In this document: positions 1 through 33,611 of the stretch, piece by piece
Numbering within the stretch: the first letter of the stretch is position 1
Layout: each line of letters begins with the position of its first letter
Origin: Candidatus Woesearchaeota archaeon
GTDB taxonomy: Archaea > Nanobdellota > Nanobdellia > Woesearchaeales > GW2011-AR9
Length of the DNA: 33,611 bases
Assembly: GCA_018657475.1 (NCBI GenBank)
Contig: JABHXC010000019.1
Span: forward strand, 1-33,611
Reading direction: 5' to 3'
The notes under the pieces: model-generated
Database searches by the model: none
What the model saw: only the letters and a program-made list of their open reading frames with translations
What the model was told of the DNA's origin: nothing
Program-made: the position numbers and the translations under genes

Positions 1-17
1 ATCACTTATTAGTAACA

Positions 18-25
18 TTTATAAA
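18..25 (+). promoter_or_regulatory. TATA box of thiI
   Basis: TTTATAAA is centred about 26 bases upstream of the thiI ATG, the normal archaeal TATA-to-start distance. Transcription and translation would therefore begin at nearly the same base. Confidence 0.65.
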
Positions 26-47
26 ACAATATTCTAATTTCTTTCTT

Positions 48-1472
48 ATGAATAACTGCATCCTTTTACGTTATGGGGAAATTGGACTTAAAAGTAAGAA
101 AGTTAGGTTAAAGTTTGAGCAGCAATATGTCCATGCAATAACTGAAGCTCTTAAACGCCATGGCATAATCAAATTTGACTTAAAGAATTTTGGGGGAAGA
201 TTTGTATTATTTACTAAAGAAGTAGAAGCAGCAATAATCATCTTACAAAAAGTTCCAGGGATACAAAGTATTTCTCCTTCACATCATTTGCAATTCAAAG
301 AAAAAGAAGAAATTTTTAAAGCAATTACAGATAATTATCAGGAAAAGGTTAATAACAAAACATTTGCAATTCGTGCAAGAAGAATAGGTGCTCATAACTT
401 CACTTCTCGAGAAATTCAAATAGAAGGTGGCTCAGCAATATATGAAAATAGTAATGGAGTAAATTTAACCAATCCAGAAATCGCAATTAACCTTGAAATC
501 AGGAATAATGATTGCTTTTTGTATACAGAAAAAATTCAAGGGTTAGGCGGCATGTCTCCGGGTAGTGGGGGAAAAGTTTTACTCCTTTTTTCGGGAGGTA
601 TTGACAGCCCAGTTGCAGCATTACAATTATTAAAGAGAGGATGCCAAGTTGACTTTTTATTTGTTAATCTTGTTGGAGAAAAATCTTTTGCAGATGTAGC
701 ACAAGTTTACAATTTTTTGATAAATAATTATGCGTATGGTTATTCTCCAAAATTTTATCATGTTAATGGTAAAGAAATAGTAAAAAAGATTACACAAGAA
801 GTTCCAGACAATGCCAGACAATTAGCACTAAAAGTTTTCTTTTATCAATTAGCAACACAAATTACGGAGGAACATGTTGCTATAGCAACGGGAGAAGCAT
901 TAGCACAGAAATCAACCCAGACACTCAAAAGTCTAGCAATGATTCAACAAAGTACAAATAAATTAATCTTACGTCCTTTATTAACATTTGATAAAACCGA
1001 AATTACGGTCATGGCAAGAAAAATAGGTACGTTTGCTAAGTCAGAAAAAGTAAAAGAAGTTTGTGGGTTGGCTGAAGGAAAAGTAATCACCATGCCAAAA
1101 TTAGACTTGTTACAAACACTACCTTCATTTGAACAAAATCTATCTATTTGTAAAAAAACTAAACAAGAATTTAAAGGAATAATTCCTGTTGTAGAAGAAC
1201 CACCAAAAGAAAAATTAACCAAGTTTACTACTGTTGATATGCGTCCAAAACATTTACAAGATCATTCTCCACTAAAAACAGACGAACAAGAACCATACCC
1301 TTTCATTCTAAACAATTTAAATAAATTTAGTAAAAACAATTCTTATCTATTAATCTGTGACTTTGGTGTACAAAGTGAAGAAGTTGCATTCTTACTAAGA
1401 CAACGAGGTATAAAAGCAGCAGGTGTCAGTGTAAAAAATTATTTGAAATACTTTTTACAGGAAAGAAATTAA
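48..1472 (+). CDS. thiI: tRNA 4-thiouridine synthetase ThiI with C-terminal rhodanese domain
   Basis: Predicted to adenylate and thiolate uridine 8 of tRNA in the cytoplasm. In many organisms ThiI also relays sulfur for thiazole synthesis. The 474-residue protein has an N-terminal ferredoxin-like/THUMP part (about 1-165), a PP-loop ATP-pyrophosphatase domain with SGGIDS at 182-187, and a rhodanese-like C-terminus. Cys339 (EVCG) and Cys437 (CDFGVQS) match the two catalytic cysteines that form a disulfide in E. coli ThiI (family knowledge), so this looks like the active long, bacterial-style form rather than a rhodanese-less archaeal one. The ATG is preceded by TTTATAAA at 18-25, centred 26 bases upstream, which fits a leaderless transcript. 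Family assignment is confident. Any thiamine role is inference. Confidence 0.95.
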   Translation: MNNCILLRYGEIGLKSKKVRLKFEQQYVHAITEALKRHGIIKFDLKNFGGRFVLFTKEVEAAIIILQKVPGIQSISPSHHLQFKEKEEIFKAITDNYQEKVNNKTFAIRARRIGAHNFTSREIQIEGGSAIYENSNGVNLTNPEIAINLEIRNNDCFLYTEKIQGLGGMSPGSGGKVLLLFSGGIDSPVAALQLLKRGCQVDFLFVNLVGEKSFADVAQVYNFLINNYAYGYSPKFYHVNGKEIVKKITQEVPDNARQLALKVFFYQLATQITEEHVAIATGEALAQKSTQTLKSLAMIQQSTNKLILRPLLTFDKTEITVMARKIGTFAKSEKVKEVCGLAEGKVITMPKLDLLQTLPSFEQNLSICKKTKQEFKGIIPVVEEPPKEKLTKFTTVDMRPKHLQDHSPLKTDEQEPYPFILNNLNKFSKNNSYLLICDFGVQSEEVAFLLRQRGIKAAGVSVKNYLKYFLQERN

Positions 1473-1500
1473 TATAAAAAGTAATACTTTCTATTAATTA

Positions 1501-1875
1501 ATGGGAGAAAGAGATTATTTAACTGGAAGTGATTTGGTCACAATATTGTTATCTTCCATTGAACCTGGAACAGACATTAGATATTTGGATAAAAAACTTC
1601 AAGAGGGATTACGACCATATGTTGTTGGTGAAGAACCAAATGCACTTTTATCCGAACACTTTCCTTTTCATCCTACATATGATGATTCAGTAGAATTACA
1701 TGAAGCAGTTAGGATGTTAAGGCAAGGTGGAATATTAACAAATGCAGGTAATGATTTTTCTCATGATTACATTGAACGTTCACTTAGGCCTTGTGCAGAA
1801 CGAGCTAAGCCAGTAATTGGAGATGAAGATTATCAACAATTACAAGAGATAGGAAATAAAATTTTAGGTCTTTAA
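1501..1875 (+). CDS. Hypothetical acidic 124-residue protein
   Basis: I do not recognise this family. The product is a small soluble protein with no signal peptide or membrane segment. It has two cysteine-poor, mostly helical halves and a central proline- and aromatic-rich stretch (residues 55-62, HFPFHPTY). The start is supported by ATATAAAA at 1472-1479, about 26 bases upstream, consistent with a leaderless transcript starting at the ATG. It lies 28 bases after thiI and 45 bases before the sulfotransferase gene, both in the same direction, and each of the three has its own TATA-like box. Codon use looks like its neighbours. No function is proposed. Confidence 0.7.
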   Translation: MGERDYLTGSDLVTILLSSIEPGTDIRYLDKKLQEGLRPYVVGEEPNALLSEHFPFHPTYDDSVELHEAVRMLRQGGILTNAGNDFSHDYIERSLRPCAERAKPVIGDEDYQQLQEIGNKILGL

Positions 1876-1888
1876 TACATACAAATAT

Positions 1889-1896
1889 TTTTATAG
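1889..1896 (+). promoter_or_regulatory. TATA box of sulfotransferase gene
   Basis: TTTTATAG is centred about 27-28 bases before the ATG at 1921, so the mRNA is probably leaderless. Confidence 0.55.
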
Positions 1897-1920
1897 GCAC
1901 TCAACAATATTTCTTTTAAA

Positions 1921-3063
1921 ATGTCATTATTTGGCCGAAAGAAAGGATGGAAAGCAAATGGGAAAGAGTTCCGTCCGTTATGTTCACCTTTACTAGCAGG
2001 ATCAGTAAACAATATTCGTCTAGCTGTTAAAGGTCATAAAATTGATCAGGGCTACCATCTAAAACTTTATCGAACATATATTGCTAGTGCATTAATCACT
2101 CCTTTTCGTTGGTATGAACATGCTCGATACGATTTCTTTCTAAAGCAACAAAAGATTGAGAAAGATCCTTTATTCATTCTTGGCCATTGGCGAAGTGGAA
2201 CAACTTATTTACACAATTTATTAAGTCAAGATCCACAAATGGCCTATGTATCTACTTATCAAAGTGTTTTTCCAGAATTACTTGGAAGTAAATGGGTATT
2301 TCGACCAGTAATGCGTGCATTGATGCCAAAGAAACGAGCTGCAGATAATGTTGAACTTAATGTAAAATATCCTCAAGAGGAAGAATTTGGTTTAGGGAAT
2401 ATGTGCCATTACTGTTATTACTATTTCTGGCTTTTTCCTCATCAAGTAAAAGAATATTATAATAAGTTTATCAAATTTAAAGTAGATAAAAAAATAAAAG
2501 AAGAATGGAAAGAACAGTATCTTCGTTTAGTAAAAAAAGCAATTTACGATTTAAAACGTCCTAGGTTTATTTCAAAAAACCCACCAAATACAGGAAGAAT
2601 TCCAATAATTTTAGAAATGTTTCCTAATGCAAAATTTATTTACATTAAAAGAGACCCAATTACAACATTTCTTTCAACAAAACGTTTTTTTAAAAGTACA
2701 ATTCCGGCGTTACAATTTCAAAACATTAATGAAAATGAGTTAGAATCATTTATTGTTAATATCTACCACCGATTGTTAAAAGATTACAAATTTGATAAAA
2801 AACAAATTCCAAATGGCAATTTAATTGAAATATCTTATGAAGAATTTCTAAAACAACCTTTAAAAAACTTGAAACAAATTTATCACAGTTTAGGTTTAGA
2901 CGGATTTTTCAAAGCACAATCTTTGTTTAAACAATACATTAATTCACAGAAGAATTTCAAAAAGAAAGATTACATTCTTTCACAAGAAGAGTTTGCTAGA
3001 ATTAAAAAACTTCTAAATTTACCTGATGATTACAAACCACTTAATGGTATTAAAGTTGAATGA
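1921..3063 (+). CDS. PAPS-type sulfotransferase family protein
   Basis: Predicted to transfer a sulfuryl group from 3'-phosphoadenylyl sulfate to a hydroxyl or amine acceptor. The 5'-phosphosulfate loop is clear at residues 88-95 (GHWRSGTT), after a beta-strand (PLFILGHW). The 3'-phosphate region is visible as IYIKRDPITTFLST, with Arg244-Asp245-Pro246. The layout and 380-residue length fit the Sulfotransfer_3 type seen mostly in bacteria. No membrane segment is evident. The acceptor could be a lipid, a glycan or a small metabolite and cannot be read from the sequence. No PAPS synthesis gene is in this window. TTTTATAG at 1889-1896 supports a leaderless start. Horizontal transfer from bacteria is plausible but unproven. 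Confidence 0.85.
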   Translation: MSLFGRKKGWKANGKEFRPLCSPLLAGSVNNIRLAVKGHKIDQGYHLKLYRTYIASALITPFRWYEHARYDFFLKQQKIEKDPLFILGHWRSGTTYLHNLLSQDPQMAYVSTYQSVFPELLGSKWVFRPVMRALMPKKRAADNVELNVKYPQEEEFGLGNMCHYCYYYFWLFPHQVKEYYNKFIKFKVDKKIKEEWKEQYLRLVKKAIYDLKRPRFISKNPPNTGRIPIILEMFPNAKFIYIKRDPITTFLSTKRFFKSTIPALQFQNINENELESFIVNIYHRLLKDYKFDKKQIPNGNLIEISYEEFLKQPLKNLKQIYHSLGLDGFFKAQSLFKQYINSQKNFKKKDYILSQEEFARIKKLLNLPDDYKPLNGIKVE

Positions 3064-3094
3064 TTTTTTCTTATTAACCACACAATATAAAAAG

Positions 3095-3102
3095 TTATAA
3101 AC
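3095..3102 (+). promoter_or_regulatory. TATA box of icd
   Basis: TTATAAAC is centred about 25 bases upstream of the icd ATG. A second AT-rich run (ATATAAAA) lies about 10 bases further upstream. The nearer one gives a leaderless transcript. Confidence 0.55.
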
Positions 3103-3122
3103 GTTTGTAATGAAACAAAAAC

Positions 3123-4316
3123 ATGCAAAAAATAACTTTTTTAAATAATCAATGGCAAATTCCCAATAATCCAATTATTGGTTATATTGTCGGTGATGGT
3201 ATTGGTCAAGACGTTACTCCTGTTGCTATTAATGTATTAAATGCCGCTGTAGAAAAAGCCTATTCTAACCAAAAAAGTATCAATTGGCAAGAAGTTTTTG
3301 TTGGAGAAAAAGCATTACAACAAGGTAAAGAACTTCTTGGAGAAGAAGCATTAAATTTAATGAAAGATCTCAGAATAACATTGAAAGGACCATTAACTAC
3401 TCCTGTAGGAAAAGGATTTAGAAGTTTAAATGTTGCTATTAGGCAAAAATTAGATTTATACGCTTGTGTAAGACCAGTAAAATATTTTCCAGGCGTACCA
3501 AACCCTATGAAACACCCTGAAAAATTAGATGTAATAATTTTCAGAGAAAATACTGAAGATGTTTATGCTGGTATTGAATGGGAGAAGGGAAGTGTTGGTG
3601 TTCAAAAAGTAAGAAATTTTTTAATTAGTGAAATGGGAGTTAAAATGCGACCAGATTCAGGTATTGGAATTAAACCAATTAGTAAAACCGGTTCTCAACG
3701 TCTAGTTAAGGCGGCAATAAATTATGCTATAAACAAATCGAGAAAATCTGTAACTTTGGTCCATAAAGGTAACATTATGAAATTTACTGAAGGCGCTTTC
3801 AAAAATTGGGGTTACCAAGTAGCAGAACAACAATTTATTGAACAATTAGCTAAAGAAGGTGCAGGAAATTCTCATGATAAAATTATCATTAAGGATAGAA
3901 TTGCTGATGCAATGTTTCAACAACTTCTTCTACGCCCAGATGAATATGATGTTATTGCTACTACCAATCTTAATGGCGATTATCTTTCAGATGCATGTGC
4001 TGCACAAGTAGGCGGTTTAGGGATAGCACCAGGTGCAAATATTAATTATGAAACAGGCATTGCAGTTTTTGAAGCAACTCATGGAACAGCCCCTAAATAT
4101 GCGGGATTAGATAAAGTAAATCCTGGTTCAGTTATTCTTTCAGGAGTCATGCTTTTAGAAACACTTGGTTGGCAAGAAGCTGCAGATATGATAGTGGCAG
4201 CAGTAACAAAAACAATCCAACAAAAAACTGTTACTTATGACTTAGCCAGACAAATGGAAAACGCAACAGAGATTAAATGTTCTGAGTTTGGTCAAAGGAT
4301 AATTGAGAATATGTAA
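3123..4316 (+). CDS. icd: NADP-dependent isocitrate dehydrogenase
   Basis: Oxidatively decarboxylates isocitrate to 2-oxoglutarate with reduction of NADP+. The 397-residue protein aligns along its length with bacterial Icd: the substrate loop SLNVAIRQ (its first Ser corresponds to E. coli Ser113), the motif [16 protein letters not shown], and the nucleotide site HGTAPKYAG. Lys325, Tyr326, Val332, Tyr372 and Arg376 correspond with a constant offset of 19 to E. coli Lys344, Tyr345, Val351, Tyr391 and Arg395, the residues that select NADP. The C-terminus ([13 protein letters not shown]) is also almost E. coli-like. TTATAAAC at 3095-3102 supports a leaderless ATG. No other TCA-cycle gene is nearby, so its role may be glutamate or NADPH supply (inference). 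Confidence 0.96.
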
Positions 4317-4352
4317 AGAAACTTTTTTAAAGCTCCTTTCTCTAAAACGTTT

Positions 4353-4847
4353 ATGAAAAATAAAAAAGTAGGAATACTATTATTTGCTATTAGTATTTCT
4401 CTATTAATTGTCTTTATTCTACTTATTAATTCTTTACAAAACGAAGCTGAAGCTATTGGTTGTTTTGAGCAACAGGGATGCCAACAGATTGAAACATCAT
4501 TGTCTATAGTTCATTTTGCTTTTGGAGTGTTTGGTTTTTTATTTGCCCTTAGCTTCTATTTGTTTTTCTTTAGCAAGGGAGAGGAAGCAATTGTAAGAAG
4601 ATTAGAAAGAGATACTTCAAAAAAACTTAATCAAGAAAAGTTCAACATTCTATTAATGGGCATGGATAAATTTGAAAAAGAAGTTATGCAATTACTTAGA
4701 GAAGAAGACAGTATTACCCAAAATACACTTCGTTTAAAAGTTCAAATGTCAAAAGCAAAACTAAGCCAAACTTTGACTAATTTAGAAAAAAAGAATCTTA
4801 TTGTTCGTGAAAAGTTAGGTAAAACTATGAAAGTTCAGCTAAAATAG
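4353..4847 (+). CDS. Membrane-anchored winged-helix regulator with a two-cysteine external loop
   Basis: Predicted membrane-tethered transcription regulator. Two transmembrane helices (about residues 6-26 and 50-73) flank a short loop containing Cys37 and Cys43. A charged linker follows, then a MarR/winged-helix-like domain (about 105-164) with a recognisable helix-turn-helix and a basic wing (IVREKLGKTMKVQLK). With both termini cytoplasmic the two cysteines would face outside and could form a disulfide. The next gene downstream encodes a DsbA-like oxidoreductase, so redox sensing of the envelope is an attractive inference but not shown. TTTTTTAAAG at 4323-4332 sits about 26 bases before the ATG. 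Membrane wHTH proteins are common in archaea; this family's exact name is unknown to me. Confidence 0.75.
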   Translation: MKNKKVGILLFAISISLLIVFILLINSLQNEAEAIGCFEQQGCQQIETSLSIVHFAFGVFGFLFALSFYLFFFSKGEEAIVRRLERDTSKKLNQEKFNILLMGMDKFEKEVMQLLREEDSITQNTLRLKVQMSKAKLSQTLTNLEKKNLIVREKLGKTMKVQLK

Positions 4848-4920
4848 CTCCCTGAACGTTAATTCTAAAAATATTTCTAGTTTAAGAGATTACTCCTCTA
4901 TTTGACATCACCCAAATACA

Positions 4921-4960
4921 TATATAACTTATAGGTTTCTCAGAAATAAAAACGAGGAGG
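4921..4960 (+). promoter_or_regulatory. TATA box and strong Shine-Dalgarno of the dsbA-like gene
   Basis: TATATAA at 4921-4927 would place the transcription start near 4949, giving a leader of about 21 bases. That leader carries GAGGAGG at 4954-4960, 9 bases before the ATG at 4970. This is one of the few clear Shine-Dalgarno sites in the window. Confidence 0.65.
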
Positions 4961-4969
4961 TTTTTAACG

Positions 4970-5788
4970 ATGGAAGAACATAAACCTGTTGAACAACATA
5001 AACATGTTGAGACACACAAACCATCTCATCCACAAACACATAGTGGACACGTTTCTACACCAAAACCTACAAAAAAAGAAAGTAGTGTAAATAGTGGAGA
5101 TACATTTTGGAAAGTAACTACCGTTGTACTGATTGTAATTCTTGCTGTATTCGCATTTAAAGGCGTTTTTGGCACCGATGCACCAACAGCACAAGTTGTG
5201 GCAGACCCACAACCAACCGCAGCTGCACCATCAGCACCGACTCCTGCCCCAACACCAGTTGTTGATATGGAAAAATTAATTGATGATGATGCAGTAAAAG
5301 GCGATCCTGATGCAACAGTAACTATAGTTGAGTTCAGTGACTTTGAATGTCCGTTCTGTGCAAGATTTTATTCTGATACTTTATCACAAATTGAAACACA
5401 GTACATTGACACTGGAAAAGTTAAGCTGGTATATCGTGATTTTCCACTAAGTTTTCATCAAAACGCTCAGAAAGCAGCAGAAGCAGCTGAATGTTCAGGA
5501 GAACAAGGAAAATACTACGAAATGCACGACTTATTGTTTGAACGTGGAGTACAAGGTGGAGTTGTAAGCTACAAAGCTTATGCACAAGAGATCGGTTTAA
5601 ACACAGCAGACTTTAACAGTTGTTTAGATTCTGGTGCAATGGCTTCAGAAGTTAAGAAAGACTTTGTTGATGGTCAGCAAGCAGGAGTACAGGGAACACC
5701 TGGTTTCTTAGTTAACGGTAAACTAATCAGTGGTGCACAACCGTTTTCAGTGTTCCAACAAGTAATTGAGGCTGAGTTAAGCAGCTAA
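4970..5788 (+). CDS. Membrane-tethered DsbA-like thiol oxidoreductase
   Basis: Predicted to form or shuffle disulfides in proteins outside the membrane. Residues 1-46 are a cytoplasmic, histidine- and proline-rich segment with seven His between 4 and 27. Residues 47-65 form one membrane helix. A Pro/Ala/Thr-rich linker runs to about residue 98. The remainder is a thioredoxin-fold DsbA domain with active site Cys127-Pro-Phe-Cys130 after EFSDFE and a cis-proline loop at Gly242-Thr-Pro244. The protein should be anchored N-in with the catalytic domain outside. Two further cysteines (175 and 218) occur in the helical insert. It follows the two-cysteine membrane regulator and precedes a CPSC membrane protein. 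The ATG is fixed by the Shine-Dalgarno at 4954-4960. Confidence 0.9.
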   Translation: MEEHKPVEQHKHVETHKPSHPQTHSGHVSTPKPTKKESSVNSGDTFWKVTTVVLIVILAVFAFKGVFGTDAPTAQVVADPQPTAAAPSAPTPAPTPVVDMEKLIDDDAVKGDPDATVTIVEFSDFECPFCARFYSDTLSQIETQYIDTGKVKLVYRDFPLSFHQNAQKAAEAAECSGEQGKYYEMHDLLFERGVQGGVVSYKAYAQEIGLNTADFNSCLDSGAMASEVKKDFVDGQQAGVQGTPGFLVNGKLISGAQPFSVFQQVIEAELSS

Positions 5789-5789
5789 A

Positions 5790-5809
5790 TTTTTTATTTT
5801 TTATTTTTT
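5790..5809 (+). terminator. U-rich archaeal terminator after the dsbA-like gene
   Basis: Three T6 runs separated by single A bases lie immediately after the stop codon. This is the typical archaeal intrinsic termination signal, a poly-U tract without an obligatory hairpin. Some read-through into the next gene is possible because no good TATA box precedes it. Confidence 0.55.
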
Positions 5810-5820
5810 AAAATTTAATT

Positions 5821-6366
5821 ATGAAAATCAAACAATGGCTTACCAATTCTGGGCAAGCAATAAAAGAGGTGTACAAAGCTTATGGCTACTGGTTAGTATC
5901 TATTTTTTTTATGATCTTTATTTTCATGATCCATGCGTTACTAATTAATTACAAACTACTATTTTCTGTTTTTTCAATAACACTTTGGTTAAAATTAACC
6001 GTGGGATTATTTAGTGCAATGGATCCTGTCTCCCTAATATTTTTATCAATAGTAGCCTTTTTTGGAAGTATGGTATTGTCCATGAGCATTTTCTTAGTTA
6101 AAAGACAACTTAAAGGGGGATTTAGTGCAGGTGGTACAGGGATATTAGTTGGCCTAATTGCACCAGCTTGCCCATCTTGTGCTTTAGGATTATTTGGAGT
6201 AATAGGAATTGGTGGCTTTCTAACAACTTTACCATTTAAAGGACTAGAATTTGGTATAGTGGGAGTTATAATCTTATTAGCTTCATTAGTATATCTTTCA
6301 AATAAAATTACCACACAAGTATGTATAATAAAAAAGAAAAGAAAACGAATATTCCGAATGCGTTAA
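5821..6366 (+). CDS. Multi-pass membrane protein with a CPSC motif
   Basis: I recognise no specific family. The 181-residue protein has about four or five hydrophobic helices (roughly 23-48, 68-93, 105-132 and 143-161) and a very basic C-terminus (KKKRKR), which predicts that end is cytoplasmic. A Cys117-Pro-Ser-Cys120 pair is preceded by IAPA, in a glycine-rich helix, much like a redox-active pair at a membrane surface. Its position just after the DsbA-like gene suggests it could recycle that enzyme, a role filled by DsbB or VKOR elsewhere, but it resembles neither by eye. A metal-transport role for the Cys pair is the main alternative. Its 3' end overlaps the next gene by 46 bases. Confidence 0.7.
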   Translation: MKIKQWLTNSGQAIKEVYKAYGYWLVSIFFMIFIFMIHALLINYKLLFSVFSITLWLKLTVGLFSAMDPVSLIFLSIVAFFGSMVLSMSIFLVKRQLKGGFSAGGTGILVGLIAPACPSCALGLFGVIGIGGFLTTLPFKGLEFGIVGVIILLASLVYLSNKITTQVCIIKKKRKRIFRMR

Positions 6367-6863
6367 CTACACTTCGTTTACTGTTAACGATCCCTTTAGT
6401 AATTTTAATTCTGCAAGAAAAATATTCCATAGCCATTATAGTGTTCATTTTGGGAGTACTTAGTGACGCTGACGGCACAGTAGCAAGAAAACTTAACCAA
6501 GCAACCAAATTTGGAGAGAAATACGACATTTTTGCTGATACTATCTTTGCAGTAGCTGCATTTATAACTTTGTTAATGGTAGGAAAGCTAAGTTTTTTAT
6601 TCATAACTATTTTATTTATAGCAAATATTCCTAGAATGATTTTCATTTATTTGTTCCAGAAGAAAAAAGAAACTTTTCATTCAAACTTTTTAACTAAATT
6701 GTCCGGAATTCTTTCTTTACTTATAATCCCTTCAGCATTATTATTTGAAAGCAGTGTAACTAATTATTATATCGTTGCTATAGCACTATTTACTTTTATT
6801 GTTACTTTGCCCTATATAATAATTTACACAAAAGTCACTTCTCAACCAAAGAAATCTTCTTAA
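6321..6863 (+). CDS. CDP-alcohol phosphatidyltransferase family protein with shortened signature
   Basis: Predicted integral membrane enzyme that joins a CDP-activated lipid to an alcohol phosphate. The start (NIPNALTTLRLLLTIP) and about six hydrophobic helices are typical of PgsA-like proteins. The family signature D-x2-D-G-x2-A-R-x8-G-x3-D-x3-D is present except at its beginning: the sequence reads SDADGTVAR, one residue shorter than the usual SDxxDG spacing, so Ser takes the place of the first metal-binding Asp. The rest (AR, G at +8, D, D) is intact. It overlaps the upstream gene by 46 bases and no later start preserves the first helix. It also overlaps the convergent AsnB-Dph6 gene by 29 bases. 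The substrate is unknown; archaetidyl lipids are expected in archaea. Confidence 0.85.
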   Translation: MYNKKEKKTNIPNALTTLRLLLTIPLVILILQEKYSIAIIVFILGVLSDADGTVARKLNQATKFGEKYDIFADTIFAVAAFITLLMVGKLSFLFITILFIANIPRMIFIYLFQKKKETFHSNFLTKLSGILSLLIIPSALLFESSVTNYYIVAIALFTFIVTLPYIIIYTKVTSQPKKSS

Positions 6864-8901
6864 TTTTTAATCTACCCGTAAAAGAATTTTCCATTACTTT
6901 TTCAAAATCTTCAATAACTAATTTTTTCTTGAACAAAGGACAATCTGTAACAAAACTTTCCATCTCGCCACCTTCTCCTCCGACATGTAATCCATTTTTA
7001 GCATTAATTTTTTTCAATTTAACAAGATCATCATTATCGATCTCTTTCCCTAAAAAACTTTTGTTTAATCCATCACCGGCAATTGCAGTAAATATGAATT
7101 TAAAACCTAATTGTAATAACTCTTCCATTTCTTTTTCTTGTGGTTTATGCCATAATGGAGAAAATATCTTCAATCCTAAATCATCACAAATTTTTTCAAT
7201 TCTATTTCTTTGATATGTGGAAAAGATAGCTCCTGTAACCACCCCTTCAATCTGAAATTCTTCCTTAGCTTTCTTTAAAGCAATAATCAAATCATCTAAT
7301 TCTTTTTCTTTTTTACCTTCAGTATCTTGAAAAATTATAGGTAGTCCCATAGCTTCTGCTTGATAAGAAGCCAACTCAATAGCAGGAGTATGAAACATGT
7401 AAGAATCTTTATTAGCAGATTTTAATGTAATTAAACATGATAAAGAATAATTCTGTTGTTGCATGATGTATGCAGCATAAGTAGAATCTTTCCCTGAGGA
7501 AAATAACACTCCTAATTTTAAATTATGTTGTGGATAAAATTGTCGCAAATATGCAGATTTAGTTAAACCATTTTTCTTTGATAATTTTCCTAGTGCATTA
7601 TCAATCCTGGATCCATATTGTGCCGCTACTTTCTTCCTTAGTGCAAATACTTCAGGAATCCCTTCAGATAAAGCAATTTCACGAAGAACCATCTTTGTTT
7701 TTTCATCTACTATTTTGTACTGTTCGGGAATTTTAAGAGCATAACTCACCAGTTCTTTATCTAAAAATGGCAAACGTAATTCTAAATTGTTCGCCATGGT
7801 TAAAACGTCATCTCTGTACAAATCTCTTTCATACATTTTTAATAACCCTGAAACACATTCCTGATTAATGTTACTAGACTTTTTATGACGATCATATCCA
7901 GCAAAAATTTCTTCACTTCCTAAACCAGAAAATAATACTTTACATCCATCTTTTTTGGCTTCTTCACATGCTAAATAAAATGTTAAAGCTACCCCTACTT
8001 TAACAACATTTGAATCTTCAATTAATGGAACAATCTTTTCTAAGTATGAAGGGATGTCTTCTTGTTTAATTGTAATCACTTTAAGATCCAAATCCAATTC
8101 CGCGGCAACTTCCCTAGCAGAAACTAAATCTTTTGGTACAACACCATCTGTTTCTAAAGCAACTGTGTAACAAGTAAATTCATATTTCTCATTTTTCAAG
8201 TAATTTGCAATGTATGTGGAGTCAATACCTCCAGAAAATAATAAACCTAATTTCTTTCCAGGAATTCTTTTTTCAATAGCTTTATGTAACAACTTCTGTG
8301 TTTTATTAAGTATATCTTCTTTGCCAATATCTAATTCAGGCAAGTAATGAAAGAATTCTCTTTGTTTTTCTGTAATAGTTTTGGTTTCAATGTCATAAAC
8401 GATCATTTTTCTGGGGTTCAACTCTTGTACATGTAGATAATTTAATGAATCTAAAACTTTCATTTCAGAAGCAAAAGAAAAATGTTCAGTAGTTATAGAG
8501 AACCACAATGGTTTTATTCCTAAAATATCTCTAACAATAAACACTTTTCCTTCATTGTAATAAGCAAAAGCAAAAACGCCATCTAACTCTTCAATTTTTT
8601 CTAAACCAAACTTATCTAAAAATCCTAATAACAATTCTGCATCATTTTTTGCAGGCAATAAATACTTTTCACTCAATTCTTTCCAGTTATAAATTTCACA
8701 ATTAGCCACTAATGTTCCTTTTCCTTGTAAAGGCTGTTGAACATGCCCTACAATTGAATGTAATGTGTGACCAAAGTAACTATTCTTAGAAATTTCAGTA
8801 AAACTCTGTCCATCTTTCCCTCTTTCATGTAATAACTTTAATGCCTGAGCTACTTGTTTCTCTGCCTCAAGATGTCCAATTACTCCAATAATACCGCACA
8901 T
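6835..8901 (-). CDS. Asparagine synthetase B fused to diphthine-ammonia ligase (Dph6-like)
   Basis: This 688-residue protein has three domains. Residues 1 to about 190 form an N-terminal-nucleophile glutaminase with Cys2, the oxyanion Asn67 and Asp87. Residues about 195-435 form an asparagine synthase with SGGIDS at 223-228 and the motif LELRLPFLDKELV. Residues about 460-688 are a second PP-loop domain with SSGKDS at 468-473 and GGEGGE at 641-646, the hallmark of the Dph6/ATP_bind_4 family that amidates diphthine on elongation factor 2. The obvious inference is that glutamine-derived ammonia could serve both synthetase sites. By eye the Arg that holds the glutamine carboxylate in E. coli AsnB (Arg49) appears to be Leu here. 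TTTTAAAA at 8923-8930 supports a leaderless ATG. Confidence 0.92.
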   Translation of the reverse strand: MCGIIGVIGHLEAEKQVAQALKLLHERGKDGQSFTEISKNSYFGHTLHSIVGHVQQPLQGKGTLVANCEIYNWKELSEKYLLPAKNDAELLLGFLDKFGLEKIEELDGVFAFAYYNEGKVFIVRDILGIKPLWFSITTEHFSFASEMKVLDSLNYLHVQELNPRKMIVYDIETKTITEKQREFFHYLPELDIGKEDILNKTQKLLHKAIEKRIPGKKLGLLFSGGIDSTYIANYLKNEKYEFTCYTVALETDGVVPKDLVSAREVAAELDLDLKVITIKQEDIPSYLEKIVPLIEDSNVVKVGVALTFYLACEEAKKDGCKVLFSGLGSEEIFAGYDRHKKSSNINQECVSGLLKMYERDLYRDDVLTMANNLELRLPFLDKELVSYALKIPEQYKIVDEKTKMVLREIALSEGIPEVFALRKKVAAQYGSRIDNALGKLSKKNGLTKSAYLRQFYPQHNLKLGVLFSSGKDSTYAAYIMQQQNYSLSCLITLKSANKDSYMFHTPAIELASYQAEAMGLPIIFQDTEGKKEKELDDLIIALKKAKEEFQIEGVVTGAIFSTYQRNRIEKICDDLGLKIFSPLWHKPQEKEMEELLQLGFKFIFTAIAGDGLNKSFLGKEIDNDDLVKLKKINAKNGLHVGGEGGEMESFVTDCPLFKKKLVIEDFEKVMENSFTGRLKIKKISLVEK

Positions 8902-8922
8902 AATTATCTTTTTCGATCTATC

Positions 8923-8930
8923 TTTTAAAA
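8923..8930 (-). promoter_or_regulatory. TATA box of the AsnB-Dph6 fusion gene
   Basis: TTTTAAAA is centred 26 bases upstream of the minus-strand ATG at 8901, consistent with a leaderless transcript. The divergent gene at 8983 has its own box (TTAAATAA, about 8954-8961). Confidence 0.55.
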
Positions 8931-8982
8931 TATCTTCCCTAATGGCATAAAAGTTAAATAATATTTCATCTCAAAATCAATC

Positions 8983-9474
8983 ATGAGTCATGAAACACCT
9001 TCTGCAAAGTTAACTAGGCTGTTAACAAATTATGATCTTTTTGAAGAACCCGAGTATCCAAGAACATTTGAAACCCCTGGAAGTAGTATTTTGGTTCAAG
9101 TTGAAGAATGTTATTATTCACCAGAAACCGCCAGAAAAGATAACATAGAATTAACAAAACAAGATGCAAGAAATGTTATTGGTGTAAATGAACCTAAAAA
9201 GTATTATTTATCATCTTCATGGCTTAGAGTTTATGATGAAAAAACAGGAGAGGCAATTCTAGATGGGGGGTCTATAGAGGTTATTGCTAATGTTCTTTTA
9301 GATATTGAAGAAAGTGGTGATTCGTTTTCTTACAGCAGAACAAGAATGGTTACTCATGGCGATGTTGAAGATGGTTTTTATGCTATAGGTGGATTATCTA
9401 CAAAACAAGTAAACTCTTTAGACGCTGCGATTAGAAAAGAATTAGAAAAAAGATTCAACTTACCTAATATGTAA
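8983..9474 (+). CDS. Hypothetical 163-residue soluble protein
   Basis: Not recognised. The sequence looks like a compact alpha/beta protein. An acidic N-terminus rich in Pro, Glu and Tyr (residues 18-30) is followed by alternating strands such as SSSWLRVYDEKTGEAILDGG and a C-terminal helix (DAAIRKELEKRF). There is no signal peptide, membrane helix or cysteine cluster. TTAAATAA lies about 26 bases before the ATG. The 3' end overlaps the convergent DRG GTPase gene by 15 bases. No function is proposed. Confidence 0.7.
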   Translation: MSHETPSAKLTRLLTNYDLFEEPEYPRTFETPGSSILVQVEECYYSPETARKDNIELTKQDARNVIGVNEPKKYYLSSSWLRVYDEKTGEAILDGGSIEVIANVLLDIEESGDSFSYSRTRMVTHGDVEDGFYAIGGLSTKQVNSLDAAIRKELEKRFNLPNM

Positions 9475-10557
9475 CTCTAAAATATCACCCTCTTTTAAAA
9501 CATGTTTCATCATTAATCTTTGTCCAGGAAATTTTGCACTTTCCCCCCATACGCGAGAAAATTTAAACCGTTTAACAAAATCTTTGTGAGTTTTTCTACA
9601 AACATCACCTACCGTAGAACCTTTTTGAATAATCATTGGTTCAATCATATCAGCCTCTTTACGTGGTTCTTTCATGTAAACTCGCATAAAATCTAACTTT
9701 TGAAAAATAATTTCTCTTAATTTAGAAATACCCTTATCTAATTCGGCAGAAACGGCTATGTCTCCATTAACTAGTTTCATTACTTTTTTAAGTTCTCTTT
9801 TACTAACTAAATCTGCTTTGGTAACACATGTTAGTGCAGGCAAATATTTTCTTCCAGTTTCAATACAATCAATGAAATCATCAATATCAATTTTACTTCT
9901 TATCAAAACTTCTGCGTTAACCAGTTTAAATTCCCGCATAATTTTTTTAAGTGTATCATCATCAACATTTAATTTAACGGTTTTACCAATTTGAATCCCG
10001 CCTTTGGATTTTTTCTTAATGTACACTTCTGGTTTCTTTTTATTTAATCTAATTCTTGACTCCCAAACTTCTCTAATAATGGCAGGATAATGTTGTGGTG
10101 CCGTTGCATCAACAACAATTAAAACCAAATCTGCATTTTGAATAACTGCTAGTACTTCTCTTCCTCTTCCTTTTCCAGAAGCTGCACCTGAAACTATTCC
10201 AGGTACGTCAAGAATTTGAATTTTTGCTTGTTTATAATTCATAACTCCTGGAACAACAGAGAGTGTAGTGAATGCATAAGCTCCAACTTCAGATTTAGCA
10301 GAAGTTAATTTGTTTAATAATGTTGACTTACCTGCAGAAGGAAATCCTAACAATAGTGCAGTTCCATCCCCGGATTTTCTTACAGAATAACCATGGTCAG
10401 ATCTTCCAGTTTTTTTTGCAGAACGATTTTCTTGTTGACCTTTTAGCTTAGCAATTTTTGCTTTAACAATTCCAATATGTGCTTGCGTTGCTTTGTTATA
10501 TTTGGTTTTCTTTATCTCGTCCTGTAATTCTTTAATTTTTGCTGAATAATCAACCAT
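9460..10557 (-). CDS. DRG-family GTPase with TGS domain
   Basis: Developmentally regulated GTP-binding (Rbg/DRG) family, Obg-related, thought to act with ribosomes in the cytoplasm. The order is a basic helical N-terminus (1-60), P-loop GFPSAGKS at 71-78, the switch region SEVGAYAFTT (89-98), DVPG at 117-120, then the inserted DRG-specific S5D2-like part, the base-recognition motif TKAD and a C-terminal TGS domain ending LKEGDILELHIR. At 365 residues it matches archaeal and eukaryotic DRG rather than bacterial Obg. The gene is divergent from the MscS-like gene at 10656, and its 3' end overlaps the convergent gene at 8983-9474. Family assignment is very secure; the cellular target is not known from sequence. 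Confidence 0.95.
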   Translation of the reverse strand: MVDYSAKIKELQDEIKKTKYNKATQAHIGIVKAKIAKLKGQQENRSAKKTGRSDHGYSVRKSGDGTALLLGFPSAGKSTLLNKLTSAKSEVGAYAFTTLSVVPGVMNYKQAKIQILDVPGIVSGAASGKGRGREVLAVIQNADLVLIVVDATAPQHYPAIIREVWESRIRLNKKKPEVYIKKKSKGGIQIGKTVKLNVDDDTLKKIMREFKLVNAEVLIRSKIDIDDFIDCIETGRKYLPALTCVTKADLVSKRELKKVMKLVNGDIAVSAELDKGISKLREIIFQKLDFMRVYMKEPRKEADMIEPMIIQKGSTVGDVCRKTHKDFVKRFKFSRVWGESAKFPGQRLMMKHVLKEGDILELHIR

Positions 10558-10626
10558 AATGCTTTCTCGTTCTTACCCTTCTTTAATCTTTTCCTGTAGA
10601 ACAACAAAACAACCCTTTTCGCAATG

Positions 10627-10634
10627 TTTATAAA
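10627..10634 (+). promoter_or_regulatory. TATA box of the MscS-like gene
   Basis: A perfect TTTATAAA is centred 26 bases before the ATG at 10656, which predicts a leaderless transcript. Confidence 0.7.
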
Positions 10635-10655
10635 CCGTTTCTCATAAAAAAAGGT

Positions 10656-11201
10656 ATGGTTAATACTACTTTAGCGCAAGGGGTTGAGACTGCACAAAAT
10701 CTCACTGCCAACATTGCGGTAGGTATTGTTATCCTTTTTATCGGTTTTGCAATTGGTGTTCTTGCAAAAAAATTTCTTTTAAGAATATTTAAAGAGATTG
10801 AACTTAATAAATGGTCAAAGAAACTAAATATTAATTTTAATCTTGAGAGAGGAGTAAGTTCATTAATTTCTGTAATAATTTACTTAATCACAATCATTTT
10901 GTTTTTGAACCATCTTGGTGTAACTTCTATAGTTTTGTGGGTAGTTATAGGGGCAACTTTACTGTTAGCCATTTTAACATTTTTAGTTGGAGTTAGAGAT
11001 CTTATTCCAAATTTATTGGCATACTTTATTTTAAAAAGAAAGAAACATGTTAAAGTAGGCAAAGTAGTAAAAATAAGAGAAATTTCAGGAACTGTTGAAA
11101 GAGTTGGTTACTTAGAAACAGAGATTAAAACTGAACAGAAAGACACATTGTATGTGCCAAATTCTCTTTTCTTAAGAAATAAGTTATGGATAAAACGTTA
11201 A
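10656..11201 (+). CDS. Minimal MscS-like mechanosensitive channel protein
   Basis: Predicted small-conductance mechanosensitive channel core in the cytoplasmic membrane. The 181-residue protein has an N-terminal membrane helix (about 17-45), two more helices (about 67-90 and 93-125), then a short MscS beta domain with the familiar run GKVVKIREISGTVERVGYLE and ending YVPNSLFLRNKLWIKR. The large C-terminal alpha/beta vestibule of E. coli MscS (286 residues) is missing, so this is a stripped-down family member. It may gate osmotically, but a channel function without the vestibule is an inference. It converges with the UPF0147 gene, with the stop codons overlapping by 4 bases. Confidence 0.85.
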   Translation: MVNTTLAQGVETAQNLTANIAVGIVILFIGFAIGVLAKKFLLRIFKEIELNKWSKKLNINFNLERGVSSLISVIIYLITIILFLNHLGVTSIVLWVVIGATLLLAILTFLVGVRDLIPNLLAYFILKRKKHVKVGKVVKIREISGTVERVGYLETEIKTEQKDTLYVPNSLFLRNKLWIKR

Positions 11202-11434
11202 TTAGAATTACTTTCAAGCATACTTACAACTTCCCACACTTGTGTTCTGTGATAAGAAGATATATCTGAAGAACCAACATCTTCAAGAATGGAAACTGCT
11301 TTTTCAACTGCTAGTAATGAATTATTTTGTAATAATGATATTACTTCATTTGCACTTTCTTTAAATCGTTTATTAATACCAGATTCTTCTTTCATCTCTT
11401 CAAGAAAAGTAATCACTTCTTGTCTATTGCTCAT
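11198..11434 (-). CDS. UPF0147 family protein
   Basis: Small helical archaeal protein of unknown function. The pattern fits UPF0147: a helix with EVITFLEEMKEE, then SANEVISLLQ, AVEKAVSILEDV and the closing WEVVSMLE. I start it at the ATG at 11434 (MSNRQ, 78 residues) because a longer frame would need a TTG inside the prefoldin gene. The ATG overlaps the end of the prefoldin beta gene by 11 bases. It is the last gene of the minus-strand cluster with L37Ae, rpoP and prefoldin beta, so it is probably co-translated. That context hints at a role near protein synthesis or folding, but none is established. Confidence 0.85.
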   Translation of the reverse strand: MSNRQEVITFLEEMKEESGINKRFKESANEVISLLQNNSLLAVEKAVSILEDVGSSDISSYHRTQVWEVVSMLESNSN

Positions 11435-11747
11435 TTTTTTCTTGTGCAACAGCTACTGCCTGTTTTTGTAATTCTTCAATTTGCTCTTGCAATTTTTGTT
11501 CTTGTATTTTAAAATTTTTCAAACGCAATTCAGATTTTTCTTTTTGTTCAGAAACATTTTTTTTTGCTTTATCTGTTGGCGTTGCAATCATTAATTTTCC
11601 AACAATCCTATATGCTTTATCGGTTGTTTCTAATTCATTAAGTGCAGAATTTAATTCAACAATTTCTGTTTGTAAAAATTGACGTCTTTCTTGTATATGT
11701 TGCAAATTATGCTGTGCAAGTTGTAATTGACGAATATGGTCACTCAT
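11424..11747 (-). CDS. pfdB: Prefoldin subunit beta
   Basis: Chaperone subunit of the hexameric archaeal prefoldin, which delivers unfolded protein to the thermosome. The 107-residue sequence has the classic form: an N-terminal coiled coil (LQLAQHNLQHIQERRQFLQ), a central beta-hairpin (DKAYRIVGKLMI, about residues 43-54) and a C-terminal coiled coil rich in Glu, Lys and Gln. The ATG at 11747 overlaps the rpoP stop codon as ATGA, so the two are translationally coupled. The stop lies within the start region of the UPF0147 gene. The length and hairpin position fit the beta rather than the alpha subunit. Confidence 0.93.
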   Translation of the reverse strand: MSDHIRQLQLAQHNLQHIQERRQFLQTEIVELNSALNELETTDKAYRIVGKLMIATPTDKAKKNVSEQKEKSELRLKNFKIQEQKLQEQIEELQKQAVAVAQEKNEQ

Positions 11748-11878
11748 CGTGCTTTAACTTTGTTTACCGTTCTTCGGTCTTTAAAGAGAATTTTTCCACC
11801 ACAATACGGGCACCGTACTCTAGTTCGTGTATATTCTTCATCAACTTTCTTTCCACAGTCAAAACAAATGTAATACAT
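11744..11878 (-). CDS. rpoP: DNA-directed RNA polymerase subunit P (Rpb12 homologue)
   Basis: A 44-residue zinc-ribbon subunit that helps hold the archaeal RNA polymerase assembly platform. Read on the minus strand it begins MYYICFDCGKK and continues with RCPYCGGKILFKDRRT. Cys5, Cys8, Cys23 and Cys26 make an intact CxxC...CxxC zinc site, followed by the characteristic GGKILFK turn. The start lies 11 bases after the L37Ae stop. The stop is shared with the prefoldin beta start (ATGA). Its size is normal for archaeal RpoP. In contrast to L37Ae next door, all four zinc ligands are kept. Confidence 0.93.
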   Translation of the reverse strand: MYYICFDCGKKVDEEYTRTRVRCPYCGGKILFKDRRTVNKVKAR

Positions 11879-11889
11879 ATTTCTTATCC

Positions 11890-12084
11890 TCACTTCGGTG
11901 TGTACGCTTTTCCAGCAAATTTAACACCGGTTTTTTTACAGATCCAAATACCTGCTGCCACTCGTTTCACACTCATTTTGTTACAGAAAGGACTTTTATG
12001 TTTTGCCCGTTGCTGTTTTTCAATCTGTCCAAATTTCTTTTTAGGCTTTCTTCCGTATCTTGCTCCAAATCGTTTTGTTGGCAT
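11890..12084 (-). CDS. rpl37ae: 50S ribosomal protein L37Ae (eL43) with a half-lost zinc finger
   Basis: Large-subunit ribosomal protein. The signature RFGARYGRKPKKK and the stretch SVKRVAAGIWIC...KFAGKAY are diagnostic. The usual family carries four zinc-binding cysteines (CPxC...CxxC). Here only Cys34 and Cys49 remain; the other two positions are Ser31 and Thr52, so classic zinc binding is unlikely. The protein is also slightly short (64 residues). The ATG is preceded by a GAGG Shine-Dalgarno-like run. It lies only 28 bases after the tRNA-Pro gene on the same strand, so its mRNA may be cut from a tRNA-containing transcript. Confidence 0.93.
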   Translation of the reverse strand: MPTKRFGARYGRKPKKKFGQIEKQQRAKHKSPFCNKMSVKRVAAGIWICKKTGVKFAGKAYTPK

Positions 12085-12112
12085 ATTTTTTTCCTCGTAA
12101 TTGTAAAATCAA

Positions 12113-12187
12113 TGGGGCCGCCCGGATTTGAACCGGGGTCCAAGCGTCCCAAACGCTCAATGCTAGGCCAGGCTACACTACGGCCCC
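12113..12187 (-). tRNA. tRNA-Pro (UGG anticodon)
   Basis: Read on the minus strand, a 7-bp acceptor stem GGGGCCG/CGGCCCC is perfect. The anticodon stem GAGCG/CGCTT encloses the loop TTTGGGA, giving anticodon TGG. The T arm has the standard GGTTCAAATCC. The D arm is a weak stem with two wobbles (GTGT...GCAT). Position 73 is A and no CCA is encoded. There is no intron. The 3' end is 28 bases from the L37Ae start codon. Confidence 0.95.
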
Positions 12188-12232
12188 GTAGTGTGTTTAT
12201 AAAGTTTCTGCCTAAATTCCCCAAAATTAAAT

Positions 12233-12244
12233 CCTTTTAAAAGG
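12233..12244 (-). promoter_or_regulatory. Palindromic TATA-like element, candidate tRNA-Pro promoter
   Basis: CCTTTTAAAAGG is a perfect 12-base palindrome. On the minus strand it would start transcription near 12212, giving a 5' leader of about 25 bases for the tRNA. A closer TTTATAAA at 12196-12203 is too near the tRNA 5' end to direct a complete tRNA at normal spacing. Confidence 0.4.
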
Positions 12245-12305
12245 TTTATGGTTACACTATAGACAAATCAGCTTTTTTGACGATTTATTCTACTTATAAG
12301 CAATA

Positions 12306-12313
12306 TTTATAAG
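12306..12313 (+). promoter_or_regulatory. TATA box of the coiled-coil orphan
   Basis: TTTATAAG is centred about 27 bases upstream of the ATG at 12337 and predicts a leaderless transcript. Confidence 0.6.
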
Positions 12314-12336
12314 TCTTTGAGAGTTTATATCTTTCT

Positions 12337-13251
12337 ATGAAAAAAGAAGATGTAGAAAAACACGTTAATAGTGCTGTTAAATGGGCTGCAACCGAGCATT
12401 ATTATTTTAAAGAGTTATTTGACGATTTAAACAAATTAAAAGCTGCACTAGCTGTAGGAAAAGAAAATGAAGCAGTACGGGATATTAAAGAAGCATTAGG
12501 CGATTTCAGATATATTAGCCGGGCTGAAACACGTTTACAGAGTCAAGAGCAGCATGTTGAACAGTTTATTGAGAAGTTATTAGATCACGAAGCTAAAATT
12601 GATGGGAAAATAAGTGTTCGTACGATGCAGCACTTGCTGCAGAGACTGCATGAAGAGGCTGCTCAATTGATTGCTGATTCTTCCAGATATGAAGGGAAAA
12701 TAAAAGAGTTATTAACACATTTACATGATGAAATAAAAGATCATGAATTTGAGCAAGCTCAGCAAGTGTTACAACAAGTAGAAGAATTAATTACTGATGC
12801 TGAAAAATGGTTAGCAGCGCTTCTAATTGACATTAAAAGAGCAAAGAAGATTATTGTAGATTCTAATTTTGATAAAGAAATCAAGAGAGAAGATCTTGGT
12901 TTAGAAGACTTTAGTAATCCTCAAACACGAGCAGCTATAAAAGCATTAGCAATAAATTATGGTGTAACGGTGGGATCTGTCAATGAGCAAGGTTTTTCAG
13001 CTAGTTTTGGTAAACATGGGGCCACAATATCACTTAATGTTCGCAATGGTCGTTTTGGAATCACTTGTACAAGACTAGAATCTAATAGTTCATTTCATCG
13101 TAATATTAATGCAGGATATTCAATTTTAAAGAGGTATAGTTATCCTTCTTTCAAAGCTTACTTCATTCGTTTCTTAGAAGTTCTACAAGAAGCTGTTGAA
13201 ATGCGGTCAAGAAAAGATATTCACAAGAGACTACTAGAAGAAAAATTATAG
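12337..13251 (+). CDS. Hypothetical coiled-coil protein, 304 residues
   Basis: Not recognised. Residues 1 to about 175 are almost entirely helical and rich in Glu, Lys, Gln and His, with heptad-like spacing (for example LLQRLHEEAAQLI and QQVLQQVEELI), so an extended coiled coil or helical bundle is likely. Residues about 185-304 look like a separate alpha/beta domain (ALAINYGVTVGSV, FSASFGKHGATISLNV) ending in a helix (SFKAYFIRFLEVLQEAVEM). No signal peptide or membrane helix is present. It lies alone between the divergent tRNA operon and the convergent M24 peptidase gene, only 8 bases from the latter. It might be a structural or adaptor protein, but nothing in the sequence decides this. Confidence 0.75.
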   Translation: MKKEDVEKHVNSAVKWAATEHYYFKELFDDLNKLKAALAVGKENEAVRDIKEALGDFRYISRAETRLQSQEQHVEQFIEKLLDHEAKIDGKISVRTMQHLLQRLHEEAAQLIADSSRYEGKIKELLTHLHDEIKDHEFEQAQQVLQQVEELITDAEKWLAALLIDIKRAKKIIVDSNFDKEIKREDLGLEDFSNPQTRAAIKALAINYGVTVGSVNEQGFSASFGKHGATISLNVRNGRFGITCTRLESNSSFHRNINAGYSILKRYSYPSFKAYFIRFLEVLQEAVEMRSRKDIHKRLLEEKL

Positions 13252-13259
13252 ATTTTACC

Positions 13260-14294
13260 TCACAAACTGATCAATTTTTTACTACTTTTAGTCAATATTT
13301 TAGTTTTCCCATCAAAAACAAGAGTATCTTCAATTCTTAACCCATATTTTCCAGGGAAATATACTCCTGGTTCAATGGTAAAAACATGACCTCTTTCAAT
13401 TTTTTCTTTACTTCCCCCACCAACTCTTGGAGATTCATGAACATCAATTCCAATACCATGTCCTAAAGCGTGAGTAAACTGTTTATCATACTTTCCAAGA
13501 ATTTTCCTAGATACAGAATCTAATTCTCCATAAGTGACTCCTTTGCTAGCAGTTTCAATAGCGCTTTCCTGAGCTTTTAATAACAACCCATACATTTCTC
13601 TCTCTGCTTTAGTAGGTTTTCCTAAAAATACCATTCTAGTCATGTCTGCGTTATAATTTTTGTATGAAGCTCCAAAATCCATTAACAAAAATCCTCTTTT
13701 TAATGGAGTTAAGCTAACTTTATGATGTGGCACTGCGGCATTCTTGCCCATAGCTACTATTGTGGGAAAACCAACACCGCCTCCTTGGCTTTTAATAGAA
13801 TCTTCTAAGAACAATGCTACATCTTGTTCCGTTTTAAACTTTCGTCTATTAAATTTCTTAACGAAAGATGAAAAAGCATTATCTGTAATTGTGCAAGCTT
13901 TTGCAATTTTATTAATTTCAGCCGAAGTTTTAGTAGTCCTTAATACCGTAACATCTTTACTTATATCAACAAATCTTGCTTTAGGAAATAATTTTTTCAA
14001 ACCTTCATATGTTGCAACAGTTAGTTTATCTTTGTTTACTCCTAAACTAATAGCCCTATTGTGACTAATTTTCTTTTGCCATCCTAGTTTAAAATGACGA
14101 ATAGTTACACCTTTGATCGGTTTTGCTTTATCTAATGCAGAAACATAAACAACAGCACTTCTTTGAGTAACCAACAATATTGCAGGATCAAAAGCCTGCT
14201 GAGTAAAGTAAGTAATATTTGGATCAGGAGAAGATAACCATACTAAGTCAATTTTCTTTTTTCTGAGTATGCTTCTAAATTCAATAAGTTTCAT
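13260..14294 (-). CDS. M24 family aminopeptidase (Xaa-Pro dipeptidase-like)
   Basis: Predicted cytoplasmic metallopeptidase that removes an N-terminal residue, probably before proline. Residues 1 to about 120 form a creatinase-like N-domain (DLVWLSSPDPNITYFT). The rest is the pita-bread catalytic domain. All five metal ligands are visible: Asp206 (DFGASY), Asp217 (NADMTR), His279 (HALGHGIG), Glu308 (IEPGVY) and Glu322 (RIEDT). His190 (VPHH) is in the usual substrate-binding place. At 344 residues it is the length of archaeal prolidase-like PepQ. It is divergent from the M16 peptidase gene at 14374, so two peptidases share one intergenic region of 79 bases. Confidence 0.93.
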   Translation of the reverse strand: MKLIEFRSILRKKKIDLVWLSSPDPNITYFTQQAFDPAILLVTQRSAVVYVSALDKAKPIKGVTIRHFKLGWQKKISHNRAISLGVNKDKLTVATYEGLKKLFPKARFVDISKDVTVLRTTKTSAEINKIAKACTITDNAFSSFVKKFNRRKFKTEQDVALFLEDSIKSQGGGVGFPTIVAMGKNAAVPHHKVSLTPLKRGFLLMDFGASYKNYNADMTRMVFLGKPTKAEREMYGLLLKAQESAIETASKGVTYGELDSVSRKILGKYDKQFTHALGHGIGIDVHESPRVGGGSKEKIERGHVFTIEPGVYFPGKYGLRIEDTLVFDGKTKILTKSSKKLISL

Positions 14295-14344
14295 TATAAT
14301 AAAGAAATAAATTTTACCTAATAAAGCTTCCTTCTCCCAGAATG

Positions 14345-14352
14345 CTTATAAA
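14345..14352 (+). promoter_or_regulatory. TATA box of the M16 peptidase gene
   Basis: CTTATAAA is centred about 25-26 bases upstream of the ATG at 14374, consistent with a leaderless mRNA. Confidence 0.6.
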
Positions 14353-14373
14353 CCTTAAAAATAAGCTTATTCT

Positions 14374-15576
14374 ATGCAAAAAATCATACTTCCTAATGGC
14401 TTAACAGTAATTTATGAGCGGCAGCAAGGTAATGCGGCTATAATTCAACTAATGGTAAAAGTTGGAAGTAACCACGAATCTCCAAAAGAGAGAGGCATTT
14501 CCCATTTGCTAGAACATCTTCTGTTTGAAGGCACTAAAAAACGACCAGACAATCAAATTATATCAAATGAAATTGAAAAGTTAGGTGGAGATTTTAATGC
14601 TTACACTACCAATGAACGAACTAGCTATTATGTTAAGGTATTAAAAAAACATACACCAAAAGCAATGGACATTCTTCAAGACATTTTTCAAAATTCTCTG
14701 TTTAAACCAGAACATATTGCAAAAGAAAAAACTATTGTGCTAAAAGAGACAGATTTAGTAAATGATGAACCTAGTTATTATCAGTGGTTATTATTTCAAA
14801 AAACAATGTTTAAATCTCATCCTGCAGGTTATCCGACTTATGGTGATAAGAAAGTTGTTAAAAATTTGTCAAGAGAAGAAATTTTAGCTTATTTTAATAA
14901 TTGGTATATTCCTAAAAATATGGTGTTATGTATTGTGGGCGATATACCAAATTGGAAATCATTAGCCCAGAAATATTTTACTTTTTCTCCAGGGAAATCA
15001 ATCCAACAACCAAAATGGAAAGAACCAGTAAAACGAAAAGCTGTACTAAAAACAGAAAAAAGAAAGACTGTAAACACTTATTTGATTCAGGGATATTTAT
15101 CTGTTCCTCAAAACCATTCTGACGCATATGTGTTAGAAGTTATCCATGGCATTCTTGGAAGAGGCCAGAGTGGCAGAATGTTTACTGAGATAAGAGGAAA
15201 ACGTGCTCTTGCTTACGATGTTGGAACACAACACGTTGCTGAAAGGACGTTTGGTTATTTTGCGGTGTATGCAACTATTGCCAAAAATAATTTATCGTTA
15301 GTAAGAAAACTGATGAATAAAGAGTTAACAAAGTTACAGGAAGTCACGCTGCAAGATGTGAAAGAATCTCAAACATTTTTGGAAGGTAATTATCTTCTTG
15401 AGTTAGAAGATGGGCAAAAACGTGCAGACCAATTATTATTCTGGGAACAAATTAAAGAAGCAAATTTATTGAATAATTATGTTAAAAAAGTGAAGAAAGT
15501 TACTCCAGCAGATGTAAAGAGAATTGCAAAGAAATATTTTAAAAATCCAACAACAATAGTTGTTGCTGGGAAATGA
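14374..15576 (+). CDS. M16 family zinc peptidase (insulinase/processing-peptidase type)
   Basis: Predicted metallopeptidase that degrades peptides. The inverted zinc motif HxxEH is His44-Leu-Leu-Glu47-His48 (GISHLLEHLLFEGT). The third ligand is probably Glu125 in IVLKETDLVND. The second half-domain carries YDVGTQ, corresponding to the Arg/Tyr region of the inactive partner domain. The length of 400 residues fits the bacterial-style single-chain M16B, which usually dimerises. There is no signal peptide, so it should act inside the cell. M16 peptidases are patchy in archaea, and acquisition from bacteria is plausible. Its TGA stop and the TGA of the convergent tyrS gene lie side by side in the palindrome TGATCA (15574-15579). 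Confidence 0.92.
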   Translation: MQKIILPNGLTVIYERQQGNAAIIQLMVKVGSNHESPKERGISHLLEHLLFEGTKKRPDNQIISNEIEKLGGDFNAYTTNERTSYYVKVLKKHTPKAMDILQDIFQNSLFKPEHIAKEKTIVLKETDLVNDEPSYYQWLLFQKTMFKSHPAGYPTYGDKKVVKNLSREEILAYFNNWYIPKNMVLCIVGDIPNWKSLAQKYFTFSPGKSIQQPKWKEPVKRKAVLKTEKRKTVNTYLIQGYLSVPQNHSDAYVLEVIHGILGRGQSGRMFTEIRGKRALAYDVGTQHVAERTFGYFAVYATIAKNNLSLVRKLMNKELTKLQEVTLQDVKESQTFLEGNYLLELEDGQKRADQLLFWEQIKEANLLNNYVKKVKKVTPADVKRIAKKYFKNPTTIVVAGK

Positions 15577-16650
15577 TCACCGAGTAACTTTAAATGATTC
15601 CACTTGTTCTTTTAATTTTCTAGCTTTAGAATTTTTCTTAAAATATTCTCTAACCGGTTCTAACAGTTCATTGATATATTTTGCAGTTGCTGTTTTCAAA
15701 TCTGCAGGATGTACCTCTCCTTTAACAAAAGAGTTCTCTAAATCTGAATAAGAATTAAATGTGACATCTCCTCCAAACTTTTCTGGACGTTCAATTACAA
15801 ATGTATCAACTTTCTCAAAAACAATATATTTACAATATTCCAAGATTGGATTGTCATTAGCTTGTTTTTCTGGACAATATGCTTTTCTTAATTTTCTAAC
15901 AACATCTTCATTAGAATCGGTCATAAAGATAGCAGAATTTGGGTTAGATTTCGACATCTTCATAGCAATTGCCCTTTCAACTGTTGCATCTCCTTTTGGT
16001 GGTTCTCCTAGCCCCATCAACATATGATGGTGTACTGCAATAGGTTTCCAGAATCCTAGTTTTGGCCCTAACTCACGAGCTAGAACATTTACTTTACGTT
16101 GATCCATACCTAATTGACAAATGTCTGCTTTCAAATAGAAAATGTCTGCAGTTTGCATACAAGGGTAAAATATTTGTGATGCGTATAGTGTGTCTTTATC
16201 GGATCTTCCCATAATTTGTGTGGTTCTTAATATACGTTTTAATGTGCTTTGTCTTGCAACGCCCATCACGGTTTTCCAATAATCTTTATCTCCCATTGCT
16301 TCAGATGCCCAAACAAACTCAACGTTCTTTAAGTCCATTCCTGAGGCTTTCCAAACTTCAATAAAATACTTTCCAACAATTTTTATTTTGTCTAAATCTC
16401 CACCAAGTTTGTTATTTGCCCAGGCGTGCCAGTCTGCCACCCACATTTTAAAGTGTACACCTGCTTTGGCCATTTTGTTAACATTAATTGCTCTAACTAG
16501 ACCTTGGGCAATATGAATTCTTCCAGAAGGTTCAAACCCATCATATGCAATAATCTTTTTTTTATTTTTTAACAAGTCAAGAAGTTCTTCTTCCCCAATA
16601 ACTTCTTCCCCAACTTCTTTGATTAATGCTAATTTTTCTGCAGGTTTCAT
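15577..16650 (-). CDS. tyrS: Tyrosyl-tRNA synthetase, archaeal type
   Basis: Charges tRNA-Tyr with tyrosine. It is a class I synthetase with YDGFEPSGRIHIAQG near the N-terminus (a HIGH-like HIAQ at about residues 46-49) and a KMSKS loop at about 231-235. The tyrosine pocket is marked by YDGFEPSG and by YPCMQTADIFYLKADICQLG. The size (357 residues) and lack of a bacterial S4 domain match archaeal and eukaryotic TyrRS. I start it at the ATG at 16650; a TTG three codons upstream is less likely because CTATAAA at 16673-16679 is centred 26 bases before this ATG. Confidence 0.95.
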   Translation of the reverse strand: MKPAEKLALIKEVGEEVIGEEELLDLLKNKKKIIAYDGFEPSGRIHIAQGLVRAINVNKMAKAGVHFKMWVADWHAWANNKLGGDLDKIKIVGKYFIEVWKASGMDLKNVEFVWASEAMGDKDYWKTVMGVARQSTLKRILRTTQIMGRSDKDTLYASQIFYPCMQTADIFYLKADICQLGMDQRKVNVLARELGPKLGFWKPIAVHHHMLMGLGEPPKGDATVERAIAMKMSKSNPNSAIFMTDSNEDVVRKLRKAYCPEKQANDNPILEYCKYIVFEKVDTFVIERPEKFGGDVTFNSYSDLENSFVKGEVHPADLKTATAKYINELLEPVREYFKKNSKARKLKEQVESFKVTR

Positions 16651-16672
16651 GATTTTCAAGAAACAATGAGAA

Positions 16673-16679
16673 CTATAAA
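16673..16679 (-). promoter_or_regulatory. TATA box of tyrS
   Basis: On the minus strand TTTATAG is centred 26 bases before the ATG at 16650. This favours that ATG over the TTG at 16659. Confidence 0.55.
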
Positions 16680-16700
16680 TAATTAACTATTAATAGAGTA

Positions 16701-16738
16701 AAATATAAAAACCACGCCATAGTTATAGGAACAGGGGG
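16701..16738 (+). promoter_or_regulatory. Promoter and Shine-Dalgarno-like site of the HAD, rnz, hjc operon
   Basis: AAATATAAAA at 16701-16710 predicts a start near 16731. The short leader contains a GGGGG run at 16734-16738, 7 bases before the ATG at 16746. Confidence 0.5.
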
Positions 16739-16745
16739 AAACTAT

Positions 16746-17369
16746 ATGACAAAAGTACTAATTTTTGATTTTTGGGGCACACTTGTTGATCAGGGAGTGC
16801 GAAGTCCGATTAAACAAGTCAAAAGACTTCTATACATAAAAGTTCCATTTTCAGAGTATGTTGTCAGAATGGAAAGAGCAATGATGACAGAAAAATTTTC
16901 ATTAGAGGAAGCTTTCAAGAATGTCTGTAAAGAATTTCAAATTCAACCAAATAATAGAATTATAGAAGAACTAATTGGGATGTGGAACAAGAATTGGATG
17001 CTTGCAAAGATATTTCCTGAGACTAAAGAAGTATTAGAAGAATTAAGCACCAAATATCAACTTGTTTTAGTTGCAAATACTGATGCATTTTCAGTAAAAA
17101 ATGTACTAGAAAAATATGATTTAGAAAAATATTTTACAAAATCTTTTTTTTCTCATGATATTCATATGATCAAGACGGATAAACCTTTTTTAAAACATGT
17201 TGTTGACGATCTTCAAGTTGCAGTTCAAGATTGTATTGTGATCGGAGATAGTGTTCATAGTGATATGGTAGCTGCTGAAAGAGTAGGAATGAAAAGTATC
17301 CTTGTTGATAGAAGAAACACTAGAGACTTCGCACCAAAAGTAGAAACCTTAAAGGAGTTAAAGTTATGA
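16746..17369 (+). CDS. HAD superfamily hydrolase (class IA-like)
   Basis: Predicted haloacid dehalogenase-fold hydrolase, probably a small-molecule phosphatase. Motif I is Asp8-Phe-Trp10-Gly-Thr: the nucleophilic Asp is present, but the usual second Asp of DxD is Trp, a change more common in dehalogenase-like or non-standard members. Motif II is seen in VLVANTDAF and motif IV in IVIGDSVHSDMVAAERVGM. An all-helical cap (about 20-85) fits class IA. It is first in a tight operon with rnz and hjc; its stop overlaps the rnz start as ATGA. The partners do not suggest a substrate. The missing acid/base Asp argues against routine phosphatase chemistry. Confidence 0.85.
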   Translation: MTKVLIFDFWGTLVDQGVRSPIKQVKRLLYIKVPFSEYVVRMERAMMTEKFSLEEAFKNVCKEFQIQPNNRIIEELIGMWNKNWMLAKIFPETKEVLEELSTKYQLVLVANTDAFSVKNVLEKYDLEKYFTKSFFSHDIHMIKTDKPFLKHVVDDLQVAVQDCIVIGDSVHSDMVAAERVGMKSILVDRRNTRDFAPKVETLKELKL

Positions 17370-18256
17370 TAGATATTCAATTTCTTGGAACCGCTTGTAT
17401 GGCACCAACTAAAAATAGGAACCACTCAGCAACTTTATTGAAATTTAAAGGAATGCATATTTTGTTTGATTGTGGAGAAAACACTCAGAGACAAATGAAA
17501 ATAGCTGGGATTAAACCAGGGAAAACAACTCATTTGTTGATAACTCATTGGCATGGCGATCACGTTTTTGGTATTCCAGGGTTATTGAGTACTATGGGTG
17601 CAGAATCTCCTGACCAACATTTACAAATTTATGGTCCAAAAGGTACAAAAAAATATATGGAACATCTTCTAAAATCATTTTCAGGTCATGATATTGCTAA
17701 TTTTACAATTACTGAGGTAAATCAGGGAATAATCTTTGAGAATGAAGATTTTTTTATTGAAGCTCAGCCAATGAAACATTCTATTCCTTGTGTTGGCTAT
17801 GCGTTTCAGGAAAAAGACAGATTAAGAATTAATGTTGCAAAAGCTAAGAAACTAAATCTTACTGGTCCAGTTCTTGGCAAATTACAAAAAGGCAAAAATG
17901 TTACTGTTGATGGAAAAAAAATCCTTGCCAATGACTTAACTTATTCAGTTGAAGGCAAACGGATAGGTTATGTTGTTGATACTTTACTTTGTACTGGTGC
18001 AACAAAAATTGCACAAGATTGTGATTTATTAATTGCTGAAGGTACTCATCTTGATGAGATTAAAGAAAAAACTGAACGTGCAAAACATCTTACAGTAAAA
18101 CAAGCAGCATTATTAGCTTCAGAACATAATGTAAAAAAACTGGTGGTTACTCATTTGAGTCAAAGATATAAGTCAACTGATAGAATTGTTGAAGAAGCTC
18201 GAACTTATTTTGATAATTCTATTGTAGCTGAAGATTTTATGAGATTTAAATTATGA
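17366..18256 (+). CDS. rnz: Ribonuclease Z (tRNase Z)
   Basis: Removes 3' trailers from tRNA precursors, required here because the one tRNA gene in view lacks encoded CCA. It has a metallo-beta-lactamase fold: the N-terminal signature IQFLGTACMAPTKNRNHSATLL, zinc motif His61-Trp-His63-Gly-Asp65-His66, a later His in MKHSIPCVGY, Asp in YVVDTLL and the closing VVTHLSQRY. At 296 residues it is the short tRNase Z(S) type. It overlaps the preceding HAD gene and the following hjc gene by 4 bases each, so all three should be translated as a unit. Confidence 0.95.
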   Translation: MIDIQFLGTACMAPTKNRNHSATLLKFKGMHILFDCGENTQRQMKIAGIKPGKTTHLLITHWHGDHVFGIPGLLSTMGAESPDQHLQIYGPKGTKKYMEHLLKSFSGHDIANFTITEVNQGIIFENEDFFIEAQPMKHSIPCVGYAFQEKDRLRINVAKAKKLNLTGPVLGKLQKGKNVTVDGKKILANDLTYSVEGKRIGYVVDTLLCTGATKIAQDCDLLIAEGTHLDEIKEKTERAKHLTVKQAALLASEHNVKKLVVTHLSQRYKSTDRIVEEARTYFDNSIVAEDFMRFKL

Positions 18257-18648
18257 ATCACAAAGCCAAAGGTACCCAGGGCGAACGTGTTTTAGTAAAA
18301 GCGTTTAATGAAGCAGGATGGTCATGCATTCGTGCAGCAGGCTCTGGTAGTTCTCCTTATCCTGCTCCAGATCTTCTTGCAGGTAATGCAATTAGGAGGG
18401 TCGCTATTGAGTGTAAAGTAACTGCAGCGAAAAAAAAATATTTATCAAAAGAAGAAATTTCACAACTTCAACAATTCTCACATCAGTTTGGAGCTGAAGC
18501 ATGGATAGGGATTAGATTTAGCCGACAACCTTGGTATTTTCTTCATCTGGAAGATTTAGAAGATACAGGTAAATCTTTAGCAGTGTCACAAAATATGGCT
18601 AAACTGAAAGGAATTTCTCTTTCAGAATTCTTTCACCTTACTGAGTAA
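18253..18648 (+). CDS. hjc: Holliday junction resolvase Hjc
   Basis: Archaeal structure-specific endonuclease that cuts four-way DNA junctions during recombination. The catalytic set Glu11 (TQGERVL), Asp40 (PAPDLL), Glu53 and Lys55 (IECKVT) matches the PD-(D/E)XK core of Sulfolobus Hjc. The basic and Gly/Ser-rich stretch RAAGSGSSPYPAPD is typical. The length of 131 residues is normal. It is the third gene of an operon, with ATGA overlap to rnz. The nearby TFE gene has its own upstream region. Confidence 0.95.
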   Translation: MNHKAKGTQGERVLVKAFNEAGWSCIRAAGSGSSPYPAPDLLAGNAIRRVAIECKVTAAKKKYLSKEEISQLQQFSHQFGAEAWIGIRFSRQPWYFLHLEDLEDTGKSLAVSQNMAKLKGISLSEFFHLTE

Positions 18649-18708
18649 TTACAAAAAACGAAAGTTTTAAAAGCGTTATCACTCCCGGTAAATGCACCTC
18701 TACTCAAA

Positions 18709-19572
18709 ATGCGCCTTACTAAGAAAAAAATTCAAGAAATTCTAGTCTCCATTGTTGGAGAAGATGGATTACCGCTAATCAACGATCTTATTGGTCAAGA
18801 AAATATTTCTGAGTTTGATTTAGCAGAAACCACTGGTTTCGACATTAAGGTTGTTAGAAGATTACTTTATTTGTTGTATAATCAAAATGTGATTAAATTT
18901 ACTAGAAAAAAAGATAAGCTTAAAGGGTGGTATATTTACTATTGGACACTTGTTCCAGATAACATTCGGTTTAATTATTATAAAGTTAAAAGAGAATTAC
19001 TTGTAAGATTAGAAGCTCAGTTAGAGATTGAAGAGAAAGAAGTTTTCTTTATTTCTCCAAATGGTGGAGTTAGGTTAAATTTTGATGATGCTATGGAATA
19101 TGATTTTCATTGTCCTGAAACTGGAGAATTAATGGTCCAAGACGATAATAAAGAACGTATAGCTAGAATAAAACGAAAGATCAAAGAAACTCAAGATGAG
19201 TTAAAATTACTTCTTGAACAAAGAAAAGCTAGAAGAACAGCAATTAGAGAGCGAGCAGAAGCTGCAGCAATAAAGAAAAAAGCTGCTACTCGTAAAAAAG
19301 CTGCAAAGAAAAAAGTAACCAAAAAGAAAGCTACCAAAAAGAAAGTAACTAAAAAGAAAGTAACTAAAAAGAAAACTACAAAAAAGAAAGTTGCTATTTC
19401 TAAAAAGAAAGAAACTACTCGTAAAAAAGCTGCAAAGAAAAAAGTAACTAAAAAGAAAATCACTAAGAAAAAAGCTGTTTCTAAAAAGAAAGAAACTACC
19501 CGTAAAAAAGCTGCTAAGAAACAAGTAATTAAAAAGAAAATTATCAAAAAGAAAGTAGCTAAGAAAAAATAA
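18709..19572 (+). CDS. tfe: Transcription factor TFE with eroded zinc ribbon and H1-like lysine tail
   Basis: Archaeal TFIIE-alpha homologue that aids promoter opening. Residues 1 to about 95 form the extended winged helix (KIQEILVSIVGEDGLPLI...LLYLLYNQNVIKF, YYWTLVPDNI). Next comes a coiled-coil linker and the remnant of the zinc ribbon (113-140): the normal first CxxC is FFISPNG and the second is CPET, so only Cys135 of four ligands is left, although the DDAMEYDFHCP frame is conserved. Residues about 187-287 are an added tail of repeats such as KKAAKKKVTKKK, closely resembling histone H1 or bacterial Lys-rich tails. The tail has a 27-residue internal duplication. Normal archaeal TFE is about 170-180 residues. 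The core assignment is confident; the tail function (DNA binding) is inference. Confidence 0.9.
   Translation: MRLTKKKIQEILVSIVGEDGLPLINDLIGQENISEFDLAETTGFDIKVVRRLLYLLYNQNVIKFTRKKDKLKGWYIYYWTLVPDNIRFNYYKVKRELLVRLEAQLEIEEKEVFFISPNGGVRLNFDDAMEYDFHCPETGELMVQDDNKERIARIKRKIKETQDELKLLLEQRKARRTAIRERAEAAAIKKKAATRKKAAKKKVTKKKATKKKVTKKKVTKKKTTKKKVAISKKKETTRKKAAKKKVTKKKITKKKAVSKKKETTRKKAAKKQVIKKKIIKKKVAKKK
19267..19569 (+). repeat. Lysine-codon-rich repeats encoding the TFE tail
   Basis: The last 100 codons of the TFE gene are imperfect tandem repeats built around AAA AAG AAA followed by two codons for small residues. A longer unit encoding SKKKETTRKKAAKK occurs at 19399-19440 and again at 19480-19521, a period of 81 bases. 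The repeats are in frame and coding. Such tracts expand and contract readily, so length may vary between strains. Confidence 0.85.
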
Positions 19573-20124
19573 TTATTCTACATCTGTGTGTGCTTTGTAA
19601 CCGGCTTCCCAAGCATCTTCTTTACTTTTGAACCAAACACGATTTTGCTCTTTAATTTTTTCTGCCCATTCACTTTTTGGTTCATGAAAATATTTTCCTC
19701 TTTTACTAGCTACATATCTTCCAGGTTCATAATGTACTTCTGGCTGCACAGGATCAAAAACCATGCTGTGTGGTTCTTCTTCATGGTTATCTGAGATAAT
19801 TGTTACCTTTCTTGGATATCCTACGATAAAACCAACAACTGCAATTATTGCTAAAGTCAGATATAATCGTTCTGTAAAAAACCATAACAAAACAATATTT
19901 AGTAAGTATAATGTGTATACAAAAAACAATACGGTTGTTCTTTTAGATTTTCCCGCACGCATAAAACCAAATGTAGAAATAACTAATAAAAATAATAATC
20001 CAATAAGTTCTAAGATAAGAGTTTTACCACTACTAACAGAGATAATTGTGATTAAACCAAAGAATAATATAACTAAAAGTATAGCATGAACTCCCAATAA
20101 AATTGAAAACGGATATTTTCGCAT
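19573..20124 (-). CDS. Membrane protein with degenerate Ada-like metal-binding C-terminus
   Basis: The 183-residue protein has four hydrophobic helices (about 7-29, 33-55, 63-83 and 86-104) followed by a cytoplasmic tail. The tail (about 138-180) reads VASKRGKYFHEPKSEWAEKI and NRVWFKSKEDAWEAGYKAH. This resembles the small Ada-type metal-binding module in which a Cys follows the HxP turn and a CxxC-like pair follows GY(K/R). Here the Cys positions are Ser151 and non-Cys residues, so metal binding is probably lost. CTTAAATA at 20146-20153 supports a leaderless ATG. The stop TAA is back to back with the TFE stop. The function is unknown, and the module name rests on memory of the pattern. Confidence 0.7.
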   Translation of the reverse strand: MRKYPFSILLGVHAILLVILFFGLITIISVSSGKTLILELIGLLFLLVISTFGFMRAGKSKRTTVLFFVYTLYLLNIVLLWFFTERLYLTLAIIAVVGFIVGYPRKVTIISDNHEEEPHSMVFDPVQPEVHYEPGRYVASKRGKYFHEPKSEWAEKIKEQNRVWFKSKEDAWEAGYKAHTDVE

Positions 20125-20174
20125 AGGTTCGATGATAAAACCCGTTATTTAAGAATTTCTATGCTTTAGTAGTA

Positions 20175-20492
20175 CTAAAACTCTTCTTCAATGTTTTTAA
20201 GGTAACCTTTACGCTTTAAGAAATCAACTTCTGCTTTACTACGATATTTATGGATAATGTCTCCTTTTCCGTCTCCCCCCAATTCCCAGGGTTCAACAAT
20301 AACAACATTATTTTCTCTTACCCACAATCGTCTTCTTAATCTTCCAGGGATACGACAAATTCTTTCTTTACCATCTAAACAAGATACACGCATTCTGCTT
20401 CCACCTAACCTTTGTTGAACAATACCCAGAATTTCTTTTTTTTGTGGGATTCTAACTCTAATTGTTTGTTGTTCTGGTTGAGGTTTTGCCAT
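20175..20492 (-). CDS. eif1a: Translation initiation factor aIF1A
   Basis: Binds the A site of the small ribosomal subunit and helps start-codon selection. The 105-residue OB-fold protein shows the family run [19 protein letters not shown], then [19 protein letters not shown] and VIVEPWEL. The acidic C-terminal tail (NIEEEF) is typical. A very good TATA box, TTTTATAAAA at 20515-20524, is centred 27 bases before the ATG, implying a leaderless mRNA. In many archaea aIF1A sits beside RIO1 and Dim2; here those genes are about 11 kb away. Confidence 0.95.
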
Positions 20493-20514
20493 CTATTAAT
20501 TACTCAGATAACGC

Positions 20515-20524
20515 TTTTATAAAA
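20515..20524 (-). promoter_or_regulatory. TATA box of aIF1A gene
   Basis: TTTTATAAAA is a near-palindromic TATA box placed 27 bases before the minus-strand ATG at 20492. A separate box (CATATAAAC, about 20554-20562) and a GAGGGG Shine-Dalgarno (20589-20594) serve the divergent nuclease gene at 20601. Confidence 0.65.
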
Positions 20525-20600
20525 CTTTGCGTAGATTATCTTAAAGCAAAAGACATATAAACAAACTTCTTGGTAATTTTATTGTAACGAGGGGATAAAT

Positions 20601-21419
20601 ATGGCAAAAAGAGTTGAGTCACCATCATCTATTAACACATTTAAACAGTGTAAACGAAAATATTATTATCAATATATTGAAAAATTACCTACTCTTTCTA
20701 ACATCCATCAAGTTAGGGGAAACATTGCTCATTCCGCATTAGAATTATTTTATGACATTGATTCATCAAAATTTAATGAAGATAATTATGAACAAAAGTT
20801 TAAAAGTTCTTTACAACAAATTTTTTTACAACAATGGGTGAAAGAAAAAATTAGGTTAGACAAAATTGGCTTAAGTAAAGACCGTGAACGATTTTATTTT
20901 GAAGAAACTATGTTAATGTTAATGAATTGGGGGAACCATTTTGTTAATGATATTAAAACAACGATTGAAAAAAAGAAAGTATCTATTCCTGAAGCATTTC
21001 AAATTTTAACTCCAATAAGAGAACAAGAGTATCGTTCAACAAATTATTCAGTTAGAGGTTTTATTGATGCAATTCAACATGTAGAAGAAGAAGTTCATAT
21101 AATTGATTACAAAACAAACAGTAAATTTGATGTTAAAAATAGTATTAGGTTACAATTAGCAATCTATTCTTTGTTGTATCAAGAAAAACATGGTAAAGCT
21201 CCTTCCAAAGTAGGTGTTTTCTTTTTACGTCACAAATTAAAGATGCTTTCTGTTGATGAAGAATTGTTAAAATTAGCCCAACAAGAAATTGAATTAATTC
21301 ATGCCCATACAACAACAACAGAAGCAATAATGGATTATTCGCGTACAATCACTCCTTTATGTAAATGGTCTACAGGGCAGTGTGATTTCTATAAAACTTG
21401 TAAACCGCATGATAATTAG
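20601..21419 (+). CDS. RecB/Cas4-like PD-(D/E)XK nuclease with Fe-S cysteines
   Basis: Predicted DNA exonuclease of the RecB/Cas4 superfamily. Core residues are visible in order: His44 (RGNIAHSALELF), Asp156 (VRGFIDAI), Asp169-Tyr-Lys171 (IIDYKTN) and Gln185 (QLAIYSLLY). One N-terminal Cys17 (FKQCKRKYYY) plus Cys254, Cys261 and Cys267 (CKWSTGQCDFYKTC) reproduce the AddB/Cas4 pattern for a 4Fe-4S cluster that pins the domain together. At 272 residues it is a stand-alone nuclease with no helicase part. No CRISPR array or cas1/cas2 is in the window, so a Cas role is unsupported; replication or repair is more likely. A GAGGGG Shine-Dalgarno fixes the ATG. Confidence 0.88.
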   Translation: MAKRVESPSSINTFKQCKRKYYYQYIEKLPTLSNIHQVRGNIAHSALELFYDIDSSKFNEDNYEQKFKSSLQQIFLQQWVKEKIRLDKIGLSKDRERFYFEETMLMLMNWGNHFVNDIKTTIEKKKVSIPEAFQILTPIREQEYRSTNYSVRGFIDAIQHVEEEVHIIDYKTNSKFDVKNSIRLQLAIYSLLYQEKHGKAPSKVGVFFLRHKLKMLSVDEELLKLAQQEIELIHAHTTTTEAIMDYSRTITPLCKWSTGQCDFYKTCKPHDN

Positions 21420-21424
21420 AGTAG

Positions 21425-22492
21425 CTAAGCCATCGCTAAGAAGCTCATTCTAATAATCTCTTGATATGTTATATCACCAAATCCAAATGTAGGAAATCCT
21501 AATATTGCCATTATTGCTAAAGAAATTAAGAATGAAAAGAAGTATAAAAATAATGGATTAAGTGCAGCTTTAGTTCTGTGAGTTTTTGGTAATAAGAATC
21601 TAACCAATAAAAGAAAACCAAAAATGCTTCCAACAAATAATGCAAAAGCAGGAATTGGAATAGCAACCGTTAAAATCACTGTTTCAATTAGCCCTCCAAC
21701 AACTAAGAACAATAATGCAAAAAGTAATAAGTACATATTAAACCCAAAAACTTCAAGGAATCTTCTTGAAGCAAACCTTTCTAATAAAACATCTTTTGAA
21801 ATGACAGAGCCCGATATGGCTGCAAGGAAATATGATATCCCTTCAACTATCAGATGAAAGAAAACTATCACCATCATCGCCATAAACAAAAATGCAGGAA
21901 TTGTTCCAGAAAACAATGCAGCGTTTTTAGCGGTAAATCCGAAGATTGTTCCCCAAACAGAAGCATTCCATGTAATTAAGAAAATAGCACCATCCCCTGT
22001 CAATAATGCTAGTATAAAACAAGCCATTAAAACTAAAAAATTATTATTTAACAAATCAATAAACAAAGCGGGGGAAAATATACCAGCGGTTGCAGAACCA
22101 GCAAATCCTTGCCCTAACCTGATTTCTAGTTGTTCTCTGAACAACATGTTAGTTTGAAATGAAGGTAATAAAATTGTTCCAATTGAATAAACTAAAAGAA
22201 TACCTAAAAATAAAAACACATAAACTTTAATCAAATCAATATCATCACGCCATAATGCTTTAATTGAAACTTTTTGTTCCATTGCTTCTTGCCGTTCTTC
22301 AATAGAAAATATCTTGTACAGTTCTGGAAGTAATAATAACGAGGTAAAAGCAACAGCAACTAAAGCTGGATCTCCAGGAAATAATACTGATGCAATAAGA
22401 ATTCCTATAACAGAATAAATAACTCCTAATAAAAAAGCGTACCTTCCTTTATGTTCTAACCAATCTTCTGGAAAGATATGCTCTAACACCAC
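21425..22492 (-). CDS. SpoIIM/DUF95-like multi-pass membrane protein
   Basis: Integral membrane protein of 355 residues with about eight or nine hydrophobic helices. The middle section NNFLVLMACFILALLTGDGAIFL, followed by WNASVWGTIFG and a later HLIVEGISYFLAAISG, matches the stage II sporulation protein M (SpoIIM/DUF95) family, which is widespread in archaea that do not sporulate and has no fixed role there. The start is GTG at 22492, with a second GTG as the next codon. GAGGTGAT about 7 bases upstream is a plausible Shine-Dalgarno, consistent with read-through from the SET-domain gene 41 bases upstream on the same strand. Membrane shaping or transport are both possible. Confidence 0.85.
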   Translation of the reverse strand: MVLEHIFPEDWLEHKGRYAFLLGVIYSVIGILIASVLFPGDPALVAVAFTSLLLLPELYKIFSIEERQEAMEQKVSIKALWRDDIDLIKVYVFLFLGILLVYSIGTILLPSFQTNMLFREQLEIRLGQGFAGSATAGIFSPALFIDLLNNNFLVLMACFILALLTGDGAIFLITWNASVWGTIFGFTAKNAALFSGTIPAFLFMAMMVIVFFHLIVEGISYFLAAISGSVISKDVLLERFASRRFLEVFGFNMYLLLFALLFLVVGGLIETVILTVAIPIPAFALFVGSIFGFLLLVRFLLPKTHRTKAALNPLFLYFFSFLISLAIMAILGFPTFGFGDITYQEIIRMSFLAMA

Positions 22493-22533
22493 TAACTATC
22501 ACCTCTATGCAAAGAATTATTTTATTGTTTAAA

Positions 22534-23043
22534 TTACTTCCGATTATTTGTCAAGAACTTTTTAACTTTACGCCAATACTTTTTGTCAAGAATGTAGCCA
22601 ATACAATTGTTACTTCCACATTTACAAGGATGATCTACAAAATCTTTATCCCATCCATATCCATAGTTGTAAGAAAGTTCTTCACCCTCTTTAATTGTTT
22701 TTAAAGCTTCTATCCAAATGTGTCCTTTGTCATTACACGTATCACAATTTGGGTTACATGAATGGTTAATCAGTCTTGCCGGATTCCAGGAAACATTACC
22801 ATCAATATCGTATCTCTTGTTTAGCTCGAACAGATAAACATGTCCTTCATGACCTTTCTCTCCCTGTTCGTACTGTTTACCTCCTCTTTTTTCAGCTTCT
22901 ACTTTTGTAATTTTTTCACCAACGTATTCAATAACTTGTGTTCCTTTTGGGATAGTTTTTCGTGCAAATAAACCTTTACCGTGCACGGAAGATTTTTTTT
23001 CTATAACCCATTCATTAATTATTTTCATTGGGCGTAGTTCCAT
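22534..23043 (-). CDS. SET-domain protein lysine methyltransferase with post-SET
   Basis: Predicted S-adenosylmethionine-dependent lysine methyltransferase. The 169-residue protein is a nearly minimal SET domain: SSVHGKGLFARKTIPKGTQVIEYVGE (18-43), the pseudoknot motif NHSCNPNC at 93-100, GEELSYNYGYGW with catalytic-type Tyr127, and a post-SET CKCGSNNC with Cys140, Cys142 and Cys147 that should bind zinc with Cys100. SET proteins are sporadic in archaea; one from Methanosarcina methylates the chromatin protein MC1 (family knowledge). Lysine-rich substrates encoded nearby include the TFE tail. An alternative ATG (Met6, 23028) is possible. It may be co-transcribed with the SpoIIM-like gene. Confidence 0.93.
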   Translation of the reverse strand: MELRPMKIINEWVIEKKSSVHGKGLFARKTIPKGTQVIEYVGEKITKVEAEKRGGKQYEQGEKGHEGHVYLFELNKRYDIDGNVSWNPARLINHSCNPNCDTCNDKGHIWIEALKTIKEGEELSYNYGYGWDKDFVDHPCKCGSNNCIGYILDKKYWRKVKKFLTNNRK

Positions 23044-23108
23044 TATAGTTATTCTTAAGTGTTTCGTTTCGTAAGGTTTTTATAGGAAACAAACAAAAAA
23101 GACCTATA

Positions 23109-23960
23109 ATGAAAAATCAGCTAAAAACAGCAGCGTTACTTGGTTTACTCGCAGGATTATTCTTATTAATTGGCGGTCTAATTGGTGGAAGACAAGGTTT
23201 AATCATTGCATTAGTCTTTGCAGTCGGGTTTAATTTTGTTTCCTATTGGTGGTCTGCTAAAATCTCTTTAGCCATTTACAAAGCAAAAGAAGCTGATAGG
23301 AACCAATATGGTGACTTATACTCTATGGTTGAAGAAATTGCCCATTCCGCAAAATTACCAATACCAAAAATTTACATTGTAAAATCTCCACAAGCTAATG
23401 CTTTTGCTACTGGTAGAAATCATAAAAATGCAGTTGTTGCAGTTACAACTGGTATCATGAAAATTCTTAACAGAAATGAGTTGAAAGGAGTGTTAGCACA
23501 TGAAGTAGCCCATATAAAAAATAGAGATATTTTAATTTCATCAATAGCAGCAACTATTGCGGCAGTAATATCTTATTTAGCAATGATGGCACGTTGGGCA
23601 GCAATTTTTGGTGGGTTTGGTAGAAGCAGAGATGGTGGTAATATTATTGAACTTATTGTTTTAGCAATTATTGCTCCAATAATGGCAATGATTATTCAGT
23701 TTGCAATTTCTCGATCAAGAGAATTTTTAGCAGACTCAACCGGTGCAAAAATGATTAATGATCCATTTTCGTTAGCATCTGCACTAGAAAAGATTCATAA
23801 TAATGTTCATCACCATCCTTTGAAGAAAATGGGTACAACGGAAGCAACCGCACATTTATTCATTGCCAATCCATTTAAAGGAAAAAGTTTTCTAAAATTA
23901 TTTTCTACTCATCCTTCCGTTGAGAGTCGAACAAAAAAGTTACGTTCTATGAAACTTTGA
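23109..23960 (+). CDS. htpX: HtpX-like M48 membrane zinc metalloprotease
   Basis: Predicted membrane quality-control protease with its active site on the cytoplasmic side. Two N-terminal membrane helices (about 7-26 and 29-49) precede the catalytic motif His131-Glu132-Val-Ala-His135 (VLAHEVAHIKNRD), two further hydrophobic segments (about 141-169 and 179-200), and the third zinc ligand Glu205 in SREFLADSTGA. The C-terminal FSTHPSVESRTKKL is diagnostic. The length of 283 residues is normal. TTTTATAG at 23078-23085 is 27 bases before the ATG. The gene is divergent from the SET-domain gene. Confidence 0.95.
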   Translation: MKNQLKTAALLGLLAGLFLLIGGLIGGRQGLIIALVFAVGFNFVSYWWSAKISLAIYKAKEADRNQYGDLYSMVEEIAHSAKLPIPKIYIVKSPQANAFATGRNHKNAVVAVTTGIMKILNRNELKGVLAHEVAHIKNRDILISSIAATIAAVISYLAMMARWAAIFGGFGRSRDGGNIIELIVLAIIAPIMAMIIQFAISRSREFLADSTGAKMINDPFSLASALEKIHNNVHHHPLKKMGTTEATAHLFIANPFKGKSFLKLFSTHPSVESRTKKLRSMKL

Positions 23961-24011
23961 TCCACTAGACACACTGGACAACCATTCCTAGAGTTTATAT
24001 ACCTCTCTCTT

Positions 24012-24049
24012 ATTTTTTATACCCCACTTTTTAGTCTAGCAGAAAAGTG
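24012..24049 (+). promoter_or_regulatory. TATA box and start-site inverted repeat of the repeat-nuclease gene
   Basis: TTTTTTATA at 24013-24021 predicts a transcription start near 24043. A perfect 7-bp inverted repeat, CACTTTT (24025-24031) and AAAAGTG (24043-24049), lies exactly over that start. It could be an operator or a small hairpin at the 5' end. A second, more distant TATA-like run is at 23995-24002 (TTTATATA). Confidence 0.45.
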
Positions 24050-24062
24050 AAAGTATTCAAGA

Positions 24063-25253
24063 ATGGAAATGAAAGAGATTAAGATAAAGCAGGCAATTAG
24101 CTACATTCAAAAGCAGCTGAGTGGAAATTCACATCCTCCTTATTCTGATCTTAACAAAAAGTTTAATCTATCTACTTATAGAATCACCCTAAATGACCTA
24201 TATCCAAAACTTGGAATTGATGTACTTAACTTAAAATGTAAAAGACCAAACGCGTCTCAGAATAAAATTAAAAGACAACTGATGAGTTATGTTCGGAAAG
24301 AAGTAAAAAACGGTCATTTTCCTACACGAAGGTTTATTGAAAAAACATTTGGTTTAAGATTGACAGGGATTTTTAAAGGGATTGAAGATCTATATCAACA
24401 AGCCGGATTAAATTATGAACAACAAAGTAGTCAATTACTTAAAACACTAAAAGCGCAACAGCTACAAGAACTAGTTATTGAAATTATTGCAAAACTCAAT
24501 TTGAAATTAATTAAATCTAGAGGAACACATGAAAGAGGAGTTGATATAATTGCTAAAAATAAAGAAGGATTGATTGTTGGAATTGAAATCAAAGCTCACC
24601 ACAGATTTGAAGCAATTAAGAAGAGAAATATTCTACAATTGGAAAGATTTTTGATTAATGAAAATCTGACCAAAGTAATATTAATTACTACTTCCTCAAA
24701 GATTAATGTTAAGAATGAAAATCCAAAAATTGAAATTTTGAGTTATAATAACTTACAATCATTTTGTAATGAAAATCAGATTAATGTTTTGAAGAAAATT
24801 AGAGAAACTTCAATACATATGAAAACCAATGAAAAAGAAATCAAAAGAAAAGAAATTTTAGATTATGCAAAAAATAGGATTGCTAGGGGAAAGAAAATAA
24901 CTTCCAATATTATCTCAAAAGACTTGAATATTGATCTAAATACTTATTTTAAGAGTATTTATGAAGTCTATGATTATCTTAAAATCCTACCACCAATTAG
25001 AATTATGAGGGAAGGTAGGAGAAGCCCACACAAAGGCCATAAAAGAAATCTCATTATACAAAAGATGGTGAATTATATCAAAAAAGAGGTGTCTCGTGGT
25101 CATTATCCAAGTGGAATAGATGTGGGAAATCAATTTGGAGTTAAACATATTTGGAATTTTATAACAATGAAAGAATTATATGAAAAAGCTGGTTTTGAAC
25201 ATTACCATATTAGGAAGAAAAGAGGGCCAAGAAAAAAAGAAATTCAACTATAA
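24063..25253 (+). CDS. PD-(D/E)XK nuclease embedded between four DNA-binding-like repeats
   Basis: I know no named family with this layout. Four similar helical units of about 45 residues occur at about 8-52, 68-116, 260-308 and 330-378. Each has a Tyr-[I/V/A]-x-[K/R] helix (YVRKEVKNGHFP, YIKKEVSRGHYP), a polar helix ending F-G/N-L/V, and a final xxELYxKAGF-like helix, reminiscent of homing-endonuclease-associated repeats or winged-helix DNA binders. Between pairs two and three lies a Mrr/archaeal-resolvase-like nuclease core: GTHERGVDIIAK with Asp161, then GIEIKAHH with Glu175 and Lys177, and Gln192 in a following helix. The protein is very basic. No methyltransferase is adjacent. It could be a restriction-like, repair or selfish nuclease. 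An inverted repeat covers its predicted start site. Confidence 0.8.
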   Translation: MEMKEIKIKQAISYIQKQLSGNSHPPYSDLNKKFNLSTYRITLNDLYPKLGIDVLNLKCKRPNASQNKIKRQLMSYVRKEVKNGHFPTRRFIEKTFGLRLTGIFKGIEDLYQQAGLNYEQQSSQLLKTLKAQQLQELVIEIIAKLNLKLIKSRGTHERGVDIIAKNKEGLIVGIEIKAHHRFEAIKKRNILQLERFLINENLTKVILITTSSKINVKNENPKIEILSYNNLQSFCNENQINVLKKIRETSIHMKTNEKEIKRKEILDYAKNRIARGKKITSNIISKDLNIDLNTYFKSIYEVYDYLKILPPIRIMREGRRSPHKGHKRNLIIQKMVNYIKKEVSRGHYPSGIDVGNQFGVKHIWNFITMKELYEKAGFEHYHIRKKRGPRKKEIQL

Positions 25254-25395
25254 TTTTTTAAAGAAATCTCTTATTTTCTGTTTATACCCTGCATTGTACT
25301 TCTCTTGTGATGACCATGATCAGGAGCGTTATCATGCAGGGTTCATTTTCTTGATTCACACATTTTTTATATGATTAGTTAATTTGTACCAATCT
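25254..25395 (+). other. Intergenic region with a 9-bp inverted repeat
   Basis: ACCCTGCAT (25286-25294) and ATGCAGGGT (25334-25342) are perfect inverted copies 39 bases apart. The interior has a weaker TGAT/ATCA pairing. TTTATA at 25281-25286 overlaps the left arm. TTTTATATG at 25364-25372 is the likely TATA box of the next gene. The element could be a terminator for the nuclease gene, an operator or a small RNA. A box C/D RNA was considered but lacks a CUGA box. Confidence 0.4.
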
Positions 25396-26073
25396 GTGAG
25401 GAAAAAAAGAAAAAAGATTACTTCTAAACCCTTTTCTAGAGAGGAAGAAGAGGCATTGATTGCTAGTTTTACCAAACAAAATGGAACCACTTATTGGGAA
25501 GTTGAACCAATACCTTTACCAAAAATAAAAAGTAAGAAAGGAAAGAAAAGAGAAACACCTGAGAGAAGGTTTTTAGTTGAAAAGATCCCTACGTATTTAG
25601 AAGATTATTTTATGTACTCTAAAACAAAATATAAAACAAAATATAAAACAGAATCTAAAACAAAATCTAAAACCGAAGTTGGTTCTCTACTTGTTTATAC
25701 GCTCCCTTTAACAAACTGTTCACCAGTTGCAGAAATTTGTGAGCGTGTAGCTTTTGCTTCAACAGTGTTAGCAGAAGAACCAAACGGCTCAAAGATTCGT
25801 CATAAGATAGTATATCTTAATATGGGTGAAAAAAGACTTGCTTTAGGAATGTATGCAGCAAATACTCATCAACTTGAAGTTTTAGTAACTCATTTTGAAA
25901 ATCAGGATTTTGAACAAGTAGAATTTCCAACTTGTGTAGCAGCAGCATTACACAAAGTAATAATGACTCAACGAAACTTTGAGTTTGGCCCTTATGAGCA
26001 AAATGTTCTTTTAGAATCAGAAATTACAGCTCTCAAAGCTGCCTACAAAGGTCTAGAAGCAACATTACTCTAA
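25396..26073 (+). CDS. Orphan basic-to-acidic protein with KT-rich repeat linker
   Basis: Not recognised. I choose the GTG at 25396 (225 residues) because TTTTATATG at 25364-25372 is 26-28 bases upstream; a TTG four codons earlier is the alternative. The N-terminus is very basic (RKKRKKITSK). Residues about 75-94 are five copies of a four-residue unit (SKTK, YKTK, YKTE, SKTK, SKTE) that should be a flexible linker. The rest looks like a globular alpha/beta domain (RHKIVYLNMGEKRLALGMYA, QLEVLVTHFENQD) with a C-terminal helix. No membrane segment. It lies between the repeat-nuclease and another orphan, all in the same direction. Function unknown. Confidence 0.65.
   Translation: MRKKRKKITSKPFSREEEEALIASFTKQNGTTYWEVEPIPLPKIKSKKGKKRETPERRFLVEKIPTYLEDYFMYSKTKYKTKYKTESKTKSKTEVGSLLVYTLPLTNCSPVAEICERVAFASTVLAEEPNGSKIRHKIVYLNMGEKRLALGMYAANTHQLEVLVTHFENQDFEQVEFPTCVAAALHKVIMTQRNFEFGPYEQNVLLESEITALKAAYKGLEATLL
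25618..25677 (+). repeat. Five tandem 12-bp units inside the orphan gene
   Basis: Five consecutive copies of a unit close to TMTAAAACAAAA (M = A or C) encode the S/Y-K-T-K/E repeats. Differences are confined to one or two bases per unit, suggesting recent slippage. The reading frame is kept. Confidence 0.85.
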
Positions 26074-26153
26074 ACTTCTCAATTCCTTTTTTATAGTTAT
26101 TTTCTTGAGTATAATAATATTTATATCTCAAACCCTACTCACAACTCAAACGT

Positions 26154-27080
26154 ATGGATCGACAGATAAATTTTCATTTTGAGTTGGAGTCTGAAAGTGA
26201 CTTTGAGCGTAGTGCTCGAATTGTTTCTGTAGGAGATCAATGGCAACCAAGAAACGAGTGTAACATTCCAAAATTTAGTTTTCTTTATCGTGTTGACAAT
26301 TCATTAAATCAAAGATTAAATTCTACTGTTCCAATTAAATATCAGCCAATGACCCGTGCCGCAGTAATACTTGCTGAACAATACATTGCTTCTTTTGATA
26401 GTGTTTTTGATGAGCGTCCAGAATTTTGTGTACAAGTAACTCCCCTTAACAATGAATTTTTTGTTACACTATTAGAATATGGAATGGATGATCAATTTCA
26501 AGAAGCCATGGCCGTTGGAAAAACTCCTGCTGTTGGTCAGGTTTCAGTTGATAAGTTGTTAGCACAAGATTATTGGCGGCTTAAAGAGTTACAAGAGTTT
26601 ACTTCATCAGCACAAAAAACTTATTGTCTTGCACAGCTGAAAGCGGTAGATACTTCTGTTCAAAATATTCGCGCGAGGGTTGGATTAACAGACAAATCAT
26701 TCACAAAACCTTTAGAAGACAAAGTTGTGTTTGAAACACATGACGGCTGGGCAAATTTTGATTATTGGTCTTTAGTAAATGATTTTATTCTTCCATCAGA
26801 CATCTTTCATGAAGATTATAAACTTCCTTTAGCTGCTTCACTTTTGGGTATTGATAGTGCATTACAGGAAGAAATACCAGGAAAAGGCGGAGTTCTTACA
26901 ACAGACCCTATAGGAGACAAAACAAAAATGCTGTACGAAGTAACAATTGGTGTTCAAACATCTCCATTTCAATTTCACGTCCATATAAATCCTTGTGAAG
27001 ACACCGGATCAAGAAAAAGTTACACTACAAAACATTTTGAAATGGACGTAAGGGATCCAAGTAGCATTAAAAAAATATAA
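26154..27080 (+). CDS. Orphan 308-residue soluble protein
   Basis: Not recognised. It starts with an acidic and aromatic segment (MDRQINFHFELESESDF), has mixed alpha/beta character throughout and no membrane helix or signal. Notable pieces are EFCVQVTPLNNEFFVTLLEYG and a C-terminal strand-rich part, KMLYEVTIGVQTSPFQFHVH, followed by a Cys-containing turn (INPCEDTG). Only three Cys are present and form no obvious pair. TTTATAT at 26120-26126 gives a predicted start about 5 bases before the ATG. Its 3' end nearly touches the convergent HerA-like gene. It might be linked to the orphan upstream, which shares orientation. No function is proposed. Confidence 0.7.
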   Translation: MDRQINFHFELESESDFERSARIVSVGDQWQPRNECNIPKFSFLYRVDNSLNQRLNSTVPIKYQPMTRAAVILAEQYIASFDSVFDERPEFCVQVTPLNNEFFVTLLEYGMDDQFQEAMAVGKTPAVGQVSVDKLLAQDYWRLKELQEFTSSAQKTYCLAQLKAVDTSVQNIRARVGLTDKSFTKPLEDKVVFETHDGWANFDYWSLVNDFILPSDIFHEDYKLPLAASLLGIDSALQEEIPGKGGVLTTDPIGDKTKMLYEVTIGVQTSPFQFHVHINPCEDTGSRKSYTTKHFEMDVRDPSSIKKI

Positions 27081-27082
27081 AG

Positions 27083-28426
27083 TTACTCTAAACTTCTTAA
27101 TTCCCTCATAACTTTGTCAACTTGATTTCTTTTAGGAACCGCAATAGGAGACGAACCACCATGCCATGTAAATCTTGGCCGCATTTGTATTGGAAAAATT
27201 CGTTCATTAGCATCATCAAAAATAACTGCTGACCCTTTTAGCCTAGGTAACATGTCAATTTCTTGTTCCAATCCTTTACGCATATAACTTTGTGTTAACT
27301 GTCCTAGTGCCTCTACATCTATCCTGGCAGTTAATCTATGTGCAATTACTGTATCTGCCTGAGTCATAACATCAGTATGAATTTTTCCTGGCTGTTGTGA
27401 TGCTAAAATTAAAGAAATCCCTGGTTGTCTTCCTTCACGTAAAATAGTGATTAATGCATCTGTAGCAGCTGTTTTCCCTTCTCTTGGTAATAACTCATGT
27501 GCTTCATCTATTGCTAACCATACTAAAGGATCTTTTAATTGTTCATCATTATTTTTCGAAAAATAATGCATTGCTGCATCAACCGATTTAAATTCTTCAG
27601 TTTTTCTAGCCAACATCCTTTGATTAAATAAAGTGCGTGAAATCAAACCAACAACTAACGCTTTAATCTCCCAACCAGAAGCCATGGTTGCATAAGGTGA
27701 TACATCTAACACTGTAACTTGTCCACCTTTAACAAGATTTTTTAGAGGAGTTCCTTCTTTACTAAATATTCCCCAACCTTTAGCTTTCTTAAATTCATTA
27801 ATTACAACATTTCTTGTTACCAAATCACTTTCTTTATCTTCTTTAACCGTGAAAATAACATCATCTAATGCATAACTTTTTCCATGCCCTAGATCTTGTA
27901 CAACTTTTGTAATTAAAACTCCTTCTGCAGAATTTGGATTAATACTAAATGCCTGACACCAATCTCTTGGATTAACATCTAATGGACGTAATGAGAAAGG
28001 AAAATCAGTAGGAATTCCTTCTGATTTGTATTGATCATGAAATTTTGTTGGCGTGTAAATTTGTACATCTAACGATTTACCTTCAACACCCCATGATTTT
28101 AACAATTCTTCATCTTGCATATTTGGATACTTCATTGTCCAATAAATTCCCATAGTGTCTAGTAATACTATAGAAAGATTTTGTTTAATGTGTGGTGGTA
28201 AATCTGATAATCCTTCTGCAATACTCCCCATAGTGTAGGACTTACCACTACCTCTTTTACCTACAATAAACACAACGTGGGCACCGGCAACATCCATATA
28301 AACTGGGTTAGATAAAGAAGTTGTTTGACCCATTTTTATGTACTGTTTACCTAAAAAAATAGTTCCTTCTTTACCAAATTTTTCTAAGTTTTTTTTAGAT
28401 CTACCAATAATAACATCAAACACCAT
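27083..28426 (-). CDS. herA: HerA-like hexameric DNA-translocating ATPase
   Basis: HerA/FtsK-superfamily ATPase, expected to form a ring that pumps DNA during end resection. The 447-residue protein has a short N-terminal beta region (1-45) in place of a full HAS barrel, Walker A Gly56-Lys-Arg-Gly-Ser-Gly-Lys-Ser63 and Walker B LVWLAIDEAHELLP (301-314). It also has an arginine-finger stretch REGRQPG (331-337), the sensor ASQQPG and a C-terminal ATP-lid-like region. The usual partner NurA is not next to it, nor are Mre11 or Rad50 in this window. A strong TATA box (about 28447-28454) precedes the ATG. HerA-like proteins also occur in defence systems; here the convergent orphans make that possible but unproven. 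Confidence 0.9.
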   Translation of the reverse strand: MVFDVIIGRSKKNLEKFGKEGTIFLGKQYIKMGQTTSLSNPVYMDVAGAHVVFIVGKRGSGKSYTMGSIAEGLSDLPPHIKQNLSIVLLDTMGIYWTMKYPNMQDEELLKSWGVEGKSLDVQIYTPTKFHDQYKSEGIPTDFPFSLRPLDVNPRDWCQAFSINPNSAEGVLITKVVQDLGHGKSYALDDVIFTVKEDKESDLVTRNVVINEFKKAKGWGIFSKEGTPLKNLVKGGQVTVLDVSPYATMASGWEIKALVVGLISRTLFNQRMLARKTEEFKSVDAAMHYFSKNNDEQLKDPLVWLAIDEAHELLPREGKTAATDALITILREGRQPGISLILASQQPGKIHTDVMTQADTVIAHRLTARIDVEALGQLTQSYMRKGLEQEIDMLPRLKGSAVIFDDANERIFPIQMRPRFTWHGGSSPIAVPKRNQVDKVMRELRSLE

Positions 28427-28502
28427 AACCTAACAAAAGAATGAGAGGATAAAAATGTTCCTAAAACTCAGTAATTACTTATCAGTAATTAAATAAGAAA
28501 GA

Positions 28503-28510
28503 TTTAAAAA
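28503..28510 (+). promoter_or_regulatory. TATA box of glgC-like gene
   Basis: TTTAAAAA is centred 26 bases upstream of the ATG at 28533 and predicts a leaderless transcript. Confidence 0.6.
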
Positions 28511-28532
28511 AGGTAATTAAAGAAAACCAATT

Positions 28533-29819
28533 ATGGCACGTGAAAATACTTTGGCATTTGTTCTAGCAGGGGGACAAGGATCTAGACTATTTCCTCTAAC
28601 AAGGCAAAGAGCTAAACCTGCAGTACCTTTTGGTGGCTCATATAGAGTTATTGACTTTGTTCTTTCTAACTTATATCATTCAGGAATTCCTCAAGTATGT
28701 GTTTTAACTCAATATAAATCAGAATCACTAGGAAGACATGTTAGAGAAGGTTGGCAACATAGATTTGGAAGCCAGAGAGACAGATTTTTAGCAATGCTTC
28801 CTGCAACACAAAATGAAACTGGAGAAGGTTGGTATGTTGGAACCGCCCATGCAGTAGCCGCTAATGTTGATCAAATAAAAAAACAAAAGCCAGAAATTGT
28901 TAATATTTTAGGTGGCGATCACATTAATTTTATGGACATTGGTCAAATGAACGATTTTCATAGGATAAGAAAGGCTGCATTAACAATTTCAACCATTCCT
29001 GTTCCAAGAGAAAAAGCAGCTAACGCTTATGGTGTGTTAAAAGTTGATGAGAAAGGTAAAGTTTTAGAATTTCAAGAAAAACCAGCAAATCCTGCACCTA
29101 TGCCAGGAAGACCGACTCACTGTTTGGCTTCAATGGGTAATTATACATTTAATTCTTCTACATTAGTAAAAAAATTAGAGGAAGATGCTGGTAAAGATTC
29201 TGTAAGTAATCGTGAAGCAATTAAAGAAAATCCTAATTTCCTTTCCTCACATGATTTTGGTTTCGATGTAATTCCTGCAATGTTAAGGGAAGGCCTTTCT
29301 ATTTTTGCTTATGATTTTTCAACTAATGTTGTTCCTGGCATCTCTAAAGAAGATCAAGGTTACTGGAGAGATATTGGTAATATTGATGAATTTTATTTAG
29401 CTAATATGGATGTTTGTGCATCAAATCCTGGATTAAATTTGTATAATGAAGAATGGGAATTACTTACAAACCCTGAACATGTCCAACCAACAAAGTTTGC
29501 TGGAAGAAATGGATCTAGCGGCCATGTTGAAGATTCTATTTTAGCACCTGGAGTAATTGTAAGTCATTCACACACTAAAGATTCAGTTATTTCTTATGGG
29601 GTTCACATACACAAAGGAAGTGATTTAGAAGGAGCAGTAATGTTGGGTTACAATAATGTTGGAAGGAACGTTGTGATTAAACAATCTATCATCGATAAAG
29701 GTGTTGCAATTCCAGATAATATTGTTATTGGAGTAAATGCAGAAGCTGACAAAGCAAGAGGATTTACTGTAAGTCCTGGCGGAATAACTGTTGTGCCTAA
29801 AGGGTATAAATGGAAATAA
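28533..29819 (+). CDS. glgC: Glucose-1-phosphate adenylyltransferase (GlgC-like)
   Basis: Predicted to make ADP-glucose from ATP and glucose 1-phosphate, the donor for glycogen synthesis. The nucleotidyltransferase core has LAGGQGSRLFPLTRQRAKPAVPFGG (11-35), catalytic-type Asp129 in LGGDHINFMD and FQEKP with Lys183. The C-terminal half is a left-handed beta-helix (ILAPGVIVSHSHTKDSVISYG). The length of 428 residues is standard for bacterial GlgC. The usual GTADAV motif reads GTAHAV (His106), a change at a conserved Asp. GlgC is rare in archaea and no glycogen synthase or branching enzyme is in the window, so transfer from bacteria is likely. A role in another nucleotide-sugar pathway cannot be excluded. 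Confidence 0.92.
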   Translation: MARENTLAFVLAGGQGSRLFPLTRQRAKPAVPFGGSYRVIDFVLSNLYHSGIPQVCVLTQYKSESLGRHVREGWQHRFGSQRDRFLAMLPATQNETGEGWYVGTAHAVAANVDQIKKQKPEIVNILGGDHINFMDIGQMNDFHRIRKAALTISTIPVPREKAANAYGVLKVDEKGKVLEFQEKPANPAPMPGRPTHCLASMGNYTFNSSTLVKKLEEDAGKDSVSNREAIKENPNFLSSHDFGFDVIPAMLREGLSIFAYDFSTNVVPGISKEDQGYWRDIGNIDEFYLANMDVCASNPGLNLYNEEWELLTNPEHVQPTKFAGRNGSSGHVEDSILAPGVIVSHSHTKDSVISYGVHIHKGSDLEGAVMLGYNNVGRNVVIKQSIIDKGVAIPDNIVIGVNAEADKARGFTVSPGGITVVPKGYKWK

Positions 29820-29836
29820 AATAAAAGAAAAAAAAT

Positions 29837-31120
29837 CTATAACTGGTCGTCAGTTATTACATTCAAACCAGCATTCTTTACTTTTGCGCTTGTACCAACA
29901 ATATGTACAACGCCCAATCTCTCAGCTGTTCTTGTAAGATCTTCATTAACTTCACCATCTAAAGCAAGAGCGTAAACTCCTCCATTCAAACTTTTAATGG
30001 TTGATGTTACTTCACTTAAAGGAACTTTTCCAAGAACTGCCATTTTCGGATCAAAAACGCATGCTCCTCGAGTACCAAAAAGATTTTCCATCGTTTGCTT
30101 TAACACTACTTTCTCACTAGCAGTTAGTGCTGCATTTCTTGGTCTCCGTGTTGCGGTACCATTAGATTGTCGTGGTGTAAATCTCCCTCTTGTTTCTGGA
30201 ACTCTTCGTGGAGGTACTGTTTTTCTCCGTTCTTGAAATCTTTTTGGTGCTACTACTTTTTTCTCTTTTAATGCACCAGAGTCATCTACGCCTAAATCAA
30301 GTTTAGCTTGTTCTGAGGTGATTTTTCCACGTAATGCTTTATGGATTTCTTTCTTTGTAATTTCTTCAACTTCTTTTCCATCTGGAGCTTTACATGTAAA
30401 GTCAATTTCCGCTGTACTAATTAGTTCACGAATGATTAAGTCTCCTCCTCTATCTCCATCGACAAAAAGCGTAGTTGTTTTTCGTTTACTTAACTCTTTG
30501 ATGGTTTGCGGACAAGATGTACCATTAATTGCAATTACATTTTTAAATCCGTGTTTTAATAGATTTAGGACATCTGCTCTACCTTCAACAACAATGATTT
30601 CTTCACTATCTTCAATTGCTGGTCCAGCTGCTAGTTTTTCTCTACCGTAGTCTACAACTTCCATCATTCTAACAGATTTTGATACTTCATCAGCAATTTC
30701 TTGTGAATCTGGTAGTGTGTCTTGCGTTAATGTTTTCAATAATTCTTTTGCTCTATTAATCACAAATTGTCGTTTACTTGTTCTAACGTCTTCAATTTTT
30801 TTAACAGATACTTTTGCGTTACAAGGTCCAATTCGTTGAATAATTTCTAATGCAGCTCCAATTATTGCTGTTTCAGTTTTATCTAAAGAACTAGGAATGA
30901 TTATTTCACCAGTAGTTTTTCCATTTTTTGTGGCAACTGTAACTTCTATTCTACCAATTCTACCAGATCGTTGTAATTCACGTAATTCTAATTCATTTCC
31001 TAACAAACCTTCTGTTTGTCCAAAGATTGCGCCGATAACGTCTGGTCGGTCAACAATACCTTCGATTGAGATGGTTGATTGGATAATATATTTTGATGCA
31101 ATTTGGCTAATTTTTGCCAT
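29837..31120 (-). CDS. dnaG: Archaeal DnaG-type primase
   Basis: TOPRIM-domain primase homologue, in archaea linked both to RNA primer synthesis and to the exosome. The 427-residue protein starts with an archaea-specific N-domain (KYIIQSTISIEGIVDRPDVIGAIFG). The TOPRIM domain has Glu179-Gly-Arg-Ala-Asp183 and Asp221-Gly-Asp223 (VDGDRGGDL). A Lys/Arg-rich low-complexity linker (about 285-330) leads to a C-terminal domain. GGAGGA at 31128-31133 on the minus strand is a good Shine-Dalgarno 7 bases from the ATG. No TATA box lies at the leaderless distance, so the mRNA probably has a long leader from a promoter near 31390 or beyond. Confidence 0.95.
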   Translation of the reverse strand: MAKISQIASKYIIQSTISIEGIVDRPDVIGAIFGQTEGLLGNELELRELQRSGRIGRIEVTVATKNGKTTGEIIIPSSLDKTETAIIGAALEIIQRIGPCNAKVSVKKIEDVRTSKRQFVINRAKELLKTLTQDTLPDSQEIADEVSKSVRMMEVVDYGREKLAAGPAIEDSEEIIVVEGRADVLNLLKHGFKNVIAINGTSCPQTIKELSKRKTTTLFVDGDRGGDLIIRELISTAEIDFTCKAPDGKEVEEITKKEIHKALRGKITSEQAKLDLGVDDSGALKEKKVVAPKRFQERRKTVPPRRVPETRGRFTPRQSNGTATRRPRNAALTASEKVVLKQTMENLFGTRGACVFDPKMAVLGKVPLSEVTSTIKSLNGGVYALALDGEVNEDLTRTAERLGVVHIVGTSAKVKNAGLNVITDDQL

Positions 31121-31127
31121 TGTGTGT

Positions 31128-31133
31128 TCCTCC
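31128..31133 (-). promoter_or_regulatory. Shine-Dalgarno of dnaG
   Basis: GGAGGA on the minus strand lies 7 bases upstream of the dnaG ATG. Most first genes here lack such a site, so this supports a leadered dnaG mRNA. Confidence 0.7.
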
Positions 31134-31170
31134 GTTGCAGAAAGAGTAGTAGTCTCAATGTGTCATAGTT

Positions 31171-31207
31171 CTGTACTGGTACAGTGTGATGATTAGTGAG
31201 CATGCTC
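31171..31207 (-). other. Two further hairpin/palindromes in the dnaG leader
   Basis: CTGTACTGGTACAG (31171-31184) can form a 5-bp stem with a CTGG loop on the plus strand, or its complement on the minus. GAGCATGCTC (31198-31207) is a perfect 10-base palindrome. Both lie between the candidate structured RNA and the dnaG Shine-Dalgarno. Confidence 0.4.
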
Positions 31208-31214
31208 TTTCTGT

Positions 31215-31375
31215 AGTTGTTTTTTTCAGGGAGATTTTTTCAGTATTATACAGTAAATGTTCCCCCTGCGATGATTGATTAAATATGATGCCCGCACCAC
31301 TAACTCCTGAGTTCATTGCTTGGCTGTTGCCGTGAACTCCCACAGGTACTCTCTGTGGCGGGCTGAGAAACAACT
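31215..31375 (-). ncRNA. Candidate structured RNA or dnaG leader
   Basis: The segment is markedly GC-richer than its surroundings at 31290-31363 and contains nested inverted repeats. An 8-bp outer helix pairs 31215-31222 with 31368-31375 (AGTTGTTT/AAACAACT). Inside, a three-way junction has P1 31290-31295/31358-31363 (GCCCGC/GCGGGC), P2 31309-31315/31333-31339 (GAGTTCA/TGAACTC, with an inner GGC/GCC) and P3 31341-31345/31353-31357 (CACAG/CTGTG). A further 8-bp helix, 31227-31234/31261-31268, needs a G-U pair on the minus strand but would be an A-C mismatch on the plus strand. That favours the minus strand, as do TATA-like boxes at 31387-31394 and about 31421-31427. It matches no RNA family I can recall. 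It could be a free RNA or part of the dnaG 5' leader. Confidence 0.5.
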
Positions 31376-31386
31376 GTATGTTCTAG

Positions 31387-31394
31387 TATATAAA
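31387..31394 (-). promoter_or_regulatory. TATA box upstream of the candidate RNA and dnaG
   Basis: On the minus strand the sequence is TTTATATA, centred 26 bases before 31365, which is almost exactly the 5' edge of the three-way junction. On the plus strand it also reads TATATAAA, so it could work in both directions. A second candidate (TTTAAAT, about 31421-31427) would start transcription near 31398 and include the outer helix. Confidence 0.45.
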
Positions 31395-31479
31395 TATGCC
31401 GGTAAATTGTTCAATGTTTTATTTAAAGAAGTGATTTTTTGGCTTTCTTTGTAAAAATAAGCCCAAATCTATGAGAATG

Positions 31480-31526
31480 AAAACCCCAGTAAACTCGGAA
31501 GTTCACTGAGGAAAAGAGGTGGTTTT
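31480..31526 (+). other. Candidate 47-base hairpin with A-rich internal loop
   Basis: AAAACCCC (31480-31487) pairs with GG-T-GGTTTT (31518-31526) leaving one bulged T. Inside, CTCGG (31494-31498) pairs with CTGAG (31506-31510), including a G-U pair that works only on the plus strand. The two stems are separated by a nearly symmetric A-rich internal loop (AGTAAA opposite GAAAAGA). It may be a small RNA or a protein-binding element. Confidence 0.35.
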
Positions 31527-31613
31527 TGAGGTGTTTAGTCACTGGTAAGTGATATTCTATTTAAATGTTTTGGTAGTTTATTACTTTTTAGTGATTAAAC
31601 TGTTGGAAAAGGA

Positions 31614-31620
31614 TTATAAA
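31614..31620 (+). promoter_or_regulatory. TATA box of the RIO1 operon
   Basis: TTATAAA is centred 27 bases upstream of the ATG at 31644, consistent with a leaderless first gene. Confidence 0.65.
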
Positions 31621-31643
31621 GTGAGTTTGTTTTAGAAAATTCA

Positions 31644-32354
31644 ATGACAACATTCACATATCAAGAACGGTTCAGAACAGCTAAAGGCGTATTTGATGAG
31701 AATACAGAAAGAACAATCTTTAAGTTGCAAAGCCAAGAATTATTCGATGAGTTAGTTTCACCACTAGAAGTAGGAAAAGAAAGTAATGTTTTCATTGCTA
31801 GCAAAGATGATAAAAAAGTAATTGTAAAAATTTATCGTGTTCAAAATGCTGATTTTAAGCGAATGTATGATTATATTCGAAAAGATTCTCGTTATGAAGG
31901 GTTAAAGAACCATCGAAGACAAATCATTTTTGCTTGGACGCAAAGAGAGTATAAGAATTTAATACGAGCACATAGAGGAAATGTTAATGTTCCCGAAGTT
32001 TTTGGATGTAAAAATAATATTTTGGTTGAAGAGTTTATTGGCGATGATGAACCAGCTCTTCCATTAAAAGATGCAATTCCTGCTTATCCACATCAATTTT
32101 TACAAGACATTGTTACTGAAATGACTAAACTATACAAATCTGGACTAATTCATGGTGATTTATCTTCGTTTAATATTCTTAATCATAATGAAAAACCAGT
32201 ATTAATTGACTTTTCTCAAGCTACTTTAATTAAAACACCAAACTCAGAAGAATTGTTACATCGTGACATTAAAAATGTCTTACAATTTTTTAAAAAGATC
32301 AAAATTGAAGAAGATCCACAAAAGTTATTTAAAATGATTACGGGAAAAGAATAA
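31644..32354 (+). CDS. rio1: RIO1-type atypical serine kinase/ATPase
   Basis: RIO-family protein kinase that acts in maturation of the small ribosomal subunit. The 236-residue protein carries the glycine-loop equivalent VGKESNVFIAS (43-53), the ATP-binding Lys62 (VIVKIY), the RIO1-type flexible loop region, the catalytic His170-Gly-Asp172-Leu-Ser-Ser-Phe-Asn177 and the metal-binding Asp189 (LIDFSQA). It is first in an operon with the Dim2-like KH protein, 2 bases apart, the conserved archaeal pairing that supports a joint role in ribosome assembly. The length is near that of other archaeal RIO1 proteins. Confidence 0.94.
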   Translation: MTTFTYQERFRTAKGVFDENTERTIFKLQSQELFDELVSPLEVGKESNVFIASKDDKKVIVKIYRVQNADFKRMYDYIRKDSRYEGLKNHRRQIIFAWTQREYKNLIRAHRGNVNVPEVFGCKNNILVEEFIGDDEPALPLKDAIPAYPHQFLQDIVTEMTKLYKSGLIHGDLSSFNILNHNEKPVLIDFSQATLIKTPNSEELLHRDIKNVLQFFKKIKIEEDPQKLFKMITGKE

Positions 32355-32356
32355 TT

Positions 32357-32896
32357 ATGGAAGAAACAGACGGCGATTTACAGTACGAACTAAAAGTTCC
32401 TGAAGAACGTGTAGCTGTGCTTATTGGTAAAGATGGGGAAACTAAGAAAGAAATTGAAGAATCTACCCATTCTAAGTTAGATGTTACTGCAGATGGTGAT
32501 GTCCATATTATTGGTGATGATGGTTTAATGTTATTTACTACAAAAGAAATTGTAAAAGCAATCGCTAGGGGATTTAACCCAAAAGTTGCTTTGTTATTGT
32601 TAAAACAAGATTATGCATTTGAATTAATTGATATGAAAGATATTGCTGGCAAAAGTAAAAATACTTTACAACGGTTAAAAGGTAGAGTTATTGGTAAAGC
32701 TGGCAAAAGCAGGGAAGAAATTGAAAGACTAACTGATTGTGACATCTCTGTGTATGGTAAAACTGTTGGTATTATCGGTGAACAGCAGCAAGTTTACATT
32801 GCTCGCCAAGCAGTTGCAATGTTATTACAAGGTTCTATGCATAAAACTGTTTATTCATTTTTAGAAAGAAAAAAGAAAGAGATGATGTTTGGGTGA
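32357..32896 (+). CDS. Dim2/Pno1-like KH-domain RNA-binding protein
   Basis: Two KH domains: KH1 (about 8-75) with VLIGKDGETKKEIEE, and KH2 (about 95-170) with GRVIGKAGKSREEIERLTDCDISVYG. The GxxG loops are GKDG and GKAG. The linker ARGFNPKVALLLL and the end (TVYSFLERKKKEM) are characteristic of archaeal Dim2 (Pno1), which binds the 3' end region of 16S rRNA and aIF2-alpha (family knowledge). The gene lies 2 bases after rio1 and overlaps the next gene by 4 bases (GTGA), so it is co-translated. Assignment is secure. Confidence 0.93.
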   Translation: MEETDGDLQYELKVPEERVAVLIGKDGETKKEIEESTHSKLDVTADGDVHIIGDDGLMLFTTKEIVKAIARGFNPKVALLLLKQDYAFELIDMKDIAGKSKNTLQRLKGRVIGKAGKSREEIERLTDCDISVYGKTVGIIGEQQQVYIARQAVAMLLQGSMHKTVYSFLERKKKEMMFG

Positions 32897-33483
32897 AGGC
32901 AGTAATCTTTGATTTGAATGGAGTATTCTTAAAAAGTGAATTTCTTAGTGATCGAATGCAAAAGAGTTATGGAGTTAAAACAGAAGATTTTCTTCCAGCA
33001 TTAAAAGAGATAATGGGGAAAGCAAGAATGCCGGGAGTTGACGATTCTTACGCTTTATGGAAACCATATCTCACAGAATGGGGAGTAGAAATAACTCAAA
33101 AAGAATTTTTTCAGTTTTGGTTTTCTGGTGAATCATTAGCCCAAGAGTTAGTAGATTATGCTTCACAGCTAAGAGAAAATGATTTAGAAGTTTTTATTCT
33201 ATCAAATAATTTTAGAGAAAGGACAGAATTTTATCGAGAACATTTTCCAGAACTCTTTGAAGCGGTTAACAACGCATATTTTTCTTGGGAAACTGGTTTT
33301 GTTAAACCTGATGAAGGGGCTTTTAGAAATATTTTGGAAAAAAATGATCTTAATCCTGAAGATTGTGTCTATTTTGATGATTCTTCTTCAAACGTTGCAA
33401 CTGCTAATTTACTTGGTATTCATGCACAAAAGTATGAAGGATTAGAGAAAACAAACGCAACAATTGAGGCTTTATTGCAATAA
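32893..33483 (+). CDS. HAD superfamily hydrolase
   Basis: Predicted small HAD-fold hydrolase of 196 residues. It starts at GTG 32893, overlapping the Dim2-like stop as GTGA. Motif I is Asp7-Leu-Asn9-Gly-Val, with the nucleophilic Asp present but the second Asp changed to Asn. Motif II is VFILSNNF, the Lys motif is in TGFVKPDEGAF, and motif IV is VYFDDSSSNVATANLLG. A helical cap fits class IA/epoxide-hydrolase-like HADs. Translational coupling to ribosome-biogenesis genes is notable but gives no substrate. It is one of two HAD genes in the window with an altered DxD. Confidence 0.88.
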   Translation: MKAVIFDLNGVFLKSEFLSDRMQKSYGVKTEDFLPALKEIMGKARMPGVDDSYALWKPYLTEWGVEITQKEFFQFWFSGESLAQELVDYASQLRENDLEVFILSNNFRERTEFYREHFPELFEAVNNAYFSWETGFVKPDEGAFRNILEKNDLNPEDCVYFDDSSSNVATANLLGIHAQKYEGLEKTNATIEALLQ

Positions 33484-33503
33484 ACTTCTACCTGGTCTGT
33501 CCA

Positions 33504-33524
33504 GAATGATGTGAAGCATCATTC
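33504..33524 (+). terminator. Hairpin after the RIO1 operon
   Basis: GAATGATG (33504-33511) and CATCATTC (33517-33524) form a perfect 8-bp stem with a 5-base loop, 20 bases after the last stop codon. No T-run follows immediately. It may end the operon or help stabilise the mRNA. The final bases of the window show no convincing gene. Confidence 0.35.
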
Positions 33525-33611
33525 CGATATACCTCATCATTTTCTCTATGTTGTGAATTAGTATCTGAAGAGCCATCTCGCGTTTCTTCATGAAATGTAG
33601 TTTACTATGTA

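Follow-up and report, generated by a model that had tools for sequence, protein, structure and literature searches.

The locus analyzed here raises the question of why Dph6, the diphthine–ammonia ligase, is joined in one polypeptide to a module resembling asparagine synthetase. The window (33,611 nucleotides of contig JABHXC010000019.1 from a Candidatus Woesearchaeota archaeon) contains on its minus strand an ORF (6835..8901, stop codon included; all features below lie on this strand) that runs from ATG to stop without internal stops and encodes 688 amino acids.

Domain organization of the fusion protein

The 688-residue chain consists of a class-II glutamine amidotransferase (Ntn) domain (GAT; residues 1–185, 8347..8901), an AsnB-type PP-loop synthetase domain (SYN; residues 190–455, 7537..8334), and an intact Dph6 domain (residues 462–688, 6838..7518). 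Pfam assigns the three parts to GATase_7/GATase_6, Asn_synthase (PF00733, E 2.8e-46), and Diphthami_syn_2 (PF01902, E 6.5e-61). The NCBIfam model Dph6_archaeal (TIGR03679) is matched with 265.9 bits, above its cut-off of 197.3. Pfam, NCBIfam, and the uninterrupted ORF thus confirm the continuous three-domain frame described in the initial annotation. The frame begins exactly at MCGI, so that Cys2 (codon 8896..8898) can serve as the N-terminal nucleophile. The Dph6 part contains the PP loop S[GS]GKDS (SSGKDS, residues 468–473, 7483..7500), the YQ motif, and the EGGExE signature (EGGEMES, residues 643–649, 6955..6975), the residues of which have been named for Dph6 (PMC3541065).

A chance read-through or assembly join was rejected because 80 independent loci hold full-length or near-full-length relatives (44–63% identity) and because AlphaFold2 folds the entire chain. 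The neighbors of the fusion in the window include Drg and MscS genes, and two nearby ORFs (8983-9474, 163 aa, and 5821-6366, 181 aa) are without a Pfam or NCBIfam match. A scan for promoters and terminators returned fewer promoter-like sites than were found in shuffled sequences.

The architecture itself is not new, a point that the initial annotation omitted. An AsnB-DUF71 fusion with the same order of GAT-II, Asn_synthase, and DUF71 (Dph6) in one chain was described in three archaea, Methanohalophilus mahii, Methanosalsum zhilinae, and “Ca. Nanosalinarum” (PMC3541065). De Crecy-Lagard et al. (2012) proposed the glutaminase as ammonia source for both ligase domains, and a reviewer of that paper asked what role the AsnB-like domain has and which of the PP-loop domains takes up the ammonia (PMC3541065). 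The fusion in the window poses the same ammonia question. Whereas the 2012 account placed the AsnB domain in a few archaea, SYN belongs to a widespread clade with altered residues, and, unlike in that account, it also occurs without the glutaminase, without Dph6, or as a gene adjacent to dph6.

Structure models and related folds

AlphaFold2 (45 fusions) modeled the whole chain with a pLDDT of 92.5 and a pTM of 0.90. For SYN-Dph6 alone, the pLDDT was 92.0 and the pTM 0.77, a lower value that makes the orientation of the ligase domains without the glutaminase less certain.

The solved chains nearest to the fusion are Pyrococcus Dph6 and ASNS/AsnB. In Foldseek, the Dph6 half superposes on the archaeal Dph6 proteins PH1257 (PDB code 2d13) and PF0828 (PDB code 3rk1) with TM 0.94–0.95 by target; it shares ∼42% identity with them and keeps their signature residues, whereas PH1257 and PF0828 are free-standing proteins of 220–240 aa. 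ASNS/AsnB was matched across ∼510 columns. Like AsnB and ASNS (PDB codes 1ct9 and 6gq3), the fusion combines a GAT domain with the synthetase fold and possesses the catalytic Cys, the PP loop, and the catalytic Lys.

AsnB/ASNS as the best fold matches would suit a working, glutamine-dependent asparagine synthetase that has merely been joined to Dph6, as would a score above the equivalog cut-off of asn_synth_AEB (TIGR01536, 282.4 versus 267.1 bits). We rejected a simple asparagine synthetase as very improbable on the grounds of the residues, the tree, and two other AsnB genes of the genome, which are described below.

Diphthamide pathway and asparagine synthetases of the genome

The genome of the window (1.06 Mb in 81 contigs, estimated to be 100% complete) encodes a single PF01902 protein, the fusion itself. 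Dph5 was found, as was an EF2 whose AIHRG loop contains the modification-site histidine. Dph2 is encoded by two ORFs, an N-terminal frame of 91 aa and a C-terminal frame of 283 aa (G000 C13:1358-2357, L086/L087). With Dph2, Dph5, and EF2 present, the diphthamide pathway, the absence of which would have spoken against the initial annotation, is complete in this genome. By homology and genome context, the prediction that the C-terminal half of the fusion is a Dph6 is therefore well supported.

Two further Asn_synthase proteins of 610–620 aa carry canonical motifs. Of the independent asnB and dph6 genes that the initial annotation had named as counterevidence, the former are thus present as two intact genes, whereas a free dph6 is absent. 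Given two separate canonical AsnB genes, the AsnB half of the fusion is not needed for asparagine.

In most of the relatives checked, the dph2 halves lie on different contigs. Split Dph1/2 proteins have previously been reported in DPANN archaea (PMC6349945; PMC3655853).

Altered residues in the glutaminase and SYN domains

E. coli AsnB served as the numbering reference, and human ASNS (6gq3, PDB alignment) shows the same canonical residues. All 58 fusions have an intact set of glutaminase catalytic residues, Cys, Asn, and Asp (Cys2, 58/58; Asp98, 58/58). The loss of the Arg that binds the glutamine carboxylate, noted as apparent at the outset, is real: Arg49 is replaced by Leu, followed by an invariant His, in 58/58 fusions (HxLH; HTLH in the window, residues 45–48, 8758..8769). 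The canonical NGE reads NCE, again in 58/58 (residues 67–69, 8695..8703), and the second Thr of the acceptor-side stretch TTIR is a Lys in 57/58.

The PP loop of SYN (SGGIDST, residues 223–229, 8215..8235) is kept in all classes of the AAQ clade. Among 132 AAQ rows of all architectures, its S, D, and S are found throughout, and the second Gly is missing in two (SAG). E352 is conserved in 124 rows (Asp or Gln in the others) and K449 in 127 (Arg in the others). The catalytic Lys424 is retained within KKVAAQYGSR (residues 423–432, 7606..7635), which also holds the clade signature AAQYGS, a motif that canonical AsnB lacks. The Glu of the canonical SGEGSDE is replaced by Leu, Ser, or a similar residue in the 58 fusions, by Leu in the window (SGLGSEEIFAGYDRH, residues 325–339, 7885..7929). 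The same segment includes Arg338, present in 132/132 rows; together with AQYGS, this Arg is clade-specific, and the clade signature is [A/M]QYGS plus GY.R.

Unlike AsnB and ASNS, the fusion therefore has replacements of the glutamine-carboxylate Arg, of the aspartate-side residues, and of the Glu of SGEGSDE. Because the aspartate- and glutamine-binding residues are replaced throughout, the database name “asparagine synthase” is not supported for the SYN half. The suggestion in the initial annotation that the AsnB half was repurposed is supported by the two intact canonical AsnB genes elsewhere in the genome and by acceptor-side residues that are changed clade-wide.

The retained ATP-side residues suggest that SYN is an active ligase. 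By analogy to β-lactam synthetases, it would be a ligase that has taken on a different acceptor. β-Lactam and carbapenam synthetases (PDB codes 1mc1 and 1q15) adapted the AsnB fold to another acceptor, as proposed here for SYN; they differ in lacking Dph6, in acting on unrelated substrates, and in sharing only 16–19% identity. Their glutaminase is not used.

Architectures and distribution of SYN

The same fusion, which the initial annotation suggested seeking in other archaea, occurs in several archaeal groups among the 80 loci with relatives: Woesearchaeota/Nanoarchaeota, Methanosarcinaceae, Altiarchaeota, Diapherotrites, and Nanohaloarchaea. In 15 of the 16 fusion genomes reached via those loci, the fused Dph6 is the only one. 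The sole exception among the 16, a member of the Diapherotrites (G245, L064), encodes a free Dph6 of 236 aa alongside the fusion.

A SYN profile (E 1e-42) detected the domain in 176 of 236 genomes of the phylum, almost always as a single copy, and in a third phylum SYN was found in 59/73 genomes, in both long and short frames. The best 150 matches comprise 77 long frames (full fusions), 22 intermediate ones, and 51 free ones (<440 aa). Four architectures can be distinguished: GAT-SYN-Dph6, SYN-Dph6, GAT-SYN, and free SYN. The intermediate frames include SYN-Dph6 without a fused glutaminase, found at 11 loci (L123-L133), and GAT-SYN without Dph6, at L149, L177, and L179-L182.

We searched 10 SYN-Dph6 genomes besides G010 for a stray glutaminase of the clade type and found none in nine. 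The remaining genome (G034) has an ambiguous 289-aa glutaminase match, and in G010 a glutaminase frame lies just upstream. The glutaminase matches elsewhere in SYN-Dph6 genomes are frames sized like AsnB or other amidotransferases. At L126:4032-5925, the glutaminase and SYN-Dph6 appear as two overlapping frames, which may reflect gene splitting or faulty assembly.

Unfused genes are also linked. Both an unfused SYN and a listed free Dph6 could be placed in 37 genomes; in 7 of these, the two genes lie ≤1.1 kb apart, six of the SYN genes being <150 bp from dph6 and the seventh 1.0 kb away. At about a thousand genes per genome, we would expect ∼0.1 such proximities by chance. In Halobacteriota (L219-L221, L238, and L239), GAT-SYN and dph6 overlap as neighbors. 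In three of these loci (L221:5083-6636, L238:4458-6128, and L239:4802-6334), the glutaminase Cys is lost (MGRIAG), the PP loop reads SAGIDS, and the gene overlaps dph6. These glutaminases are probably pseudo-glutaminases that were retained beside Dph6.

Across the phylum, 173 of the 176 SYN-bearing genomes possess Dph6, and Dph2 is present in all three exceptions. Conversely, Dph6 occurs without SYN (at E 1e-42) in 51 genomes, and SYN is therefore not generally required for diphthamide. Only two genomes (G099 and G212) lack both Dph2 and Dph6, and SYN is generally missing from their family.

Free SYN lies mostly away from dph6, in a neighborhood of translation genes that features Drg, IF2, prefoldin, DUF371, and MscS as well as ribosomal genes. 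Since these, dph6 aside, are its recurrent neighbors, a linkage of SYN to other dph genes was rejected.

Phylogeny of SYN and a sister clade linked to gatCAB

We ran IQ-TREE in quick mode on 169 SYN domains, with SH-aLRT as the sole support measure; 62 of the 166 branches are weak. Canonical AsnB, represented by three sequences only, is split from SYN with an SH-aLRT of 98, which again argues against an asparagine synthetase, and the AAQ clade, to which the SYN of the window belongs, is recovered with an SH-aLRT of 96. Within the AAQ clade, at least four changes in glutaminase presence and at least nine in fusion to Dph6 can be counted.

Sequences carrying AMQYGS and GQGADELFGGY form a sister group that stands apart in the tree. 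Halobacteriota encode a SYN relative in 257/295 genomes (E 1e-35). Among 32 unfused Halobacteriota loci examined, 17 contain a gatA-like gene, which lies ∼1.4 kb downstream on the same strand among those listed. Genes of the AMQYGS type are located directly upstream of gatC-gatA-gatB at L203-L213, L222, L224, L227, L232, L233, and others, and in the sister-clade representatives checked the neighbors score above the gatC, gatA, and gatB cut-offs. A literature search on this link returned no title or abstract naming it.

Like SYN, the AMQYGS clade of Halobacteriota is either free or joined to a glutaminase and carries the GY.R and QYGS motifs. In contrast to the SYN of the fusion, it has a Gln in place of the canonical Glu (GQGADELFGGY) and is linked to gatC-gatA-gatB rather than to dph6. 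With AAQ genes next to dph6 and sister genes next to gatCAB, both groups adjoin enzymes that amidate carboxylates on components of translation. The position of the sister clade upstream of gatCAB, and not of dph genes, also means that SYN may serve another amidation.

SYN might alternatively act on a substrate of its own, for example a tRNA or a free metabolite, and have been joined to Dph6 through a common neighborhood while remaining functionally uncoupled from it. The usual surroundings of free SYN (Drg, IF2, prefoldin, DUF371, and MscS, with Drg and MscS also adjoining the fusion in the window), the many genomes that have Dph6 without SYN, and the association of the sister clade with gatCAB are all compatible with such a history. 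However, the fusion to Dph6 changes at least nine times on the tree, and the linkage recurs in at least three phyla, in fused as well as split-adjacent form, a pattern that would hardly arise in the absence of selection. We regard an uncoupled SYN as unlikely.

Role of the glutaminase

According to the published proposal (de Crecy-Lagard et al. 2012), Dph6 (and SYN) would amidate diphthine with ammonia released by the glutaminase, the AsnB half being mainly a source and conduit. The catalytic Cys, Asn, and Asp retained in 58/58 fusions and the compact three-domain model (pTM 0.90) are consistent with this proposal. However, the glutamine-carboxylate Arg is gone from all fusions, SYN-Dph6 occurs without a glutaminase, and at L221, L238, and L239 the AsnB-like gene still overlaps dph6 although the Cys has been lost (MGRIAG). 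Moreover, the PP loop of SYN is kept in nearly every member, which would be superfluous if ammonia alone mattered. We therefore consider ammonia supply a possible but rather unlikely explanation for the fusion.

The glutaminase has come or gone at least four times on the tree, with SYN remaining beside Dph6, so delivery of glutamine ammonia to Dph6 can hardly be the main reason for the fusion. The glutaminase-less forms likewise weaken the glutaminase as an essential link to Dph6. Ammonia supply is plausible where the domain exists, yet it appears dispensable. The initial annotation is thus supported in part: the fusion, the missing Arg, and the diphthamide pathway are confirmed and the repurposing is supported, whereas feeding of Dph6 by the glutaminase, possible where a glutaminase exists, is weakened as a core function by its absence or degeneration in many SYN+Dph6 members.

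Proposed function of the SYN-Dph6 pair

The repeated fusion and adjacency suggest that SYN and Dph6 cooperate. We favor, with about an even chance of being correct, the reading that the fusion is a Dph6 permanently accompanied by an AsnB-like module that has been repurposed and acts together with it. The Dph6 part would amidate diphthine on EF2 using ATP and ammonia. SYN is predicted to be an ATP-dependent ligase with an acceptor other than aspartate, and its target may be that of Dph6 or lie in the same step, be it EF2/diphthine or another translation-linked carboxylate. Where a glutaminase exists, its ammonia would reach SYN first, via the tunnel typical of AsnB, with overflow perhaps going to Dph6.

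The new element, judged from sequence comparison, is that SYN appears to be a separate, altered enzyme family that stays associated with Dph6 even after loss of the glutaminase. These natural experiments (glutaminase lost, PP loop kept, and genes split but adjacent) point to the synthetase-like domain, not the glutaminase, as the conserved partner of Dph6. Should SYN act on EF2, many archaea would make diphthamide with the help of an unrecognized component, and the sister family linked to gatCAB would become testable as well.

A possible eukaryotic counterpart

ASNSD1/YML096W/Tb927.3.4060 is an AsnB-like orphan found across eukaryotes (PMC3854871; PMC9140057). Among the papers searched, none combined ASNSD1 and diphthamide. 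With the SYN profile, a human ASNSD1 sequence scored 91 bits, below E. coli AsnB with 131 bits; it is no closer to SYN than E. coli AsnB, and a kinship based on profile score was rejected, so that ASNSD1 stays a lead. It is doubtful, though conceivable, that the AsnB-like half corresponds in archaea to ASNSD1/YML096W and that both belong to an ancient archaeal-eukaryotic amidoligase family in translation, with one branch at EF2 diphthamide and another adjacent to GatCAB. If this were true, the fusion would provide the first functional lead for ASNSD1 and would hint that diphthamide synthesis has an unrecognized step driven by ATP or a partner that handles ammonia. Human ASNSD1 appears to carry motifs resembling those of SYN and its relatives, namely HxLH, GxGADE..AGY.RH (AGYSRH), and AMQFGSR.

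Follow-up and report, generated by a model that had tools for sequence, protein, structure and literature searches.

The gene studied here encodes a protein of 396 amino acids in which a nuclease core lies between two pairs of repeats, and the question that it raises is what such a protein does in a Woesearchaeota genome of 1.06 Mb (G000; order Woesearchaeales; 100% complete): whether it is a selfish element, a nuclease of the host's own repair, a restriction enzyme or a regulator. The features are collected in Table 1, where, as in the text, the window is the whole stretch of 33,611 nucleotides that was analysed. The reading that we prefer, with a probability of about 0.5, is that of a selfish endonuclease of the homing type, encoded by a free-standing gene and expressed together with the host recombination regulon.

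Table 1. Features of the nuclease gene and its promoter region, in positions of the window.
Feature	Position	Strand	Basis or remark
htpX-like M48 peptidase, gene 5' of the nuclease in G000 and G514	23109..23960	+	Pfam Peptidase_M48 E 1.4e-37, synteny
Upstream half-copy CACTAGACA	23963..23971	+	in tandem with the main box, after the htpX stop
radA-type box CACTGGACA	23972..23980	+	15 bp upstream of the TATA box
TATA box (TATATA), predicted promoter element of the nuclease	23996..24001	+	
Repeat-repeat-nuclease-repeat-repeat protein, 396 aa	24063..25253	+	intact ORF, ATG start
Repeat R1, residues 7-54	24081..24224	+	repeat HMM
Repeat R2, residues 68-119, best-scoring copy	24264..24419	+	repeat HMM
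Mrr-type PD-(D/E)XK core, residues 123-239	24429..24779	+	Pfam, alignment, AlphaFold
Core residue D161	24543-24545	+	
Core residue E175	24585-24587	+	
Core residue K177	24591-24593	+	
Core residue Q192	24636-24638	+	
Repeat R3, residues 261-310	24843..24992	+	repeat HMM
Repeat R4, residues 331-381	25053..25205	+	repeat HMM

The sequence-only reading had placed a PD-(D/E)XK core with Asp161, Glu175 and Lys177 in the middle of the protein, and the searches agree with the class and with the positions. Residues 127-212 match Pfam Mrr_cat PF04471 significantly (E 6.4e-7, 29.9 bits, cut-off 21), Mrr_cat_2 is above its cut-off too (residues 151-230), and relatives score up to 39 bits with Mrr_cat. 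In an alignment of 11 diverged members, E175, K177 and Q192 are invariant, Q192 lying in the helix after the ExK motif, and the catalytic Asp is kept across the alignment, shifted by one residue in some members. The AlphaFold model, made with 11 sequences (pLDDT 83.9, pTM 0.50), shows an alpha-beta-beta-beta-alpha-beta core (helix 123-145, strands 147-152, 162-166 and 171-177, helix 187-199 and strand 204-209), whose top structural neighbour is AF1548 (1y88; Z 11.4 over 106 residues, rmsd 2.5), followed by EndoMS/NucS and MspJI-type enzymes, with Hjc also close. Among known families, the Pfam profile and the 1y88 fold match place it with the Mrr-type nucleases, and with its residues it is a catalytic-looking Mrr-type PD-(D/E)XK core. 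The NCBIfam search gave a sub-threshold NucS hint only, and the PDB sequence searches with the whole nuclease and with the repeat profile returned no significant match. The Woesearchaeota family is like the Mrr_cat/AF1548-type proteins in core profile, in fold and in the D...ExK motif with a following conserved Gln; the latter usually have a single winged-helix domain, whereas the former has two to four unnamed HTH-like repeats. No Mrr N-terminal winged-helix domain was matched by Pfam in the nuclease, the repeats filling that position, and a description of an Mrr-type core with multiple flanking repeats was not found in the literature searched.

Four homologous units, two on each side of the core, had been described from the sequence, and they are borne out by the repeat HMM, the shuffling and a common helix pattern in the model. 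The repeat HMM, of 52 positions and made from the relatives' repeats alone, finds four copies in a search of the single protein, at residues 7-54, 70-119, 261-304 and 332-379, with domain E-values from 2.8e-7 to 1.9e-17, and four of the six repeat pairs score above all 2,000 shuffles, R1-R3 (0.03) and R3-R4 (0.01) being weaker. They form one repeat family, with a unit length nearer 50 residues than the 45 first estimated. Across the whole genome, the repeat profile matches this nuclease (four times) and one paralogue (twice), and nothing else. In the AlphaFold model each repeat shows a long helix and then two or three short ones: 2-20, 27-34, 36-39 and 43-50 in R1; 63-82, 89-96 and 107-113 in R2; 257-274, 281-288, 292-295 and 299-306 in R3; and 322-344, 351-358 and 369-376 in R4. 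The pattern is the same in every repeat; a pTM of 0.50 does not fix how the repeats are arranged around the core. A model of R2 alone has weak and mixed helix-turn-helix and winged-helix neighbours, with SelB at the top (1wsu, Z 5.2) and others, LexA and DtxR included, at Z 4.4 and below. A TetR-like identity had been considered for residues 61-119 (2hyt, Z 6.3; a YF...LY pattern recalls TetR N-termini) and was dropped in view of these neighbours. Since they are weak and mixed, the repeats are termed weakly HTH-like and no more. The HNH_repeat (PF18780) has about 50 residues and is used in tandem beside a nuclease, and in both respects the Woesearchaeota repeats are like it. However, PF18780 matches neither the protein at E up to 10 nor the locus in the genome search, so the analogy to homing-endonuclease-associated repeats drawn in the sequence-only reading is not a sequence relationship.

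The family profile was searched in 352 genomes of the order Woesearchaeales, of which nine match it at all. Six intact full-length members were found (G000, G514, G083, G180, G011 and G500) together with one decayed copy in G062. In that copy there is an internal stop, and the N-terminal repeats and the ExK motif are gone, decay of the kind that a homing gene would be expected to undergo. Three of the intact members, those of G000, G514 and G500, have two repeats on each side of the core, and the other three (G083, G180 and G011) have three before it and one after it. A paralogous subfamily has N-terminal repeats only, two or four before the core, and includes G000's own paralogue (contig 43) and G184; versions with four N-terminal repeats occur in other orders of the class (G300, G436 and G310). 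Matches in G044 and in G220/G188 were left out, being a helix-turn-helix domain plus core, a four-helix protein and a plain Mrr. The architecture sought in other genomes thus recurs as such in G514 and G500, but elsewhere it is replaced by the 3+1, 2+0 and 4+0 layouts. The symmetric clamp of two repeats, core and two repeats is accordingly not a conserved layout, and repeats that vary in number and side would suit a protein that reads DNA in modular fashion better than a clamp of fixed symmetry. A search of genome contigs gave three relatives, all already in the genome-search set. No relative of the nuclease was found among viral contigs (single-sequence and alignment scans, sensitive to close relatives only) or among phage and plasmid records (a scan likewise sensitive to close relatives only), so nothing points to viruses or plasmids as its home.

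Two chromosomal positions recur. Against the nine genomes that match the nuclease family profile, htpX is present in 284 of 336 genomes and adenosylhomocysteinase in 193 of 336. The spot at the 3' end of htpX holds the nuclease in G000 (family f1) and in G514 (family f38), whose nuclease, 36% identical, is the only close orthologue of the window nuclease with the same layout. Within G514's genus, G261, G387 and G516 have no nuclease, htpX and the next gene being convergent with stops that overlap by 4 bases, and G515, in which htpX is 88% identical in DNA to that of G514, has an unrelated oxidoreductase-like gene at the spot. The comparison of htpX spots gave no pair of empty and filled sites close enough in sequence for mapping an insertion junction. 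The 3' spot of the adenosylhomocysteinase gene holds the nucleases of G083, G180 and G011 and the decayed copy of G062, convergent with the enzyme gene and overlapping its stop by 4-59 bases; it lies in a wider synteny block with an Lrp-type regulator upstream and pilin genes downstream. Behind this enzyme there is no nuclease in G204, G428, G494 and G500, all of G180's genus, and the diverged family member of G500 sits elsewhere in that genome. Close relatives therefore differ by presence and absence at a fixed spot, G514 from G515, G261 and G516, and G180 from G204, G428, G494 and G500. The nucleases of the window and G011 come from one host family and are 28% identical, those of G011 and G083 come from different families and are 45% identical, and those of G180 and G500, from one genus, are 31% identical. 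The nuclease lineage tracks position and not host, a picture that ancient paralogous loci with losses would also give. A functional link between nuclease and adenosylhomocysteinase was rejected: 193 of 336 genomes have the enzyme without the nuclease, G000 has the nuclease without the enzyme, and G180's enzyme is of a different type, 45% identical. Nor was there a sign that htpX had been transferred together with the nuclease, HtpX of G000 and G514 being 59% identical, the usual level between families.

The region 3' of htpX (window 23961-27080; homologous places L083-L092) is a variable spot with differing, unrelated genes among the genomes of the family, and a 470-aa gene is common to G010 and G037 there. 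Woesearchaeota have two adenosylhomocysteinase types (about 43-45% identical) in a syntenic place next to the Lrp-type regulator (L031-L034, L101-L120), which looks like the replacement of one type by the other in situ. By Pfam, the neighbours of the nuclease are a SET-domain protein, the M48 peptidase, two unknown ORFs and a HerA-like ATPase. The window also contains an Hjc resolvase (18253-18648) and a PDDEXK_1/Dna2-Cas4-like nuclease (20601-21419); neither these nor the HerA-like ATPase (27083-28426) directly adjoins the nuclease (all by Pfam).

The promoter region contains a feature that the sequence-only reading had missed and that is more informative than the symmetry of the repeats. The sequence ACACTGGACA is common to the regions upstream of the window gene and of G514's nuclease, 15 bases before the TATA box, and the pattern CACTGGACA-N15-TWTA is present exactly, on the sense strand, at window 23972-23999. 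The box, with at most one mismatch, precedes each of the six intact nucleases and the G000 paralogue; the starts of the G011 gene and of this paralogue are listed upstream of or at the TATA box, and the true ones are probably further downstream. A search for ACTGGACA-N(10-20)-TATATA gave nine matches in G000 and G514, the gap always being exactly 15, and none for the reversed pattern. Across the order, CACTGGACA-N15-TWTA without mismatch has 1,240 sites in 222 of 268 Woesearchaeales genomes, against 10 for the reversed pattern, a control that preserves base composition and not dinucleotide composition. The consensus of 99 sites shows a second CACTGG seven bases upstream and a TATA-like TATAAA at a fixed distance, and a second copy of the box, 7-8 bp upstream, is common at other sites. 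As an unbiased test, radA was taken from 30 genomes that nearly all belong to different families; 28 matched, and 27 had upstream sequence. Of these 27 loci, 23 carry the box no more than 800 bases away and with one mismatch at most (control none), and the remaining four have CACTGGACA copies at another spacing or just beyond 800 bases. At these loci, picked regardless of the box, the 15-base gap is again the commonest. A viral origin of the box was rejected, 2.9 million viral contigs containing two exact matches only.

The genes behind the box were read at 60 sites in G000, G180, G083, G010 and G011 and at five in G514, and about 40 of their proteins were checked in Pfam or NCBIfam, so that the list comes from five or six genomes, mostly chosen for carrying the nuclease. 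For recombination and repair, it contains RadA behind a small ORF (G000, G180, G010 and G514), Hef (G000, G010 and G011), NreA (G000 and G010), an Lhr-type helicase (G010), XerA-like recombinases (G000, G180, G083 and G010), an RNase-H-like exonuclease (G000 and G180) and, in G180, a Cas4-like nuclease, MCM and ribonucleotide reductase. Among genes of selfish or phage type, LAGLIDADG proteins are present in G000 (seven) and in G180, G083, G010 and G011 (several each), some of them below the Pfam cut-off; the seven are among about 20 box genes examined in G000. That genome has about 20 box sites, on contigs 6, 22, 25, 26, 33, 43, 45, 46, 50, 57, 61, 62, 67 and 70 (L160-L178) and in the window, which is its contig 41, and it contains six Bro-N genes directly behind the box (L160, L163, L164, L170, a fragment, L171 and L174), which by reading are DinD-like. 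KilA-N too belongs with the selfish or phage-type genes, and the rest of the list includes Sua5, DUF763 and a cytosine methyltransferase. On the radA test and this list, the box is a predicted promoter element of recombination genes.

Homing endonucleases include six known catalytic classes, PD-(D/E)XK among them (PMC6083498). The Mrr-repeat family is like the free-standing ones in its stand-alone gene between conserved genes, in its presence and absence in close relatives, in the shared spots and in the decayed copy, and free-standing LAGLIDADG genes have the same promoter box; unlike theirs, its homing-type role is deduced from sequence and position. In the mechanism proposed, the HTH-like repeats would recognise a long DNA site on either side of the core, and the nuclease would cut the allele without the gene near the 3' end of htpX or of the adenosylhomocysteinase gene, according to its lineage. 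Gene conversion dependent on RadA would then place a copy of the nuclease gene at the break. Given the radA box in its promoter, the nuclease is predicted to be expressed at the same time as RadA, and production together with RadA, Hef, NreA and XerA would be favourable to a homing gene: a cut made then would be likeliest to be repaired by recombination. The many LAGLIDADG genes that share the box have the look of further selfish endonucleases, which may use this timing too.

The earlier suggestion of a selfish-type element thus finds a distribution that looks selfish, being rare, patchy and tied to shared positions, with one decayed copy. Position-bound and patchy is what a homing-type gene would be, with old paralogous loci and many losses as a possible alternative: lineage would follow position as well if there were two ancient paralogous loci and very many losses, and the adenosylhomocysteinase linkage belongs to a wider synteny block, as that of a vertically inherited gene would. 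A host repair nuclease would account just as well for a box in common with radA, Hef and NreA. Such a nuclease would belong to the radA-box regulon, be specific for structures or lesions, bind DNA non-specifically or at junctions through its repeats and be induced with RadA, Hef and NreA; it is the main rival to the homing reading, and we regard it as unlikely. In its favour, the box and spacing are those found at radA, Hef, NreA, MCM, ribonucleotide reductase and XerA, and EndoMS/NucS and Hjc, which act in repair or recombination, have folds close to that of the core. Yet a core repair function should be far less patchy than a gene found in only a handful of 352 genomes, the nuclease-type box genes in the genomes examined are mostly LAGLIDADG, and this genome already has the Hjc of the window.

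A solitary restriction or defence nuclease, whether a type IV enzyme like Mrr or a restriction subunit that lacks its methyltransferase partner, directed against foreign or modified DNA, would account for the Mrr_cat core, for the weak matches of the core to the phage-defence candidates PDC-S01 and PDC-S02 (E 2e-5 and 3e-4) and for the placement in variable spots. It is nevertheless quite improbable: as the sequence-only reading had observed, no DNA methyltransferase or intron adjoins the gene by Pfam check of the neighbours, and no defence gene was found near it by Pfam in the window; the Mrr N-terminal domain was not found, the promoter class is that of recombination genes, and defence genes are not expected to hold one insertion spot across families. 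Four HTH-like repeats and the tandem copies of the nuclease's own box could instead suggest that the protein is a regulator or a DNA-binding scaffold, its nuclease fold spent, that acts for example on the box itself, a reading that we find hardly credible given that E, K and Q are invariant in the 11 diverged members, with the Asp retained. Moreover, the box is present in most genomes without the nuclease family (222 of 268 are box-positive), which rules the family out as the general factor that binds the box. The homing-type endonuclease stays the preferred reading.

A wider proposal, at about even chances, is that Woesearchaeota have an SOS-like regulon, in which a tandem CACTGGnn-CACTGGACA would lie 15 bp upstream of TATA, at radA in nearly every family, and in which LAGLIDADG, Mrr-repeat and Bro-N/KilA-N genes would be placed under the box and expressed when recombinational repair is active. 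A haloarchaeal precedent at radA, together with the gene list, leads us to infer that the box may respond to DNA damage. That precedent is the UV-response motif TTTCACTTTCA upstream of radA1, and the induction of genes with this motif has been measured only in Halobacterium (PMC2556686). Both are short direct-repeat motifs in archaeal radA promoters and in those of a few co-regulated genes, but they differ in sequence, and the Woesearchaeota box has a fixed 15-bp spacing to TATA, more genes and endonucleases. The bacterial SOS regulon is similar in having one operator-like element before the recombinase gene, helicases or nucleases and selfish genes; it has LexA, homologues of which are absent from archaea (PMC2246294), and the regulation through the Woesearchaeota box is putative. 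Repair genes are not induced in Sulfolobus, and haloarchaea have a small motif (PMC2556686, PMC2246294). With LexA absent, a coordinated damage regulon in archaea is an old question, which a box of fixed spacing (222 of 268 genomes, and radA of most families tested) makes directly testable in DPANN. Regulation in DPANN is almost unstudied, and the box points to a set of candidate genes as well as to candidate selfish passengers. If the nuclease is a site-specific endonuclease, an Mrr core with countable repeats (2+2, 3+1 and 4+0) would be a natural series for relating repeat number to DNA site.

Several minor observations concern the loci behind the box. Three genomes encode a conserved protein of 45-53 aa (MxDLTTxTIxxLFExQ...FxxQxSGGWL) in the interval from the box to a Sua5/YrdC gene (L178:1234-1368 (-), L179:2600-2734 (-) and L211:2831-2989 (-)); it is possibly a small damage-response protein. 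DUF763 is found behind the box in G180 (L198:1788-2906 (-)) and directly after the nuclease in G500 (L036:9488-10612 (+)). By eye, intein-like insertions with LAGLIDADG-like stretches are present in a TruB/Cbf5-like pseudouridine synthase of G000 (L163:3-1982 (-)) and in Hef of G011 (L219:3-2993 (-)).
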